Source of the DNA: Chthonomonadaceae bacterium
GTDB lineage: Bacteria > Armatimonadota > Fimbriimonadia > Fimbriimonadales > Fimbriimonadaceae
DNA length: 64,000 bases
Direction of reading: 5' to 3'
Assembly: GCA_015709495.1 (NCBI GenBank)
Contig: CP054189.1
Span: 2,604,001-2,668,000 of the forward strand
Shown here: positions 1 through 64,000 of the stretch, piece after piece
Position numbering within the stretch: position 1 is the first letter of the stretch
Layout: the number at the start of each line of letters is the position of its first letter
Translations under genes and position numbers: made by a program
The notes under the pieces: model-generated
Told to the model about the DNA's origin: nothing
Database searches by the model: none
Seen by the model: only the letters and a program-made list of their open reading frames with translations

Positions 1-492
<492 letters not shown>

Positions 493-600
493 TTAGTTTA
501 GTGGAGGCAAGTCATTTGAGCCTCATACACTCACATTGTTTGAACTACGTCTATTTTACATCATTGGTTTCGGCGATGGGACGTTGGAGGGGCCTACGGC

Positions 601-1068
601 TCAGGCTCCCGCGACGTAGAGGGCATCGTACTCTTCCGCTTGCTCGACGAGTCCCTGCTCCGCCGGGCTGAAGATAATCGACTCCCAGAACTGATGAAAC
701 TCGTCGTCATCGCGAACGATATGGTCGTAACTCTCGCGGTAAAAGGGCGGAAAGCGCTCGCCGGACTTCTTGAGGATCGCCTTCCCCGCCTTACTCTTTG
801 CCTTCTCCACGACGTCGCTGAGTTCGGCCTGCTTCCCTCCGGACCCTTTCGGCACCCGGACAAGAAGCTCGGTCTTTTCGGGCAGCACGCAGAGGCAGTC
901 CAGATTCCACCTCTTGCCTTCGGGTTGAAGCAGGCAAGCGAACAGTACATGGACTTCAGGGGGCGTGAGGGGCCGCGAGTGTCGGAACGTCACAAAGTAG
1001 GTGACCCCGTCCGCGCGCCAGTGGGGCAGTCGCGCCCTCCATACGTGGAAATTGTCCCATCGCGCCAT
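601..1068 (-). CDS. Degenerate REP-associated transposase-like (Y1 family) protein
   Basis: 155 aa with the overall pattern of the Y1/RAYT transposase family, which nicks single-stranded palindromic DNA. It has the early block around YFVTFRHSRPL, a central LDCLCVLPE strand, and a late block FYRESYDHIVRDDDEF followed by a segment aligning with the usual YI-NP region. Family members normally carry MPNHVHLL (the HUH metal site) where this protein reads LPEKTELL, so both catalytic histidines are missing. The Tyr of the RESYDHIVR block remains. It begins 5 bases after the P-II stop and probably belongs to the hslV-P-II transcript. I infer a domesticated, non-nicking DNA- or RNA-binding protein rather than an active transposase. 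The family call is by pattern only. Confidence 0.75.
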   Translation of the reverse strand: MARWDNFHVWRARLPHWRADGVTYFVTFRHSRPLTPPEVHVLFACLLQPEGKRWNLDCLCVLPEKTELLVRVPKGSGGKQAELSDVVEKAKSKAGKAILKKSGERFPPFYRESYDHIVRDDDEFHQFWESIIFSPAEQGLVEQAEEYDALYVAGA

Positions 1069-1073
1069 TTACG

Positions 1074-1415
1074 TCACTGCAAGGCCGCGTCGCCGGACTC
1101 TCCGGTTCGAATTCGGATCGCGTCGAGAACTTCGGAGACGAAGATTTTGCCGTCGCCGATTTCCCCCGTATGACAAGCGGAGACGATCGCCTGAATCGCG
1201 GTTTCGCAGTCCTCGTCACGAACGACCGTCACGATCTTACTCTTGGGAAGCAGGTTCATCGCATAGGTGCTGCCTTGGTATCGGTCGGTACGGCCAAACT
1301 GCCTGCCGTACCCTCGAACCTGTTCGACGGTCAGCCCGAAAATCCCTTCTGCCTCGAGGGCCTCCTTAACCGCTTCCAGACTGCTGACCCGGACGACGGC
1401 CTCAATTCGCTTCAT
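1074..1415 (-). CDS. glnB: Nitrogen regulatory protein P-II family
   Basis: 113 aa, the normal length for a P-II trimer subunit, the cytoplasmic sensor of 2-oxoglutarate, ATP/ADP and glutamine. It begins MKRIEAVVR and carries the T-loop with Tyr51 (the usual uridylylation position), the LLPKSKI B-strand, and the C-terminal signature TGEIGDGKIFV followed by RIRTGE. The T-loop reads YQGSTY instead of the usual YRGAEY, so modification by GlnD is uncertain. The ATG at 1415-1413 lies inside the 3' end of hslV (14-base overlap), so the two are translationally coupled. No amtB or glnA is adjacent, so its target cannot be inferred from context. glnB versus glnK cannot be settled; the symbol is a family label. 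Confidence 0.93.
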   Translation of the reverse strand: MKRIEAVVRVSSLEAVKEALEAEGIFGLTVEQVRGYGRQFGRTDRYQGSTYAMNLLPKSKIVTVVRDEDCETAIQAIVSACHTGEIGDGKIFVSEVLDAIRIRTGESGDAALQ

Positions 1416-1950
1416 CGGCCCCCAAAGTCTCGATGTTGATTTGGTCGTTGGTGTAGACGCAGATTTCTGAAGCAATTTGGAGCGACTGTTCGGCGATCTG
1501 CGTTGCGGATAGGTCTGTGTGCTTGAGCAATGCCCTCGCCGCCGCAAGCGCGAAGGCTCCCCCAGATCCGATTCCCGCCACCCCATCGTCAGGCTCTATG
1601 ACGTTTCCGTCGCCGCTGATGACGAGCAGAGCTTCTGCGTCCGCTGCGATCATGAGAGCGTTGAGATGTCTCAGGACCTTGTCGGTCCGCCAGTCCTTGG
1701 CGAATTCGATGGCGGCTCGTTTGAGGTTGCCGTTGAACGCGTCGAGCTTGGTTTCGAACCGATCCTGAAGGGCTTGGGCGTCCGCCACCGCTCCCGCAAA
1801 CCCGCAAAGGACCTTTCCTCCTGCGAGCCTCCGCACCTTCTTGGCCGTGTGCTTCAAGATCGTCGCATCGCCCATCGTCACTTGCCCATCGGCGGCGACG
1901 GCCACGCACCCGCCCTTGAGGACCCCCACCACCGTTGTGCTTCGAGTCAT
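1402..1950 (-). CDS. hslV: ATP-dependent protease proteolytic subunit HslV
   Basis: 182 aa threonine protease of the HslUV (ClpQY) complex, a bacterial proteasome relative. After MTRS comes TTVVGV, so the nucleophile is Thr5 or Thr6 after removal of a short leader, like Bacillus ClpQ rather than E. coli HslV. Also visible are ADGQVTMGD, KKVRRL, the GFAGAVADA block, AIEFAKDWRTDK, the IGSGGAFALAAARAL helix and the EICVYTND end. The ATPase partner HslU is not next to it in this window. The start has no Shine-Dalgarno, but a TACAAT box lies six bases upstream (1957-1962), suggesting a leaderless transcript. It heads the hslV / P-II / transposase-like group and is divergent from the sensor kinase. 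Confidence 0.96.
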   Translation of the reverse strand: MTRSTTVVGVLKGGCVAVAADGQVTMGDATILKHTAKKVRRLAGGKVLCGFAGAVADAQALQDRFETKLDAFNGNLKRAAIEFAKDWRTDKVLRHLNALMIAADAEALLVISGDGNVIEPDDGVAGIGSGGAFALAAARALLKHTDLSATQIAEQSLQIASEICVYTNDQINIETLGADEAN

Positions 1951-2027
1951 GAGCGGATTGTACTTGACGGGCCGCCCGACGCCCCGGACGTTCGTATTCG
2001 GGCTCCGCTACGTCTTACTGATAGTTG

Positions 2028-3320
2028 ATGAACCAAGGCTCCCTCTGGACGAACATCGTTTGCTTCGGTGGCGCTGTGTTGCTCGGCGCAACCGGCGTCT
2101 ATTTGTGGTTCGTGCCGGGAGTCCCGGTCTCGACGCGGCTGCTCGTGCTCTCCTTCGCCTTGCTGTTGGCTTTGGTGGGGGGCAAGGCGCAATCCCTCAT
2201 CGGAGTCCAGTTGAAGAGGTCGAAGCGAGCGGAAGACCGCTCTGAGAGATTTCTTTCTCAACTGCAAGTCCAGCGAAATGCCATCAACGCGTTTGCAGAC
2301 GGCCTCGAAAACGGGGTCATCGTGTGCGACACCAAGGGGACAATCGTTTTTGCGAACAAGGCTGCGAGGGAGATGTTCGGCTACGATTCCGTCAGGGGGC
2401 GCTCGGTGATCGCGGTCACGCTCTCCTACGACCTCGAACAGCTGGTTTTGTCGGCGGGTCAGGGCGAGGAGACCCGGACATGCGAAGTGTCGCTCAGTTA
2501 CCCCGAATCGCGCGTGTGCTTGGCCGAAGCGTGGCCCGATCCTCAAGGCGGGAGGGTGTTCTTGACCCTTTACGACATGACCGCGCTTCGTAGGCTGGAG
2601 CGGATTCGAAAAGACTTCGTCGCCAACGTTTCGCACGAGCTCCGTACGCCTCTCTCGTCGATCCGGGCGATGGCCGAGATCCTCCAAACCGACGACACTC
2701 TCGACCCTCCCAAGCGATTCGAATACCTCGAGCGGATCATCGCCGAGGTCGACCGGCTCTCTCAACTCACCTCCGACCTGCTCGTGCTTTCCTCCGCCGA
2801 ATCCAACCCCGTCCGGCAGCAGGCCTGCGACTTCAGCGCTCTGACGCAAGCCGTGCTGCAGCAGCTTGAGGCCAAAGCGAAAAAGAAGGGACTGAAGCTC
2901 ACTCTGAAGTCGCCCAAGCGGCTCGACATCGAAGCCAACCCGGCGCAGATTTCCCAGGTTGCGATCAACCTGATCGACAACGCCATCAACTACACGAATG
3001 AAGGCGAGGTGAGCGTGGAGGTTCGCCAAGAAGGGGAGAACGCGGTCCTCGAAGTCAGCGATACAGGCATTGGCATCCCCAGCGAGCAACTCCCGCGGGT
3101 GTTCGAGCGGTTCTATCGGGTCGATCCGGGCAGGTCGCGGGCTACAGGGGGGACGGGCCTTGGCCTTTCGATCGTCCGTCACATCGTCGAAGCCCACGGC
3201 GGGTATTGCGAGGTCGAGAGCACCCTAGGCAAGGGTTCCACGTTCCGGGCGATCCTGCCGGTTCGAGCCGAAGGCCCATCACCTCCACCGACCACGCAGG
3301 CCGACCTCAAAAAGAAGTAG
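2028..3320 (+). CDS. PhoR-like membrane sensor histidine kinase with PAS domain
   Basis: About 430 aa. Two transmembrane segments (roughly residues 8-29 and 36-56) separated by only a few residues leave almost no periplasmic sensor, so sensing is probably cytoplasmic or membrane-based. A PAS domain follows (about 84-185, NAINAFADGLENGVIV). The HisKA phosphoacceptor is SHELRTP with His203, and the HATPase boxes are NLIDNAINYT (N), DTGIGI (G1), FERFYRVD (F) and GGTGLGLS (G2). This is the layout of PhoR-type kinases. No response regulator is adjacent, so it is an orphan here and the PhoR assignment is by architecture only. TTG at 2025 is an alternative start; I chose the ATG at 2028. No clear Shine-Dalgarno. 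Confidence 0.9.
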   Translation: MNQGSLWTNIVCFGGAVLLGATGVYLWFVPGVPVSTRLLVLSFALLLALVGGKAQSLIGVQLKRSKRAEDRSERFLSQLQVQRNAINAFADGLENGVIVCDTKGTIVFANKAAREMFGYDSVRGRSVIAVTLSYDLEQLVLSAGQGEETRTCEVSLSYPESRVCLAEAWPDPQGGRVFLTLYDMTALRRLERIRKDFVANVSHELRTPLSSIRAMAEILQTDDTLDPPKRFEYLERIIAEVDRLSQLTSDLLVLSSAESNPVRQQACDFSALTQAVLQQLEAKAKKKGLKLTLKSPKRLDIEANPAQISQVAINLIDNAINYTNEGEVSVEVRQEGENAVLEVSDTGIGIPSEQLPRVFERFYRVDPGRSRATGGTGLGLSIVRHIVEAHGGYCEVESTLGKGSTFRAILPVRAEGPSPPPTTQADLKKK

Positions 3321-3387
3321 CCGCCACCCCCTCATCGAACGAGGGGCCGGCGGCTCTTCCGACGGTTGACGACGGAACGGAGTCCGC

Positions 3388-4032
3388 TTATTTCTTCTTG
3401 CGCCGGGCCATGAAGGCGAGCCCAAGGCCGAGAGCGGCCATTGTGGCAGGCTCAGGAACGCCGCACAAGGTGTCGATCACCACTTGATCGAGGTAGATCG
3501 GATCAGAAGTTCGATTGTCGAAGTGCACGTTCTCGAAGTCAGGACACCCGTCGAGCATGAACGTAGCAACCGAGTTGTACCAACCGCCGCCGATCCCTTC
3601 CGTCGTGATCTGGGCGGGGCTGTGATCGCTATTGAACGCCTCGACGATCGTGTCGGCCGCTGCCGACCACCACGTGAACTGAACTCGGATTTCCTTGTCG
3701 TGCCCAGAATCGTCGTAGTTGGGAATCCGGAAGGTCGTGCGGCTGCCCGGAGGCAGGCAAATAACGCCCGTCATTCCCTCGAACGTGGGGAGCCATTCGT
3801 AGGCGCCTGGGAGCAGAAGCGGGGGCGCGGTTAGCCCAGGGTTCTGCTGCCAGCCGCCATCCGGCAGGTAGGGTTGCCCAGGTGTTGGGGGCTGCCCAAA
3901 CTGCCAATGCTGGTAGGTGGTTCCGGGTTGCCCACGCCAAGGCGGAGGGTGGTCGTCGTGAGCAAAGACGCTCGAAGCAACTGCCGAAAGCGCTGCCACA
4001 CAGATGAGGTTCCTAAGGAACGGGGTTCGCAT
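3388..4032 (-). CDS. PEP-CTERM-anchored secreted protein, function unknown
   Basis: 214 aa. It has an N-terminal Sec signal peptide (about residues 1-24, cut near VFA-HDD) and, at the C-terminus, the sorting signal VPEPATMAALGLGLAF followed by MARRKKK: PEP motif, hydrophobic helix, basic tail. This is a PEP-CTERM protein expected to be processed by an exosortase and exported to the envelope or matrix of a diderm cell. The mature part is rich in Pro, Gly and Trp, has a few cysteines, and matches no domain I recognise. The start has an excellent Shine-Dalgarno (AAAGGAGGT, 8 bases before the ATG), one of the strongest in the window. No exosortase gene is visible here. Confidence 0.88.
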   Translation of the reverse strand: MRTPFLRNLICVAALSAVASSVFAHDDHPPPWRGQPGTTYQHWQFGQPPTPGQPYLPDGGWQQNPGLTAPPLLLPGAYEWLPTFEGMTGVICLPPGSRTTFRIPNYDDSGHDKEIRVQFTWWSAAADTIVEAFNSDHSPAQITTEGIGGGWYNSVATFMLDGCPDFENVHFDNRTSDPIYLDQVVIDTLCGVPEPATMAALGLGLAFMARRKKK

Positions 4033-4177
4033 GGTCGATAGACCTCCTTTCGTGCGTTAGCTTTGACTCCGCGGAAAGACCATGGCGGCCCTTAGGCGTA
4101 TCGCAACTACTAGGGAATTGTTAGTTGGGGCGGCTTTTGTGACGAAATCCCTTGTTCGTGTACCCTCTTGTCAGCGA

Positions 4178-5677
4178 TTATCCGTCCCACCCGCCCCGAA
4201 ACGCCGCTCGCGCCTTCGGGCCTTCGTTCCCGGACCGATCGACGCTCGAAACCAAGACGGTGTGCAGCGCCTGGCCCCCCGAGGTCTTCGGGCGCTGGAA
4301 CTCGCGAACCTGGCTGGAGATCACTTCGTGCTGCCAGGCGTCTCCGTACCTGGTGTAGATCGCGAACCGGGTCGGTTGCTCGCCTCGATTCGGCGCGATG
4401 TGAAACACGATGTTCGCGCTTTCTTCCGTAAACCGAACCACCGGCGCAGGTGGCGGAGTGGCATCGAGCCAAGGCGTCGCCGGGGGAAGAGTCGGGTACG
4501 AATACATCCCCGCGGCCAAAGTCGTGCGAATGCCGAGCCGGTCGTACTTGAACGGCTTGATGCTGTAATGAACGTTTCCGGTCGCGCCCGCAGTGTCTCG
4601 CGTGATTTGAATCTGGTCGAGAATCTCCTGCACGGGCCACGAGGAGGACGTTCCATCGACCTTGCTTGCGAAGTTCGACGGCCAGATGTGGCGGCCTTGG
4701 GTGTTTTGGGCGACCCACCAAGAAAGCAGAGCCGGATAGCTTTGGTTCGGCGCGCTGATCTTCCAATAAAGTTGGGGGCTGAAGTAATCGATCCAGCCGT
4801 TCTGGAGCCACTTCTTGCTGTCGGCGTAGATGCTCGCGTAGGCATCGAGCCCTTGCACTCCAGGCGGGTTGTTCGGGCGCCAAATCCCGAACGGGGCGAT
4901 CCCGAATTTCACGTCGGACTTGAGGGCTCGGATGGCCGCGTAGCATCTTTGAACGAAGCGATTGACGTTGTCGCGCCTCCAATCTCCGAGCGACAGCGTT
5001 CCCCCATTGTTCTGATAGGCCTGGTAGCTGGTTCCGTCCGGGAACGGCACGCCAGAAACTGGATAGGGATAGAAGTAGTCGTCGAAGACGATGCCATCGA
5101 CGTCATAGCGGCCCACGATGTCGGCCACCGCAGCCAAGGTGTAATCGGGCGTATCGGGCTCGCCCGGGTCGAGCCACTTATAGACGTCGTAGGTTCGCAC
5201 GATGTGGGGGTGCGTGACGCTCACGTGGTTCGGCGCGATGGGAGAGCTTCCCGTCGAATGCCGCGCTCGGTAGGGGTTGAGCCAAGCGTGAATCTCGATG
5301 CCGCGTTTGTGCCCCTCGTCTATCCAGAACTCCAATGGATCGTAATAGGGGTAGGGTGCCCGCCCCATGAGGCCCGTCAGGTACTCCGACCAAGGCTCTT
5401 GGGAACTGGCATAGAGCGCGTCGCAAGCCGGTCGGAACTGCACGAACAGCGCGTTGAGTTTGAGTTGGCGAGCCACTTCCAGAATCTGAATCGCCTCCGC
5501 CTGCTGTTGAGGCGAGCTTAGGTAGCGGCTCGTGGGCCAGTCGATGTTGGCGACGGTCGCCACCCAGGCGGCCCGGAACTCCCTCGGAATCGGGGGAGGC
5601 ACGTCGGCCGATTGGGCGGCGCCCATCAGCGGACAGCAGATCGCGATCCCAACGGCGATGAATGACTTGCCTTGCAT
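4178..5677 (-). CDS. GHL10 (DUF187) glycoside-hydrolase-like exported protein, copy A
   Basis: About 499 aa with a signal peptide (to about residue 24, cut near GAAQ-S). The GHL10 TIM-barrel domain follows: REFRAAWVATVANIDWPT, then LNALFVQFRPACDALY, PWSEYLTG, HAWLNPYRA, WLDPG and the acidic pair VDGIVFDDYFYPYP. A Fn3-like C-terminal region (TPPPAPVVRFTEESA to VSSVDRSGNEG) completes it. The family is thought to act on extracellular polysaccharide or peptidoglycan-linked glycans; the substrate is unknown. It is the downstream member of a tandem pair with the gene at 5690-7174. A GTG at 5683 is an alternative start, with AAAGGAG 10 bases ahead; the ATG used here is six bases further in. Confidence 0.88.
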   Translation of the reverse strand: MQGKSFIAVGIAICCPLMGAAQSADVPPPIPREFRAAWVATVANIDWPTSRYLSSPQQQAEAIQILEVARQLKLNALFVQFRPACDALYASSQEPWSEYLTGLMGRAPYPYYDPLEFWIDEGHKRGIEIHAWLNPYRARHSTGSSPIAPNHVSVTHPHIVRTYDVYKWLDPGEPDTPDYTLAAVADIVGRYDVDGIVFDDYFYPYPVSGVPFPDGTSYQAYQNNGGTLSLGDWRRDNVNRFVQRCYAAIRALKSDVKFGIAPFGIWRPNNPPGVQGLDAYASIYADSKKWLQNGWIDYFSPQLYWKISAPNQSYPALLSWWVAQNTQGRHIWPSNFASKVDGTSSSWPVQEILDQIQITRDTAGATGNVHYSIKPFKYDRLGIRTTLAAGMYSYPTLPPATPWLDATPPPAPVVRFTEESANIVFHIAPNRGEQPTRFAIYTRYGDAWQHEVISSQVREFQRPKTSGGQALHTVLVSSVDRSGNEGPKARAAFRGGWDG

Positions 5678-5689
5678 CCTCACTTCCCT

Positions 5690-7174
5690 TTAGCTCCTTT
5701 CAACCGGGCTTTCGTTCCCGGCTCGATCGACCGCGCTCACCGCCACCGTGCCGATGTCCCATCCTGCCGACGCCAACGCTCGCAAGTCGAACTCGGTGGA
5801 TTCGCTGAAGGGAATCACCTTCGCCGCTTGGAGCACGCCCGCCTTTCGGGCGTAGAGCACCCACCACTTGAGGTCCTCGTTCCGGCCCGAACCTGGGCGG
5901 ACCTTCAGCGCGTTGCCCTGCCGGGTCACATTGGGCGCGGCAGGCGGGACCCGATCGATCCAAGGGCTTGCGGGCGGGAGAGCCAGTTCCGAGTAAAGTC
6001 CCTTCGCCAGCCGATCAGCGAGCCCTCGCGCGTTCCGCGAAAGCGCCTTCATGCTGAAGTGAACGTTGCCTGTAGCCCCTTTCTGGGCCCGAGTCGCCTT
6101 AATCTGCCTCTCGATTTCGTCGTCCTTCCAGTTGTTGTTCGATTCCAGCAGCCGACTGGTGAAGTTCCCCGGCCACAGGTGGATGTTCTTGACGTTTTGT
6201 ACCGACCACCAGGAGAGCAGCTTGGTGTAGCTCTGGGGCGCTTGTTCGATCGGCCAATACAGTTGCGGCGTCAGGTAATCGCACCAACCCTCTTGGAACC
6301 ACTTGAGGCAGTCCGCATAGAGTTGGGCGTATTGGTCGATTCCTGCTTGAATCCCTGGTGGGTGTCCCGGCCGGTAGATGCCAAACGGACTGATCCCGAA
6401 CTTGACCCAAGGCTTCAACTTGTTCTTCTCCATGAAGACCTTCTGAATGAACGTGTCGACGGACCAGCGCCGCCAGTCGTCGCGACCCAGCTTGCCGCCC
6501 CCCGAACGGTACTTCGCGTAGCTCTTGTCGTCGGGAAACGGGACCTCCTTCCCTGAAGCGTCCCGCACCGGATAGGGATAGAAGTAGTCGTCGATGTGAA
6601 TGCCGTCGAGGTCGTAGCGCCGCACCACGTCGAGAAAGACGTCGAGCGATCGCTGGGCGGCGGCAGGGTGTCCTGGGTCGAGCCAGAGGTACGTGCCGTA
6701 CGTCGCTACCGCGTCAGGATGGGTGTTGGCGATGTGGGTCTTGGCGAGAGGACCCTTTTGCGCCGGATGCTTCGCTCGGTAGGGGTTGAACCATGCGTGG
6801 AGTTCGATCCCGCGCGCATGGGCCTCTTTGATGGCGAATTCGAGCGGGTCATAGAACGGTTCGGGCGCCTTCCCCTGCGCTCCCGTGAGGTACTCCGACC
6901 AGGGTTCGAGCTTCGAATCGTACAAGGCATCGCAACTCGGCCGCACCTGAAAGATCACGGCGTTGAGCTTGAGCCTATGAGCGGAATCGAGCAGCGCACG
7001 AAGCTCGGCCTTTTGCGATGCCACGGTCAGGTCACGGCGGGTGGGCCAGTCGATGTTGTCCACCGTCGCGATCCATGCGGCGCGAAACTCCCGCTGAATC
7101 CGCTGAACGCTCTGAGGGGTCTCCATCGTCGGGCCGGAAATCACCAAGTGAACCGCAAGAATACTGGCGAACAT
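5690..7174 (-). CDS. GHL10 (DUF187) glycoside-hydrolase-like exported protein, copy B
   Basis: 494 aa, a close paralogue of copy A. It shares REFRAAWIATVDNIDWPT, FQVRPSCDALYDS, EPWSEYLTG, HAWFNPYRA, WLDPGHP and DGIHIDDYFYPYP, plus a Fn3-like tail ending VSAVDRAGNE. The N-terminal MFASILAVHLVISG is a short hydrophobic signal. Copy B lacks some loops of copy A and has a different central insert (LGRDDWRRWSVDTFIQKV). Start choice: ATG at 7174-7172 with a TACACT box six bases upstream (7181-7186), consistent with a leaderless mRNA. The gap to copy A is only 6-12 bases, so the two are co-transcribed. Probable extracytoplasmic glycan hydrolase; substrate not inferable. Confidence 0.88.
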   Translation of the reverse strand: MFASILAVHLVISGPTMETPQSVQRIQREFRAAWIATVDNIDWPTRRDLTVASQKAELRALLDSAHRLKLNAVIFQVRPSCDALYDSKLEPWSEYLTGAQGKAPEPFYDPLEFAIKEAHARGIELHAWFNPYRAKHPAQKGPLAKTHIANTHPDAVATYGTYLWLDPGHPAAAQRSLDVFLDVVRRYDLDGIHIDDYFYPYPVRDASGKEVPFPDDKSYAKYRSGGGKLGRDDWRRWSVDTFIQKVFMEKNKLKPWVKFGISPFGIYRPGHPPGIQAGIDQYAQLYADCLKWFQEGWCDYLTPQLYWPIEQAPQSYTKLLSWWSVQNVKNIHLWPGNFTSRLLESNNNWKDDEIERQIKATRAQKGATGNVHFSMKALSRNARGLADRLAKGLYSELALPPASPWIDRVPPAAPNVTRQGNALKVRPGSGRNEDLKWWVLYARKAGVLQAAKVIPFSESTEFDLRALASAGWDIGTVAVSAVDRAGNESPVERS

Positions 7175-7232
7175 CCTCTTAGTGTACTAAAAGTCCAGGC
7201 TCAAGGGAAGGCGTTGGGTACCCTCTTGAGCC

Positions 7233-7748
7233 GTGCCACGAGCCACTCAGGTCGAAATGGGCCTCCTGGAGCTTGCGCGAGTCACCACGCCGATGGGGCT
7301 GGTGGTCGACCGGATCGTCATCGACGGGCGGGAACTCAGCGTTGAGTCCGAGCCGTTCGCGGTCGCATCTCGGGGGCCCCTCGAAGCTGAGGTCGTTCTC
7401 GCGCCCGAAGACGTTTCGGCGTTTGTCGGGGCCAAAGCGCCCCCCCAAGTCAAGAAGATCGAGCTTGAGTTCCTCGAAGGCGCGATTCGGGCGATCGTAA
7501 CCGTGAAGGTGATCTTTGATATCTCCGCTTCGGCTACGCTCGGTCTTCGCATCGCCGAAAACCGGCTGGAAGTCTATGGAATCGACGATTCGCAAGTGCC
7601 CGCGCCAGCCCGCCCGATGCTCCACAACCAACTGGCCTCGATGAACCCGCTTTTCGATCCCTCCTCCCTTCCGTTCGAGGTGCGGCTCACTTCGGTCGCG
7701 ATCTCCGCCGAAGGCGTCCGCCTGCGAGGCCAAGCGTCCCTGCCCTGA
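7233..7748 (+). CDS. DUF2993 family protein
   Basis: 171 aa reading from GTG at 7233; an in-frame ATG at 7257 would give 163 aa. The two-part beta-rich pattern fits DUF2993, a lipid-binding-tube-like family that includes LmeA. Examples are the segment VVDRIVIDGREL, then LEAEVVLAPEDVSAFV, IELEFLEGAIRAIVTVKVI, LGLRIAENRLEVYGID and a final LPFEVRLTSVAISAEGVRLRG. No signal peptide is apparent, unusual for the secreted members, so the location is unclear. It lies just before tRNA-Leu on the same strand. The family call is by recognition of the overall pattern and is moderately sure. Confidence 0.65.
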   Translation: MPRATQVEMGLLELARVTTPMGLVVDRIVIDGRELSVESEPFAVASRGPLEAEVVLAPEDVSAFVGAKAPPQVKKIELEFLEGAIRAIVTVKVIFDISASATLGLRIAENRLEVYGIDDSQVPAPARPMLHNQLASMNPLFDPSSLPFEVRLTSVAISAEGVRLRGQASLP

Positions 7749-7785
7749 CGCGCGGCCAGCGGTACACTCACTCCCTCGAAGCGCC

Positions 7786-7870
<85 letters not shown>

Positions 7871-7898
7871 CGCCCGGCCTCTCCGTTTCGGACGGGCG
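7871..7898 (+). terminator. Hairpin directly after tRNA-Leu
   Basis: Immediately after the encoded CCA, CGCCCG (7871-7876) pairs with CGGGCG (7893-7898), with an inner TCCG/CGGA stem. This is a likely processing or termination hairpin, although no T-run follows. The rest of 7899-8130 contains no supportable gene. Confidence 0.45.
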
Positions 7899-8130
7899 AT
7901 GCACCGAGCCTTCCCATCCCTCGATCCCCTTCGTGTCCCGTGTCGGGCTCGCAGTACAGACCCGGCCACGCAGCCGCTCTTCCTTGGTCAGCCCGGTCGA
8001 GAAATGGGAACCACTCAAATGCTAAGCAGCTTCCGCACGAAACCCGGTAGCTTTGACTGCTTCTTCTCGTGGTCGCTCCTCACGCGCAGGGGGGCGATGC
8101 GATTCGCGGAGCGAAGGACGGGCAGTTCCG

Positions 8131-9246
8131 CTACTTCCCGCTCTTCGCCCGGTTGCATGGCAGGCAACGCATCTGGCAGTTCTCAAAGACCGTCTTCCCG
8201 CCCTTGTGCCAAGGAACGATGTGGTCGGCTTCCATCGCGGAGATATCGAACGGCTTTCTGCAGTCCGGGCAAACGCCGCTTTGCTGCTCGTACACCTTCC
8301 GCTTCATCTTGTCGTCGAAGGTTCGCAGGTTCAGCGTCTTTTCGTTGCCGGTCAGCAGGTATTCGTAGATGCCCTTGACGCTCTGCACCTCGTCGTCGTC
8401 GATCAGCTCCTTGATGCGGGCTTCGAGCGTTGCCGCGTTCAGGTCTATTCTCTGGCCGTGGTCGCGATAGAACTTGCCCCAGTCCAACCCCTTCATTTCC
8501 TTTCGGGTGTTCGGGAACACCACCTGCACCCAGTTGATCACGCTCTGATAGTGTTGCCATAGCGCTTGGCCGTCGGCGTCGTGCTGGTGGAGTGCCATGT
8601 ACGCCTCGACCTTGTCGTCCTTGCCTCCGGTGATCCACTTCAACGCGGTCTCGAGAAGTCCCTGCCGGTCGACCGCATTCTCGCCACTCGTGTCGACGTA
8701 TCTATCTCCAACCTGGTACGCCGGGCAGTTCCGACGCGAGAACCATCGCTTTGCATCTGCCAGCCAAGTTCCGGTGTAGATCGCATTGCGCATCTCTTGG
8801 TCAGTTAGCTTTAGTCCTGCAATGTTGATGATCCTGAACCAGTCGAGCCGTTCTTGGTCGGTACCCTCGCAAAAATAGATCCGGAGTTCGTAGTTCAGGA
8901 TTTGCTCCTGCCGCTCTTTCGTGAGGTTAGCGAAGATGTGCGGCGAGCCCTCAATGTCAATAAAGAACTCGTTGTTCACGTATTGGCAGAGGCTGATCGT
9001 GCGCTGCTGCCCGTCCATCAGTTCGTAGCCCTCGCCCGCTACGACCCAGTACATCGTGTTGAGCGGGAAGCCCTTGCGCACGGTGTGGATGACCTCGTTG
9101 CGCTGCTTGTCCTTGTAGATGAACTCGCGCTGGTAGGCGGGGCGGATGTTCAGCTTGCCGCCATAGCCGCGCACGCCCTCTTCCGCCTTGTCGACGTAGC
9201 CCTCGACCAGCTCGCGGACGGTGATGTTCTTGAGGTCGATCTTCAT
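8131..9246 (-). CDS. DUF262 domain protein with C-terminal HNH nuclease
   Basis: 371 aa. The N-terminal DUF262 (ParB/GmrS-like) domain shows RPAYQREFIYKDKQRNEVI and the nucleotide-site motif LMDGQQRTISL near residues 75-85. The C-terminal HNH nuclease motif is built from CPDCRKPFD, ADHIVPWHKGG and MRCLPCNRAK: two CxxC pairs binding zinc and the catalytic His of DHIVPWH. This combination resembles GmrSD/BrxU-type enzymes, which cleave modified phage DNA in a nucleotide-dependent way, but single-protein DUF262-HNH members are mostly uncharacterised. It is the last gene of the minus-strand accessory block, 21 bases downstream of the membrane protein at 9268-10065. The defence role is inferred from domains and neighbours. 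Confidence 0.88.
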   Translation of the reverse strand: MKIDLKNITVRELVEGYVDKAEEGVRGYGGKLNIRPAYQREFIYKDKQRNEVIHTVRKGFPLNTMYWVVAGEGYELMDGQQRTISLCQYVNNEFFIDIEGSPHIFANLTKERQEQILNYELRIYFCEGTDQERLDWFRIINIAGLKLTDQEMRNAIYTGTWLADAKRWFSRRNCPAYQVGDRYVDTSGENAVDRQGLLETALKWITGGKDDKVEAYMALHQHDADGQALWQHYQSVINWVQVVFPNTRKEMKGLDWGKFYRDHGQRIDLNAATLEARIKELIDDDEVQSVKGIYEYLLTGNEKTLNLRTFDDKMKRKVYEQQSGVCPDCRKPFDISAMEADHIVPWHKGGKTVFENCQMRCLPCNRAKSGK

Positions 9247-9267
9247 TGTTGCAACCAGGTGCCGAGG

Positions 9268-10065
9268 TCAATCTTCAGAGTCTGGCGAATCGGAGATTCG
9301 ATTCGGTCCAAGTATGAGCACCCGACGCGAACGGAGTCGCTTCTCCTTCGCGTCTTCGTCAGGCTCTTGCTCAATGATCGTCCCAATCACGCGGACAGGT
9401 CTCTTGTTCTCCCGCGGCCCGTCCTTAGCGAAGAACTCAAGCGTTGACTGTTCCAACACGTCACCGAAGTCTGGATTCCATGCACTGGCTGGATTGAGTC
9501 CCACCTGTAGCCTCATATTGAGTTCATAGTGACCAAGATATCTCAACTGAGCCTGCAAGTCCGTGCACATGCCAATCATGACGGCGATGCTCTGCTCAGT
9601 AAGCGGCCCGTTCCGATGCACATAGAAAGCCTTGAGCCAGACCGTCAGCGCCTCTGCCGCATCGTCGTAGTCCGAGGGAATGCTCCCGGGCGGTCCGCCA
9701 TATTCCTCAAGCGCCCCGGTTAGATCGTCGATGTATTCTTCAGTCTTGCCGAGGAGCTCGTTGATCGCCTCCGCCTTGTCAAAAGTCTCAAGGTCCGCTC
9801 CGAAGGCTCCATAGACCTTGTTTAGCTGAGTCCAAAGCTTCGAGAGAGCGACAACCGCCTTGTGAAGACTTTGGATTCGCAGCGCACTGTATGCGTCAAG
9901 TGCGTTTGCTTGTCGAGATATCGCGTCCTTCCGGTCGGCCCTGCTCAAGGTCCATCGCGTAACTAGGACAACGGTGCCGAAGCCTAGAACGATCTTGATG
10001 ATGTCGAGAAGCAATTGCCCCCACACCGGAAGATCCTTAGCTGAACCCGAAAGCCAATCCAACAC
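9268..10065 (-). CDS. Hypothetical membrane-anchored helical protein
   Basis: 265 aa from a GTG start. One transmembrane helix lies near the N-terminus (about residues 16-38, from WGQLLLDIIKIVLGF). A long, largely helical cytoplasmic region follows (residues 45-200), and the charged tail is rich in Arg, Asp and Glu. I recognise no family. A single N-terminal membrane anchor plus cytosolic helical domain next to a DUF262 nuclease is a layout seen for membrane-acting defence effectors, but that is only an analogy. It lies 21 bases upstream of the DUF262-HNH gene, so the two are probably one transcription unit. Confidence 0.7.
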   Translation of the reverse strand: MLDWLSGSAKDLPVWGQLLLDIIKIVLGFGTVVLVTRWTLSRADRKDAISRQANALDAYSALRIQSLHKAVVALSKLWTQLNKVYGAFGADLETFDKAEAINELLGKTEEYIDDLTGALEEYGGPPGSIPSDYDDAAEALTVWLKAFYVHRNGPLTEQSIAVMIGMCTDLQAQLRYLGHYELNMRLQVGLNPASAWNPDFGDVLEQSTLEFFAKDGPRENKRPVRVIGTIIEQEPDEDAKEKRLRSRRVLILGPNRISDSPDSED

Positions 10066-10081
10066 AGAAGAACACTTCCCC

Positions 10082-10747
10082 CTACCCCGGCACCGTCGCG
10101 CTGACGGTCTCGCTCAAAGGGCCCGGCTCGTTGCGCGTGCTCATCCAGCGCCCGATGAAGTGCGCCGTCTGGTTCGCCTCGCTCCCATCGAACACCGCCA
10201 CGTAGGGCGTGCGCGTGTCGGTCGCCAGGTAGTGGCACTCCGAAAGGTCGGTGGGGGGCGGGCCGCCCAGCTTCACCCAAATCTCGCAGCCGTTCACCCC
10301 CGCCGGCTTGGCGCGGTTGGTCGGCGTCCCCTCGTCCGCAAAGTTGATCGTGATGCGCAAGCGTTGCGAGGTGTCGGCCTGCAGGACCGGCCTCGTGGTC
10401 GGCGCGCCGACCGGCGTCGGAATCCGGTCCGGCACCGTGATCCCCAGCGCGGCCCGCTCGGAATCGTCCACCGAAGCGCTGGATTGCAGTCTGCCGGTGA
10501 GCCGCCGGACGATCACCTCGTAGGCGGCGCGGGAGGCGTCCTTGGCCTGGCGGGCGGTCTGGGCGGCGGCCTGGGCGGCGACGTGCGCGGGATACTTGGT
10601 CTGCCAATCGGTCCTTTGCGCGTTCAGGGCCACCACGTCGACGTCGAGCCCGGTGAGGCCGAGGGCGACGAGGTTCGCGTTCAGGTACGTCGCGTACTGC
10701 GTCTGCCAGGTGTCGAACTGGTCGTCAGGGTCGGGGATGTAGCTCAT
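10082..10747 (-). CDS. Conserved hypothetical protein, alanine-rich helix plus Fn3-like C-terminus
   Basis: 221 aa. It begins with a helical region (DDQFDTWQTQYATYLNANL), an Ala/Gln-rich helix (residues 55-75), then a beta-rich C-terminal part with CEIWVKLGGPPP, CHYLATDTRTPY and RWMSTRNEPGPLSETVSATV. This C-terminal part resembles a fibronectin-III-like strand pattern. The overall pattern is one I recall from scattered hypothetical proteins in environmental bacteria, without an assigned function. No signal peptide. It starts 23 bases after the 21-bp tandem repeat array at 10771-10917, which therefore sits in its promoter or leader. The gap to the membrane-protein gene is 16 bases. Confidence 0.75.
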   Translation of the reverse strand: MSYIPDPDDQFDTWQTQYATYLNANLVALGLTGLDVDVVALNAQRTDWQTKYPAHVAAQAAAQTARQAKDASRAAYEVIVRRLTGRLQSSASVDDSERAALGITVPDRIPTPVGAPTTRPVLQADTSQRLRITINFADEGTPTNRAKPAGVNGCEIWVKLGGPPPTDLSECHYLATDTRTPYVAVFDGSEANQTAHFIGRWMSTRNEPGPLSETVSATVPG

Positions 10748-10770
10748 GGGTTTAGTTTACTGATTCCCCC

Positions 10771-10917
10771 GTTTGGGGGATTCTCCTGCGCGGTTGGGGG
10801 AGTGAGTTTCCCGTCTGGGGGCGTGAGTTCCCCATCTGGGGGACTGAGTTTCCCGGCTGGGGGAATGAATCCCCCGGATGAGTGGCCTGTCCCCCCGGAT
10901 GGGGGAGCGAGTCTTTC
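10771..10917. repeat. Tandem repeat, seven 21-bp units
   Basis: Seven contiguous, imperfect 21-bp units (starts at 10771, 10792, 10813, 10834, 10855, 10876, 10897). The common core is a run TGGGGG followed by a G/C/A-TGAG step and a TTCCC run. Each unit is partly self-complementary (GGGGG against CCC), so the array could form a row of small hairpins. A weaker eighth unit may precede it at 10750-10770. It lies just upstream of the gene at 10082-10747. There are no spacers, so it is not a CRISPR array. Confidence 0.9.
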
Positions 10918-10935
10918 TGGCTGACGGTATCCACA

Positions 10936-11958
10936 TCATGCCTCAAATGCCTTGCCCAGCCGAAAAGGGGCCTTGGTCCAATGCGTTTCGACGGCGGATA
11001 AGTGCTGCGGATGAGGGTAAACGGCATATTCCCTCCGGTCGGCCTGTCGAACACAAAACACCAATCCAGAAATGTAGTCCGGCTTCTCGACGAAATAGAT
11101 TCCGCTCCCATTGTGGCCAGAGTAGTTCGCCGTCATAGTGTTCTGGTCGATACCCCAGTGATGCTGGCCGTACAAGGCTTGATAGGCGTCCTCTTCATCA
11201 TACAGAGGGCTGTCCGTAACATCGACGAGCACAAAATTGAACTGCGTGTCGGATGGTGCGAATCCGAAGCTTCTTTTGGCTAGCTTGATCCGTTTCCAGA
11301 AGGCGGCGCGCAGGTCATCCGTGTTGACAGCGACGACATCACCATAGTCTCCTGCAGCACCCCACGTAACTCCGGGGCCGAACCCCGGCTTCTTTCGTTC
11401 CATGAAATCAATCAGAATCCCTTTGCCCGCGTTGGGGGGAGTCCACTCCACAGGTGTACCTAGGGCAAAGCCAGGCTGGTTGGCTTCGAACCACTGCTTG
11501 AATGCCGCAAAGTCCGCTTGATTGAGGTCTACGACGGAACGAAACTCCAGCAAGAGCCCGGGTTCTCGCTTTGGAAACGTCGCCTCCACCCAAGCCATGA
11601 AATCCCGAATCCACATCTCGTTGTACATGTTGAGGACCGCCTTGCACTGAAAGTCAGCGCGGATAGCGTTGTGCTCAAACGTGATGTCGCAAGGCACCTT
11701 AGCCGCGCCATCCTGACGGTCGCTCGTGATTGTGGCAGCTGGCTCCATCGAGGCCAGTTGGTCTGCAGCTTGAAGCTCGACTAGTAGTCCGCCGACAATG
11801 TCTTGCTGGCCCATCCTCTTGACAAAGAAGTTGACTAGCTGTCGCATTCCTTTGGCCTCCACGCGCATCAGCATATCGTTCAGCCAAGTTAGACCAGGTT
11901 CCTTCTTGAGGCCCTTGTATGCAAGGTGGAGGTCTCTTACGATTTCGGCTTTGTACAT
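10936..11958 (-). CDS. Probable restriction endonuclease partner of the adjacent methyltransferase
   Basis: 340 aa with no family I can name. It begins immediately after the methyltransferase stop (TAG at 11961-11959, ATG at 11958), so the two are one unit. A possible PD-(D/E)xK nuclease core is visible around residues 88-103: CDITFEHN, then RADFQCK. The Asp pair plus QxK would fit the QxK variant of the fold. The C-terminal half is beta-rich with several aromatic residues and no recognisable motif. Gene pairing with an EcoRI-type methyltransferase and this motif make a cognate nuclease the best reading. The function is inferred, not demonstrated. Confidence 0.6.
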   Translation of the reverse strand: MYKAEIVRDLHLAYKGLKKEPGLTWLNDMLMRVEAKGMRQLVNFFVKRMGQQDIVGGLLVELQAADQLASMEPAATITSDRQDGAAKVPCDITFEHNAIRADFQCKAVLNMYNEMWIRDFMAWVEATFPKREPGLLLEFRSVVDLNQADFAAFKQWFEANQPGFALGTPVEWTPPNAGKGILIDFMERKKPGFGPGVTWGAAGDYGDVVAVNTDDLRAAFWKRIKLAKRSFGFAPSDTQFNFVLVDVTDSPLYDEEDAYQALYGQHHWGIDQNTMTANYSGHNGSGIYFVEKPDYISGLVFCVRQADRREYAVYPHPQHLSAVETHWTKAPFRLGKAFEA

Positions 11959-13156
11959 CTACTTCCTCTTGATGAAAACGCGCTGATAAACCTTCCTGCC
12001 GTCGAGGACGGGAGTTGCGTTCATGTCGTAAGTGCCCGGCTTCCCGAACAATCTGCGGTAGGCCTCCTGGCACTCCTTCGTTGTGTAGACGCGACTCTTG
12101 AGGCCGTACAGATCCTCGTTCTCGCTTCGCCCCAAAACTTCGAATTGGGCCGGGTTGTGCCTGTCCAGGAAGGTGATCGGCACTCCCATGACCCCGTCGT
12201 AGTCCTCCGGGATGTCGGCGACCTTGCCCACCTCGATCGCATCGTAGTTGGCGTAGGTCGGGTACGCCTCGGGCGAGTACTTCTTGAAGAGCGGGATGTC
12301 CTGGTGGCGCTCCTCGAAGTCCATGTTCGTGAACCAGCCGACGCCAAAGGAACTTCACGAGGCCGGTCTTCTCGTCATAGACTCCCGAAGCGAAGTCGCG
12401 CACGTTCTCCTTCGGAATCTCGAAGTAGGCGTTGCCGGCATTGAAGCCGACGCCGAGCCAGAGCTTGTTCTCCTTGATCAGCTTGAAGACCTCTTTGTAG
12501 GTGATCGCGTTCTTCGAGCCGATGATCAGGAACTGCTTGCCGTGCTCCACGAGCTGGGCGACGTACTCGCGGAACAGGGAGAACGGCGGGTTGGTGACGA
12601 CGATGTCGGCCGCCTTGAGAATCTCCACGCACTCGGGGCTGCGGAAATCGCCCCCCTGCTTCAAGGGGCGGCTCACATTCTTATCGTGCCGGAGCAGGTG
12701 CTCGACGTCCTCCAGGTTGATCGCGCCGTCCTGGTTGAGGTCGGGGACCTCGTTGATCTCGACCAGGTGAGCCCCGTCCCAACCACGCGGCTTGCCCCTC
12801 ACCCCCTGCCCCCTCTCCCCGCCATTCATCGGGGCGAGGGGGTCCAGATACGGCTTCAGCCCCTCCATCACTATCAGCGGAAGCTGTCCGCCGACGATGG
12901 GGGAGCCGGCGTAGCTGGTGGCGATGAGCTTCTTCAGGACGAGGGTGTTGAAGTTGGCGGCGAAGTACTTGAAGAAGTTGCTCTCGAAGGGGTCGTCGCA
13001 GTTGCAGAGGACGACCTTGCCCTTGAAGCGGTCCTTGTAATGCTTGAGCTCGTTGGCGATGTCGGCGAGCTGGGTGTAGAACTCGTCCTGCTTGGCCGCC
13101 TTGGCGCTGGAGAGGGTGCGATTGCCGGAGGAGGTAGACATTCGCCTATCGCTCAT
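11959..13156 (-). CDS. EcoRI-family adenine-specific DNA methyltransferase, interrupted by one frameshift
   Basis: About 398 aa if the frame is restored. It would methylate adenine N6 in a specific site with S-adenosylmethionine. Visible features are KQDEFYTQLADIANEL at the start, VVLCNCDDPFESNFFKYF, the catalytic VVTNPPFSLF (residues 187-195), FLIIGSKNAITYKEVF, then GVGWFTNMDF and the late GVMGVPITFLD. The reading frame breaks at about 12349: upstream is in one frame, and from FGVGWFTN onward it is in another, consistent with one extra base. An in-frame palindromic insert lies at residues 105-122. Start: ATG at 13156 with TATAAT seven bases before it; ATG at 13141 is an alternative. A neighbouring nuclease candidate follows directly. 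Confidence 0.85.
12791..12845. repeat. REP-like palindromic element inside the methyltransferase gene
   Basis: A C-rich stretch (CCCCTCACCCCCTG type) runs into a hairpin: arm 12809-12820 and arm 12831-12842, 11 pairs with one mismatch and a 10-base loop. This type of C-rich palindrome is common as a dispersed intergenic repeat. Here it is in frame and encodes a Gly/Arg/Pro-rich insert (PLAPMNGGERGQGVRGKP) that does not look like part of the methyltransferase fold. Confidence 0.7.
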
Positions 13157-13163
13157 ATGGCGT

Positions 13164-13192
13164 ATTATACACGGGCGATGGCTATCCGCCAA
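13164..13192 (-). promoter_or_regulatory. Promoter of the methyltransferase gene
   Basis: On the minus strand a -35-like TTGGCG (13187-13192), a 17-base spacer and a perfect TATAAT -10 (13164-13169). Transcription would start at or next to the ATG at 13156, giving a leaderless mRNA, or one with a very short leader if ATG 13141 is used. Confidence 0.65.
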
Positions 13193-13290
13193 CCTCGCAG
13201 TATGCCCGACCTTCGCCTTCGCTCTGGCTGGGGGATGGGTCTGGCCCCCCGAGGCAAGCTCGGACAAGCGGACGCCCTCCGATAGACCGC

Positions 13291-13320
13291 GGTTCAGGCG
13301 CACCATTGTGCGCCTGAACC
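13291..13320. repeat. Perfect 13-bp inverted repeat
   Basis: GGTTCAGGCGCAC (13291-13303), loop CATT, then the exact reverse complement (13308-13320). No T-run follows on either side, so it is not a standard terminator. It sits between the divergent methyltransferase and MBL/rhodanese genes. A second hairpin with 8-bp arms lies at 13377-13405. Confidence 0.8.
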
Positions 13321-13422
13321 TGCAGCCGCGTTGGAAAGCAGAAGTCCGGGGCTGGCCGTGCTAACTTTCCTGTTCCCGGCCCGCCTGAGGAGCCCGAGCG
13401 GGCCGCCGGTCGTGAGATCGCC

Positions 13423-13450
13423 AAACGCCTCCGAGGGATTCGAACCCCCG
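13423..13450 (-). other. tRNA-like 3' remnant (T-arm)
   Basis: On the minus strand GGGGG-TTCGAAT-CCCTC forms a T-arm, followed by GGAGGCG in the place of an acceptor 3' strand. No matching 5' acceptor, D-arm or anticodon arm is found in the next 100 bases, and there is no CCA. It is likely a fragment left by recombination at a tRNA gene. The intergenic stretch 13157-13493 otherwise holds only the promoter and hairpins listed. Confidence 0.45.
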
Positions 13451-13493
13451 CAGCAGCGACGCCTTGCGGTACAACGTACAGCAGGCCGTCATC

Positions 13494-14939
13494 ATGTACC
13501 TTAAAGCATTCTTCGAGCCGAAGCTGGCGCAGTACAGCTACTTTTTGGGTTGTCCGGGCGTGGGCGAAGCTATCGTCGTGGACGCGAGTCGGGACGTCGA
13601 GGGATACATCCGGGAGGCAGCCTCGCAGGGGATGCGGATCGTCGCAGTCACCGAGACCCACATCCATGCCGACTACCTTTCGGGCAGCCGGGAGCTCGCG
13701 CATCGGACCGGCGCGCGCCTTTACCTTTCCAACGAAGGCGGCGAGGAGTGGAAATACGATTTCGCATCCGAACCCAACGTCACCCTCTTGCATGACGGCT
13801 GCCGAATCGAGGTCGGGGGAATCCAGGTCCAGGCGATCCACACGCCGGGGCACACTCCTGAGCATCTGGTGTTTCTCGTCACCGACACCTCCGCCAGCGC
13901 TGAAACCCCCGTCGCGCTCCTGACGGGCGACTTCGTGTTCGTGGGGGACGTGGGCCGGCCCGATCTCCTCGAACGGGCCGCACACTACCGGGGAACGATG
14001 GAGCCGGGCGCCCGCAATCTTTACCGTTCCCTCCAGAAACTCGGCGACTTACCGGATTCGCTGTTGATTCTTCCGGCGCACGGCGCGGGCTCGGCTTGCG
14101 GGAAGAGTCTCGGCGGCGTTCCCTTCAGCACGCTTGGCTATGAGCGAAGGGTGAACTGGGCTTTGCGTGCGAGCACGGAGGACGGTTTCGTGTCGGAGGT
14201 GCTTGCCGGACAGCCCGAACCTCCCAAGTACTTCGCGCAGATGAAGAGGCTCAATAAGCTGGGTCCCGACGCGTTCGGCGAGCGCGCTTTCCCCGTACGC
14301 AAGCCCGGCAGCGCGCTCCGCGAGGCGATGGAGCAGGGGGCAATCGCCGTCGATATTCGGTTCGACGCCGAGTTCGCTCAAGCTCACGTGCCCGGTTCGC
14401 TCAACATCCCCCTTTACAGCGGATTCCCCACCTACGCGGGGTGGGTCCTGCCGTACGATCGCCCGATTGTCCTCATCGCGCAAGACGAAGAATCCGTGCG
14501 CCAAGCCGTGCGCGATCTGTCGCTGATCGGCCTCGATCGCGTGGACGCTTGGTTTGGAGTCGATGCGGTGTACGGATTGGCTCGAAACGGCGAGACCTTA
14601 GGGTCGATCGGGAGCCTCTCAGCCGTCGAGGCAGCCGAACGCGCCGCGCGAGGGGACCTGTGCCTCCTGGACGTTCGTGGAGCCACCGAATTCGAAGGCG
14701 GATACATTCCGCACGCGCAGCACGTGCCCTACGGCTACCTGTGGGATCGTCGCGACGAGGTCCCCCAAGGGAAGCCCGTCGCCGCCTATTGCACGGGGGG
14801 CGGCCGCTCGCCGGTCGCTTGTTCGCTCCTCAAGCTGATGGGAGTCCGAGAGGTGTTCAACGTGCCTGGAGGGTTTCAGGAGTACGCTTCGCTGGGGTTG
14901 CCTGTTGCGAGTCCGGAGTCCGCAGCAACCCCCACGTAG
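13494..14939 (+). CDS. MBL-fold hydrolase fused to two rhodanese domains (persulfide dioxygenase-like)
   Basis: About 481 aa. The N-terminal metallo-beta-lactamase domain has the metal motif THIHADY (THxHxDH variant), HTPGHTPEHL and LLTGDFVFVGDVGRPD, as in ETHE1/CstB-type persulfide dioxygenases. Two rhodanese domains follow. The first (about 290-365) lacks a catalytic Cys, reading LIAQDEES where the loop should be. The second (about 375-470) keeps it in AAYCTGGGRSP. The role would be sulfide or persulfide detoxification in the cytoplasm. I start at the ATG of MYLKAFFEP because the ten residues before it are not conserved-looking. It is at the chromosomal side of the accessory block and is not obviously part of it. 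Confidence 0.9.
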   Translation: MYLKAFFEPKLAQYSYFLGCPGVGEAIVVDASRDVEGYIREAASQGMRIVAVTETHIHADYLSGSRELAHRTGARLYLSNEGGEEWKYDFASEPNVTLLHDGCRIEVGGIQVQAIHTPGHTPEHLVFLVTDTSASAETPVALLTGDFVFVGDVGRPDLLERAAHYRGTMEPGARNLYRSLQKLGDLPDSLLILPAHGAGSACGKSLGGVPFSTLGYERRVNWALRASTEDGFVSEVLAGQPEPPKYFAQMKRLNKLGPDAFGERAFPVRKPGSALREAMEQGAIAVDIRFDAEFAQAHVPGSLNIPLYSGFPTYAGWVLPYDRPIVLIAQDEESVRQAVRDLSLIGLDRVDAWFGVDAVYGLARNGETLGSIGSLSAVEAAERAARGDLCLLDVRGATEFEGGYIPHAQHVPYGYLWDRRDEVPQGKPVAAYCTGGGRSPVACSLLKLMGVREVFNVPGGFQEYASLGLPVASPESAATPT

Positions 14940-14996
14940 GCCGGTAACTCTAACGGGTCGAACGCAACCTCCCGACATTAGGGAAGGGTGGATACC

Positions 14997-16502
14997 ATGA
15001 GCACGCTTCCCTCTTTCGCTTCGTCCGTCGATTGGTCTCGGCCGGATTCGCTGGCCTCCAGCTTGCGCTTCCTCAGACCCTTGTTCGTCGATTCGCGCGT
15101 TGCGATCGTCGGCGAACAGGCCGCAGAGGCCGCCCACTTCGCCTCGCTTTACGCTGAGTCCATAACGGCATGGGTGGAGTCTGAAGAGCTGAGAATCGAG
15201 TTCCTGATCGACAGTCCCTCGATTCCGTGTCGGCTCGTCGCTGATCTCGATGCCGGCAGTTGGGACTGGGCGCTCCTCCAACTCAAAGCCGCCGAAGCCT
15301 CGAATCTCAACTTTGAAGCGTTTGGGCCGAGAGTGGTGCTCCTTGTCCGGGACTCGGCTCCGTCCGCAGATTCAGATAGCGGCGTAAGGTGGTTTTCTCG
15401 ATCCACCGGCGCACCAAATGGGTTTTCGGAAGGGATCGAGCCCCACGCCGACGAGTGGATCGGGTTCTGGGGCGAGATCGAAGTCCCAGTTTGGCCAAAG
15501 GTATGCGGAGTCATTCCGACTTTGAGCCAAGTCGAAATGGCCGTTGCCGCTGCCGAGGCCTTTCTGAATACGTACCCAGGTCACATGGAACTGGTGGTCG
15601 TCGCGAACGGGACGGCCGAGCCCCTGCTCGATACCCTTCAGGGTTTCTCGAACGAGCGAGCGTCGGCCGTTCGCCTAGTCGTGCTTCCCGAAAACCGGGG
15701 GTTCGCGGGCGGAGTCAACGCCGGGCTCGCCGCGTTGGGGGACCTTGAGGAGTGGGACATCGTAGTGGTTTCGAACGACGACGTGATCCCGCACTCCGAG
15801 TGCATGGCCGAAATCGCCTCCAGTTGGAGGGAACTCAAGGAGCGGGGGCTGCGGCCCGGGATCGTCGGCCCTGTATCGAACAACATCAACGGCAGGCAGC
15901 AGGTCGAAATTGGAATCTACGCGAGCGCGGACGAGATGCAGGCTCGCGCGACGGCGTATCACCGCGACAACTGCCAGTCTGTGAGTCAGGAAATGCAGAT
16001 CCGGGGGCTGCTCTTGTGGCTCGACCAGGAACTCGTTTCTGAGATTGGCGGGTTCGACCCACGGTTCGGCATCGGCAACTTCGAGGACGATGATTACAAC
16101 CTGAGGGCTCGGATTGCGGGATATACGCTTTGGCGGGCCGATGGGGCGTTCTTGCACCATGCAGGCTCTTCGACGTTCAGGTCGCTCAACGTGGACTACG
16201 AGGCCAACATCGCCCGCAACGCCTCCCTTTTCTGTGAGAAGTGGCAGATTGAATCGTTGGACAGGTGGCCTCTATTGGAGCGCGCCCCGCAGGGGGTCTC
16301 ACTGTATTGCGATCCCGACACGGCGTACCAGCCGAGCGAGTTCTCGGTCACGCTCAACGGAGAGAGGATCGACTTGGTCACGCAGGCTTCGGATATCGAG
16401 TTCGCAGGTTGGGTCCTTTCGAGGTTGGCGCAGTTCCCCCGGTCGAAGCGAAGGGACGTTATCGCGCTGCTCACGGAAGCGTCCACGTTCGATGCTGCGT
16501 AG
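14997..16502 (+). CDS. Glycosyltransferase family 2 protein
   Basis: About 501 aa. The first 170 residues are a poorly conserved domain without a recognised motif. The GT2 fold starts near GVIPTLSQVEMAVAA and contains LPENRGFAGGVNAGL, the nucleotide-sugar motif VVSNDDVIP and the late NFEDDDYNLRARIAGY, typical of rhamnosyl- or galactosyl-type GT2 enzymes. No transmembrane helix, so it is a soluble or peripheral enzyme adding a sugar to an envelope glycan or protein; donor and acceptor cannot be read. The ATG at 14997 has GGAAGGG upstream; a GTG nine bases earlier is the alternative start. Confidence 0.88.
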   Translation: MSTLPSFASSVDWSRPDSLASSLRFLRPLFVDSRVAIVGEQAAEAAHFASLYAESITAWVESEELRIEFLIDSPSIPCRLVADLDAGSWDWALLQLKAAEASNLNFEAFGPRVVLLVRDSAPSADSDSGVRWFSRSTGAPNGFSEGIEPHADEWIGFWGEIEVPVWPKVCGVIPTLSQVEMAVAAAEAFLNTYPGHMELVVVANGTAEPLLDTLQGFSNERASAVRLVVLPENRGFAGGVNAGLAALGDLEEWDIVVVSNDDVIPHSECMAEIASSWRELKERGLRPGIVGPVSNNINGRQQVEIGIYASADEMQARATAYHRDNCQSVSQEMQIRGLLLWLDQELVSEIGGFDPRFGIGNFEDDDYNLRARIAGYTLWRADGAFLHHAGSSTFRSLNVDYEANIARNASLFCEKWQIESLDRWPLLERAPQGVSLYCDPDTAYQPSEFSVTLNGERIDLVTQASDIEFAGWVLSRLAQFPRSKRRDVIALLTEASTFDAA

Positions 16503-16563
16503 TCCGGATTCGCGGCAGTTACCCAGGCCCGGGCGTAGTTAGTCCCTCCGCCTCATCGGTAAT

Positions 16564-18210
16564 ATGGGAAGCGGCATGGAGTTGCTTCCCACAAGCGTCA
16601 ATTTGCGCGACCCCGAACACGCCGAGAACTTGGCGAAGATGAACCAGGTACTCGGCGAGTATCGAGGGGCGATGGCGCTTGCGCTTGCGGGAGGAGGCGA
16701 GGCGGCGATTAAGAAGCACAGGTCGCGCGGAAAGATGCTCGCCCGCGAGCGAATCGACTCGCTCCTCGACGATGGGGCGCCTTTCCTCGAGTTCTCGACC
16801 TTGGCGGCGAACGGCATGTATGAGGGCGACGCGCCGTGCGCAGGCATCGTGACGGGGATCGGGCGAATCGCGGGCCGGCTTTGCGTGGTCGTTGCGAACG
16901 ATGCGACGGTCAAAGGCGGCACCTACTTCCCTATCACCGTAAAGAAGCACATTCGGGCCCAGGAGATCGCCCTTGAGAACCGTCTTCCCTGCGTATACCT
17001 GGTGGACTCGGGCGGCGCCTATTTGCCGCTCCAGAGCGAGGTGTTCCCCGACCGGGATCACTTCGGGCGCATCTTCTACAACCAGGCCGTCCTTTCCAGC
17101 CGAGGCATCCCTCAAGTAGCGGCGGTTCTGGGGAGTTGCACGGCGGGCGGAGCCTATGTTCCTGCGATGAGCGACGAGTCCGTTATTGTCAAGGGCAACG
17201 GCACCATCTTTCTGGGCGGTCCTCCCTTGGTCAAAGCCGCCACAGGCGAAGAGGTCACGGCTGAGGAACTCGGGGGTGCGGACGTTCACACCCGCATCAG
17301 CGGAGTGGCCGATCACTTTGCGGAGAACGATTCCCACGCAATCGAGATCGTACGCAACATCGTGGGTTCGCTGGGGTCGATTCCTGGCGGACAGGCGGCC
17401 CCCGGATTCGGTTGGGGCCAACCCCATCCCGATGCGCCCGAAGACCCTCTCTATGACGTTACGGACCTCTATTCCCTAGTCCCCTCGGCGCATTCGCAAC
17501 CGATGAGGATGCGAGAGGTCCTCGCTCGGGTCGTCGACGGCAGCCGGTTTCAGGAGTTCAAGGCCAATTTCGGAACGACCCTGATTTGTGGTTTTGCGAA
17601 GTTCTACGGCCACCTTGCAGGTGTGCTCGCCAACGATGGCATCCTTTTTAGCGAGTCGGCGCAGAAGGGCGCGCACTTTATTGAACTGTGCTGCCAGCGA
17701 GGGATTCCGCTGGTGTTCCTCCAGAACATCACGGGGTTCATGGTCGGCAAGAGATATGAGAACGAAGGCATCGCAAAGCACGGCGCGAAGTTGGTGACCG
17801 CGGTCTCGACGGCGAACGTTCCCAAGTTCACCGTGATCGTAGGCGGATCGTACGGCGCGGGGAACTATGGGATGTGCGGCCGAGCGTACGGCCCCCGACA
17901 ACTGTGGATGTGGCCCAACGCCCGGATTTCGGTCATGGGGGGAGAGCAGGCGGCCAACGTCCTGCTCACCGTAAAGCTGGACCAACTCGCGCTTCAGGGC
18001 AAAACGATGAGCCTGGAAGAGCAAGAGGAGTTCAAGCGGCCGGTGTTGGAGCGGTACGCCTGGGAGTCGTCCTGTTATTTCTCCAGCGCGCGGCTTTGGG
18101 ACGACGGAATCATCGACCCCGTCGATACGCGGCGGGTGCTGGCACTTGGCATCGAGGCGGCCCGAGAAGCGCCCCTTGGACCTCCGCCTTTCAGCGTGTA
18201 TCGGATGTAG
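16564..18210 (+). CDS. Acyl-CoA carboxylase carboxyltransferase subunit (methylcrotonyl-CoA carboxylase beta-like)
   Basis: 548 aa biotin-dependent carboxyltransferase that moves CO2 from carboxybiotin to an acyl-CoA. Diagnostic segments are [37 protein letters not shown] (MCC/GCC type), [66 protein letters not shown] and MGGEQAA. Length and motifs match MccB, which acts in leucine breakdown, better than propionyl- or acetyl-CoA carboxylases, but the substrate is not proven. The biotin carboxylase subunit is not adjacent. An in-frame ATG at 16576 is an alternative start. Confidence 0.9.
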
Positions 18211-18220
18211 GCAGAACAAA

Positions 18221-18244
18221 GCGACCCACCTTGCGGCGGGTCGC
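18221..18244. terminator. Terminator hairpin between the carboxyltransferase and the pilin gene
   Basis: GCGACCC (18221-18227) pairs with GGGTCGC (18238-18244), flanked by AACA and TGTT that extend the pairing imperfectly. It lies 11 bases after the carboxyltransferase stop and faces the convergent pilin gene. Confidence 0.6.
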
Positions 18245-18297
18245 CTGTTCCCCTATTGGTCGGCTCGCTAAATCCAGTTCAGCACTTCAATCAGCGG

Positions 18298-18747
18298 CTA
18301 CCAACTCGAGTACGCCGTGCCATCGGACGCATTGCCGCTTGCGGATGACGTGATTTTTCCAACGGACCCGGAGGTCGTCGAGTAAGTGAAAGCGGCACCG
18401 GAGACCGGATCGTTCTCGATCTTCTCTACGTAGGGCCCTTTGTAGTCGGCTGCGTTGATGGACTTCGCGGTTCCCGCTTCGTCCTTGCCAGCAGCCGGCG
18501 CGGTCGTGACAGTCAGATCCGCCAGCTTGTCAGGAAACGCTCCGGTGTCGTTTCGGAACAACTCCACTGCATTCCTGTACAGCTTCAGGTTCGCCTTTAG
18601 GGCCGACTCCTTGCTTCGAACACCGGAGTTCGCAAACTTCGGGATCGCGATAGCGGCGAGGACCGCGATGATGATGATGACGATCAGCAACTCTACCAGC
18701 GTGAAGCCGCGACGGTTGCCACTTCGATTAGCGAATGCCATTCCCAT
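18298..18747 (-). CDS. Type IV pilin / type II secretion major pseudopilin (GspG/PilA-like)
   Basis: 149 aa prepilin. A short basic leader ends at RRG, then FTLVELLIVIIIIAVLAAIAIP is cleaved and methylated at the Phe by the prepilin peptidase; the hydrophobic helix forms the pilus core. Glu5 of the mature protein is present. The globular part has GspG-like features (LYRNAVELFRNDTGAFP and GPYVEKIENDPVSG), pointing to a GspG-type subunit of about 137 mature residues. The start has AAGGGG upstream. It is separated from pilC by 71 bases, so it may have its own promoter for high expression. Confidence 0.92.
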   Translation of the reverse strand: MGMAFANRSGNRRGFTLVELLIVIIIIAVLAAIAIPKFANSGVRSKESALKANLKLYRNAVELFRNDTGAFPDKLADLTVTTAPAAGKDEAGTAKSINAADYKGPYVEKIENDPVSGAAFTYSTTSGSVGKITSSASGNASDGTAYSSW

Positions 18748-18818
18748 TGTTACCCCTTCTTAGGAACCTCGCCCCGTTCTGGCCAGGTCTATTGGACATT
18801 GTCGGCAGGGATTTGCCA

Positions 18819-20051
18819 TTACTTTACGTTTTGCACCACAGAATAAATCGGACCGATGATCGAGATCGTGATGAACCCGATAATGCCGCCCATGAGCACG
18901 ATCATGACGGGTTCGACGATCGATACCAGCGACTTGATCTTGCCGTCGACCTCTTCTTCGAGATGCTCCGCAGTCGTAGCCAACAGCGCGGGCAATCGGC
19001 CCGTCCGTTCGCCAACAGTCACCACCTGAGTCAGCATCGAGGGGAAAACGCGAGCGGCCGCCAGGGACTCGGAGAGCGACTTGCCGTGCTCGACCGAGTC
19101 ACGAACCTCCTTCAGCGCCTTCGAGATCGTCCCGTTGCCAGCCACGCGAGCGGAGTGCTCCAGCGCCGACATCAGAGCCACGTTCCCTGCCGTAAGCGTT
19201 GCAATGGACTGAAACGCCCGCGAAAGGGCCAACTTGCGAGAAACCTCGCCAAGGAGCGGCAGGCGCTCAGCGAACTTGGTGAGGGCGTAGCGCGTAGCTG
19301 GGATTCGGACCAACGCGACAATCCCGGCGATGGTGGCAAGAGTGCCCACGACCAACGGAATCGGGTTCTCGCGCCCCGCGTTTCCGACACTGAGCAGCCA
19401 CAACGTGAGTTTCGGTACTTCGGAGCCCATGGACTCGAAAATTGAGCCAAACCTCGGCAAAACGAAAAGCACGAGCACCACGATCGCAGCAAAGGCGATG
19501 AACGTAAGGACCGCAGGGTAAAGCATCGCGTTCGCGATCCTCCGCTTGAGGTCGGCGCTCCGCGCGAGGTACGCCGCCGATCCCTTCAGGGCGCGATCCA
19601 GGCGGCCACCTTCTTCAGCCACGGCGACCATTTCGCAAACGACCGAGGGGAACATCTCAGGCGCAGACTTCATCGCAGCAGACAGGCTCTTTCCGCCGAC
19701 GATCTCGGACTTGACGCGGTGGAGCGCGCCCCGTGTTGTCGTGTTTTTCGCGGAGCCGATGACGGCATCGAGCGCTTCCACAAACGGAACTCCCGTCTCC
19801 GCCATCACGGAGAGGTCCCGAAGCACCAGACAAACGTCGGCGTCTCTGACCTTTCCGCTCTTCCTTGCGCGGGCGTCGCGCTCGGTCGAGGCCTCAGACT
19901 CCTTCTTTCGGAACGATGCCGGGACGATCGAGATGATCGTAATGTCCATGCCGGCGACGCGGCGCTCGGCTTCGTCGATGTGGTGGGCGATCACCTCGCC
20001 GGTGACCCGCTTGCCTTGACTGTTGACGCCCTGATACTTGAACGCGTTCAT
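18819..20051 (-). CDS. pilC: Type IV pilus / type II secretion inner-membrane platform protein
   Basis: 410 aa PilC/GspF. It is the polytopic inner-membrane platform that couples the PilB ATPase to pilin polymerisation. There are two T2SSF repeats, each beginning with a helical cytoplasmic region (RDLSVMAETGVPFVEALD, then LTAGNVALMSALEHSA) and ending in membrane helices (VLTFIAFAAIVVLVLF; MIVLMGGIIGFITISII). Both repeats keep the FP-A-EEGG / FP-V-ERTG motif (MVAVAEEGGRLDRAL, VTVGERTGRLPALL). It starts 4 bases after pilB and ends before the pilin gene. Confidence 0.94.
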   Translation of the reverse strand: MNAFKYQGVNSQGKRVTGEVIAHHIDEAERRVAGMDITIISIVPASFRKKESEASTERDARARKSGKVRDADVCLVLRDLSVMAETGVPFVEALDAVIGSAKNTTTRGALHRVKSEIVGGKSLSAAMKSAPEMFPSVVCEMVAVAEEGGRLDRALKGSAAYLARSADLKRRIANAMLYPAVLTFIAFAAIVVLVLFVLPRFGSIFESMGSEVPKLTLWLLSVGNAGRENPIPLVVGTLATIAGIVALVRIPATRYALTKFAERLPLLGEVSRKLALSRAFQSIATLTAGNVALMSALEHSARVAGNGTISKALKEVRDSVEHGKSLSESLAAARVFPSMLTQVVTVGERTGRLPALLATTAEHLEEEVDGKIKSLVSIVEPVMIVLMGGIIGFITISIIGPIYSVVQNVK

Positions 20052-20055
20052 GCGT

Positions 20056-21762
20056 TTACTCCCCAGCGGTCGACCGAATGACCTCTTCGACCGTCGTCGA
20101 ACCTTCTCTCACCTTTCGCAAGGCGTCTTCGCGCAAGAGGGTCATGCCCTCTTCGCTCCCACGCTCACGGATGTCGGCGGCGCTCGCACCCGCGAGGATC
20201 ATCTTGCGAACCGACGGCGAGATGTCGAGAACCTCGTAGACCCCCGTTCGGCCGCGATAACCCGACCTGGCACAGTACTCGCAGCCCGTGCCCCGAACGT
20301 ACTCGACGTCCCGTTCCAACCCCAGTCGGGCTAGCATCGCCTCGGGCGGGTCGTAGGGCTCGGAGCACTTGGGGCAGACCATCCTGAGCAAGCGCTGCGC
20401 CACCGAGCAACTCACGCTCGAAGCGAGGAGGAACGGCTCGACTCCCATATCGATCAGCCTTGTAATGGCCGCCGCGCTGTCGTTGGCGTGAACGCTCGTT
20501 AGGACTTGGTGGCCGGTCAGCGAAGCCTCGACCGCAATCGACGCAGTTTCCGCGTCTCGGACCTCCCCCACCAAGATTACGTCCGGGTCTTGACGTAGGA
20601 TCGACCTCAGACCGTTCGCAAACGTTGTTCCCGCCTTGGGGTTAACGTTCCCCTGAACCACGCCGTCGATCTGATACTCCACCGGGTCCTCGATCGTGAT
20701 GATGTTCCGGTGGACCGCGTTCAGATGGTTGATGGCGGCGTACAGCGTCGTCGTCTTCCCTGAGCCCGTCGGACCCGAAACCAACACGAAACCCTGCGGC
20801 TCTTCGATCGCGGTCCGAAAGACCTCGCGCGGCGTTGGGTCCAATCCAATCTTGCCGAGATCGAGTACGGAGCTGTTCTTGTCGAGAATGCGGATTACCA
20901 CGTTCTCGCCGTGGGTGCTCGGATAGGTCGAAACGCGGAAGTCAAACTCCCCTTGAGCCGAGATCAGCGTGCAGCGCCCGTCCTGAGGAACTCGGCGCTC
21001 GGCGATATCGAGGTTCGCCATGATCTTGATGCGCGAAACGAGAGCCTGCTGAAGGTCGCGGGGGACGATCATGACCTCCTGCAACATGCCATCGATCCGA
21101 AAGCGAACCCGAACGCGCCGGGACATCGGCTCGATGTGAATGTCGCTTGCCCGCATGGAAAGAGCCCGCGTCATCAGCGCGTTGGCGAGCTTGATGACCG
21201 GCGCCCCTTCGACGACCTCCTTGAGTTCGACGACGTTGACCTTCTCGTCTTCGTCGTCGGCCTGTGCGAGCCGAACGTCCTCGGTATCTACGCCTTTGAT
21301 CGCCTCACCGATGATCTCGCCCAGGTCGTCGTAAGCCCCGTAGCAACGAAAGATCGCGTCGCGGACGTCCTCTTCGGTAGCGAGCAGGGGGTCGATGTCG
21401 AGTTGGAGGACCGTGCTTAGTTCGTCGATCGCAGCCAGATCGAGCGGGTTCACCATCGCAACTGAGGCGGCTGTTTCGGTCGCCTCGATCGGAATCGCCA
21501 GCAGCCTCAGAGCCAGAGAATGCGGAGAAATCTGGGCGACGTTCGCGTCGATCTCCATCTTGGCCAAGTCAACGAACGGAACACCCATTTGCAAGCCGAC
21601 GCACTTGAGCATCTGCTTCTGTGTGATGAGGTTCTTGCGAACCAGCAACTCGCCTACGGACTCGGTTGTATCGGTACGACTTCCGAGAATATCGCCGAGT
21701 TGATCGCGAGTGATCAGCCCTTCTTCGACAAGGATTTCGGCAAGGGGACGATCGAGGTTCAT
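20056..21762 (-). CDS. pilB: Type IV pilus assembly ATPase (GspE/PilB)
   Basis: 568 aa hexameric ATPase that powers pilin polymerisation. The N-terminal region has two repeats of the MshEN kind (PLAEILVEEGLITRDQL, then VGELLVRKNLITQKQM), which binds c-di-GMP in characterised members. The catalytic domain has Walker A GPTGSGKTTT at about residues 330-338, an Asp box (IEDPVEYQ), Walker B (LVGEVRDAETA), a His box, and the tetracysteine zinc site (CPKC, then CEYC) near residue 455-490. It overlaps the pilQ stop by one base (TAATG). No PilT retraction ATPase is in the window. Confidence 0.95.
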   Translation of the reverse strand: MNLDRPLAEILVEEGLITRDQLGDILGSRTDTTESVGELLVRKNLITQKQMLKCVGLQMGVPFVDLAKMEIDANVAQISPHSLALRLLAIPIEATETAASVAMVNPLDLAAIDELSTVLQLDIDPLLATEEDVRDAIFRCYGAYDDLGEIIGEAIKGVDTEDVRLAQADDEDEKVNVVELKEVVEGAPVIKLANALMTRALSMRASDIHIEPMSRRVRVRFRIDGMLQEVMIVPRDLQQALVSRIKIMANLDIAERRVPQDGRCTLISAQGEFDFRVSTYPSTHGENVVIRILDKNSSVLDLGKIGLDPTPREVFRTAIEEPQGFVLVSGPTGSGKTTTLYAAINHLNAVHRNIITIEDPVEYQIDGVVQGNVNPKAGTTFANGLRSILRQDPDVILVGEVRDAETASIAVEASLTGHQVLTSVHANDSAAAITRLIDMGVEPFLLASSVSCSVAQRLLRMVCPKCSEPYDPPEAMLARLGLERDVEYVRGTGCEYCARSGYRGRTGVYEVLDISPSVRKMILAGASAADIRERGSEEGMTLLREDALRKVREGSTTVEEVIRSTAGE

Positions 21763-23213
21763 TAATCTTCCGATTTGAGAATCGTCGGAGTGATCGAGAT
21801 GATCACCTGGGACGACACCTTGGTCCTCTTGCGCCGAGTAAACAACTCGCCGATGAGCGGAATCTGGCTGATGATAGGGACCCGTTCGAGCTGAACGATC
21901 TCCTCGTCTTTGAGCAACCCGCCCATCACGATCGTCTGGCCCGAAGGCACTCGGAGTGTCGTCTGAGCCTCTCTCGTTGAAATCTGCGGGTAGCTTGCGC
22001 CGTTGACCTCGAGGAATCCGGTCACCGTGGAAACCTGTGGGTACAGCACGAGCGTAACCTGCCCGTCAGAACTCACTTGGGCCGAAACCTGAAGGTAGAT
22101 GCCGACGCGCTCTTCTTCCCGCGAGAAGATCGGGGTATTGGCTTGCGTGTAGCCGACGAGCACCGGAAACACGAGCCGATCGCCGATCAGGATGAACGCC
22201 TTTTCGCCTTCGAGGACCGAGATGTTCGGCGACGCGAGGAGCTTGGCGCGGTTTTGCTGCTCGAGAGCCTTGATCGCGGCCGAAAACGCCTGCGGGACCC
22301 TCGTGAAAGTACCGAAATTCAGCTTGTTGGGTGACGATTCTGAGATCGCGAGATTGCCGAGACTCCAGCTCATCCCCATCTCCTTCAGCGCGTCCTCGTT
22401 GATGTCATGGATCGTGACTTCGATCACGACCTGAGGCCGTGCGAGGTCGATCGCTTCGAGCAGCCTTCGCGCTTCTTCGAGTCGTTGCCTTGGCCCTCGA
22501 AGGATCAGAAGCTTGCTGCCGTTTCCGGTTTCGGAGCCCGATTCAGTGAGAGTGCCAGCTTGGACTCCCGTGGTTGCCGAGGTTTCTGCCCGGCTGAGTC
22601 CTGGAGTAATCATCGAGGGAGCGACTTCGGCCACCAGGTCGCTCTTGGCGAAAAACTTCTCGATGAACGAGATCGCTTCCGTCCCGCGTAGATATCGGAG
22701 TTGAACGACCTCGACTTCGAGAGCGGGAGGCTCGGGCGTAGCGACCTCTTCCCCAAATGCCTTTGCATACTCGGTCGGGTACCCCGATTTCAGCTTCTCC
22801 GGCGTGGCTAGGACGAACGTCTGTCCGACCTTGAGGACCTTGAGGCCGCTCAGAGCGCAGAGATGCATCAGCATTTCGCCGAGCTTGACGTTGGCAAGAC
22901 GCACCGTGAGCTTCGAGCTTGCGTTCGAAAGCAGTACGAGGTTAGCCCCCGTTTGCTCGCTCAGGATGCTCGTCATTTTGGCAAGGTCCCAATCGACGGC
23001 GTTGAGCGAGCAGATTCGCTCCTCGGGCGGAGTCTCGGGATCGTCCGCTTCCACTTCGGCTGACGCCTGCGGAGGCTCGACCTGCTTTGCCGGTTTCTGG
23101 ACCGCGACTTTCGCAGTCGTCGGCGCCGGCGCCAGTTGCGCTGGGATGACGGCAGAACTCGTCGCGGAGCTTACGTGAAAATAGGCTAAAGAAGCTAATA
23201 GAAGGCCGTTCAT
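21762..23213 (-). CDS. pilQ: Type IV pilus secretin (PilQ/GspD-like)
   Basis: 483 aa outer-membrane secretin forming the pilus or secretion pore. A signal-like N-terminus leads to an N-domain (SLNAVDWDLAKMTSILSEQTGANLVLL, the STN type), a second N-domain around VEVVQLRYLRGTEAISFI, and the secretin core. The core ends with VPSGQTIVMGGLLKDEE, PIISQIPLIGELF and VIISITPTIL. It is shorter than PilQ of Proteobacteria, as expected without AMIN domains. A Ser/Gly-rich stretch in the second N-domain is variable. It overlaps the upstream PilP-like gene by 4 bases (ATGA). Its presence indicates an outer membrane. Confidence 0.93.
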   Translation of the reverse strand: MNGLLLASLAYFHVSSATSSAVIPAQLAPAPTTAKVAVQKPAKQVEPPQASAEVEADDPETPPEERICSLNAVDWDLAKMTSILSEQTGANLVLLSNASSKLTVRLANVKLGEMLMHLCALSGLKVLKVGQTFVLATPEKLKSGYPTEYAKAFGEEVATPEPPALEVEVVQLRYLRGTEAISFIEKFFAKSDLVAEVAPSMITPGLSRAETSATTGVQAGTLTESGSETGNGSKLLILRGPRQRLEEARRLLEAIDLARPQVVIEVTIHDINEDALKEMGMSWSLGNLAISESSPNKLNFGTFTRVPQAFSAAIKALEQQNRAKLLASPNISVLEGEKAFILIGDRLVFPVLVGYTQANTPIFSREEERVGIYLQVSAQVSSDGQVTLVLYPQVSTVTGFLEVNGASYPQISTREAQTTLRVPSGQTIVMGGLLKDEEIVQLERVPIISQIPLIGELFTRRKRTKVSSQVIISITPTILKSED

Positions 23214-23827
23214 ATTTGAACCTCGCCACCCACATTGAGCCGCACAGAGCCTTTGGGTGTGGCGAGGGTCACGCCTTCGTCGTCGATTGCAGTGACTCGG
23301 ATGCCTTCAAGGATCACGTCGTTCGCGCGGAACGGCGTGTCCTCCGTTGAGTTGACCGAGATATAGGCGACCCTTCCCTTGACTTCCATGACGGCCTTGA
23401 GAACCAGCGTTGCATAGCGGTTCTGCTCTGATTCTCGGCCAGTCCCGGTATTTTCATCAGGGTTCGGAGGGGCCGAACTCCCGGTGGGTCGTATGTTTGG
23501 AAGGATGTCTTCGATCCCGAAAGGTAGCGGCGGACGGCCGTTCCCCATCAAGCCGGGAGGGATCCCGGTCGCATCGGCGGCAGGGTCGGTCGGCAAGTCC
23601 CCCATTCCCTCAGCGATCAGCATCAGCCGAGGGTGAGAAAACGGATCGACCTGCAACGCCTTGGGAAGTTGCAGCAGTTCGTCGGCGATCGCTGTTTGGG
23701 TCTCGTCGGCCTCGGCGGCGGCCACCTTCGCGGGACCATTGCCGAGCAATTGGATCATGAGGAATGCGATTGCTGCGACGGCCCCGATGGCCAACCATGT
23801 CGCCTTGCGCCGGTCGCCGAGTTGCAT
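23210..23827 (-). CDS. PilP-position inner-membrane protein of the pilus complex
   Basis: 205 aa in the pilP slot between pilO and pilQ. It has a short N-terminal cytoplasmic tail, one transmembrane helix (about residues 10-27), a low-complexity Pro/Gly linker (about 80-115) and a C-terminal beta domain of about 60 residues (KGRVAYISVNS to GVTLATPKGSVRLNVGG). That domain resembles the homology region of GspC/PilP, which contacts the secretin. The sequence similarity is weak, so the assignment rests on position and architecture. The ATG is at 23827, overlapping the upstream stop by one base (TAATG); the open frame upstream of that start is not used. Confidence 0.75.
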   Translation of the reverse strand: MQLGDRRKATWLAIGAVAAIAFLMIQLLGNGPAKVAAAEADETQTAIADELLQLPKALQVDPFSHPRLMLIAEGMGDLPTDPAADATGIPPGLMGNGRPPLPFGIEDILPNIRPTGSSAPPNPDENTGTGRESEQNRYATLVLKAVMEVKGRVAYISVNSTEDTPFRANDVILEGIRVTAIDDEGVTLATPKGSVRLNVGGEVQI

Positions 23828-24405
23828 TATCCCGTCACTCCCGGCGTCACGATGCGAAACTGGATCGCAGCGGCTAATACGGCCACTCCGGATCGGCTTA
23901 CCGACTGCCTGGTGACTTCGACAACGTTGAATTCGAGGGGCACATCGCATTTCTTGAGAGCGCCCAGCGCGCCCAAGACGTTGGCGGCCGTACCTTGGAT
24001 CACCGCCTGGGCTTCGATCTGGCCCCACCCGTTCTGCTCCGCGTCGAATCGGAATCGGCTTAAGTAGGGGGCGATTTCTGCCCCTGCGTGAAACTCTTGC
24101 AGAACGCAGTTCCACTCGACGGCGACATTCTGAAGGTAGTTTCGCGTGGCCGCCACGCTTTCGAGCCCCTTGGGAGACGGCGTTTCCTCGATTCCCTTGG
24201 CCCTGTCGATGACTTCCAGCGAGCTGTCGATTCGGTCCTGCAATCCGGAGGCCTTGGTTCGGAGGTCCTCGGCCTCACCCCGCAGTCGGAAGTAGTCGAG
24301 CGCGAGAACCGAGACGGTCAAGAACGCGGCGATGGCAAGGGTCGCCGTCGCTCGCTTGACGAGCTTGAGAGACGAGGGCCTTCCGAGCCAGATACGGTAC
24401 TTCAT
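23827..24405 (-). CDS. pilO: PilO-like type IV pilus inner-membrane protein
   Basis: 192 aa. One transmembrane helix (about residues 18-36) is followed by a coiled coil (RLRGEAEDLRTKASGLQDRID) and a ferredoxin-like C-terminal domain, the GspM/PilO design. PilO pairs with PilN to connect cytoplasmic PilM to the secretin through PilP. The order and size match pilMNOPQ clusters. It overlaps pilN by 4 bases. The primary sequence is divergent, and the call relies on order, size and topology. Confidence 0.8.
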   Translation of the reverse strand: MKYRIWLGRPSSLKLVKRATATLAIAAFLTVSVLALDYFRLRGEAEDLRTKASGLQDRIDSSLEVIDRAKGIEETPSPKGLESVAATRNYLQNVAVEWNCVLQEFHAGAEIAPYLSRFRFDAEQNGWGQIEAQAVIQGTAANVLGALGALKKCDVPLEFNVVEVTRQSVSRSGVAVLAAAIQFRIVTPGVTG

Positions 24406-25004
24406 CGGGCCACTTGCACCTTCTTGAGAAAGTCGAAGGCAAGGCCGTTGTCGCCCAGGAGAGCGCTGCTGCGCGTCGACGAAAGCACGGCGCTCTTAAC
24501 CGAGGGCCCGTGGGAGGCCGCGGCGACGAAATCGCGCAGGCTCGCATAGCTTTCGCAATCGCCCCGGAGCGTCATCGCCAACTGGCCGCCGACGAGTTCA
24601 CCTCGCAGAGAGGAGACCGCCATCGACTTAGGGACCGAATTGAGCACCAGCAAGAGGTTGCCGAGCACCAGTTCGCTTTGGCTCGACATGCGCTCTTGCA
24701 TTTCGTGCCCAGCGAGCATCGGAGTGGTGACCTCGCTTTGCTTCTCGATCGATTCGACCTGCTTTTCGAGGATCGCGACGTTTGCGCGGTTCCTTCGGAT
24801 TTCTGTGGCGACCTCCGCTCTGGACTCCAGAATCGACGGAACGACGACGAAACTCGACCCGATCACGACCACAAGAAGGAGCAGCCAGCGCGCCGAACGC
24901 AGCGCGACCGCCCTGCGCAACTCGATGCGCTCGGATAGGAGGTTCGCCTCGACGTTGATCGAGCGATCAGCTTGCCCGCGCCCAAACAAACTCTCTTGTA
25001 GCAT
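24402..25004 (-). CDS. pilN: PilN-like type IV pilus inner-membrane protein
   Basis: 200 aa. The short cytoplasmic N-terminus contains INVEANLLSERIELRRAV, the equivalent of the PilN motif (INLLP) that binds PilM. Then come one membrane helix (about 41-56), a coiled coil (about 60-105) and a small C-terminal domain. It overlaps pilM by 38 bases, strong translational coupling. The overlap is unusually long for this cluster but both frames are clearly coding. Confidence 0.82.
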   Translation of the reverse strand: MLQESLFGRGQADRSINVEANLLSERIELRRAVALRSARWLLLLVVVIGSSFVVVPSILESRAEVATEIRRNRANVAILEKQVESIEKQSEVTTPMLAGHEMQERMSSQSELVLGNLLLVLNSVPKSMAVSSLRGELVGGQLAMTLRGDCESYASLRDFVAAASHGPSVKSAVLSSTRSSALLGDNGLAFDFLKKVQVAR

Positions 25005-26130
25005 CGTCCTTGCCTTGCCGGAGCCCCCGTGATTCTAAGTGCGACATCGCCAGGCCCACCGAGACCGTATAGGCTTCTTGCCGGTTCACGATGTTCGTAA
25101 ACGCCTCCTTGCTGAACTTGCCGACCATCCCCGCAAACGGTCGAGCCCGCTCCACGCGGAGGCCGACGGTCCTTTGTACATATTCGGCAAATCCCCGCAA
25201 TCCCCCCAGCCCCCCGCACAGAATCACGTGGTCGAGGATGCCCGCATAGCTTCGTTCGGGGTGCAAGGACCGGAAGTACCTGAGCAACCGGACAAACTCG
25301 GTATGGAGCTTGTCGACTTCCGAATGCACGCTGACCCTCGCGGGAAGGCCCTCGACCTCGACATGGAGGACCCCGTTCTCGTCGAGTTCAGTGAGTTCTG
25401 CTCCGAGAAGCTCCTCAGCGCGTTCTTGGGGAATTCCGAGTTCGAGGGATACGGCCCGCGCGATGCGTTCCGAGCCAAACCGAATGCTCCGCATGAATTG
25501 CAGGCGCTGGTTCTGCACGACGTACATGTGCGCGTTGTTGCTGCCCATGTCAATGATCGTAAGCGATGCGTCGCGCCACAATGCGGAACGCTGATTCAGA
25601 TTGCGCTCGACGACTCGCAAAAGCGCAGAGGCCTCGAGTTCGGCAGAGATAGGTTCGATCCCCGCATACTCCAGAACTTCGGCGCGGGAATCTACGATTG
25701 CCTTGGGAACCGCAAACACGAGGGACGGACCTGTCTCCGATCCGACGGGCACGTCGGGCTTCGAGGCCTCGATGTAGGCAGTTTCGACCGAAAACGGGAT
25801 ATGCCGCTTGACCTTGTACCTCGCCGCCTCTCTCAGGTCTTGGCCCTGAAGTGAAGGCAGCGAAACCCATCTTAGGGTCGCAAGTTGGCTAGGAATTGAG
25901 AATACGGCCGAATGCAAGGGGATTCCGGCCTCTTCCAGATGCTTCGTGAGCCTAGCAGCGAGTGGTTTCGGAGACGTTACGACCCCTTCTTCGACGATTC
26001 CTGGGTCGAATTCGAGCAGGCCCGCCGCCTGGATGTCCACCCGCCCGGCCGACCGCCGTAGGCTCAGAGTCTTGACGACTCGGCTTCCAAAGTCAATGCC
26101 AAGCCCAAATTCCTCAAGGGAGTGAATCAC
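24967..26130 (-). CDS. pilM: Type IV pilus actin-like protein PilM
   Basis: 387 aa cytoplasmic actin-fold ATPase recruiting PilN. Phosphate-1 FGLGIDFGSRVVKTLSL and phosphate-2 TIIDMGSNNAHMYV are seen, then the adenosine motif HVILCGGLGGLRGF. Also present are the typical VSLPSLQGQDLREAARYKVKRHIPFS block and the closing YTVSVGLAMSHL. The GTG at 26130-26128 is chosen because it places the protein directly before GLGIDFG; AGGAG lies 11 bases upstream. An in-frame extension to 26241 would encode low-complexity Arg-rich residues overlapping the HD-GYP gene and is not believed. Confidence 0.93.
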   Translation of the reverse strand: MIHSLEEFGLGIDFGSRVVKTLSLRRSAGRVDIQAAGLLEFDPGIVEEGVVTSPKPLAARLTKHLEEAGIPLHSAVFSIPSQLATLRWVSLPSLQGQDLREAARYKVKRHIPFSVETAYIEASKPDVPVGSETGPSLVFAVPKAIVDSRAEVLEYAGIEPISAELEASALLRVVERNLNQRSALWRDASLTIIDMGSNNAHMYVVQNQRLQFMRSIRFGSERIARAVSLELGIPQERAEELLGAELTELDENGVLHVEVEGLPARVSVHSEVDKLHTEFVRLLRYFRSLHPERSYAGILDHVILCGGLGGLRGFAEYVQRTVGLRVERARPFAGMVGKFSKEAFTNIVNRQEAYTVSVGLAMSHLESRGLRQGKDDATREFVWARAS

Positions 26131-26146
26131 CGGGCCGAAGCTCCTC

Positions 26147-27790
26147 TCACGCCGCCTCCGCCTCCTCTTCCGTCCAGTAGTGCGCGTAGAGGTCCTGCAT
26201 CCGAGACGAGTTGAGCAGGTCGCGCAGGGACTCGACGACAACCGGATCGAACTGGCTTCCTGCCCCTCGACTGAATTCGGACATTACTGTATGGCGGTCC
26301 ATGACGCCACGGTACGGCCTACGCGAGCTCATCGCGTCGAAGGCGTCCGCCACACACACGATCCTGAGCGAAAGCGGCAGTTCACCGCCTTTGAGACCGT
26401 CAGGATAGCCGCTACCATCGAGCTTCTCGTGGTGGTTGCGGATGATCATCAGCACACCTTCGGAAAGCGCGAGCGGCCTACAAATCTCGTACCCGATAAC
26501 AGGGTGCGTCTTCATGATCTCGAACTCATCGTCGGTGAGCCTGCCGCGCTTGTTCAGAATCGCGTCGGGCACGCCGATCTTCCCAATGTCGTGGAGTACG
26601 GTCCCAACCCTTAGTTCTTCCAATGCCTCGGGTCCGAATCCGAGCCGCTCGGCGATGAGCAGAGAGACCTCGCAGACCCTTTGGGAGTGGCCCCTCGTGT
26701 ACTCGTCCCGAGCTTCAAGGGCGGTCGCGAGACTCTGCATCGTCCGAACGAAAGTTGAATGTTGCCTCTCGTCCGACCTCGCGTTCGAAACCGCCACCGC
26801 GACGAGCGCGGCGAAGGTCCGGAGGAGCTCCATGTCGTCGGCTGTGAACGAGTCGGCTTTGTGGGTGCTCAACAACGTCATGACGCCCAGCACTTGCTCT
26901 TCCGCCGAGCGGCCCGGCGTCGACGACCCGCGCGTGAGCAAAGGAACCGAAATCGCTGCCGTCACCCCTTCGGTAACGCCGTCGAACCCGCTCTGGTCTT
27001 CGTTCTTGTCAGTGACGGAGACGGGCTGGCCCATCTTGGCGACGTACCCGGAAAGGCCAAACCCAAAATCGAGTTCTTGCGGGAAATCGAACTCGCCGTG
27101 GGGAGAATACGCGACCTCGGTGATGAGGGGACCTTTGGACTCATCGTCGCTGAGCATGATGTAGCCGCAGCTCGCTCCCGCCTCGACGACCGCGGCCTTG
27201 ACGGTGAGCTCCATCGTAGCGCGCAGATCTTGACTCTCCGCAAAGGCGAGCCCTACCCGCTGGACCGCATGAAGGCGCTGGTCCCTGCGAGAGAGGTTCA
27301 CTTCGCGCCGTTGCGCCTTCGAGAGACCGGCGGCAAACGCCCCAGCGACGACGACGGCCCCAAAGGACATCGCCAAGGAGACCCAGGTGTGGTTGGCCAG
27401 CATGTTGAACGCAAGGCAAGCAGCGGCCGTCCAGCCCGAAAGCGAAAAGATCCTCCGCAAGTCATGGTGGACCAACGAATCGGCGATGATGAGCGGGATG
27501 CTTAGAAGCCACAAGTTGTGAGAGGCGACGCTCGGTACGAGCAAGGTCGCCATGATGGCGAGCGCATCCAAATACGCTACTGAGTTTCGAGCCGACGCGA
27601 TGAACTTGAACCGGGACTCAATCGACTCCGATGCGACAAAAAGGATGTTTGAGATTACCGCTGCGCCTATGGCGAACAACCAAACCGACGACCGAAGCTC
27701 CTCGATCGTGATCAACCCGGCGACGCCAATGAGGCACCACCGGACCAACGCGGCCCCACGAATCCAATTCAAATCCTTCATGCCTCTCAT
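26147..27790 (-). CDS. Membrane GAF-HD-GYP protein, putative c-di-GMP phosphodiesterase
   Basis: 547 aa. The N-terminal half of the first 180 residues is hydrophobic with about five or six helices. A GAF domain follows (LAFAESQDLRATMELTV to VAVSNAR). The C-terminal HD-GYP domain has RGHSQRVCEVSLLIAERLG, HDIGKIGVPD (HD pair), NHHEKLDGSGYPDGL (GYP) and ADAFDAMSSRRPYR. This is the signature of c-di-GMP-specific phosphodiesterases. The start overlaps the PilX-like stop by ATGA (27790-27787), fixing it. Being embedded in the pilus operon ahead of pilM, it most likely tunes pilus assembly. Confidence 0.92.
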   Translation of the reverse strand: MRGMKDLNWIRGAALVRWCLIGVAGLITIEELRSSVWLFAIGAAVISNILFVASESIESRFKFIASARNSVAYLDALAIMATLLVPSVASHNLWLLSIPLIIADSLVHHDLRRIFSLSGWTAAACLAFNMLANHTWVSLAMSFGAVVVAGAFAAGLSKAQRREVNLSRRDQRLHAVQRVGLAFAESQDLRATMELTVKAAVVEAGASCGYIMLSDDESKGPLITEVAYSPHGEFDFPQELDFGFGLSGYVAKMGQPVSVTDKNEDQSGFDGVTEGVTAAISVPLLTRGSSTPGRSAEEQVLGVMTLLSTHKADSFTADDMELLRTFAALVAVAVSNARSDERQHSTFVRTMQSLATALEARDEYTRGHSQRVCEVSLLIAERLGFGPEALEELRVGTVLHDIGKIGVPDAILNKRGRLTDDEFEIMKTHPVIGYEICRPLALSEGVLMIIRNHHEKLDGSGYPDGLKGGELPLSLRIVCVADAFDAMSSRRPYRGVMDRHTVMSEFSRGAGSQFDPVVVESLRDLLNSSRMQDLYAHYWTEEEAEAA

Positions 27791-28830
27791 GGCCAAAAAC
27801 CGGGAAGTTTGTACTTGGGTCCCTCTTCGGGATTGTCGGCAATGAATCTGTCAAACCCGATGGTAAATGGATCTGTAACGTCGAGCTTGTCGTAGGTTAC
27901 AGCCACCCCCGGCTCGAGCTTGACGGACAGGCCGCCGTCAATCACCAGCTTCCCGGATGAGCAAAGAACGCCCACGATGTTCGAGGTCCACCCCTTGGCG
28001 CGAATCTCTCCTCCCGCAAGGAACACAACCCGACTGTTCTTATCCGCATACGATGTGTCAGCATCGAACTGAATGTGGCCCTTAGCCGCGATGGTCCCCT
28101 TGCCCGCAATCGCCCCCGACATGTTAAAATCCCCGTTGACGTAAACGACTTCATAGTCCTTCGCAAACGTAAAGCCAACATAACTACCTCCAGAAATCGT
28201 CCGGTCGGCGACATCTTTGTATAGGCTGATGTCAAGGGGTGGAATACCCCGCTCCTGTCGGTTCGTTTGGATTCCAGAAGTCGCAGTCACCCCTGGATTG
28301 GAAACGGTGGAGGTCGACCTGAGCGTACCGTTGACTGATAACCATCCAGTACCAAGGATTTTTCCTTCATTCCAAAGGTCGCACTTATTGAGCGCGGAAC
28401 CAATCGTGATGGTCTCGGTTACGTTTAGGTCCTTCATCGTCGTCAGCCCGTACGCAAAAGGACTCTCAAGGTACGGGCGGGGCACGACCTTCCGGCCGTA
28501 CTCGATCTTTCCGTTGACCAGGCCGGTACCGCTAACCAGAATCGAGTCTTTGACCGACCCGGAGTTGTCGGTCATCGTCACGTTCCACGTGCTACCGTTT
28601 ACGGCCACAGTAATCGAAATCGCGCTCAGTTCTCGTTCGCCTGCTGCGAACTCGGAGATCACCTTGTTGACGACGGCGTCGAAGGAAGCGTTGACTATGT
28701 GATTCCGCTCCGAGAGCCGCTGTCTTTGAACTTCTTGTGTCACGCTTCCCACCGTAGCGAGAATCACCGTTGTTGCGGCGATGCTCGTCAACAAAGTGAA
28801 CAGGAGCGCGCTGCCTCGTCGTTTCTTCAT
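27787..28830 (-). CDS. PilX-like exported pilus-associated protein
   Basis: 347 aa. A basic N-terminus (MKKRRGSALLFTLLT) leads into one hydrophobic helix, as in PilX or GspK minor pilins but without the strict FTLVE signature. The long remainder is beta-rich with NGDFNMSGAIAGKGTIAAKGHIQFDAD and VVFLAGGEIRAKG, the repeated Gly-rich turns of polymer-forming or DUF7305-like domains. The ATG at 28830 is chosen: GGAGG lies 5 bases before it and ATGA overlaps the upstream stop. A role at the pilus tip or in priming is inferred from position. Confidence 0.7.
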   Translation of the reverse strand: MKKRRGSALLFTLLTSIAATTVILATVGSVTQEVQRQRLSERNHIVNASFDAVVNKVISEFAAGERELSAISITVAVNGSTWNVTMTDNSGSVKDSILVSGTGLVNGKIEYGRKVVPRPYLESPFAYGLTTMKDLNVTETITIGSALNKCDLWNEGKILGTGWLSVNGTLRSTSTVSNPGVTATSGIQTNRQERGIPPLDISLYKDVADRTISGGSYVGFTFAKDYEVVYVNGDFNMSGAIAGKGTIAAKGHIQFDADTSYADKNSRVVFLAGGEIRAKGWTSNIVGVLCSSGKLVIDGGLSVKLEPGVAVTYDKLDVTDPFTIGFDRFIADNPEEGPKYKLPGFWP

Positions 28831-29501
28831 CCGTTCCTCCAACACACAACGCGGGTGACGCTATAAGCGTAGCTCTCGTTACTCGTCGCATCGGACACCG
28901 TGCGGTTTCGTCCTGCTGCCGACGAAGCGGAGATCGTGTAAGTCACGGTCTTGGCGGCGGTGTCGACTTTGAAAACCAGCTCCGTCAGTAGGTGAAACTT
29001 GTTGTTCGAGGAACCGTAGTAGCGGCTCCAATTCAAGTCGAGGTCGCTAGCCGTGGGAACCGAATCATCGGTTCGGACGGCCTTGTTCGGGTCGATCCCG
29101 ACAAGGGCGGTCTTGGAGAGGACTCCGCCGAGCCTGCCCAAGACGTACCAGACACGCTTTCCGGCCGAGTAGGATGCCTTGCGGTAAGTCGTGACCGAAT
29201 CCAGATCGTACGCGTCGGCGTTTCCGTCGCCTTGCCGGTCGTACACCGTCGCAGGCATCGTACACTTGAGATATACATATTTGCCCGAGGGGACAAGTTC
29301 GCAATTGATCGCCGACTGGACGGTCGCTTCGATGTCTTGCGCGACGGCGGTTGCTTGCCGAACGGCCTCTGCGCGAGCAAAGGCGTGACCCATCCTGACG
29401 ACTACGAAGCCGTACACGCCGACGCTTGTGGCCACAACAATGCCGGTCAGCGCCGAGGCAAGCGCCACTTCGACCAACGTCACGCCTCTTCTGCGCTTCA
29501 T
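28827..29501 (-). CDS. Prepilin-type minor pseudopilin (PilW/GspJ-like)
   Basis: 224 aa from ATG at 29501. Leader KRRRG then VTLVEVALASALTGIVVATSVG: Glu5 is present and the usual Phe at +1 is replaced by Val. The remainder (TYRKASYSAGKRVWYVLGRLGG, TELVFKVDTAAKTVTY) is beta-rich, as in GspJ/PilW. It overlaps its neighbours by ATGA at both ends. The 25 residues of open frame ahead of the ATG are Arg-rich and lie in the upstream gene, so they are not used. Confidence 0.85.
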   Translation of the reverse strand: MKRRRGVTLVEVALASALTGIVVATSVGVYGFVVVRMGHAFARAEAVRQATAVAQDIEATVQSAINCELVPSGKYVYLKCTMPATVYDRQGDGNADAYDLDSVTTYRKASYSAGKRVWYVLGRLGGVLSKTALVGIDPNKAVRTDDSVPTASDLDLNWSRYYGSSNNKFHLLTELVFKVDTAAKTVTYTISASSAAGRNRTVSDATSNESYAYSVTRVVCWRNG

Positions 29502-29968
29502 TCCCCTTGCCTCACCTGAGCTGTGATTGTCAGGGACTTGGCTCCTGCGGAAGCGTAGGTTGCTCCCCCTTCCCACGTTCCTGTGACCACCACCTGGAAC
29601 AGTTTCGGCGCGCCGGACACCGAAGTGATAGTTCGAGTGACAGTGACCTTGTCCGCGATCGGGATCGACGACATGACGAGCGCATCGGTCGCGAGGGATA
29701 CCCCGGAGGCATTGGCTAGCTTGCCCCCGTTGGTGTAGGTGACGGTGCGAGTCGAAGGAGTCACACCCCCCATCTTCGCAGCGGCACGGGCGGCTTCGAG
29801 TTCGTTTTTCATGGCCGCGTGCACAACCGCTCGCTTTCGGGCGATTTCAGCCCGCTTCGCTGTGTACACCGTCGAGCCGATAAGACCCGAGGCCGCTGCG
29901 CCGAGAAATACGGCGGCGACCAGCAATTCTGCCAGCGTCGTTCCCCTGCGACGATTCCGCCCACTCAC
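29498..29968 (-). CDS. Prepilin-type minor pseudopilin (GspI/PilV-like), first gene of the pilus operon
   Basis: 156 aa from a GTG start (AGGA three bases upstream). Prepilin leader RRRG then TTLAELLVAAVFLGAAASGLIG: Glu5 is present, and Thr replaces Phe at the processing site. Mature residues carry many small amino acids and a C-terminal beta segment (PKLFQVVVTGTWEGG). Its order before the PilW-like and PilX-like genes and its length match GspI/PilV. It starts the continuous minus-strand run down to pilC. Three direct repeats lie just upstream. Confidence 0.82.
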   Translation of the reverse strand: MSGRNRRRGTTLAELLVAAVFLGAAASGLIGSTVYTAKRAEIARKRAVVHAAMKNELEAARAAAKMGGVTPSTRTVTYTNGGKLANASGVSLATDALVMSSIPIADKVTVTRTITSVSGAPKLFQVVVTGTWEGGATYASAGAKSLTITAQVRQGE

Positions 29969-29972
29969 ATTC

Positions 29973-30045
29973 CTATATCGGCAGATTCCCGATGAGCCTT
30001 ATCGGTAACTCGCTCGGTATTTCGCTTTTGGAGGCTTATCGGCAA
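29973..30045. repeat. Three direct repeats upstream of the pilus operon
   Basis: Copies of a TATCGG core occur at 29976-29981, 30000-30005 and 30037-30042, each preceded by CT or CTT; the second and third are extended to GCTTATCGG-like forms followed by YAA. They could be sites for a regulator of the pilus operon. The rest of 29969-30148 contains no gene. Confidence 0.4.
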
Positions 30046-30148
30046 TTCAACGGGGATCGGCTTCGCCCTCGTCGTCGAGCCTGAGGGTGGAGCGGTCGAA
30101 CGTCCCGCGCACGAGGCCTCCGACGTTCTTGGGTGCCAAACTGGGGCG

Positions 30149-30904
30149 ATGGTCGAAACTCAGGGCTTGGGGAAGGTGTTTTTCGATGGCAAGGGCAACC
30201 GCGTCGAAGCCGTAAGGGACGTGTCGCTCCGCGTTCGGCCTGGTCAGATTCTCGGCTTGTTGGGAGTCAACGGAGCGGGCAAGACGACCCTACTTCGGAT
30301 GCTCTCGACGGTGTTAGAACCAACCTCAGGCGCCGCGGCCGTCGCCGGTTACGACGTGGCCTCCGACCCCGAGAAGGTCCGGGCGAGCATCGGCTTCATG
30401 AGCGCCTCAACCGCGCTCTACGGCAGGCTCTCCCCCCTCGAACTCCTGAAGTACTTCGGACAACTGTACGGTCTCGGCGGTTCGACTTTGCGGAACCGGA
30501 TCGATACGCTCGTCGAGCAACTTGGCATCGGCGAGTTTGCGGATCGCCTCTGCGACAGGCTCAGCACCGGCCAGAAGCAACGAGTCTCCATCGCCCGCAC
30601 CATGCTGCATGAACCCCCAGTTCTGTTCTTCGATGAGCCGACCAGCGGCCTTGACGTTCTCACCAGCCAGACGGTTCTCGGATTCATCGAACGATCGCGC
30701 GACGAAGGTAAGACCGTTGTCTTTTGCTCGCACATCATGAGCGAAGTCGAGCGGTTGTGCGACCCGATCGCGATCATCCACAACGGGAGTATTCGGGGCG
30801 AGGGTTCGCTCGCTGAAATCCTCGACCAAACGAACGCATCGTCGTTGGAAAGGGCGTTTCTCCATCTCGCCGAGTCGCCTGAGGCCGTCGAGGTGGCGTC
30901 GTGA
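30149..30904 (+). CDS. ABC transporter ATP-binding protein (NatA-like)
   Basis: 251 aa. Walker A LLGVNGAGKTTL, ABC signature LSTGQKQRVSIA, Walker B VLFFDEPTSGLD and an H-loop SHIMSEVERL are all intact. The short spacing and C-terminal helical tail match the NatA subfamily, which pairs with a NatB-type permease. The stop overlaps the next gene's GTG by 4 bases, so the two form one operon. The substrate is not inferable; NatAB of Bacillus exports sodium, but homologues export diverse molecules. Confidence 0.93.
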   Translation: MVETQGLGKVFFDGKGNRVEAVRDVSLRVRPGQILGLLGVNGAGKTTLLRMLSTVLEPTSGAAAVAGYDVASDPEKVRASIGFMSASTALYGRLSPLELLKYFGQLYGLGGSTLRNRIDTLVEQLGIGEFADRLCDRLSTGQKQRVSIARTMLHEPPVLFFDEPTSGLDVLTSQTVLGFIERSRDEGKTVVFCSHIMSEVERLCDPIAIIHNGSIRGEGSLAEILDQTNASSLERAFLHLAESPEAVEVAS

Positions 30905-32094
30905 GTCCCCTCTGGACCGTTTGCTGGAAGGAGGTCCGAGAGATGGCGCGGGATAAGCGCGTCGTGTACTCGGCAATCCTCGGCCCCGTTATCTTGATCT
31001 TCCTGTTCCTGTTCTTGTTCGGGTTCCTGAAGGAAACCGTCACGAAGCCGAAGTCGCAGACGCTCCACGTCGTCTCAGGGCGGAGCGACAACCTATTTGT
31101 GGAGGCATTGCGGAAGAGCGGGACGCTCGACATCCGAGAGGTTGACTCCGTGGAAGAGGGTCGCAAACTGCTTTCTGCGGGGAAAGCGAAGGTCGTGCTC
31201 CTTCCCCCCGAAGACTTCGATGCCGAGCTTGCGGCGGGCCAGACCGTCACGGTCGAAGCGCTCTTCGACCCCGACCAGCAGGCCTCTGAAATCGTCCTGG
31301 CAATGCTTGAAAAGACGGTCTCGGCAGCCTCCCGCGAAGCTGCGGGGAGAATTTTGGAAACACAAGGCTTGCCCAAGGAACTTGCCGATCCGATCCGGTT
31401 GGAACGAAAGCCGATCAAGGTCGAAAAGGAAGAGTTCGGTTCCTTTTTGGCCGGGCTCCTCCCGTACCTGATCGTGATCTGGGCCTTCTACGGAGGGTTC
31501 AGCGTAGCCAGCGACCTCGTGGCGGGCGAAAAGGAGCGGTCCACCCTCGAAACACTGCTCATCAGCCCCGTTGCGCGCAACCACCTCGTGGGCGGGAAGT
31601 TCGTCGCGCTATGGATCCTTTGCTTCGTGAGCAGCATCGTGTCGGTGTTGGCCGTCGTCTTGGCTGCGATTACCCCGATTCCGCTCGTGCAGTCGATGTT
31701 CCCCCAAGGGATCCCTCTCTCGCCGCTCTCGGTCGTTGCGATCGTGACCGTGCAGGTGCCGCTTGCAGCAGCCTTCGCCGGGGTGCTGCTCGCGGTGAGC
31801 GTCTTTGCGAGAAACATGCGCGAGGCTCAAAGCTATCTCAGCCTGCTCAGCTTCGTTGTGCTGATGCCCGCGCTCTTCAGCCAGTTCATCGGCTATACGA
31901 GCTTTGCCAAAGCTCTTTGGGTCTCATTGGTTCCGATCCTCAACAGCGCTACCGTCTTGCGAGAAGGGATGCTCGGCAACTTCTCACTCGTTCCGTATCT
32001 GTTGACGATGGGGGTCAATGTCGCCCTGGCGGCCGCGTCGCTCATCGCCTGCACGACGATGTTTCGGAAAGAGCGGATCGTCTGGCGTGTTTAG
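30901..32094 (+). CDS. ABC transporter permease (NatB-like, DUF3526/ABC-2 type)
   Basis: 397 aa from a GTG. The first helix (VILIFLFLFLFGFL, about residues 26-40) is followed by a large extracytoplasmic domain (about 45-185), then five C-terminal helices including SIVSVLAVVLAAITPI and LSLLSFVVLMPALF. This is the ABC-2 layout of NatB: one N-terminal helix, a long ectodomain, then the permease core. The core contains KERSTLETLLISPVARNHLVGGKF, the coupling region typical of the family. It ends 2 bases before the convergent fliD stop. Confidence 0.92.
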   Translation: MSPLWTVCWKEVREMARDKRVVYSAILGPVILIFLFLFLFGFLKETVTKPKSQTLHVVSGRSDNLFVEALRKSGTLDIREVDSVEEGRKLLSAGKAKVVLLPPEDFDAELAAGQTVTVEALFDPDQQASEIVLAMLEKTVSAASREAAGRILETQGLPKELADPIRLERKPIKVEKEEFGSFLAGLLPYLIVIWAFYGGFSVASDLVAGEKERSTLETLLISPVARNHLVGGKFVALWILCFVSSIVSVLAVVLAAITPIPLVQSMFPQGIPLSPLSVVAIVTVQVPLAAAFAGVLLAVSVFARNMREAQSYLSLLSFVVLMPALFSQFIGYTSFAKALWVSLVPILNSATVLREGMLGNFSLVPYLLTMGVNVALAAASLIACTTMFRKERIVWRV

Positions 32095-32096
32095 CC

Positions 32097-34349
32097 TTAC
32101 CCGAACATCGAGCTGAGGCGGGTCTGCTGCGTTTGCAGTTGCGAGATCGCTTGCTCCATCGCGGCGAACCGCTGTTGGAGCGACTGTTTCTTCACAAGGA
32201 GCGCTTCCGTCAGGCGTTCGATCGAGTCGTCGATGGTCTCGACTTGCGTCTGAATCGATTGGTCGTTCGCCGCAAAGAGCCCGTTGATCGAGTCGGTCAT
32301 GGAGTTGATTTGCGCCTGCAGGAGCGCGCCGATCCCGTGAGTCAGTTGAATGCTTCCCACGTCGCCCAGCGTCGTGCCCGCGTACTGAATCTGAAGGCCA
32401 TCAGTCGTCGCGTTGCCGGACTTCCCTGTCAGATACTGGCCGTTTCCAGTCGCTTCTTCTCCGTTGATCGTTCCGGCGACATCGAGCGCATCGGTCTTGG
32501 CGCTTTCGCCTTCGAGCCCGATCCCCGTGCTGTCGGTCGCAGCGGCGACGTTGCTGACGACGGTGAAGTCGTTGCTCGTGCCGTAGTTCTTGCTCGCGAT
32601 CTTGAGGAACCCTCCTTCGACCGTCGCGACGACGATGTCTTTGAGCTTGGAATCGTTGTTGATAAGATCGACGACGGCGGACTGGCTGTACCCGCTCGGC
32701 ACGAGCAGATCATAGGGCGTGCTGCCAAAGAGCGAGCCGGAGAAAGTGAGGATTTCGGAACTTGCGGTGTTCGAACTCTGGGCGACGCCCGCGACGAGGT
32801 CACCCTTGGTCGCAAGCTGGGTGATGTTGACGCTGTAGTACCCGCTGCCTGAGGCGACGGTCTTGTCGGTGCTCGAAATGTAAGTCAGGGTGTTCGCGGT
32901 CGAGCTCCCCATCGCGCGAAACACCGCACTCACCTCGCTGAGATTCGACGCGATCGCCGTGCTTAGCTGGCTTTCGTCGAGCGTGAGCTTGCCCTGGTCA
33001 TCGAAGCTGAACCCGATGTCGGCAAGGTTCGTATACGTTCCGGTTAACCCGTCCACTGTCCGGAAAATGAGGTTTGAGACGGTGTCTTCGACCTGCCTTG
33101 CGGTGGAATCACCAAAGAGGGGACCCGATTGAAACGTCTCCTTATCGAACGCGCTGTTGGCCCGGATGAAGTCGATCAGGCTATTGAACGCGTTCATAAC
33201 CTCCTTCACGTTGCTGACGATCTTCTCGTCGTCGCGAGTCAGCGTGAGCGTCGAGGTCTTTGGAGTCGTCTCGTCGGCCTGGAGCAGCGTCAAAGTGACG
33301 TCGGGAATCACGCCGGTAATCGTGTTCGTCGCCGAGGTGAGCGAAACCCCGTCGAGGGTGTATTCGGCGTCCTGGGCGGTGACGAGTACCGAGCCGAATC
33401 CTTGCTGGAGGATTCCCAACGCATGGAGAGCCGAGTCTGGGTCGGTGAAAGTGGGTGTTGAGGCTCCGGAAATATCAAGGTGATAAACGGTAGTGCCGTC
33501 CACCGTTTCTGATCTTACGCTCGCCGTCGCGCCCGTGCCTGCGGCATTGATCGCGTTGGCGATGTCTTGGAGCGAGTCGTCATCGAAGTCGACGGTGACA
33601 TCGACGCTGTTCACCGAAAAAGTCAAGCTCCCTAAGCCTGAAACGCCCATCAACTCCCCGACGGCGGTCGAACTGGACGTGAAGGCCACGCTCGTCGCGC
33701 CGTTGGTGATTGCCGAACGAATGCTCGATCCCCCGCTGATCAGCCCCAGGTCTGCCGCTACCGTGCCGCTGAGATCGGCCACTTGCGCCTTGTTGCTCGC
33801 CCCCGATTTCGACGATGTGATCGTCAGATACGCGTTGTTCGTTCCCCCATCGAGCACGCTTGCGACGACGCCCGCTTGCTTATCGTTGATTTTCTGCGCG
33901 AGGGTCTTGAGCGTGTCGGACGCCGTGACCTCCACGGCTTCGCCGTTCACCACAAAGGTCCCCGAGTATCCCAGCGCATCCGTCGTATTGGCCTGAGCCG
34001 ACGAAGAGACCTTGTGCGCCTTTGCCAGCTTGCTTACGGTGAGTTCGTACGTCCCCGCTTGCGAGCTTGTGCCCGCGGCCATCGTCGCCACGGCGGTATC
34101 GGAGGAAGCGGCTTTGATCGCCTGGTACGTGCTAGCTGAATTGAGCTTCGAACCCGCCCCGGCCAAGTTCGAAACCTGCCCCTTAAGTTGCTGCAGGATC
34201 GTTTGGCGGGATTGCAACTGAGCTTTCTGGCTCTCTAATCGGTTGATCGGAATCGCCTCAATCTGAAGCAGCCGACTGATGATCGACTCCGAGTCGATTC
34301 CACTGCTGAGTCCGCTGAACGAGATTCCGCTTAGACTACTTCCTATCAT
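32097..34349 (-). CDS. fliD: Flagellar hook-associated protein 2 / filament cap (FliD)
   Basis: 750 aa filament cap protein. FliD_N (SGISFSGLSSGIDSESIISRLLQIEAIPINRLESQK) is at the start. Two flagellin_IN-type repeats lie around residues 140-190 and 270-320, and the FliD_C region near the end contains a coiled coil (VETIDDSIERLTEALLVKKQSLQQRFAAMEQAISQLQTQ). The ATG at 34349 is chosen because MIGSSLSGISF matches family N-termini; the open frame upstream is Arg-rich. No other flagellar gene is in the window, so either the flagellar genes are scattered or this serves another secreted filament. Confidence 0.92.
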   Translation of the reverse strand: MIGSSLSGISFSGLSSGIDSESIISRLLQIEAIPINRLESQKAQLQSRQTILQQLKGQVSNLAGAGSKLNSASTYQAIKAASSDTAVATMAAGTSSQAGTYELTVSKLAKAHKVSSSAQANTTDALGYSGTFVVNGEAVEVTASDTLKTLAQKINDKQAGVVASVLDGGTNNAYLTITSSKSGASNKAQVADLSGTVAADLGLISGGSSIRSAITNGATSVAFTSSSTAVGELMGVSGLGSLTFSVNSVDVTVDFDDDSLQDIANAINAAGTGATASVRSETVDGTTVYHLDISGASTPTFTDPDSALHALGILQQGFGSVLVTAQDAEYTLDGVSLTSATNTITGVIPDVTLTLLQADETTPKTSTLTLTRDDEKIVSNVKEVMNAFNSLIDFIRANSAFDKETFQSGPLFGDSTARQVEDTVSNLIFRTVDGLTGTYTNLADIGFSFDDQGKLTLDESQLSTAIASNLSEVSAVFRAMGSSTANTLTYISSTDKTVASGSGYYSVNITQLATKGDLVAGVAQSSNTASSEILTFSGSLFGSTPYDLLVPSGYSQSAVVDLINNDSKLKDIVVATVEGGFLKIASKNYGTSNDFTVVSNVAAATDSTGIGLEGESAKTDALDVAGTINGEEATGNGQYLTGKSGNATTDGLQIQYAGTTLGDVGSIQLTHGIGALLQAQINSMTDSINGLFAANDQSIQTQVETIDDSIERLTEALLVKKQSLQQRFAAMEQAISQLQTQQTRLSSMFG

Positions 34350-34431
34350 GCGACGACCTTCCGAACGTGATCCGACGACATGATTTTCGGCACGATAGCC
34401 TCTGGACTGAAGCGTCAACCTGCCGTTCGCT

Positions 34432-35214
34432 TCAGAAAGGCGCGCCGATCGTCCAAGTGGCCCAGCGGTTTTTCAGGTAGCCGAACGTCACGACCGCCGG
34501 ACGTTCTCCGGCGACCAGCCCTTTGAGACGGGCCGCGACACCCCAGTTGATCCCAAACGTGTCGTACTCGGCATACGCCTTCCATCCTTCGGCAATGGGG
34601 GCGCTCGCGCTCGCGAAGTACCCATAAAACCGCTGGCCGCCGTATCCGACGCTCGCAAATGCGTCGCCGCCGAATTCGTAGGTCGCCACGACGTAAGCGG
34701 ACGCCGAGTTCGTTAGGTCGAGGGGAATCTGCGTGTTGCTGTCTCCAAAAACGTCTTGAAGCCCAGCGCCGAGCCTCCACCTTCCCTTTAGATCCGGTGA
34801 ATAGTGGATGTGGTACACGTTCTTGAGTCTGGAATCGACGAACATCCAGGAGAACGTGGCATTTCCTCGGAACATCCGCGAGCCAAACTGCAACCCAAGG
34901 CTCCCGTTCGAGTCGCCCTCCCCCTTCCTGGCGTCGAAAAGTTTGGGCCACCTCGCGTAGTTGGTGTTGCCCATGACGTAGACGCCCTCCTTGGCGCGCA
35001 AGCTGTAGGCGATGGGGGTGGACAGGGTCAGCGCCCCTTCCCATCCGGGGACCCCCTCCGAACTCACCGGCACGCCCCCTCCTGGAAGCAGCGAGAGCGA
35101 TCGAGTCTGGGGGAACTGCCGCTCCCCCGAAATCTGGGCCCCAGCGGCCGCCGCCAGAATCAGAGCCCCTGCGGCCGCCAACCTCGCTCGCAACGTGACA
35201 TCGCTTTGTGCCAT
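34432..35214 (-). CDS. Predicted outer-membrane beta-barrel protein, function unknown
   Basis: 260 aa from ATG at 35214 (AAGGG 5 bases upstream). Sec signal peptide (residues about 7-26, cut near GAQ). The mature part alternates short hydrophobic strands with Gly/Asn/Asp turns (ALTLSTPIAYSLRA, ASAYVVATYEF, SVGYGGQRFYGYF) and ends in TWTIGAPF. The terminal Phe is typical of outer-membrane barrels inserted by BamA. No named family is recognised. About 10 or 12 strands are plausible. It lies between fliD and rplJ and faces away from rplJ. Confidence 0.72.
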   Translation of the reverse strand: MAQSDVTLRARLAAAGALILAAAAGAQISGERQFPQTRSLSLLPGGGVPVSSEGVPGWEGALTLSTPIAYSLRAKEGVYVMGNTNYARWPKLFDARKGEGDSNGSLGLQFGSRMFRGNATFSWMFVDSRLKNVYHIHYSPDLKGRWRLGAGLQDVFGDSNTQIPLDLTNSASAYVVATYEFGGDAFASVGYGGQRFYGYFASASAPIAEGWKAYAEYDTFGINWGVAARLKGLVAGERPAVVTFGYLKNRWATWTIGAPF

Positions 35215-35331
35215 AATCCCTTCCGCACTCCTATGAAAGCCGGCGGCGAGCAATCGCCTTAATCGGTTCCGGCCGAGGGGTAGAACGGAAAACAGTTTGC
35301 CATAGATGACCGCTTCGAAGGCGGGAATTGC

Positions 35332-35361
35332 GGCGCTCCGGGCTGCCCAGTCTGGAGCGCC
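35332..35361 (+). promoter_or_regulatory. Leader hairpin before rplJ (L10-leader-like)
   Basis: GGCGCTCC (35332-35339) pairs exactly with GGAGCGCC (35354-35361) about 30 bases before the rplJ start. It sits in the 5' leader of the L10 operon, where autoregulation by the L10-L12 complex normally acts. I see no more of the known L10-leader consensus than this stem. The wider region 35215-35389 holds the rplJ promoter but no gene. Confidence 0.5.
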
Positions 35362-35389
35362 AAATCATTTGTAAGGAGCAAGGCAACTT

Positions 35390-36097
35390 ATGCCCACGGC
35401 CGAAAAACAGAGAACCATCGAGGAGGTTGGCGAGCTTTATTCGAAGTCCGCTGGACTTCTCTTCACGGATTATCGCGGCCTGAAGGTTCGGGAGTTGCAG
35501 GAACTTCGATCCAAGCTCAAGGACGCGGGCGGTGAGATTCACGTTGTGAAGAACACCCTCTTGCGCCTCGGCGTGGGCGAAGTGATGAACGAGCTGCCTT
35601 TGGAGTACCACAGCGGGCCGACGGCGGTCGCCTTCGTCTTCGAAAACGAAAGCGCCTGCGCGAAGGTTCTGGTGGATTTCGCCAAGACGCATAAGGCGTT
35701 TGAGGTGAAGGGCGGGTATATCTCCGGAAAGTCATTCGACGCAAAAGCCGTCGAGTTCCTTTCCAAGCTTCCCTCGCGCGAGGAGTTGATCGCTCAGGTC
35801 GTCGGTCTGGTGGCCGCGCCTCTCAGTCAACTCGTCGGCGTCGTGGAGGCAATTTACGCCCAACCGATCCGAACGGTTTATGCGGCGGCCGACAAGCTCA
35901 TGGAAGGCCAGCCTTCCCCTGCCGCCGAACCCCAAGCAGAGGCATCCGGCCCCGAGCCCGATGCCCCTGCCGCAGAATCCGAAACCCCGGTGCGAGACTC
36001 GCCCGCGGAGCCCGGTCCCGCGAGTGAGCCCGCGCCAGTAGCCGAAGTCGAGGAGAATACTCCCGTGGCAGAGGCATCCCCGAACGAATCGAACTGA
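35390..36097 (+). CDS. rplJ: 50S ribosomal protein L10 with C-terminal extension
   Basis: 235 aa. The N-terminal domain is canonical: [45 protein letters not shown] and VKGGYISG. The helix that binds L7/L12 dimers is at about residues 145-175 ([27 protein letters not shown]). After residue 178 it carries an extra tail of about 57 residues rich in Ala, Glu and Pro, absent from most L10 proteins (about 170 aa). Shine-Dalgarno AAGGAG precedes the ATG. rplK and rplA are not upstream and rpoB is not downstream: the operon here is only rplJ-rplL. Confidence 0.97.
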
Positions 36098-36108
36098 AGG
36101 AACAAGCT

Positions 36109-36501
<393 letters not shown>

Positions 36502-36526
36502 GCATCGCCTACGCGGTCTCGCGAAC

Positions 36527-36563
36527 GAATTGCCTCGACTGCCCACGGGCGTCGGGGCAATTC
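36527..36563. terminator. Bidirectional terminator between rplL and clpC
   Basis: GAATTGCC (36527-36534) pairs with GGCAATTC (36556-36563). An inner stem (CGA-GCCC against GGGC-TCG) extends it into a rod. It lies between convergent genes and could terminate both, although no long T-run flanks it. Confidence 0.7.
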
Positions 36564-36576
36564 TGCCAGTATGGGC

Positions 36577-39069
36577 TTACCCTTTGGCGAGGGCCTTTTC
36601 TTTGCGCTTGCTCCCGCCGTCGCCACCCTTCTTCTTGAACACGACCGCGCCTTCGGCGTCCAACGTCGCGACGACGACGTCACCGGCGCTGAACCGTCCA
36701 TACAGCAGTTCCTCGCTCAGCGGGTCTTCGATGAAGCGTTGCACGGCTCGCCGCAACGGCCTTGCGCCCAAGTTCGGATCGTAGCCCTTGTCCACGAGCA
36801 TGTCCTTGACCTCGTCGCTGAGCTCGATCGTGAGGTTGAGCGCGGCGGCCTGTTCGTTGACTCGTCGCAGATAGAGGTCGGCGATCCGAAGGATCTCGTC
36901 CTTCTTGAGGTGATGGAACACGATGACCTCGTCGATGCGGTTGAGGAACTCAGGACGGAAGAGCTTCTTCATCTCATCCATCATCTTGTTCTTCATCGCC
37001 TCATAGGTTCGAGGATCATCGATGTCTTGCTTCACGGCCCGGAATCCGAGTCCTTGATCGAGTTCGATCGGCTTCACGCCGACGTTCGAAGTCATGATCA
37101 GCAGCGTGTTGCGGAAATCGACGGTGCGGCCCTGCGAATCCGTAAGCTGTCCGTCCTCCATGATCTGCAAGAGGATGTTGAACACGTCGGGGTGCGCTTT
37201 CTCGATCTCATCGAGCAAAACGACGCAGTACGGGTTGCGGCGCACCTGTTCGGTGAGCTGCCCGCCTTCGTCGTACCCAACGTATCCCGGAGGCGCGCCC
37301 ACGAGCCGGCTCACGCTGAACCGCTCCATGTACTCCGACATGTCGATTCGGACAATGTTCGACTCTTTTTCGTAAAGGTACGCGGCGAGCGCCTTGGCGA
37401 GTTCGGTCTTTCCGACACCGGTCGGCCCTAAGAAAATGAACGTGCCCATCGGCCTCTTGGGGTCCTTGAGTCCGCTTCGTGACCTTCGGATCGCCCGCGA
37501 TACCGCTGCGACGGCCTCGTGTTGGCCAATGATCCGCTCGTGCAGGTCGTCCTCCATGCGGAGCAGCTTCTGCGATTCCGCCTCGACGAGCCTTGTCACC
37601 GGGATGCCGGTCCAACTCTGAACGATGGACGCGATCTCCGATTCGTTGACGATCGGTTCGGGCTTCTCTTGCTGGTCCCAACTCTCTTCACGGTTGGCGA
37701 GATCGTGTTCGAGGGCCTCGTACTCCTCTTCCATCTTGGTGACGGCCGATTCGTCGTGCTGGCGCTTCTTGATGTGCTCGATGTCTTCCACGAGCTTCTT
37801 GAGCTTGGCGCGGTCTTGTCGAATGTCGAGCGGGGGAAGGCTCTGCTGCAAGCGAACCCTTGAGGCGGCTTCGTCGATCAGGTCGATCGCCTTGTCGGGG
37901 AGCGACCGGTCCGAGATGTACCTATTGGAGAGGCTGACCGCGGCCTCGATCGCGTCGTCCGTGATCTCGACCTTATGGTGCGCCTCATAGCGCTCGCGGA
38001 GGCCCTTCAGAATGTCTTTCGCTTCTTCCAATGAGGGTTCGCGGACCTTGACGGCCTGGAACCTTCGCTCTAGGGCGGCATCGCGCTCGATGTACTTGCG
38101 GAATTCGTCTTGGGTGGTCGCGCCGATGCACTGCAACTCCCCGCGAGCCAACGCGGGCTTCATGATGTTGGAGGCGTCGATCGCGCCTTCTGCCGCGCCG
38201 GCCCCCACCAGAGTGTGCAACTCGTCGACGAAGAGAATCACTTGGCCATCGGCCTTTCTGACCTCTTCCATCACCTTCTTCATGCGCTCTTCAAACTCGC
38301 CCCGGTACTTGGTCCCTGCCACCAGGCCCGCAAGGTCCAGCGCGACGATTCGCTTGTCGCGGAGCAGATCGGGGATGTCGCCGCTGATAATTCGAAGCGC
38401 CAACCCTTCTGCGATGGCGGTTTTCCCGACTCCAGGATCGCCGATCAAGCACGGGTTGTTCTTGGTGCGTCGGCAAAGGATCTGCATAACCCGTTCGATT
38501 TCGCTGATACGGCCCACAACGGGATCGAGCCTGCCATCGCGGGCAAGGTCGGTGAGGTCGCGGCCGAACTCGTCGAGGGTCGGAGTCTTGGTGCCCGGGG
38601 CGTGCGCGGCCCTTCCGCTCGAACGCCCTTGAGTCTCGTTCTCCTGAAGCGACTGGACTTCTTTCCGAGCGCGGTCGAGTTCGACGCCGAGCTTGGTCAA
38701 AACGCGTCCGGCGAGTCCGTCCCCTTCCCGAATGAGACCGAGGAGCAGGTGCTCGGTGCCGATGTAGTTGTTGTTGAGTTGCCGAGCCTCATCATAAGCG
38801 AGGTCGATGACCCGTTTGGCTCTCGGCGTGAGAGTCATCTCCTGGGCGGTTCGGCTCTCGCCACGGGGGAGCTGCTTCTCCACTTCTGAACGGACTCGGC
38901 CCAGGCTAACGCCGAGCTTCTCCAATACGCGCGATGCAACGCTCTCCGACTCTCGCACCAGCCCCAAAAGCAGGTGCTCCGTCGAAACGTATCCTTCACC
39001 GAACTTCTGCGCCTCTTCTTGGGCGTAGAAAACGACCTTCCTGGCTCTTTCCGTAAAGCGTTGCCACAT
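36577..39069 (-). CDS. clpC: ATP-dependent Clp protease ATPase subunit ClpC
   Basis: 830 aa AAA+ unfoldase feeding ClpP. The Clp_N double repeat begins with [36 protein letters not shown]1 has [35 protein letters not shown] and [13 protein letters not shown] short middle domain with a UVR-like helix ([18 protein letters not shown], about residues 425-450) marks ClpC rather than ClpB. NBD2 has [42 protein letters not shown] and [10 protein letters not shown]. The ClpP-binding tripeptide hydrophobic loop (VGF/IGF) is not clearly found: the nearest is QGLGF. No clpP, mcsA or ctsR is adjacent. Confidence 0.95.
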
Positions 39070-39422
39070 AGATTTTCTCTTGTTTACCTCTATCCGAGGC
39101 GTCCGTACCGTGTTCGACAGCCTCGAACCGTATCGTGTTCTACGAACCAGACGATGGACCCATCTCTTTCGAATGTAGGAACACCCTGTTTAGACGTGCG
39201 TCGGCTGGCGCCAGCATCGGCTCGGATTCGAGAACCCAAATCTTGGCGTCGGTACCCAACTTATCGGCACGAACCTCTCATCCATCCAGGGGAAAACGCC
39301 TCAAACCTGGTGTAGAAATTGCGCCGGATTTGTCAATCGCGCCGTGGGTCCAACGCCCCACTTCGATTCGCGGTCCGGACGGAGCGTTCCAATCGTCTGA
39401 ACAGCGGAGGTTCAATCAGGTC

Positions 39423-40823
39423 ATGCAGGGCGCTTGGAAGGTCGGATTGCTTGTGGTCGTCTTTGGGGTCTTGCTAGTCGCGGGATTCCAGTTCTTGGGA
39501 AAGAGCGTTTTCGCGCAGCCGACAGACGAATACTACGCCGAACTCGAATCCGTCGAGGGCATTTCGGAGGGGACGAAGGTGTTGATGGCCGGGGTGCCGA
39601 TCGGCACGGTGCGCCGCGTCGAACTGACGGACGACGTGCGGGCCAAGCTCGTTCTCGCGATCGACCGCGGGGTCCGAATCCCCGAAGGCAGCCGCGCGGC
39701 GATCCCCACCGCCCTGATCGGATTTGGCGACGGCACCCTGCTCGTGCTCCCTCCGGCGCTCCTTTCGGGCCGCCACGTACCTCCCGGCTCGACCCTCGCA
39801 GGGAGCAAGCTCTCGCTCCTCGAAGGGATGTTCCCCGAGCTTGGAGAGTCGGTGTCGGCGCTCAACGAAACTCTCAAGGCCACCCAAGACCTGATCGCCG
39901 ACCGTGAACTGCGAGATCGGCTGACTTCCCTGCTTTCGACGACCGAGGAAACAGTCGCTCAATTCGGCAGGCTCGCGACCAACATTCAGGGCGTGGTCGT
40001 GACGAACCAGGCTTCGATCACGAGCGCGATGGGCGACCTTGCTGCGGCGATGGAAAGTGTGCGGCAGACCGCTGAGCTTGCGGCCAACCTCGCCGGCGAC
40101 GAGCGATGGCAGCAGAGCGCAGGCGAGATTCTCGACAGCCTCAGCCGAACCGCCACCAAGGCAGAAGAGTTGCTCACCAGCGTCAATGAGTTTGTCAACG
40201 ATCCTGAATTGCGAAACCCGCTCACCGCCTCAATCAAGAATGTCGAAACGATCACTGAGTCGGGCACGAGGGTCGCCACCAACGCCGAGGAGATCTCGAA
40301 GAACGGGATCGCAATTACGAAAAACGTCGAAGAACTGACTTTGAAGGCGAACGCCCTTGCCGACCAGGCGTCGGATGTTCTGGAAAAGATCAAGGGCTTT
40401 TTTGACCGAGTGCCGGGAAGTTCGAGCTTTCAGGGCGTCGAAACCTCGATGTCCTTGCACCGGGACAACTTTCTCAATCGCTTTCGAACGGATTTCGAGG
40501 CCGAGGTCCCGATTTCGGGCGGCCGAGTTCACCTGGGAATCTTCGACGCCTTCGAAGCGAATCGGCTCAACGTCCAGTTCGGAAAGGACCTCGGATCGAA
40601 CGTAAGGCTTCGATATGGGGTTTACGCGAGCAAGCCGGGCGCTGGGGTAGACTTCACGGTCGCGCCAAGGTTACGCATTCAGGGTGACTTGTACGACTTG
40701 AACAACCCGATGCTTGACCTGCGCACCCGAATCGATTTCGGGAACGGCCTGCTGGGTTGGGTGGGCATGAACTCCGTGTTCGACCGCAACGCGTTTACGG
40801 TCGGGCTGGGAATCCGAAGATAA
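39423..40823 (+). CDS. MCE-domain (MlaD-like) envelope protein with barrel-like C-terminus
   Basis: 466 aa from ATG at 39423. One N-terminal membrane helix (about residues 6-24), then an MCE domain (EYYAELESVEGISEGTKVLMAGVPIGTVRRVEL) that in MlaD/PqiB/YebT forms lipid-transport rings. A long helical, coiled-coil middle follows (about 140-340). The C-terminal beta segment is FRTDFEAEVPISGG to NAFTVGLGIRR and looks like an outer-membrane or tube-forming end. Linking inner membrane to outer membrane fits a lipid-transfer role. No MlaE/MlaF permease or ATPase is adjacent. The 353-base stretch before it (39070-39422) is shared with clpC and contains no gene. Confidence 0.85.
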   Translation: MQGAWKVGLLVVVFGVLLVAGFQFLGKSVFAQPTDEYYAELESVEGISEGTKVLMAGVPIGTVRRVELTDDVRAKLVLAIDRGVRIPEGSRAAIPTALIGFGDGTLLVLPPALLSGRHVPPGSTLAGSKLSLLEGMFPELGESVSALNETLKATQDLIADRELRDRLTSLLSTTEETVAQFGRLATNIQGVVVTNQASITSAMGDLAAAMESVRQTAELAANLAGDERWQQSAGEILDSLSRTATKAEELLTSVNEFVNDPELRNPLTASIKNVETITESGTRVATNAEEISKNGIAITKNVEELTLKANALADQASDVLEKIKGFFDRVPGSSSFQGVETSMSLHRDNFLNRFRTDFEAEVPISGGRVHLGIFDAFEANRLNVQFGKDLGSNVRLRYGVYASKPGAGVDFTVAPRLRIQGDLYDLNNPMLDLRTRIDFGNGLLGWVGMNSVFDRNAFTVGLGIRR

Positions 40824-40835
40824 GGTCCTATCGAA

Positions 40836-41348
40836 ATGAAGGTGATTTTGAACGAGACGGTGCCCAAAGTGGGCAAGCGCGGGCAGGTGGTCAACGTAGC
40901 GAACGGTTTTGCCCGGAACTTCCTGTTCCCGAGGGGCCTGGCTGTCGTTGCCGACAAGGGTCAGTTGAAGGTCCTCGAACTGCGGAGGGCCAAGCTTGAG
41001 AAGCTGGATTCCGAAACGCTGAGTTCCGCCGAGTCTGTACGCGAGAAGATTCATGGGAAGGAAGTCCGAATCGAGGCGAAGGCTGGCGCGGACACCACCA
41101 AGCTGTTTGGCGCAGTCACCTCCCAGGACATCGCCGACGCGATCAAGTCCCAACTCAAGGTGGAACTCGAGAAGAAGCAAATCGGGTTGTTGACTCCGAT
41201 CAAGCGGCTGGGACGGCACAAGGTCGAGATCGACCTGCACCGGCAAGTTGACGCTTCTGTCGAATTGTTCGTGTTCGACCCTGAGCACCCCACCGAGGAA
41301 CCGGTCGAAGCCAAGGCCGCTGAAGCTGCACCCGAAGAGCCCGCATAA
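40836..41348 (+). CDS. rplI: 50S ribosomal protein L9
   Basis: 170 aa, slightly longer than the usual 148-150. The N-terminal rRNA-binding domain MKVILNETVPKVGKRGQVVNVANGFARNFLFPRGLAV is canonical. A long connecting helix follows (EKLDSETLSSAESVREKIHGKEVRI), then the C-terminal domain (FGAVTSQDIADAI to RLGRHKVEIDLH) and a short acidic extension (EEPVEAKAAEAAPEEPA). It lies 12 bases after the MCE gene and the two share a transcript, an unusual partner since rplI normally follows rpsF-ssb-rpsR. Confidence 0.96.
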   Translation: MKVILNETVPKVGKRGQVVNVANGFARNFLFPRGLAVVADKGQLKVLELRRAKLEKLDSETLSSAESVREKIHGKEVRIEAKAGADTTKLFGAVTSQDIADAIKSQLKVELEKKQIGLLTPIKRLGRHKVEIDLHRQVDASVELFVFDPEHPTEEPVEAKAAEAAPEEPA

Positions 41349-41428
41349 GCCCCTTCCGCTTCGAATGTCTGGGGAATTCCTCACGGGCGCGCCGCTTCGG
41401 ATTCTTTGAAGCTGCCCTTGGGCCGCGC

Positions 41429-42496
41429 CTAGGCTCGCGTCGCCATCTGCAAGACGAGCATCTCCAAGGCGCCCTTGGCGTCGATCGCCGACCCCAACCC
41501 TTTGAGGGTCGCGTCGGTCTGAGCGATCGAGCCCATCCACATCGACAGGCGATCGAGGTCGAGCGTTTGAGCCTGCCGAAGGGCCATGTTCTGAATCCAG
41601 TCCCTTTCCTTTGTGAGGTTGGGGCTCGTGGGAAACATCCTGAGCACTTCGACCGGCGCGTTGGAGGGTCGGCACCGCGCCTCGACGCAAAGCCTAGCTT
41701 GCCAAATCAGGCGAAGCTGCCGCGAGAGCGTCGGAAAAATCCGCGAAAACACGGCGTCTTCGATCTTCCCAGAGCCTTCGATCAGCGTTTCGAGCTGCCG
41801 AAGCGCCTCGCCCGAGTTGCCCTCGACGGCTGCCCCGACAAGCTTGAAAACGTTCCACTCCCGCGAGGGCATGACGACAGACTTGACCGCCGCTTCGGAT
41901 ATTTGCTCGTCGTCGCCTACGTAAAGGACCAGCTTATCGAGTTCGGCAAGGGCGCGGCTCAGGTTGCCTCCGGTCATTTCCACCAAGAGGTCCATCGCCT
42001 TCGGTGTGAGGCTCTTGCCCGACTGGCCCGCGTGCTCCTTGAGGTTCTTTTTGACCGAGGAGTCGTCCGATTCGAACTGGACCGTCTTGCCTCCCAGTTT
42101 GGTGATCGTGGTCTCCCAAGCCTTCCGTACGGTCGCAAGGCGCCGTTGCTTATCGTCGTCGCCGAGTTCGTCGTCGGCTACGAAGAGCAGTGTGTTGGGC
42201 TCGGGGACCTTCGAAAGTTGATCGAAAAGCGGCCCGAGCGCGTCGGCGGGCTGACCCGCCCGTAGGATGTTCCGAACGATGATGAGCCTTCGGTCTCCGA
42301 GAAACGGCAACGTCATCGCCGCCGTGATGTACTCCTCAGGGTTTGACCCGTCGGCGATGAATTGCTCGATGTTGAACTCAGAGTCGTCACCCATCGCCTC
42401 GTGAAGCTGCCGCAAGGCTTGCAGGCGCAGATAGGGCTCTTCGCCCGAAAACAGCGCGATTCGGCTCTTGAAGACCGCTTCTACCGAGAAACTCAT
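41429..42496 (-). CDS. holA: DNA polymerase III subunit delta
   Basis: 355 aa clamp-loader delta subunit that opens the beta sliding clamp. Characteristic features are ALFSGEEPYLRLQALRQL near the start, FNIEQFIADGSN, MTLPFLGDRRLIIVRN, MTGGNLSRALAELDKLVLYVG and EWNVFKLVGAAVEGN, followed by a C-terminal helical collar domain. The usual beta-binding loop around the LPFLGDRR strand is intact. It lies 9 bases downstream of the transglutaminase gene on the same strand, at the end of the moxR-DUF58-transglutaminase run, a common position in this type of cluster. Confidence 0.93.
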   Translation of the reverse strand: MSFSVEAVFKSRIALFSGEEPYLRLQALRQLHEAMGDDSEFNIEQFIADGSNPEEYITAAMTLPFLGDRRLIIVRNILRAGQPADALGPLFDQLSKVPEPNTLLFVADDELGDDDKQRRLATVRKAWETTITKLGGKTVQFESDDSSVKKNLKEHAGQSGKSLTPKAMDLLVEMTGGNLSRALAELDKLVLYVGDDEQISEAAVKSVVMPSREWNVFKLVGAAVEGNSGEALRQLETLIEGSGKIEDAVFSRIFPTLSRQLRLIWQARLCVEARCRPSNAPVEVLRMFPTSPNLTKERDWIQNMALRQAQTLDLDRLSMWMGSIAQTDATLKGLGSAIDAKGALEMLVLQMATRA

Positions 42497-42505
42497 AGTG
42501 GACCG

Positions 42506-44587
42506 CTACGCGGAGCTGTCCGGCTCCGCTTCTGTATTGTGCCCCGAAACCGTGGGCCTTTTGAGCGATCTGAGGGTGCTCTTGAATTCCGCGACGCCCA
42601 AAGCCAACGCTTCCGCTTGAGGGCCGTTCGGGAATCCGTAGAACGCGGACTCAAACGCCGTCGTGAGAGACTCGGCCCGCGGACGTGCGTCACCCAACAG
42701 GTCGCGCACGGCAAGGTAGTACTCCCTCGGAGTCTCGCTGGGCCTGCGGTAGCGGCGAGTAAACCGCTCGACTGCGGCAACGAACTGGCCGTAGGCTCGC
42801 GTCATGGCGTAGGAGTCTTGGCGCATGAGCCGGATCGAACTCAGCACAGCCGAGATAACGAACCATCCGCCGATCGAAGCGCCGCCCAGCATGAGCAGTG
42901 CGAGGCCCGCTTTGACCCAAGGCGACTCCATCCAAGGCGCGGCCAAGGTCGGATCGCCCACTCCGCCTCCGGGCACTTCCCTTGCGCCTTCGGTCGGGTC
43001 GAAAGGCACCCAGCCCAGCCCTTCGAAGTAAAGCTCGGCCCAGGCGTGAGCATCGGCCTCGCGCACCTCATACGCGCCGTTTCGGTCACGCCTGCCGGTC
43101 GTGGGGAAATAGCCGGTCGCGAGCCTCGCAGGAATCCCCTGGCTCCGGGCCATCAGAGCCATCGAACTAGCGAAGAGGTCGCAGTACCCCTCTCGTTCGC
43201 CCTCGAAGAGGAAGTACGACACAGGGTCGGGGCCGCTCGGCGTGGGCTCAGCGTTGAGATTGTAGACGCACCTCCGCTCGATCTCCGCCTTGAGTGCCAG
43301 GGCGCGCTCATAACTGCCCTCGATGTTCTCGCAGACCCGATCCGCAAGGGCGGCCACGTCGGATTGGATTCCCCTCGTGTCCACGTAGTTGGCCAAAAAT
43401 CGGGGCGTCGGCCTGGGTATCCCACGGTCGGTGGCTTGGGGGGAGAGCACCTTGGTTTGGCCGGTGACCCTGACCATCGGGGGCATGCCCGCGGGCACTT
43501 CGAGGGTGCCGTCGGGGTGGAGCCTCCACCGGCCTTCGGGCTTCAGCGAGACCACTTCGCCGGGCAAGGGCAGCTTGGAAAACGAAATCGTCAGCGGCTG
43601 TACGGCGAACGGTACGGTTTCGAAACTCTCCGACCGCAGGAGCTCCCTCCGAGCCGAATACGCCTCTTGATTGACGAAGTAGAACTCGTTGGCCTCCCAA
43701 TTCGTCGCCGACCAACCCGTGCCCGTGTAGCTATCGTAGGTCGAGGAGCGCAGGTACCTGGGCCGGTCGAGTTCGGCGAGCATCACTACCCGATCGGAGA
43801 GCAACCGGGGACCGGTGCCGACGCGGAGCGCGGTCGGGTTGCCGGCTGCGCCGATCCCCGAGGAGGGCGAGGCGGAGACGCTGGGGCGCGGAAGCCGCAC
43901 GACGCCCGCGACGCCTTGAAACGAGAATTGGACCACGGGCGCCCCGAAGAAACTGATCAACACCACGAGCGTCGCCGAAGCCAGCGCCCATCCGGGACCG
44001 GCGACCCACCGCCAAGGGCCTTGTCGGATCTCTTCGAGCCTCGCATACCCAGAGAGCCTCGCCCGCTGGATCATCTCCCGTTGGTGAGACCGAGCGTAAA
44101 GCACAGCCATCGAAAGCAAGAAAAAGAAGAACGCGAAGGTTGCGCCCTCGAAGTTGCTGAACGTCCCGACCAGAGCAAAGAGCGAAATGCAGGGTACCGC
44201 TTGAAACAGAAGGGTCGCGTCGCGCCAAGTGGCAAAGCTGCCGAAGAGGATCATCCACGTGAGAACCGACGCAATTCGCAGTTCAGGGGGGATTCCATCT
44301 CCGGGAAGTACGGCGTTGAGCCTATCGGGAAGCATGAGCGCCGCGAACGCTCCGAGAGCATAGAGGTACGAATCCCACGCCAACGAACTCTGGCTCTTGA
44401 GGAGAGTCTGGACGCCCAAGCTGACGACGGCCCCGACAGCCACGACAAACACGCAGAACACTGCGAGCGGCGTGTTCGCAAGCGAAAGTCCCAGCGAATA
44501 GACCGCGAGCATCGAGGCGATCGCGGAGAGGCTTGTGTCGAGCAAACCGGTGCTTGCCGACTTCAGGCTAGCGGGGTACTCCTTCAT
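42506..44587 (-). CDS. TgpA-like membrane transglutaminase-domain protein (DUF3488)
   Basis: 693 aa. About six N-terminal membrane helices (residues 20-190) form the DUF3488 part. An extracytoplasmic transglutaminase core around residues 430-500 has EGYCDLFASSMALMARSQGIPARLATGYFP (catalytic Cys), then DAHAWAELYFEGLGWVPFDPT (His and Asp). One helix near 560-580 and a C-terminal cytoplasmic DUF4129-like helix region (AYGQFVAAVERFTRRYRRPSETPREYY) complete it. It forms a triad with DUF58 and MoxR. ATGA overlaps DUF58 (44584-44587). The cellular substrate is unknown; in Pseudomonas TgpA is essential. Confidence 0.9.
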   Translation of the reverse strand: MKEYPASLKSASTGLLDTSLSAIASMLAVYSLGLSLANTPLAVFCVFVVAVGAVVSLGVQTLLKSQSSLAWDSYLYALGAFAALMLPDRLNAVLPGDGIPPELRIASVLTWMILFGSFATWRDATLLFQAVPCISLFALVGTFSNFEGATFAFFFFLLSMAVLYARSHQREMIQRARLSGYARLEEIRQGPWRWVAGPGWALASATLVVLISFFGAPVVQFSFQGVAGVVRLPRPSVSASPSSGIGAAGNPTALRVGTGPRLLSDRVVMLAELDRPRYLRSSTYDSYTGTGWSATNWEANEFYFVNQEAYSARRELLRSESFETVPFAVQPLTISFSKLPLPGEVVSLKPEGRWRLHPDGTLEVPAGMPPMVRVTGQTKVLSPQATDRGIPRPTPRFLANYVDTRGIQSDVAALADRVCENIEGSYERALALKAEIERRCVYNLNAEPTPSGPDPVSYFLFEGEREGYCDLFASSMALMARSQGIPARLATGYFPTTGRRDRNGAYEVREADAHAWAELYFEGLGWVPFDPTEGAREVPGGGVGDPTLAAPWMESPWVKAGLALLMLGGASIGGWFVISAVLSSIRLMRQDSYAMTRAYGQFVAAVERFTRRYRRPSETPREYYLAVRDLLGDARPRAESLTTAFESAFYGFPNGPQAEALALGVAEFKSTLRSLKRPTVSGHNTEAEPDSSA

Positions 44588-45819
44588 GGGGCGCCCCCGA
44601 GCGGAGCGAGCAAGATCGTCGCCCCCGCGTCGCGCAAGTCGTCGACGAAGTTCGGGTTCGTCGCCGAGCTCAGGCTCGATTTCCTCTTGGGCGGCGCGAA
44701 ACGTTCCGCATCGTAAAGGACCGCCGTAACGTCGTGGCCAGCCCTTCGAAGTTGTCCGATCGCCCCTGGCAACCCCGCGTCTTCGACAGCAACGAACACG
44801 TAAACGATGTTGTTGGGCGCGAGTTCAGGGATCGTAGAGAGGATTCGGCTCGAAAGCGGCGTCTCGTCGATCGCTTCAATCTCCGCCAACAGTCGCATAA
44901 GGTTCTGCTCGCGCTCCTGGGGAGGCTGGGTTTCGGGGTCCAACTCTCGCCCAGGAAGCTGAACGGCGACGCCCTGCCGCAGGAACTGCTTGATTGAGTA
45001 CGCCAGGTGCGAACACATTCGCTCCAGAGTCGTGTCGACGCCTTCTCCAACATCTGAGCCTCGCTCGGTTTGCAGGTAGAGGCTCACGCCGCTCTGCGAG
45101 CCGGTCTCAAACTCCTTGACCATGAGTTGGCCGGTCCTCGCCGTCGTGCGCCAGTGAACGTGCCTAAGCGCGTCGCCGGGGAAGTACTGCCTTACCCCGC
45201 GCGGCTCGATGCCATGTCCCCGCGACCTTCCATGCTCGGCCTCCGAAAAGCCCCAGCCAGCAGCCGAAGAGAAGTCGAGATCGAGCGGCAGCGGGTCCGG
45301 GAGAACGAGCATTTCGGATGGCTCGGTCTCGTATTTTCTCGACATCGTGACAAGCCCCAAGGCGTCGCTTCCGAACACGGCGAGCCGAGACCAAACGTAC
45401 CTGCCGCGACGCAACGGCTTGAACTGGTACTGCGTCGAGATGGCCTGTCCAAACGCGGGCGCAATCGGAAGGCTCGGCGAGAGGTCTTGCCACACCATTC
45501 GCTCCGGGAGAAAGTCCGACACCATGATGAGCGGCCGGCGAATCTTCCGAAGACTCCATGCGGTGAGCTCGATCGTTACTAGGTCCCTCGCCCGAACGAC
45601 GGGCGGGACGGTGCGCTCAAATCTCAGCCCCCGCACCGAGAGCCACGCCTGCAAACGCGATGCGCCGATCGTCGCGATCATCGCCGTACTCATATAGAAG
45701 AGGGCTGGAGAATTGAGCGCGACCGCGACCAACAGCAGGAACGCGGAAGCGGTCGTGAGCGCCACCGCCGCGATGTTGCTCAGGGATTCGGTCGTGGAGT
45801 TGGGCCGAGGTTTGCTCAC
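44584..45819 (-). CDS. DUF58 domain protein
   Basis: 411 aa from a GTG. Two membrane helices near the N-terminus (about residues 12-45) are followed by a beta-rich region (LTAWSLRKIRRPLIMVSDFLPERM, RRGRYVWSRLAVFGSDALGLV). Then comes the DUF58 signature GIEPRGVRQYFPGDALRHVHWRTTARTGQLMVKEFE near residue 225, and a vWA-like fold to the end. DUF58 proteins work with a MoxR AAA+ ATPase and a transglutaminase, probably in maturation of a periplasmic or envelope complex. Its GTG lies two bases after the moxR stop and its end overlaps the transglutaminase. Confidence 0.92.
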   Translation of the reverse strand: MSKPRPNSTTESLSNIAAVALTTASAFLLLVAVALNSPALFYMSTAMIATIGASRLQAWLSVRGLRFERTVPPVVRARDLVTIELTAWSLRKIRRPLIMVSDFLPERMVWQDLSPSLPIAPAFGQAISTQYQFKPLRRGRYVWSRLAVFGSDALGLVTMSRKYETEPSEMLVLPDPLPLDLDFSSAAGWGFSEAEHGRSRGHGIEPRGVRQYFPGDALRHVHWRTTARTGQLMVKEFETGSQSGVSLYLQTERGSDVGEGVDTTLERMCSHLAYSIKQFLRQGVAVQLPGRELDPETQPPQEREQNLMRLLAEIEAIDETPLSSRILSTIPELAPNNIVYVFVAVEDAGLPGAIGQLRRAGHDVTAVLYDAERFAPPKRKSSLSSATNPNFVDDLRDAGATILLAPLGGAP

Positions 45820-45820
45820 G

Positions 45821-46828
45821 TCAAGCGGTGGGACTGGGGATCGGGGCTGGCACGGAATCCAACGTTTTCATCAAAATCTGCTCGGCGTTCGTGCCCCTCG
45901 CTCGAACATCGGCGCGGGGCAGAACCCTGAGCGAGAGCACGCTGAGGGCGACCGCCTTCACGTCATCGGGCCGGACGAATTCCGATCCGCTCATCGCCGC
46001 GTGCGCCTGAGCCGCGCGCATCAGGTGGAGCGAGCCTCGCGGCGACGCCCCCATCAGAAGTTGAGGGTTCTCACGAGTGGCTCGGACGATTTGGACGATG
46101 TACTCGCGGACCGAATCATGTACGAACACCTCCCGAACGGCTGCCTGCAACTCCAAGAGGTCGTCCATCGTCAGAACCTCTTTCATGGATTCGAGCGGAT
46201 GTTCGAGTTGATGGCTGGCGAGGATCTCGATCTCGGCCTTCGTTTCTGGGTAGCCGAGAGTCAACCGCATGAAGAACCGGTCGAGTTGCGCCTCCGGCAA
46301 GGGGTAGGTGCCGGCCATCTCGACCGTGTTCTGCGTTGCGATCACAAAAAACGGGTTGGGGAGGTCACGGGTAACGCCATCCGTGGTGACCTGCCGCTCC
46401 TCCATCGCTTCGAGCAGCGCGCTTTGGGTCTTGGGAGTGGCGCGATTGATTTCGTCGACTAAGACCACGTTTGCGAAGATCGGCCCTGGGTGGAACTCGA
46501 AGCCGCCGGTCCCCTGGTTGTAAACGGTCGCGCCGGTCACGTCCGAAGGCAGCAGGTCGGGAGTGAACTGAATGCGACGAAACTCACCTCCGATGGCCCG
46601 CGCGATCGTCTTGGCCAGGGTGGTCTTGCCCACCCCAGGGATGTCTTCGATCAAGACATGCCCTCCGCAGATCAAAGCCAAGCCCGCCATCCGAACGGTC
46701 TCGGGTTTGCCGACGATCACACTTTCGATGGCCTCGGTGAGGTCCCTGACCCTATTCTGGACGGACGGAGTCCCTTTCACCGCCACCACCGCTTCCGACG
46801 AAACCGATGCCCCCACTTGCTGCTGCAA
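45821..46828 (-). CDS. MoxR-family AAA+ ATPase
   Basis: 335 aa. AAA_3 fold: the SVIVGKPETVRMAGLALICGGHVLIEDIPGVGKT region includes Walker A (GVGKTTL). RIQFTPDLLPSDVTGATVYN and VVLVDEINRATPKTQSALLEAMEERQVT (Walker B) follow, then the sensor FFVIATQNTVEMAGTYPLPEAQLDRF and the C-terminal ASPRGSLHLMRAAQAHA block. It acts as a chaperone for metal-dependent or vWA-type partner proteins, here most likely the DUF58 protein. The TTG at 46828 (GAGGGG nine bases upstream) is used since no better in-frame start precedes it; GTG at 46816 is an alternative. Confidence 0.93.
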   Translation of the reverse strand: MQQQVGASVSSEAVVAVKGTPSVQNRVRDLTEAIESVIVGKPETVRMAGLALICGGHVLIEDIPGVGKTTLAKTIARAIGGEFRRIQFTPDLLPSDVTGATVYNQGTGGFEFHPGPIFANVVLVDEINRATPKTQSALLEAMEERQVTTDGVTRDLPNPFFVIATQNTVEMAGTYPLPEAQLDRFFMRLTLGYPETKAEIEILASHQLEHPLESMKEVLTMDDLLELQAAVREVFVHDSVREYIVQIVRATRENPQLLMGASPRGSLHLMRAAQAHAAMSGSEFVRPDDVKAVALSVLSLRVLPRADVRARGTNAEQILMKTLDSVPAPIPSPTA

Positions 46829-46915
46829 AACTTCATACCCCTCTGGAAGATTTCGTCGCGCTCGAAGCGCGACACTTTCTTTGTACGCTCAATGACGCGA
46901 CAAAGGTAGCTGTTT

Positions 46916-46932
46916 TTGTATACAACCGGTTG
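46916..46932. promoter_or_regulatory. Two overlapping palindromes, candidate operator
   Basis: TTGTATACAA (46916-46925) and CAACCGGTTG (46923-46932) are both perfect and share three bases. The first is like GntR-family operators. They lie in the 200-base gap between divergent moxR and the ROK gene. An 8-bp hairpin (GTCGCGCT/AGCGCGAC, 46855-46873) also lies in this gap. Confidence 0.45.
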
Positions 46933-47028
46933 CAGGGAACCTGAGCCGACGTACGTCATTGCTGGCAATTCGGCTAGGCCCCTTTGCCTACCCGTCTACC
47001 TTCCGACTCCCATGCTACAATCGTCGCC

Positions 47029-48039
47029 GTGGCAGAGCGCTCGATCGTGGGGGTCGACTTAGGCGGGACTAACGTTCGAGCCCGCGCGTTTTCCCGGGAC
47101 GGCGCGCCCCTCAGCGATCTCGCCTCGACCTCGTCGCGAGCCACCGAAGGCCTCGATGCTGTCGCCGAAGCGATCTCCTCGGTGGTCAGGGCCTGCGCCT
47201 CGAACCTCGACGCCGCGCCGGAGCGGATTGGGATCGCCGCACCGGGCCACATCGATGGCGAAACCGGAACCGTGCGCTGGGCGCCGAACTTCGGCGTTCT
47301 GGTCGAGGGCGTTTTTCAGAACTGGATCGACGTTCCGTTGGGTGAGGCCGTAGCGACTCGACTGGGGGCGGAAGTCGTTATGGGCAACGACGCCAACCTT
47401 GCGGCCTTGGGGGAATATCGGTATGGTACGGGAAGGAATACCGCGAAGGGTCTGGTGCTCTTTACCCTCGGAACAGGAATAGGGGGAGGCGTCGTCCTCT
47501 CGCCCTCGTGCGTGCAGGGGGAGGCGAAGGGGCCGCTCGTCTTGGTAGGCGGGAACGGCGGCGGCGGCGAACTCGGGCACTTAGTCGTGCGCGAAGGCGG
47601 GCTGGATTGTTCGGCCGGAAGCTACGGCGCGGTCGAAGCCTATTGCCAGCGCGACGCCATCGTTCGCCGGGCGGTCTATGGCTTGCAGCGAGGTCGAAGG
47701 TCTTTTTTGGGCGAAGCCATAGGAAATGACCTATCGAGGGTGACTCCCAAGCTGATCGCCGAAGGGGCCGACCTTGGCGACGAACTTTGCCAAGAGGTCC
47801 TTGCCGAAGTGGGCCAAGTCTTGGGCGTCGCGATGGGGAACGCGATCAACATCTTCGCGCCAGAGGTTGTTGCGGTCGGGGGCCAGATCGCCCTCGCCGG
47901 CGAATGGATCCTCGCTTCGGCCCGGCGGGCGGCCCGAAGCGTTGCGATTCCTTCGCTTTTTGAGTTTGCTACGATCGTTCAGGCCGAACACATCGACGAC
48001 GCGGGGGTCCTCGGTGCCGCGGCTCTCGCGATGGGATAA
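47029..48039 (+). CDS. ROK-family sugar kinase (glucokinase-like), zinc motif degenerate
   Basis: 336 aa. ROK fold: phosphate-1 VGVDLGGTNVRARAF, sugar site GNDANLAALGEYRYG with the catalytic Asp, and LFTLGTGIGGGVV. ROK kinases normally carry CxCGxxGCxE after GELGH. Here it reads CSAGSYGAVE: the first Cys and the Glu stay, the second and third Cys are Ala. A 12-residue insert (SPSCVQGEAKGPLV) precedes it. The predicted role is phosphorylation of glucose or a related sugar. The start is a GTG with TACAAT seven bases upstream (47016-47021) and no Shine-Dalgarno, so leaderless. Confidence 0.9.
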   Translation: MAERSIVGVDLGGTNVRARAFSRDGAPLSDLASTSSRATEGLDAVAEAISSVVRACASNLDAAPERIGIAAPGHIDGETGTVRWAPNFGVLVEGVFQNWIDVPLGEAVATRLGAEVVMGNDANLAALGEYRYGTGRNTAKGLVLFTLGTGIGGGVVLSPSCVQGEAKGPLVLVGGNGGGGELGHLVVREGGLDCSAGSYGAVEAYCQRDAIVRRAVYGLQRGRRSFLGEAIGNDLSRVTPKLIAEGADLGDELCQEVLAEVGQVLGVAMGNAINIFAPEVVAVGGQIALAGEWILASARRAARSVAIPSLFEFATIVQAEHIDDAGVLGAAALAMG

Positions 48040-48049
48040 GGGAACTGCG

Positions 48050-48238
48050 ATGCCAGAACGATGGGTGATGCGTAAACGCAAGGTCGAAATCGAAGGAGGC
48101 CGCGCGCTCTGGTTCTATGAGTTCGAACGAACCGCGCCGACCCGCACGGACCCCCCGGCTAACGACGCTGCGTCCAAGACGGCGCCTTCCGATGGCCAAG
48201 GACAGCCCAAAGGTATGCTTGAAGATCGAACGGAGTAG
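48050..48238 (+). CDS. Small basic hypothetical protein
   Basis: 62 aa beginning MPERWVMRKRKVEIEGGRALWFYEFER, with an Ala/Pro/Asp-rich tail. It lies 10 bases after the ROK stop and 6 before the acyltransferase start, and has AAGGGA with a good 6-base gap to its ATG. Both ends fit tightly between real genes on the same strand. No family is recognised. The strong Shine-Dalgarno is the main evidence. Confidence 0.6.
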   Translation: MPERWVMRKRKVEIEGGRALWFYEFERTAPTRTDPPANDAASKTAPSDGQGQPKGMLEDRTE

Positions 48239-48244
48239 ACGGAA

Positions 48245-49468
48245 ATGACCGAAGTGATCATGCCCAAGATGGGCGACGCGATGGAAGAAGGGGTGCTCGT
48301 CGAGTGGTTGGCCGAAGACGGGCAAAAAGTGAAGTCCGGCCAGGTGATCGGCACGATCCAGACGGATAAGGCGACGCTCGAACTCGAATCCCCGGCGTCG
48401 GGGGTTTTCGGGGGCGTGCTCGTTAAGGCTGGCGCAACGGTCCCGGTCGGCATTCCCATTGCCGCGATCCTCGCCGAGGGAGAAAAGCTGCCCAAGAACT
48501 GGGGCAAGGACGCATTGACTTCTAAGGAGGCGCCTTCGCCCAAGGAGGAGGCCGCCCCGGTTCAGGCGCATTCGAGTCTTGCGGAAGCTCCGGCTGCGAA
48601 CGCCTCCACGCAGAGAGTCAAGGCCAGCCCGCTTGCAAAGAAGATCGCCGAAGAGCTCGGCGTGCCGATCGCGCTCGTCCATGGGACGGGACCAGGAGGC
48701 CGAATCGTCGAGCAGGACGTGCGGGCTGCGGCAAGCGTCGCTACGCCCGCCGGAACCCAGCTACCCGCGACTCCTTCGAAGGAAGATCGAGTGGTGTCGC
48801 TCAACCGAATTCGGAAAATCACCGCCGATCGAACCGCTCAGTCGAAGCAGCAAGTTCCCCACTTCTACGTGGGCGTCGACGTCGACGTGGAGAACCTCCT
48901 CGACCTCAAGGACCAGTTGGATGAAGAGGGGGTCGGCAAGGTTTCGGTCAACGACTTCGTGATCCGCGCGTCGGCGCTCGCCCTACGAAAAATGCCTGGG
49001 GTGAACGCCAGCTTCCAGGGGGACAGCATTCTGGAATACGGCGCGGTGAACATCGGACTGGCGGTGGCGCTGGAAGACGGACTGACGCTTCCGGTCTTGC
49101 ACAGCGCGGACTCGCTCCCGATCCGACAGATCGCCGAACGGTCGCGCGAGCTCGCGCTCAAGGCACGAGAGAACCGGCTCACCCCCGACGAGCTTTCAGG
49201 AAGCACGTTTTCGATCTCCAATATGGGCATGCTGAATGTGGACGACTTCTCAGCTATCATCAACCAACCGAACGCAGCGATTCTTGCCGTGTCCACGGCT
49301 AGCCGCAGGGTGGTGCCGTCCGATACGGAGGAGGACGCCGTCGAAATCAGGACCGTGATGAGGATCACGGGCTCGTTCGACCATCGAGTCGTCGATGGCG
49401 CGATCGGCGCGAGGTTCATGAACGTGCTGCGGGACTACCTGCAGAACCCGATCCGGCTGATCGTCTAA
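48245..49468 (+). CDS. 2-oxo acid dehydrogenase acyltransferase (E2) component
   Basis: 407 aa dihydrolipoamide acyltransferase. A single lipoyl domain with the lipoyl-lysine Lys42 in TDKATLE is followed by an Ala/Pro/Glu-rich linker (about 85-118). The E3-binding domain is SPLAKKIAEELGVPIALVHGTGPGGRIVEQDV (about 125-160), and the catalytic domain ends in the active-site SFDHRVVDGAIGARFM. It could serve pyruvate, 2-oxoglutarate or branched-chain complexes; a single lipoyl domain and E3-binding segment do not distinguish them. E1 and E3 genes are not adjacent. Its stop overlaps the convergent pseudopilin gene by 4 bases. Confidence 0.93.
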   Translation: MTEVIMPKMGDAMEEGVLVEWLAEDGQKVKSGQVIGTIQTDKATLELESPASGVFGGVLVKAGATVPVGIPIAAILAEGEKLPKNWGKDALTSKEAPSPKEEAAPVQAHSSLAEAPAANASTQRVKASPLAKKIAEELGVPIALVHGTGPGGRIVEQDVRAAASVATPAGTQLPATPSKEDRVVSLNRIRKITADRTAQSKQQVPHFYVGVDVDVENLLDLKDQLDEEGVGKVSVNDFVIRASALALRKMPGVNASFQGDSILEYGAVNIGLAVALEDGLTLPVLHSADSLPIRQIAERSRELALKARENRLTPDELSGSTFSISNMGMLNVDDFSAIINQPNAAILAVSTASRRVVPSDTEEDAVEIRTVMRITGSFDHRVVDGAIGARFMNVLRDYLQNPIRLIV

Positions 49469-50106
49469 GGTTCGTCTGGAGGCTCGGGGACGTCGGTATA
49501 GAGTTCCCAGACACCCACCGTCGGGTACCTTCGGCCTTCTTCGTCGCGCACGGCACGAAACTTGAGGTGCGCGACCTGCACGGAGTTATCCTTCCGAAGT
49601 CGGAGGAGGGTCCCCTCGAACATGAACCACGCCATGTCGCAGAAGTTGGAGAGCCCGTTGTCGTAAAGCTCGGTTTTGTTGCCGTGCATTCGGCAAACGA
49701 CCACCCCGTGGTTGGGGTCGGCCTTCTGGATCTTTGCCTTGTAGGGCTCGACGAAGTCCAGCATGGTTTCATACGATCGTTCGTTGAGGACGGGCTTGTG
49801 TTGGCACTCGTCGAACCTCGAAGCATAGCCCCCGAGGATATCGGAAGGACACGACAGCAGCCTGGTGTCGCGCAAGACGCCGCTGCCGGTGAGCGAATCG
49901 AGGTTGAGGGGCATGCCGCCGGCGGTCTCCTCGTACATCGAGATCGCCATCCCCACTTGCCGGAGTTGGGACGTGCATACGGCGCGCTTTGAAGCGCTTC
50001 TCGCCGAGGTCATGATGGGAAAGATCAAGGAAGCCAGGAGGGCGACGATGGCGACGACGAGGAGCACCTCGACGAGAGTGAACCCGGCCTCGCGGCGGAG
50101 CTTCAT
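49465..50106 (-). CDS. Prepilin-type secreted protein (GspG-like)
   Basis: 213 aa from ATG at 50106. Leader KLRREAG then FTLVEVLLVVAIVALLASLIFP: a full prepilin signal with Phe+1 and Glu5. The mature region contains ISMYEETAGGMPLNLDSL and RLLSCPSDILGGYASRFDEC, resembling the pseudopilins with a C-x(n)-DxxG pattern common outside Proteobacteria. It is part of a second small group, probably processed by the same prepilin peptidase as the main cluster. It overlaps the next upstream gene by ATGA (50103-50106). Confidence 0.85.
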   Translation of the reverse strand: MKLRREAGFTLVEVLLVVAIVALLASLIFPIMTSARSASKRAVCTSQLRQVGMAISMYEETAGGMPLNLDSLTGSGVLRDTRLLSCPSDILGGYASRFDECQHKPVLNERSYETMLDFVEPYKAKIQKADPNHGVVVCRMHGNKTELYDNGLSNFCDMAWFMFEGTLLRLRKDNSVQVAHLKFRAVRDEEGRRYPTVGVWELYTDVPEPPDEP

Positions 50107-50480
50107 TGCGTCCCCAGTTCGGCGAGCCACCGGGCGATCTCCCGCCCTAGCCCCGCGATAAAGAGGCTCAGCCCCGCCAGCGCGGCAAAGCTCAGCGACG
50201 CGCTCACGGATCCCGATCCCCAAGGCAGATAAGCGATCGTCACGACCTGGAGTGCCCCGAGACCCCAGTGCGCGGCGAACCCAGCCCAGGCGGCTTTGCG
50301 AAACGCCCCCTTTCGCAGCAGCGCGGCGATTGGTACCGCAACGACAAGGCAAATGCCCACGACGATCGCTTCGAGCATCAGTTCGAGTCGGGCGCCGACG
50401 ATCGGCCTTGCCGCGAGCGTAAAGAGCACCCGCATGCCGAGGCCGACAAGGGAGGCTGCGATCAGCCCCCCGGCGGCCAT
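50103..50480 (-). CDS. Hypothetical four-helix membrane protein
   Basis: About 125 aa with roughly four membrane helices (MAAGGLIAASLVGLGM; LMLEAIVVGICLVVAVPIAALL; AGFAAHWGLGALQVVTIAYL; SLSFAALAGLSLFIAGL). No family is recognised. The start is uncertain: ATG at 50480 (used here) or upstream GTG/TTG codons as far as 50549, which would overlap the Cys-rich gene. Coupling to the pseudopilin suggests a role in the same secretion or display group. Confidence 0.6.
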   Translation of the reverse strand: MAAGGLIAASLVGLGMRVLFTLAARPIVGARLELMLEAIVVGICLVVAVPIAALLRKGAFRKAAWAGFAAHWGLGALQVVTIAYLPWGSGSVSASLSFAALAGLSLFIAGLGREIARWLAELGTQ

Positions 50481-50494
50481 CAATATCCGGCCCG

Positions 50495-50971
50495 CTAGGG
50501 GCAACTCGGCGCTTCTATGCAATTGAAGTCCGCTGTTTCGTCCGTACACGGAGGTTCGTCCTCGGAGTTATTGCAGCAGCCATGCTGAGTCCAGTTACCG
50601 CAACAGACTCCCCGTTTGTTGTTGGGACACTGGTAGATACGGTGGTTCCGCTCCCAGTTGAAGTTGTCGAAGCCAGGGCCAAGGAAACATTCCACGTTCG
50701 GCGGCCGAATCTTGCAGAACATCTGCGTCGCGCTCTGGATGAGGGTGCAGCCAGTGCAGGGAGCGACCGTCGGCCCCAGCGGGCGGAATTGCTCGGCTTG
50801 AAGAGCCAAAGCCATCTGCTCCGCGGAGGCGGGGCGGCCTCCCAACTTCGAACACCCGGCGCCCTCGACCGGGGATCGGGCCGTTTCGTTCGCAACGTAA
50901 CTCCCCCAAGCCAACACGTTGAGAACCAACAGCCCGATCAAGGACAGCCCTAGAACCTGAATCCGATTCAT
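50495..50971 (-). CDS. Cysteine-rich exported hypothetical protein
   Basis: 158 aa from ATG at 50971 (GGAGG seven bases before it; a closer ATG at 50977 is less well placed). The N-terminal hydrophobic helix (QVLGLSLIGLLVLNVLAW) is a signal or anchor. The mature part has 13 Cys, mostly as CC pairs or CxxC (CTGC, CCGN, CCNN), suggesting disulphides or metal binding outside the cytoplasm. No family is recognised. An ATAA-loop hairpin at 50989-51004 lies just upstream, in its leader. Confidence 0.7.
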   Translation of the reverse strand: MNRIQVLGLSLIGLLVLNVLAWGSYVANETARSPVEGAGCSKLGGRPASAEQMALALQAEQFRPLGPTVAPCTGCTLIQSATQMFCKIRPPNVECFLGPGFDNFNWERNHRIYQCPNNKRGVCCGNWTQHGCCNNSEDEPPCTDETADFNCIEAPSCP

Positions 50972-51085
50972 GCGCATTCCTCCAACCTACGGCATTATTG
51001 CCGTGGTTCTCCTATCATAGCGGAAGATTTGTCAAACCTTGACTCCAAAGTTTGAACCACCTCCCAATCGGAGGCACTTTTTGAA

Positions 51086-53041
51086 CTAAGATGTCTCGAC
51101 GGCGCCTTCAAAAAAAGTCGCTTTCTCGTTCAGCGCGAGCGCCGCGGATATCCACTCGGAATGCGACCATGCCAAGGGGCTGACGCTGAGCGGCTCGCCG
51201 GTGTAGGGGTGAACCTGCTCGGGCAAGACCCCGGTGGGGGCGGCGACCTTCTGCGCCCACTTCATCAGATCGATCGCACTTGCGAGGTGATCGTCCGCGT
51301 CGAACAGCAGGTGGCACCTTGCAAGCCAGAGCGTGCAGATCACCCAAGGGTTGCCGGGAAGGTCGTGGCTGACCCGGAAGTAGTAGTCATCCTCGTACCG
51401 AGCGAGTCCGCCGACCTCGGTTCGAACCCAGAGCCGCTCTTCGATGGCTTGGAGAGTCGAATGCGCGAATTCGTGATGGGGAGCCACCAGCCCCACCAGA
51501 AGCAGCCACAGCGCCGATGCGTCGACCGTGGGGTCTGGCTTTCCGTCAGGGTCGAGCCGCCGAAGAAAACAGCCGCCGGAGGCGTCGAACATCCCCTGCA
51601 AAACCGCCGCGCGGATTTCGCTCGCCCCGGCCGCCCACCTCTCCGAGGACGCATCGCCCAACCGAAGCGCCCACGCGGAGGCTCGGTCGAGCGCCCAGAA
51701 AACGGTCGCGCATGTAAACGCATGGACTCCCAACCGCTCTTCCCAGAGATCGTAGCTGGGCAAGGGGAATCCGGTCTTGGGCGACCGAAAGCCGCAGAGA
51801 AATTCCGCTAGCGGCTTGGCGAGGGTTTGGAAGACCTCGAACTCCCGTTCGTCACCGGCTCGCCGTTCAAACCGGTCACACAGGCTCACCAGCGCGAGGG
51901 CAGTTTGATCGAGTTGCAGCGGTACGCCGTGCGGAAAAGTCTCGTTCCAAGGGTGCCATGACGCGCCCCACCTTCCGTCGGGGCGGTACTTCTGAAACAG
52001 GCCCGGCCGATCGGGCTGTACCACCGAAGCGAGGAACCGCACCCACCGCTCCGAGGGATCGCCCCAGCCCAGCGCGTCCAACGCCATGACCGTGAGCGAG
52101 CCGTCTCTGGGCCAGCTGTAGCTGTAATGCGCCCTCGCGGTCCTCATGATGTCGGAGTCGTTGGCCGCGATCACCGCACCCCCGGCATCGAGGTGCGTCC
52201 TCAGAACCTGAAGGCTTTGCAGCGTCGCCAGCCTCCACTCCTGAGGCAATGCGTGGATTTGGGCGAAGGCGGCGAGGTTGAGGTTTTCGGAAGCCGATCG
52301 GGCTTGGGCAAGCACCTCCAGGAGCGACGCCCCGGTGAGGCTTGCCGTTCTGCTCCGAACGTCCTCCAGGTCAGTTCCTGCAACGATCCACAACTCAAGC
52401 TCGGCGCTCTCGTTCGGGCCCAAACGAACGGCAAGCGATAAGGTGGAATCCACCGATCCTTGGCTGATGGGGTGGCCCGAAAGGTGGCCGTCTTCCGCGT
52501 CGCGCCAGGTGCCTTCGAACCCGCCGAAGTCCTTGATGCCAGTGGCGAACTCAAAGAGGCCGCCGTTGGACGATCGCCCGCCAAAAAGGAACCAGTGCGC
52601 GCCTTTGTAGTGAATCAACGCCTCGGAGACCGGATCGAAGAGGGCCGTGTCGCCGATTTCAGTTCCCGCGATGCGCAGGTCGTTGTGCTGAAAGAGGCGA
52701 ACCTCGCGCTCCTGCCCTGCCCGATTGAGGATCTTCAAGCAGCGGACGAACACCGGCTCAGCGGCGTGAACCGCCTCGCGCACCTCGACCGCGATTCGAA
52801 GTTCGCTCGACTCCAAGTGGGTGAGGCCACAGAGAGCGCTCGGATCGTACCGCTGGCGAACCTCCCAGCCTTCGTCGCCGACCCAACTCAGATTCTCCTC
52901 GCACCAAAACCCCCACCGGATGGCGTGGCCTGAGAGGTGGTTCGGGAGCCCGCACTGCGGGAAGTAAAGGTCGCGGATGCGGTGGCCCGCATCCAGGCAG
53001 AGGTGGAAGATTCCGTTTCCGAAGACGAGCGGGCGAGGCAT
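51086..53041 (-). CDS. Glycoside hydrolase family 15 (glucoamylase/trehalase-like)
   Basis: 651 aa. An N-terminal beta-sandwich domain (FGNGIFHLCLDAGHRIRDLYFP) is followed by the (alpha/alpha)6 GH15 barrel. YSWPRDGSLTVMALDALG carries the substrate-binding Arg-Asp, YDLWEERLGVHAFTC contains the general acid region, and LLPEQVHPYTGEPLSVSPLAWSHSEW carries the general base Glu. No signal peptide, so cytoplasmic, as are bacterial GH15 enzymes acting on imported or storage glucans. Products would be glucose, feeding a sugar kinase such as the ROK protein nearby, but there is no direct operon link. Confidence 0.92.
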   Translation of the reverse strand: MPRPLVFGNGIFHLCLDAGHRIRDLYFPQCGLPNHLSGHAIRWGFWCEENLSWVGDEGWEVRQRYDPSALCGLTHLESSELRIAVEVREAVHAAEPVFVRCLKILNRAGQEREVRLFQHNDLRIAGTEIGDTALFDPVSEALIHYKGAHWFLFGGRSSNGGLFEFATGIKDFGGFEGTWRDAEDGHLSGHPISQGSVDSTLSLAVRLGPNESAELELWIVAGTDLEDVRSRTASLTGASLLEVLAQARSASENLNLAAFAQIHALPQEWRLATLQSLQVLRTHLDAGGAVIAANDSDIMRTARAHYSYSWPRDGSLTVMALDALGWGDPSERWVRFLASVVQPDRPGLFQKYRPDGRWGASWHPWNETFPHGVPLQLDQTALALVSLCDRFERRAGDEREFEVFQTLAKPLAEFLCGFRSPKTGFPLPSYDLWEERLGVHAFTCATVFWALDRASAWALRLGDASSERWAAGASEIRAAVLQGMFDASGGCFLRRLDPDGKPDPTVDASALWLLLVGLVAPHHEFAHSTLQAIEERLWVRTEVGGLARYEDDYYFRVSHDLPGNPWVICTLWLARCHLLFDADDHLASAIDLMKWAQKVAAPTGVLPEQVHPYTGEPLSVSPLAWSHSEWISAALALNEKATFFEGAVETS

Positions 53042-53190
53042 AAAGCGTGGCTCCCAGTATGGCAGCGGCCGCAGCGTGGGTTTTGCGCCGGGCAGGCTGG
53101 CGGGGCCAAGAAATGTCGCTATTCCCTGGTAATTGTCTCGGTACCGGTCACAGATTCGGCGCGATTCGACAAGTACCTAATAGACTGATC

Positions 53191-53422
53191 TGCTTGTCGC
53201 CCCTCCATGCGAACGGATGGGGAATGATTGATGGGAAAGGAGCGCCTAGGAGGCTTCCGGTTCGGGCGAACCGAGGAAGCCGCGCTGTCCCGTCCCTTTG
53301 CATGGGGCGGCTGAAGTAGGTCGTTCGGCGTCGACTTCGGGTCCTCACGGCCCCCTTCGACGTCACAACTCAACTCACACCCGTATGATGGCCCCGACGA
53401 CCAAGTTGTCGGGGCGCCTTTT
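53191..53422 (+). ncRNA. Structured RNA ending in an intrinsic terminator (candidate)
   Basis: The intergenic stretch 53042-53445 is gene-free but richly structured. In order on the plus strand: a hairpin at 53203-53222; a bulged 13-bp stem at 53252-53281 (GGCTTC..GAAGCC with inner CGGTTCG/CGAACCG); a stem at 53290-53310; an 8-bp stem at 53327-53364; then a terminator at 53391-53415 (11 bp, loop CAA) followed by TTTT at 53419-53422. A promoter TTCGGC-17-TAATAG would start near 53191. It could be an independent RNA or a leader of the NamZ gene. No known Rfam class was recognised by eye. Confidence 0.5.
53391..53422 (+). terminator. Intrinsic terminator before NamZ gene
   Basis: GCCCCGACGAC (53391-53401) pairs with GTTGTCGGGGC (53405-53415; one G-U), then GCC-TTTT. 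Strongest canonical terminator in the window. It ends whatever is transcribed from 53191, 24 bases before the NamZ start codon. Confidence 0.85.
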
Positions 53423-53445
53423 CCGTAAGCGGATATCATGGAGGC

Positions 53446-54633
53446 ATGGTATTTGCGAGCGTTATGTTGTCAGCGTTGTCGATAGGTCAGGCGCCTGCCG
53501 TGCTTAGCGGCGTCGACGTGCTCGAACGGTCGGGTTTTCAGGCCCTCATCGGCCGTAACGTCGCGCTCATCACCAACCACACCGGGAAGACCGCGGACGG
53601 CCGGTCGACCGTGGATGTTCTCTTCGAGGCGCTGGGGGGCCGACTCAAGGCTCTGTTCGCGCCCGAGCACGGCATCCGAGGGGACCTGGACGAGCGCATC
53701 CCCGACGGAAAGGACCCCCGCACCGGGTTGCCTGTTTACTCCCTCTATAACCCTGGGACGGGCGAGCAGAGGTACCAACCCACCTCGGCGCAGCTCGAAG
53801 GCGTGGATACGCTCGTGTTCGACATTCAAGACATCGGGGCGAGGTTCTACACGTACGTAGGGACCCTTGGATATGCCATGAAAGCCGCCGCTTCGCGCGG
53901 GATTCGGGTGGTCGTTCTCGATCGGCCGAACCCTATCGGTGGACAAAAGGTCGAGGGCCCTGTGGCCGACAAGGAGCGCTTGGGGCTCACGGCCTTCCAC
54001 CCGATCCCAGTCCGGCACGGCATGACCGCCGGGGAACTTGCAGGGCTGTTCAAGGATGAACTGAAGCTGAACGTCGAGATCCAGGTGATCTGGTGCGAGG
54101 GTTGGCGAAGGGATATGTGGTGGGACCAAACGGGTCTTACTTGGGTCAACCCTTCTCCCAACATGAGATCGGTCACGCAGGCCACGCTTTATCCCGGCAT
54201 TTGCTTGGTCGAAGCGACCAACGTATCGGTGGGCCGGGGAACCGACACGCCTTTCGAGTGGGTAGGCGCGCCTTGGCTCGACGGCCCGAAAATCGCGAAT
54301 GCGCTCAACGCTCGCAAGATTCCGGGCGTTCGCTTCTATCCCGTGCGGTTTCGACCTAATGCAAGCAAGCACGAGGGCGTGGACTGCGGCGGCGTGGCCT
54401 TCCTGGTGACGGAGCGAGACAAGCTCGATGCGGTTCGCGTGGGGTGTGAACTTGCCCACGCGCTGAAGACCGCGCACCCGGAATGGGACACCTCGCGCCT
54501 CGTTAATTTGCTCCAAAACAGCCAAGCGGCGGCCACCGTGTTGGAATCAGGGTACGAGGCCGCCTACCGCCAATGGAAGGCTGGGCTGGACGAATTCGTC
54601 CAACGCCGCAAGAAATACCTTCATTACCGGTGA
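53446..54633 (+). CDS. namZ: DUF1343 protein, NamZ-like exo-beta-N-acetylmuramidase (GH171)
   Basis: 395 aa. A short hydrophobic N-terminus (VFASVMLSALSIGQ) may be a signal. The DUF1343 core follows: GRNVALITNHTGKT, LKALFAPEHGIRGDL, FDIQDIGARFYTYVGTL, VVLDRPNPIGG, PIPVRHGMTAGELA, WVNPSPNMRSVTQATLYPGICLVEATNVSVGRGTDTPFEW. Characterised NamZ from Bacillus removes terminal MurNAc from peptidoglycan fragments, so a cell-wall recycling role is expected. A TATCAT box six bases before the start and GGAGG immediately upstream are both present. Confidence 0.9.
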   Translation: MVFASVMLSALSIGQAPAVLSGVDVLERSGFQALIGRNVALITNHTGKTADGRSTVDVLFEALGGRLKALFAPEHGIRGDLDERIPDGKDPRTGLPVYSLYNPGTGEQRYQPTSAQLEGVDTLVFDIQDIGARFYTYVGTLGYAMKAAASRGIRVVVLDRPNPIGGQKVEGPVADKERLGLTAFHPIPVRHGMTAGELAGLFKDELKLNVEIQVIWCEGWRRDMWWDQTGLTWVNPSPNMRSVTQATLYPGICLVEATNVSVGRGTDTPFEWVGAPWLDGPKIANALNARKIPGVRFYPVRFRPNASKHEGVDCGGVAFLVTERDKLDAVRVGCELAHALKTAHPEWDTSRLVNLLQNSQAAATVLESGYEAAYRQWKAGLDEFVQRRKKYLHYR

Positions 54634-54681
54634 ATCTCGTTTCCCGAGAGGACTTTCGCCGTAAACTGAATTGGGAAAGCC

Positions 54682-55473
54682 TTGATTGAGTCCATTCGCC
54701 GATTGATCCAGCCCAAACGTCCGTACTTGGCCCATGTCGAGTATTGGGTGTATTTACCGGAGACGAAACTCCCTCCTCAGGACATCCTGCTGGGGCGGCT
54801 GCTCAGAAGCAGTCCGTTTCGCGTGGGAGAGGAGCCTGCGGTCGGTCCCCAAGAGGCACTGCTTTTCAGCGACATCCGGCTTCATACAGCGCTTTGCCTT
54901 AGGTCCAAGAACCCGCATCTCTTCCGGCCCGACTTGTTCAGCGATCACGTGGAACCCAGCGAGGACTCGCTGCGGAGTCTTTCCTCGGCGCAGGCCATCG
55001 CCAAACTCAGGTTCGTGTCCGAGGAGCCGCTGCAAGGCCGCAGGCACTTGAGGTTTCTGCCCCACCTTGCCGAAGCGGTCGCGTATTACGGGAAGGCCGA
55101 GACTCTCTTCGACGTTCAGGCCGAGCGGCTGGCCGGGTTGGAGTCGTTTCGGGCGCAACTCGACTGCGATCCTGAGGCCGAGGGGCATGGATTCCACGCG
55201 AGGTCGGCGTGGTGCCAAGAAGAAACCGGAGGCCGAGCAGTTACGCGGGGACTGCGGAAGGTCGGCCTCCCCGAAATCGAGACTCCGCTGTGCGATCGGG
55301 AGGTCAGGTCCGTCTTGACGAACCTGCTCGACGCCGCCATCGAGCAAGTATGGAGCTACGAATCGCTCCCGGATGAGCTAGAAGTCTCTCACTTCGGCGA
55401 CGAGTACCGTCTCAAGCTCGCGCACGGCAAATCCACCTCGACCTGCCGAGTCTTGCGCAAGGACCCCGTTTGA
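54682..55473 (+). CDS. Hypothetical protein
   Basis: 263 aa reading from TTG at 54682, since no ATG occurs in frame before conserved-looking sequence. It is an Arg/Leu/Glu-rich soluble protein with mixed helix and strand content (RRLIQPKRPYLAHVEYWVYLPE, IAKLRFVSEEPLQGRRHLRFLPHLAEAVAYYG, EIETPLCDREVRSVLTNLLDAAIEQV). No recognised domain, signal peptide or membrane segment. It follows NamZ by 48 bases and precedes a convergent exported protein. Confidence 0.65.
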   Translation: MIESIRRLIQPKRPYLAHVEYWVYLPETKLPPQDILLGRLLRSSPFRVGEEPAVGPQEALLFSDIRLHTALCLRSKNPHLFRPDLFSDHVEPSEDSLRSLSSAQAIAKLRFVSEEPLQGRRHLRFLPHLAEAVAYYGKAETLFDVQAERLAGLESFRAQLDCDPEAEGHGFHARSAWCQEETGGRAVTRGLRKVGLPEIETPLCDREVRSVLTNLLDAAIEQVWSYESLPDELEVSHFGDEYRLKLAHGKSTSTCRVLRKDPV

Positions 55474-55485
55474 GGGGGGCCCCGC

Positions 55486-56331
55486 TCACTTCTTCAGCTT
55501 CATCTCCTGCTTCATCGTGCCTTCCATGTTCATCGTCATGCCCATATCGATCAGTTCGGTAACTTGACTCGATGTCGCGTTCAGTTCGGAAGAAACGAGT
55601 TTGCCGGTTTCCTTCGCCAGATAGGTCTTCCCCGTAAGAGCCACCTTGCCCGTGACTTTGGCGTTCATGCCTTGCATCGCGTCGGCCGCGCCCTCCATTT
55701 TCGAGGTGTCGATGTCGATGTCGATCTCGCCTTTGATCGCGATCTCCCATACGGCAAGTCCGTCGCGAACCTGCTCGCCTAAGAGCGTGGCGTTTAGCTT
55801 CGCGGGCTTGTTCGAAGGCATGGCGGGATTCGGGGGCACCGTGACCTCCCACGAATCACCTACCTTGACGGGCCCCTCGGGGAGTTCGATGCCCATGTTG
55901 AACGACGACATCGAACCGGTGGCCATCGCGAACATCGCGTTGCTCGACTGGCTCTTTACGTCCGAAATGCGATACCTGTCGTCGATTTTCCCGGTAACGA
56001 TCATCTCGCGGTCCATTCCCGGCATCGCTCCCATGTCGCCCATATCGGATTCGAACTGCATGTCCGAAGTAATGAACTCAATCGCGAACTTGCCAGACTC
56101 CGCGTCCTTTTTTCCGACCTTGATCGTGTACTTCATCGAACCCATGAAATTGACCGACTGCGAGCCCATTCCGGGGACGTCGATCGTCGTGTCGCCCGTC
56201 ATCTTCACCTCGTACACATCACTGGAATCTTCGGCTAGTTTGAGCCTGAGCAATTGGCCCTGCGAAAGCGCGAAGCCCGTCGCGACGGCGATGGCGAGCC
56301 CGAAAACGGCGACTCTTGAAATAGCGTTCAT
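55486..56331 (-). CDS. Exported protein, DUF6263-like
   Basis: 281 aa with a Sec signal peptide (residues about 1-24, cut near ALSQ-G). The mature part is Met/Asp/Gly-rich with repeated beta elements (GDTTIDVPGMGSQSVNFMGSMKYTIKVG; GEIDIDIDTSKMEGAADAMQGM; KVTGKVALTGKTYLAKETGKL), resembling DUF6263, a bacterial extracytoplasmic family of unknown role. The start has AAGGAG upstream. It is divergent from the CapA-like gene. Confidence 0.7.
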   Translation of the reverse strand: MNAISRVAVFGLAIAVATGFALSQGQLLRLKLAEDSSDVYEVKMTGDTTIDVPGMGSQSVNFMGSMKYTIKVGKKDAESGKFAIEFITSDMQFESDMGDMGAMPGMDREMIVTGKIDDRYRISDVKSQSSNAMFAMATGSMSSFNMGIELPEGPVKVGDSWEVTVPPNPAMPSNKPAKLNATLLGEQVRDGLAVWEIAIKGEIDIDIDTSKMEGAADAMQGMNAKVTGKVALTGKTYLAKETGKLVSSELNATSSQVTELIDMGMTMNMEGTMKQEMKLKK

Positions 56332-56438
56332 AGCAACTCCTTCAACGGCTGAACATAGTTACTTCCGATGACAGGGAAAAGTTTCGGTTTCGGGTCGACC
56401 GTTTCTGAGTTTTGGGATATTCTCTCGCGAACGCCATC

Positions 56439-57470
56439 ATGCTCCTCGCAGTCGCCGCTACTCTACTCCAGCCCACTTGGACGCTCCTCCTCGGCGGTGA
56501 CGTAATGCTGAACGGTATCGACCCCGAGTCGCGGCCCCTGCAGTTCATTGCGGCGTACACTCGGTCTGCGGACCTATCGATCCTCAACCTCGAAATTCCG
56601 TTGACCACGGCCCAGACCGCGACGGCTCGAAAGACCCCGACGCAGCTCAAGGCCAAGACTCAGTTCGTGCTGAAAGCCCATCCCCACCACATCGGGTCGC
56701 TTTGGGGAGCGGGGATCGACGCAGTTACGCTGGGCAACAACCACGCGATGGATTACGGCCCCGCCGGGCTGACTGAAATGACCGGACTCCTAACGGGGAG
56801 GTCGATCGCCTTCGCCGGAGCGGGCGTCAACGCCGTAGCGGCCTCGTCTCCAGCTTCGCTCAGCGTTCGAGGGATGCGGGTCGCCCTCCTCTCGATGCTC
56901 GCCTTCAAGACCCAGACCGCCCTCCATACCTGCTGGCCGGCGACCGACGAGGAGCCTGGAATCGCTACCCTTTACCTGGCCGGGGTGATCGGCGAGAACG
57001 CGAAGGAACGCGTGCGGCAGGTGGTGAGCGCGGCGAAAAAGGAGGCGGACTTTCTGATCGTGGCGTTACATTGGGGCGTTGAAAAGAAGAGCGTGCCCGA
57101 CAGTTATCAGGTGAGCCTTGGGCGGGCGTTCATCGAAGCGGGCGCGGACCTGGTCGTGGGCCACCACCCCCACGTCCTTCAAGGGGGAGAGGTTTACTCG
57201 GGACGGCCGATCCTCTACTCCTTGGGGAACCTGGTTTCTCCAAGGCCAGGAAGTACGGCGCTCTTCCAACTCACGTTTCAAGGAACGGATTTGAGATCCG
57301 TCGCCGTGCTGCCCTGTGAGATTCGAGAGGGAAAGGTCAGGCCTCTTCCGGATCCCCGTAATCGGCAGGCTCTTTCAAGCTTCCGTCAGTTGGGAGAGAC
57401 GCTTCGCAAGCGGTTTCCCTCCAAGAACTCGGCTGCGCTCGATGTGGAGAACGTGCAAGGACCCCCTTAG
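56439..57470 (+). CDS. CapA-like metallophosphatase
   Basis: 343 aa from ATG at 56439, with a short hydrophobic leader (MLLAVAATLLQPTWT). The CapA/PgsA fold follows: LLLGGDVMLNG, ILNLEIPLT, GIDAVTLGNNHAMDYG, LLSMLAFKT, IVALHWGVEK, GADLVVGHHPHVLQGGEVY and YSLGNLV. These place conserved Asp, Asn and His metal ligands in the expected order for the calcineurin-like phosphoesterase superfamily. PgsA members help export or synthesise poly-gamma-glutamate, but many CapA homologues are stand-alone phosphatases; no pgsBC genes are adjacent. It precedes the class III aminotransferase by 42 bases on the same strand. Confidence 0.85.
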   Translation: MLLAVAATLLQPTWTLLLGGDVMLNGIDPESRPLQFIAAYTRSADLSILNLEIPLTTAQTATARKTPTQLKAKTQFVLKAHPHHIGSLWGAGIDAVTLGNNHAMDYGPAGLTEMTGLLTGRSIAFAGAGVNAVAASSPASLSVRGMRVALLSMLAFKTQTALHTCWPATDEEPGIATLYLAGVIGENAKERVRQVVSAAKKEADFLIVALHWGVEKKSVPDSYQVSLGRAFIEAGADLVVGHHPHVLQGGEVYSGRPILYSLGNLVSPRPGSTALFQLTFQGTDLRSVAVLPCEIREGKVRPLPDPRNRQALSSFRQLGETLRKRFPSKNSAALDVENVQGPP

Positions 57471-57512
57471 GGCCCACTGCTCGGTTGCGAGCGCACGGCT
57501 ATACTGGCATCC

Positions 57513-58772
57513 ATGAACCCTGACGCATTGGCTCAGCGCGTACACGAGGATTACGCTCGCTTTCTCAATCCGTGGCTCGGCAAGCTTATGGCGTTCGCGG
57601 GCTTTGGCGTCGAGGCCTCAGCTAGCGGATGCCTCATCACCGACCACGAAGGGCGTGAGTTTATCGACTGCCTGGGCGGGTACGGGGTCTTCTCGCTGGG
57701 GCATCGGCACCCGAAGGTGGTCGAAGCCGTCAAGAAGCAGCTCGACCTCATGCCGCTCAGCGGCAAGGCCTTCTTCAGCGAACCGCAATCGGTGTTGGCG
57801 CGCAAGCTTGCGGAGATCGCGCCGGGAGACCTCCAGTACACCTTCTTTTCGAACTCGGGCACCGAAGCCGCCGAAGCCGCGCTGAAGTTCTCCAAGGCCG
57901 CCACTGGGCGGGCGAAAGTCGTCAGCACTGTGGGCGGCTATCACGGGAAGACCATCGGATCGCTTTCGGCGACGGGCCGTGAGAAATACCGCACCTCGTT
58001 CGAGCCGCTGATGCCGGGAGTCGAGTTCATCGCTTATGGCGACGCCCAAGCAGCGGCGGAGGCCATCGACGAGTCCACCGCTTGCATGATCGTCGAGCCG
58101 ATTCAAGGCGAAGGGGGCATCGTCGTTCCGCCCGCGGGATACCTAAGAGACCTTCAGTCCATTTGCCGCAAGAAGGGCGCCCTACTCGTGTTCGACGAAG
58201 TTCAGTCGGGGCTGGGGCGGACCGGCAAGATGTTCGGGTGTGAGCATGACGGGGTCGCTCCCGACCTGATGACCCTTGCGAAATCGCTGGGGGGCGGCGT
58301 GATGCCAATCGGCGCGACGATGGGCACGGAAGAAGTCTGGGAAAAGGTGTTCTCGAAGAATCCGCTTCTGCACACGAGCACGTTCGGCGGGAATCCGGTG
58401 GCGTGCGCAGCGGGGATTGCGGCGCTCGAAGTCATTGAAGAAGAAGGGCTGTGCGAAGCGGCGCAGGTCCAGGGGGCAAAGCTGAAGGCCGGACTCGAAT
58501 CGGTTCGGCGGTCGCACCCGGACTGGATCACCGAAGTACGGGGCATCGGGCTCATGCTGGGGGTCGAGTTCTCAATGGACGAGGTAGGCGAACTCACGGT
58601 CGCGCAGATGATGAAGCGGGGAGTCTGCGCCGCCTATACGCTGAATAACCCTCGTGTGATTCGATTCGAGCCACCGCTGATCATTCAGGATTCGATGATC
58701 GAGCAGGCAGTGGAGGCGTTTGGGGGCGCCGTCAACGAGACCGTCGAGATGTTGGCGGCCTTAGTCTCGTAG
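57513..58772 (+). CDS. Class III aminotransferase (putrescine/ornithine aminotransferase-like)
   Basis: 419 aa PLP enzyme. FIDCLGGYGVFSLGHRHPKVVEAV, FFSNSGTEAAEAALK (PLP-phosphate site), STVGGYHGKTIGSLSATG, VEPIQGEGGIVVPP, LLVFDEVQSGLGRTGKMF and the Schiff-base lysine in TLAKSLGGGVMP are all in place. The closest pattern is putrescine- or acetylornithine-type aminotransferases; the substrate is not certain. Start: ATG at 57513 with TATACT seven bases before it (57500-57505) and no Shine-Dalgarno, a clear leaderless candidate. Confidence 0.93.
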   Translation: MNPDALAQRVHEDYARFLNPWLGKLMAFAGFGVEASASGCLITDHEGREFIDCLGGYGVFSLGHRHPKVVEAVKKQLDLMPLSGKAFFSEPQSVLARKLAEIAPGDLQYTFFSNSGTEAAEAALKFSKAATGRAKVVSTVGGYHGKTIGSLSATGREKYRTSFEPLMPGVEFIAYGDAQAAAEAIDESTACMIVEPIQGEGGIVVPPAGYLRDLQSICRKKGALLVFDEVQSGLGRTGKMFGCEHDGVAPDLMTLAKSLGGGVMPIGATMGTEEVWEKVFSKNPLLHTSTFGGNPVACAAGIAALEVIEEEGLCEAAQVQGAKLKAGLESVRRSHPDWITEVRGIGLMLGVEFSMDEVGELTVAQMMKRGVCAAYTLNNPRVIRFEPPLIIQDSMIEQAVEAFGGAVNETVEMLAALVS

Positions 58773-58800
58773 GCGAGAAGACTGCTACAATAGCCTACGC

Positions 58801-59568
58801 ATGAAGCGGCTACTCGGTCAGCCTTACGCAGAACTCGGCGGCGTACGGCTCTACTATGACCTTTTTCTCCCCGAAGGCCCCGGCCCGTTCCCGGTGGTGA
58901 TCGCCATTCACGGAGGGGGCTGGATTTCTGGCGAGCGCAGCAATATGCACGACGTCGCCCCCCCGCTCTGTTCCCACGGGATCGCGGTGGCGTGTCCGGA
59001 TTACCGGCTCGCCCCACTGAACCCGTTTCCCGCTGCCGTCGAGGACGTTCAATCGTTCGCTATATACCTGCGGGCGGCCTCCGTGGACCTTGGATTGAAG
59101 CCCGACCGCGTGGGTACGATGGGAGTCAGCGCGGGAGGGCATCTCGCAGCGATGCTCACGCTCGCCGGACCGGTGATCGAAGCCGAAGACGATTGCAGGG
59201 CTAACGCGGGGTTTTCGATTTGCCCGCTCACGGACCTTTCCGAACCCTACGAAAAGCACTTCCCCATCAGTCATTCGTTCATCGAGCAGTTCATGGGCGG
59301 GCCGTACGAAGGGCGGGAAGACCTTTACCGCTCGGCCAGCCCGCTGGCGCACGTGTCGCCAGGATGCCCGCCGCTGGCGTTAGTCCACGGTTCCGAGGAT
59401 GACATCGTGCCCTTTGCGCAAAGCGAGGCGCTCTATGCGGCCCTCCAAGGCGCAGGGTGCGAGTCGGAGTTCCATCCTTTACCAGGTGAAGGCCACGGGT
59501 TCTCACTCCAAGGGTGGAGTAAGATCGAAGGCTGGCTCTGCGACTTCTTCCAGCGAAGGCTGGGCTAA
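58801..59568 (+). CDS. Alpha/beta hydrolase (HSL-type esterase)
   Basis: 255 aa. The oxyanion motif IHGGGWISGE near residue 40, the nucleophile elbow MGVSAGGH near residue 120, and Asp (GSEDDIVP) and His (GEGHGFS) of the triad identify an HSL-family esterase or lipase. The cap region is short. No signal peptide. A TACAAT box (58786-58791) is nine bases before the ATG, so it too may be leaderless. It ends 4 bases before the convergent UbiA stop. Confidence 0.9.
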   Translation: MKRLLGQPYAELGGVRLYYDLFLPEGPGPFPVVIAIHGGGWISGERSNMHDVAPPLCSHGIAVACPDYRLAPLNPFPAAVEDVQSFAIYLRAASVDLGLKPDRVGTMGVSAGGHLAAMLTLAGPVIEAEDDCRANAGFSICPLTDLSEPYEKHFPISHSFIEQFMGGPYEGREDLYRSASPLAHVSPGCPPLALVHGSEDDIVPFAQSEALYAALQGAGCESEFHPLPGEGHGFSLQGWSKIEGWLCDFFQRRLG

Positions 59569-59571
59569 GGT

Positions 59572-60459
59572 TTACGCGACGAGCGCTTCGGCCAGCGCGA
59601 AAAGGAACACACCGATCGAAACGTATCCGTTCAGGGTGAAGAACGCCATATCGACCCGCGAGAGGTCGTCGTGGCGGACGAGGCTCTGTTCGTACGCGAG
59701 CAAGAAGGCGGCAGCGGCAACCCCGACGTAAAACAGCGGTCCGCTCCCGTTCAGGAACCCTGCGAGCGTCAGAAGGCCGAGGGTGAGAAGATGGCAAAGC
59801 CGGCTCACCCCGAGCGCTCGGCGGCCTCCAAGCGACTCGGCCAGCGATCTGAGTCCTTGCTCACGGTCGAAGCTCTCGTCCTGCAGCGAGTAAATGATGT
59901 CGAAGCCTGCCGTCCAGAACATCACCGTTCCGCAAAGCACGACCGGCGCCCAATCGAGCGAACCCGTCACCCCAACCCAAGCTGCGGCGGGGGCGATCCC
60001 CAGGCTCAGCCCCAAGACGAAGTGACTGAGAGGGGTAACGCGCTTGGTCAGGCTGTATCCGAGGATCACCGCAAGGGCAACGGGACTGAGCGCGAGCGCG
60101 AGCGAATTGAGCATCCCTGCGCTCAAGAAGAACAGCGCGACGCTGGCAAAGAGGAACAGGTTCGCCTGTCGGAGCTGCAGAAGTCCCGCGGGGAGGGCTC
60201 GCATTCGCGTTCTTGGGTTGAGGGCGTCGATGTGCCGGTCGGCGATCCGGTTAAAGGCCATCGCCGCGCTACGCGCCGACACCATCGCCGCAACGATCCA
60301 GCCCAACGTCCAACCCCCAGGCCAATACGCGCCAGAATGCGCGAACGATCCCCACATCATCCCGATCATCGCGAAAGGCAGAGCGAACACCGAGTGCTCG
60401 ACCTTGATCATTTCGAGGTAGACGCGGAACGCGCGCAAGCCCGAAGCTGCTTGGGCCAT
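59572..60459 (-). CDS. UbiA-family prenyltransferase (futalosine-type menaquinone pathway MqnP-like)
   Basis: 295 aa, about eight membrane helices. The two Asp-rich motifs NRIADRHIDALNPRT (first) and DIIYSLQDESFDREQGL (second) bind the prenyl diphosphate. The chain is a little long and the second motif is of the 4-hydroxybenzoate type. In organisms using the futalosine pathway this protein (MqnP) prenylates 1,4-dihydroxy-6-naphthoate. Start: ATG at 60459 with TAGAAT seven bases upstream (60467-60472), leaderless. No other menaquinone gene is nearby, so UbiA versus MqnP stays open. Confidence 0.85.
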   Translation of the reverse strand: MAQAASGLRAFRVYLEMIKVEHSVFALPFAMIGMMWGSFAHSGAYWPGGWTLGWIVAAMVSARSAAMAFNRIADRHIDALNPRTRMRALPAGLLQLRQANLFLFASVALFFLSAGMLNSLALALSPVALAVILGYSLTKRVTPLSHFVLGLSLGIAPAAAWVGVTGSLDWAPVVLCGTVMFWTAGFDIIYSLQDESFDREQGLRSLAESLGGRRALGVSRLCHLLTLGLLTLAGFLNGSGPLFYVGVAAAAFLLAYEQSLVRHDDLSRVDMAFFTLNGYVSIGVFLFALAEALVA

Positions 60460-60502
60460 GAATCTGATTCTACCGGCTTGGTTGCAAGGTTGGGATGGCC
60501 CG

Positions 60503-60730
60503 TCAGCTCTTGGGGTCGGGTCCTTGCCCGGATACCCACTTGGTGGCCAGAGTCAGTTCGTCGTCTTCGAGAAGCGCCCAGCACACTCCGCAGAGACCCG
60601 CCCCGTTGACGCCGCGCGACCGGCATAAGAGGCAGGAATCCCGGCTTCGGGCGCGCTGCACTGTGAGGCGGTCGAGAAGCGCGTACCTGAGCCGATCTCT
60701 CGACACGCCCTCGCTATTGACCCTATCCAC
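60503..60730 (-). CDS. Small zinc-ribbon-like protein
   Basis: 75 aa from GTG at 60730. A helical basic N-terminus (RDRLRYALLDRL) leads to two CxxC pairs, CLLC and CGVC, 16 residues apart, a typical zinc ribbon. The C-terminus is LEDDELTLATKWVSGQGPDP. Start: TACACT (60738-60743) seven bases before the GTG, no Shine-Dalgarno, so leaderless. The open frame reaches upstream into the ftsZ terminator and 3' end, but that part looks like noncoding shadow. It lies 100 bases after ftsZ. Function unknown. Confidence 0.65.
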   Translation of the reverse strand: MDRVNSEGVSRDRLRYALLDRLTVQRARSRDSCLLCRSRGVNGAGLCGVCWALLEDDELTLATKWVSGQGPDPKS

Positions 60731-60784
60731 AAGATCGAGTGTACACGGGAATCCCGGCGCCGAATGACGGGGTCCCCAATGAAC

Positions 60785-60814
60785 AAGCCCGAATCGGAGG
60801 TCCGATTCGGGCTT
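60785..60814 (-). terminator. Terminator after ftsZ (perfect 14-bp stem)
   Basis: AAGCCCGAATCGGA (60785-60798), a two-base GG spacer, then the exact reverse complement (60801-60814), centred 31 bases past the ftsZ stop. In the minus-strand direction it is followed by TTGTTC, giving an intrinsic-terminator-like end for the division operon. Confidence 0.85.
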
Positions 60815-60830
60815 TCCTCCGAACGCGCGC

Positions 60831-62027
60831 TTACTGCTTGGCGGCTTGGTGCTCTCGGATGAAGGCGGGGATGTCGAGGTCGGAGTCGTCATAAACGTCT
60901 TCGGCGTCGAAGTCCTCGCCGCGCTGGGCGGGTCGCGCGTTCACGACCGGGGCGTCTCCCTCGTTGGGAACAGGCGGGACGTCCACGAGCTTTTGTGTGC
61001 TGAATCCGGCAGCGTGGACGACGGCTCGATGCCTTTCAGGCTCCGGCTCGGTGGCCTTGACCGTTTCGAGAGGCTCGGCTACTCGCTCGATGGGCAGAAA
61101 CCCCGTCGCAAGCACGGTGATTCGGACCGATCCATCGAGGTTCGGGTCGAGAACGGTACCGAAGTAGATGTCGGCTTCGCTGCCGTCGCAGAGCCCGTGG
61201 AGATAATCCATGGCCTCGGTGACCTCTTGCAGGGTCAGGTCGACGCCGCTTGTGATATTGACGAGGACTCCCCTTGCGCCGTTGATGGTCTGCTCGAGCA
61301 GCGGGCTGTTCGAAGCGGACTGCGCGGCCTGCAAAGCGCGCTGGTCGCCCACTCCATAGCCGATTCCCATCAGCGCGGGTCCCGCGCCGGTCATGACGCT
61401 TCGGACGTCGGCAAAGTCCACATTGATGCTGCCGGGGATCGTGATGATGTCGCTGATCCCTTGGACGCCTTGCCTCAAGACATCGTCGGCGACTCGGAAA
61501 GCGTCGTTGACGGGGGTTCGCTTTTCGACGACCGATTGAATCCGGTCGTTCGGGATCGTGATGATCGTATCAACGCGGCCCATCAAAGAGTCGATGCCTT
61601 GGTCGGCGGTTCGGGCGCGCTTCGGGCCCTCGAAGAAGAACGGCTTCGTGACCACTCCGACGGTCAGAGCGCCGATTTCACGGGCAAGGTCGGCGACGAT
61701 CGGCGCGGCGCCGGTTCCCGTCCCACCGCCCATTCCCGCAGTAATGAAGACCATATCTGCGCTTTCGAGAGCTTTGCGGATTTCGTTCTTGCTCTCTTCA
61801 GCGGCGGCCCGGCCGATTTCGGGATTCCCGCCCGAACCCAGGCCACGGGTCAAGGCCCCGCCAAGCTGAACCTTCTTCTCGGCTTTGCTGAGCTCCAACA
61901 CCTGGGTGTCGGTGTTCATCACGACAAACTCGACTCCTGGGATCCCGGCCTCGATCATGCGATTGACCGCATTCGATCCTCCTCCGCCCACACCGATGAC
62001 TTTAATGGTTGCGTTTTGAACCTTCAC
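60831..62027 (-). CDS. ftsZ: Cell division protein FtsZ
   Basis: 398 aa tubulin-like GTPase forming the Z-ring. [17 protein letters not shown], the tubulin signature [23 protein letters not shown], the T7 loop [11 protein letters not shown] and [13 protein letters not shown] are intact. An Ala/Pro/Glu/Asp-rich linker (about residues 320-380) and the C-terminal conserved peptide DIPAFIREH follow. The GTG at 62027 is chosen: AAGGGG lies about 9 bases upstream and [15 protein letters not shown] matches FtsZ starts. It is 191 bases after ftsA and has its own TATAAT promoter in that gap. Confidence 0.97.
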
Positions 62028-62130
62028 AATACATGCCCCTTGTTGATTAACTGCCTCCGCGAACAAGCACCGTTCGGCGAATTCCTAAGACGCTTGAGCC
62101 GAGCACGGATCGCCGAGCCCAGCGCTCCCG

Positions 62131-62136
62131 ATTATA
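62131..62136 (-). promoter_or_regulatory. ftsZ: -10 element of an ftsZ promoter
   Basis: A perfect TATAAT on the minus strand in the ftsA-ftsZ gap, about 104 bases before the ftsZ start. It is flanked by an 11-bp inverted repeat (GTTCGGCGAAT at 62073-62083 and ATTCGCCGAAC at 62173-62183), possible regulator sites. The -35 region is not obvious. Confidence 0.55.
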
Positions 62137-62218
62137 ACCCGTTCGCCATCGAGAAAGGGCGCTCCTTTTCGGATTCGCCGAACGTCTTGATTTTTTCGGC
62201 CCTTCGTGAGCCGCTGCC

Positions 62219-63448
62219 TCAGCGCGAACCGATCGAGGAAAGGAACGTCCGAATGCGGCCTCGCCAGCCGTCCGATTCGGTCGCCGTGGAGAGTTCTTCG
62301 TCGCAGCATTCGAGCGCGAACCGGGCAGCGCCAAAAGCCGGAGAGAACCTCGCGGCCTTGAAGGGTCGGAGCGCTTCACTCGCAGGCCAAGGGTCCTGAA
62401 CCGCGACTCGGGTTTTTGCGAACACTTCGCCAAACGCCTTATCGACTCCCGGCAACAGGGAGCCCCCACCCGTCAGGACCACCGTGCCCACCGGCTCGCT
62501 TAGAAGCCCGCCGGATTCCAACGCGGCCTTGGTGAGTTTGGCGATTTCAGAGACCCGAGAGCTGATGATCTCGCAGAACACCTTGCGCTGCATCGGCCTT
62601 CTCTGGATTTGGCCCAGTTGAAGGACGTCGATCGACTCTCGATCGCTCACGGCCGAAGGGATTGCCGAGCCGAACCGAATCTTGAGGTTTTCCGCTTCTT
62701 CGAACGAGGTTTTGAGGAGTTTGGCGACGTCGGACGTGACGACTTTGCCGCCGAGCGGCACCCTTCCCGCGCCCGACAGCGCGCCTTTGCGAAACACGGC
62801 GAACTCGGTAAGGTCGCCACCGATGTCGATGACCACCGCCCCGGATTCGATCTGCTCGGGGGTGAGCACGGCAAGCCCCGAGCATAGCGGCCGAGCCACG
62901 ATCTGCTCGATCTCCCTACCGACCCCGCTGGCGACCGATTCGAGTGCGTCGATGCCTTCTTCGGGGTACGCGACGAGAATCGACTTGACTTCGAGTTTCG
63001 AGCCCGCTATGCCCACTGGTTGGCGGATGTCGCCCGCGCCATCGACAGCGAATGCGCACGGCACGGCCTGAACTTCGACCAAGCCCTCGTCCAGACGAAC
63101 TTGACGACTGTGGTTGATGACCTTGAGTACGTCGTCGCGGGTGATGGGCCGGTCGGGCGGGACGATCGGACAAAGGCCTTGCGAGCGGACGTAGGAGACG
63201 TCTCCGCCTCCGATCGTGAGAAACATGGCATCCGGCAGAGGGCCTGAGCGCTCAGAAAGGTCTTTGAGCGCCGCGTCCAGGGCCGTCTTCGCTTGGTCGC
63301 GATCCACGATCTTCCCGTCACGGACGGCGTCGCACGCGACATTGGCGGCGGAGAGGACGGAAACGCGCCCTTCGGGTGAGGACTCGGCAACGAGGGCGCA
63401 AACATGCGTGCTCCCAAGATCGGCGACTACGACTCGATGGTTCTTCAT
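62219..63448 (-). CDS. ftsA: Cell division protein FtsA
   Basis: 409 aa actin-fold membrane tether for FtsZ. VVVADLGSTHVCALVAE (phosphate 1), AMFLTIGGGDVSYV, an SHS2/1C domain around VQAVPCAFAVDG, VVIDIGGDLTEFAVFRKG (phosphate 2) and VVLTGGGSLLPGV (adenosine) are in order. A C-terminal amphipathic helix (WRGRIRTFLSSIGSR) would bind the membrane. It overlaps sbp by ATGA (63445-63448) and is followed by the ftsZ gap with an internal promoter. Confidence 0.95.
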   Translation of the reverse strand: MKNHRVVVADLGSTHVCALVAESSPEGRVSVLSAANVACDAVRDGKIVDRDQAKTALDAALKDLSERSGPLPDAMFLTIGGGDVSYVRSQGLCPIVPPDRPITRDDVLKVINHSRQVRLDEGLVEVQAVPCAFAVDGAGDIRQPVGIAGSKLEVKSILVAYPEEGIDALESVASGVGREIEQIVARPLCSGLAVLTPEQIESGAVVIDIGGDLTEFAVFRKGALSGAGRVPLGGKVVTSDVAKLLKTSFEEAENLKIRFGSAIPSAVSDRESIDVLQLGQIQRRPMQRKVFCEIISSRVSEIAKLTKAALESGGLLSEPVGTVVLTGGGSLLPGVDKAFGEVFAKTRVAVQDPWPASEALRPFKAARFSPAFGAARFALECCDEELSTATESDGWRGRIRTFLSSIGSR

Positions 63449-63837
63449 GATTGGCTCGACTGTGATTGTTCTAGCAAGCGCCTCCTTTCTCGCGCGTCAC
63501 GCCACTTAGTTAACATCATACGGCGAATCAAGCTGAGGTTGGTAAAAATCCGACTGCCCATCACCAAGACCGCTGCAAGGAACAAGTTTATGCCAATTTG
63601 GTCGCCAAGCCAAGCCAAAAAGAACGCAATGACGACGTTCGAGACAAATCCGGTCAGAAACACATCGGTCGAGAACTTGCCTTCGACGCCTGAGCGGACG
63701 CCCCCGCAGACGGTGTCGAGGCCCGCTAGGCAAGCAAGGCCGACATAGAACCCCGCCAAGCCGCTGACGGGGCCCAGTTGAAGCATGAGGGCGATGATAA
63801 CCCCCAGGGCCAGCGCAACCAACGGAAGGACGATCAC
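63445..63837 (-). CDS. sbp: Small basic membrane protein (Sbp, DUF1290)
   Basis: 130 aa. Three or four membrane helices (IVLPLVALALGVIIALML; GFYVGLACLAGLDTVCGGV; FVSNVVIAFFLAWLGDQIGINLFLAAVLVMG) and a basic tail (RRMMLTKWRDARERRRLLEQ). Size and position directly upstream of ftsA match the small basic protein of the Bacillus ylxX-sbp-ftsA-ftsZ cluster, DUF1290. Exact function is unknown. GTG at 63837 overlaps the DUF881 stop by 4 bases (63834-63837). Confidence 0.85.
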   Translation of the reverse strand: MIVLPLVALALGVIIALMLQLGPVSGLAGFYVGLACLAGLDTVCGGVRSGVEGKFSTDVFLTGFVSNVVIAFFLAWLGDQIGINLFLAAVLVMGSRIFTNLSLIRRMMLTKWRDARERRRLLEQSQSSQS

Positions 63838-64000
63838 GGTTCAGCGGGCCTCGGCATAGCGAACTTGCGCGCGGTCGGCCCAGCGTACGCCGGAATGCGC
63901 TGCTTCTCCACGGCTTCCATTTGAACCATCGTGGGATCGCCGCTGTTGCGAATCTCGTCGAGAACTCCCAAGCGGAGGTTCATCGCGCCATAAAGAACCT
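63834..64000 (-). CDS. DUF881 protein (YlxX-like), C-terminal end, cut by window edge
   Basis: The last 54 codons read LYGAMNLRLGVLDEI, NSGDPTMVQMEAVEKQRIPAYAGPTARKFAMP. The final block (IPAYAGPTxxKFAMP) is the characteristic C-terminal motif of DUF881, the division-associated YlxW/YlxX family. In Bacillus these lie immediately upstream of sbp. The stop TGA overlaps the sbp GTG (GTGA). The rest of the gene lies beyond the window. Confidence 0.88.
   Translation of the reverse strand, partial: VLYGAMNLRLGVLDEIRNSGDPTMVQMEAVEKQRIPAYAGPTARKFAMPRPAEP

What the first reader, a model, noticed from the sequence alone, without database searches (positions are those of the whole stretch)
53191..53422. 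Highly structured RNA element before NamZ
Four successive hairpins are followed by a strong intrinsic terminator, all inside a 400-base gene-free gap, with promoter-like TTCGGC-17-TAATAG at the 5' end. NamZ has its own -10-like TATCAT after the terminator. This favours an independent RNA, but riboswitch or attenuator control of NamZ is also possible.
Basis: partly seen in the sequence, partly recalled or inferred. Interest (0 to 1): 0.6.

Follow-up and report, generated by a model that had tools for sequence, protein, structure and literature searches.

The report
Candidate orphan small RNA beside NamZ
Between two outward-facing genes of a Fimbriimonadales bacterium lies a 230-base stretch with its own likely start signal, a long folded rod, another hairpin and a stop signal, so it is probably a small stand-alone regulatory RNA of an ordinary kind, found so far in only one species and of unknown target.

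Summary
The structured element is there, but parts of its anatomy need correcting. The gap (53042-53445) lies between a divergent GH15 gene (-) and NamZ (+). Hairpin 4 and a compact 11-bp terminator ending in TTTT (53391-53422) follow. The proposed promoter TTCGGC-17-TAATAG is weak. A -10 matrix trained on this genome picks TAGACT (53181-53186) and TATCAT (53434-53439) as the two best + strand sites in the gap. TATCAT lies 12 nt before the NamZ ATG, where this genome's leaderless-gene signal peaks, so NamZ probably has its own promoter and no 5' leader. No upstream gene reads toward the terminator. Best reading: an independent intergenic sRNA of about 230 nt. Attenuator or riboswitch control of NamZ is less likely. 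There is no Rfam match. The only homologue found is in one same-species genome (98.3% identical; 4 changes, none compensatory). It is absent from the other 111 genomes of the order searched, so covariation cannot be tested. Fold z-scores are modest for this genome (-2.8 whole, -3.7 rod). An ordinary, plausible, unproven orphan sRNA.

The parts
53181..53186 (+). predicted -10 box TAGACT of the small RNA (start expected near 53192-53193)
   Evidence: Best + strand -10 match in the gap, 8.21 bits; sites this good occur at 0.16 per kb; identical in G101
53190..53319 (+). long imperfect rod with a 5' asymmetric internal loop at about 53222-53240; its tip is hairpin 2 (53252-53281)
   Evidence: MFE -65.6 kcal/mol, z -3.74; inverted repeat arms; stem extends to 53187-53322 when more 5' sequence is folded
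53327..53364 (+). hairpin 4
   Evidence: -18.4 kcal/mol; outer pairs at probability near 1.0
53365..53390 (+). largely unpaired A/C-rich linker, possible seed region
   Evidence: Unpaired in the centroid; identical in G101
53391..53422 (+). intrinsic terminator: 11-bp stem, 3-nt loop, TTTT
   Evidence: -21.4 kcal/mol, z -4.88; same class as terminators found at 3' ends of genes of this genome
53434..53439 (+). predicted -10 box TATCAT of a leaderless NamZ mRNA
   Evidence: 8.20 bits, 12 nt before the ATG; TANNNT is enriched at -12/-13 before gene starts
53446..54633 (+). NamZ, exo-beta-N-acetylmuramidase
   Evidence: Pfam NamZ_N 6.8e-78 and NamZ_C 9.4e-42
51086..53041 (-). divergent neighbour, glycoside hydrolase family 15 protein
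   Evidence: Pfam Glyco_hydro_15 1.1e-27

Best explanation
An independent, non-coding, intergenic small RNA of about 230 nt. RNA polymerase starts near 53192 from the TAGACT -10 box, copies the rod, hairpin 4 and an A/C-rich linker, and stops at the terminator at 53391-53422. NamZ is then started afresh, without a 5' leader, from TATCAT. Shown by sequence: the gap, the inverted repeat, the terminator and the two -10 matches. Inferred: that the RNA is made, where it starts, and that it acts. The likeliest action is as a trans-acting, base-pairing regulator through its unpaired stretches (53222-53240 and 53365-53390), possibly with the Hfq that this genome encodes. Its targets are unknown.
For: The terminator is on the + strand in a gap whose left neighbour is divergent. 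It belongs to the compact, about -21 kcal/mol class otherwise seen at 3' ends of genes in 364 kb of this genome, and it was the only one found at -20 kcal/mol or below in a gap after an opposite-strand gene and before a same-strand gene. The -10 matrix gives exactly two outstanding + strand sites, one before the rod and one before NamZ, each about 0.16 per kb. The leaderless signal TANNNT at -12/-13 is enriched in this genome (22 and 26 against about 9) and matches the published bacterial leaderless signal, TANNNT about 12 bp upstream (PMC3160421). Rod z is -3.74. Substitutions against the same-species genome are 4/232, with no indels, against 41/567 at four-fold sites of the two flanking genes (Fisher p = 0.001). 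No coding signal. Hfq is present.
Against: No transcript data. One homologue only; four changes, two breaking a pair and none compensatory. The low divergence is no lower than in other gaps of this genome (Fisher p = 0.19). Structure is moderate by the genome's standard. The rod stem continues upstream into the -10 box, which an RNA starting at 53192 would not need. There is no recognisable -35 hexamer.
Confidence: 0.55

Rival explanations
1. The element is the 5' leader of NamZ: a transcription attenuator or unknown riboswitch in which a signal decides between termination at 53422 and read-through into NamZ.
For: Structure plus terminator 23 bases before a same-strand gene is the classic layout; a possible alternative pairing of 53314-53324 with the 5' arm of the terminator exists.
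Against: NamZ has a leaderless-type promoter after the terminator. If NamZ were read from a leader, its GGAGG would lie 1 nt from the ATG, too close to act as a ribosome site. The antiterminator pairing is 82% over 11 nt and far weaker than the -21 kcal/mol terminator stem. Upstream sequences of NamZ orthologues in relatives show no comparable element (read by eye). No Rfam riboswitch match.
Confidence: 0.15
2. No functional RNA: an old palindromic or MITE-like inverted repeat decayed in a gap of recent rearrangement, next to a stray terminator.
For: The rod is essentially a 136-bp imperfect inverted repeat that runs into the -10 box. The next-best matches to its covariance model lie in G/C-rich palindromic repeat regions of G018, G005 and G011. 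GH15 and NamZ were not adjacent in any relative whose locus was inspected, so the junction is lineage-specific.
Against: Single copy in its own genome; no target-site duplication seen by eye; the terminator is strand-specific and compact; two good -10 sites flank the element.
Confidence: 0.22
3. A strongly diverged 6S RNA (a rod that binds RNA polymerase) of this family.
For: Rod with an internal loop, own promoter and terminator; RF00013 finds 6S in other families of the order but in none of the 37 genomes searched of this family.
Against: No 6S match in the element even at E <= 10. The 9-sequence order-level 6S model does not hit G000. The 19:2 asymmetric loop differs from the 6S central bubble. 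The element is not conserved even in the same genus, unlike a housekeeping RNA.
Confidence: 0.04

Closest known systems
Trans-encoded intergenic sRNAs with intrinsic terminators (Hfq-associated class, as in enterobacteria; from general knowledge)
   Same: Free-standing unit in a gap, own -10 box, stem-loops, unpaired stretches, terminal hairpin plus U run; Hfq encoded in the genome
   Different: No sequence or structure homologue; expression, Hfq binding and targets untested; rod larger than usual; only four U in the tail
Transcription attenuators and riboswitches
   Same: Structured RNA and terminator just before a same-strand gene
   Different: The gene seems to have its own leaderless promoter after the terminator; no Rfam class matches
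6S RNA (RF00013)
   Same: Rod-like fold with an internal loop
   Different: No covariance-model match, not conserved, wrong loop shape
Dispersed palindromic (REP/MITE-like) repeats of related genomes
   Same: Inverted-repeat stems with CCCC..TGCGAA..GGGG-like arms
   Different: Single copy here, no second copy in its own genome

Membership tests
Independent intergenic sRNA | Lies in a gap, no coding signal | tested here: met
   Coding scores negative, no protein-family match
Independent intergenic sRNA | Own promoter | tested here: inconclusive
   Good -10 TAGACT at 53181, no clear -35; no start-site data
Independent intergenic sRNA | Own intrinsic terminator | tested here: met
   53391-53422, -21.4 kcal/mol, TTTT
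Independent intergenic sRNA | Conserved structure with covariation | tested here: inconclusive
   One homologue only, no compensatory change
Independent intergenic sRNA | Discrete transcript | not testable with these tools
   No RNA data available
6S RNA (RF00013) | Match to the covariance model | tested here: not met
   No hit at E <= 10 in the gap; order-level model R1 gives no hit in G000
6S RNA (RF00013) | Conservation in close relatives | tested here: not met
   Found only in the same species
Known riboswitch or leader in Rfam | Match to an Rfam family | tested here: not met
   Only a tRNA elsewhere in the window at gathering score; only a chance mir-596 match at E <= 10
NamZ attenuator or riboswitch | Continuous transcript from the element into NamZ | not testable with these tools
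   Leaderless-type -10 after the terminator argues against it
Mobile palindromic repeat (REP/MITE) | Multiple copies in the genome | tested here: not met
   Single copy by DNA and by model search

The most novel reading that the evidence does not exclude
A lineage-specific rod-shaped RNA has taken over the 6S role (binding RNA polymerase) in a Fimbriimonadales family that has no detectable 6S RNA.
Probability: 0.03. Interest if true: 0.6.

Novelty: new member of a known kind. Interest (0 to 1): 0.22.

Why it matters
If expressed, it would be a candidate regulatory RNA in Armatimonadota; one literature search of the held library, with narrow terms, turned up no work on small RNAs in this phylum. 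It would also be a simple case of an orphan sRNA arising in a lineage-specific gene junction. It does not challenge known mechanisms.

Tried and rejected
Rfam at gathering score and at E <= 10: nothing relevant. DNA search of 101 relatives, of the genus, and of the 113 genomes of the order: only the same-species copy; the 29-nt hit in G008 is inside a coding gene. Covariance model of the rod over 85 family genomes: only G000 and G101 are real; the G018, G005 and G011 hits lie in palindromic repeat regions. 6S identity: RF00013 and an order-specific model R1 give nothing in G000 (the one RF00013 hit in G000, at E = 9.3, lies elsewhere and is noise). Phage, plasmid and viral-contig searches: no match. 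Small ORF 53231-53314 (MGKERLGGF...): its three differences in G101 all change the amino acid, so no coding constraint (read). Antisense or target pairing among 293 nearby gene starts: the internal loop pairs with the GH15 start region at rank 4 of 293, not significant after allowing for the choices made; NamZ ranks 199 (loop) and 80 (linker). An IGR structure scan with dense sampling timed out and was repeated with coarser sampling.

Full report
Place. The window is part of a 2.9-Mb single-contig genome, G000. The gap 53042-53445 separates a divergent GH15 protein (51086-53041, -) from NamZ (53446-54633, +), both confirmed by Pfam. ORFs that cross the gap have negative coding scores, and the 106-aa minus-strand ORF matches no family.

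Observation. The four local hairpins and the terminator can all be drawn. Hairpins 1 and 3, however, form an inverted repeat (53199-53221 with 53289-53311), and the favoured fold is one rod closed near 53190-53319, with hairpin 2 at the tip and a 19-nt internal loop on the 5' side. Its energy is -65.6 kcal/mol, z -3.74. Separate hairpins would sum to about -41. Folding a longer stretch extends the rod stem to 53187-53322 and makes its base pairs near-certain. Hairpin 4 (53327-53364), an unpaired A/C-rich linker and the terminator (53391-53422, -21.4 kcal/mol, z -4.88) follow. Whole-element z is -2.78 on the + strand and -2.48 on the other. About 2.5% of 230-nt windows in the 64 kb are as extreme, and on a fixed grid this gap is not among the 15 most structured of 67 gaps. 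The structure is real but not remarkable by itself.

Promoters. In 364 kb of the same genome, TANNNT is enriched 12-13 nt before start codons (22 and 26 against about 9 per position). This is the published signature of leaderless bacterial genes (PMC3160421). A -10 matrix from 45 such sites, NamZ left out, gives two outstanding + strand sites in the gap: TAGACT at 53181-53186 (8.21 bits) and TATCAT at 53434-53439 (8.20 bits), each at a density of about 0.16 per kb; a third, TATGAT at 53384, is weaker. TATCAT sits exactly 12 nt before the NamZ ATG, so NamZ is predicted to be leaderless. The sites used to train the matrix were chosen for carrying TANNNT, so the matrix is partly circular; the positional peak is not.

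Terminator. The same 364 kb hold only 15 hairpin-TTTT sites at -20 kcal/mol or below, and 8 of them lie after a same-strand gene in gaps that make up 11% of the sequence. The site at 53419 is the only one found in a gap after an opposite-strand gene and before a same-strand gene. Its shape, an 11-bp stem with a short loop, matches the compact terminators at convergent gene ends.

Relatives. Only one other genome, of the same species (G101), carries the element. It is 228/232 identical with no indels; the changes are at 53246, 53265, 53276 and 53357. Two are unpaired and two break one pair each; none is compensatory. The rate (1.7%) is lower than at four-fold sites of the flanking genes (41/567, p = 0.001) but not lower than in other gaps (167/4912, p = 0.19). 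No homologue is found by DNA in the rest of the 113 genomes of the order, in the same-genus genome G001, or by covariance model over the 85 family genomes. The weak model hits lie in G/C-rich palindromic repeat regions of other genomes; here the element is single-copy. Phage, plasmid and viral collections give nothing.

Identity. No Rfam family matches. 6S was considered because RF00013 finds 6S in other families of the order but in none of 37 genomes of this family. The element fails every 6S test made. A NamZ attenuator is disfavoured by the leaderless-type NamZ promoter and by the absence of a comparable element before NamZ orthologues, whose upstream sequences were read by eye only. A decayed palindromic repeat remains possible, the more so because the inverted repeat runs into the -10 box.

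Conclusion. The best reading is a species-restricted independent sRNA of about 230 nt (0.55), possibly Hfq-linked since the genome encodes Hfq. Transcription, ends, partners and targets are all inferred. It is a new member of an ordinary kind; interest is low until a transcript is seen.

Noticed in passing
G000-G036 against G061-G084: RF00013 (6S RNA) gives no match at E <= 1 in any of 37 genomes of this family, while 9 of 24 genomes of other families of the order match (6 over the cut-off). The family may have lost 6S or hold a much diverged one.
   Followed up: partly
364 kb around the window: Clear leaderless-gene signal: TANNNT at -12/-13 before start codons, with about 46 of 293 called genes carrying it.
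   Followed up: partly
9226-12464 of the window: Not alignable to the same-species genome in the stretch compared; lies just right of a tRNA gene (7786-7867). Looks like a variable or integrated segment.
   Followed up: no
27787-30148 of the window: Genes and gap 17-25% divergent from the same-species genome against 1-4% around them, with a piece at 27863-28434 that does not align: a recombination or diversification hot spot.
   Followed up: no
L091 (G018), L092 (G005), L093 (G011): G/C-rich palindromic repeats such as CTCCCCTCCCCCTGCGAAGCGAGGGGGAGGGG, in several copies in G018 and G011 loci, in intergenic DNA of related genomes.
   Followed up: partly
53384-53389 of the window: A third -10-like site, TATGAT, directly before the terminator stem (7.13 bits; GTCACA-16-TATGAT).
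   Followed up: no
53222-53241 with the GH15 start region (about 53007-53066): The rod's internal loop has its fourth-best duplex among 293 gene starts with the neighbouring GH15 start region; weak, not significant after allowing for the choices made.
   Followed up: no
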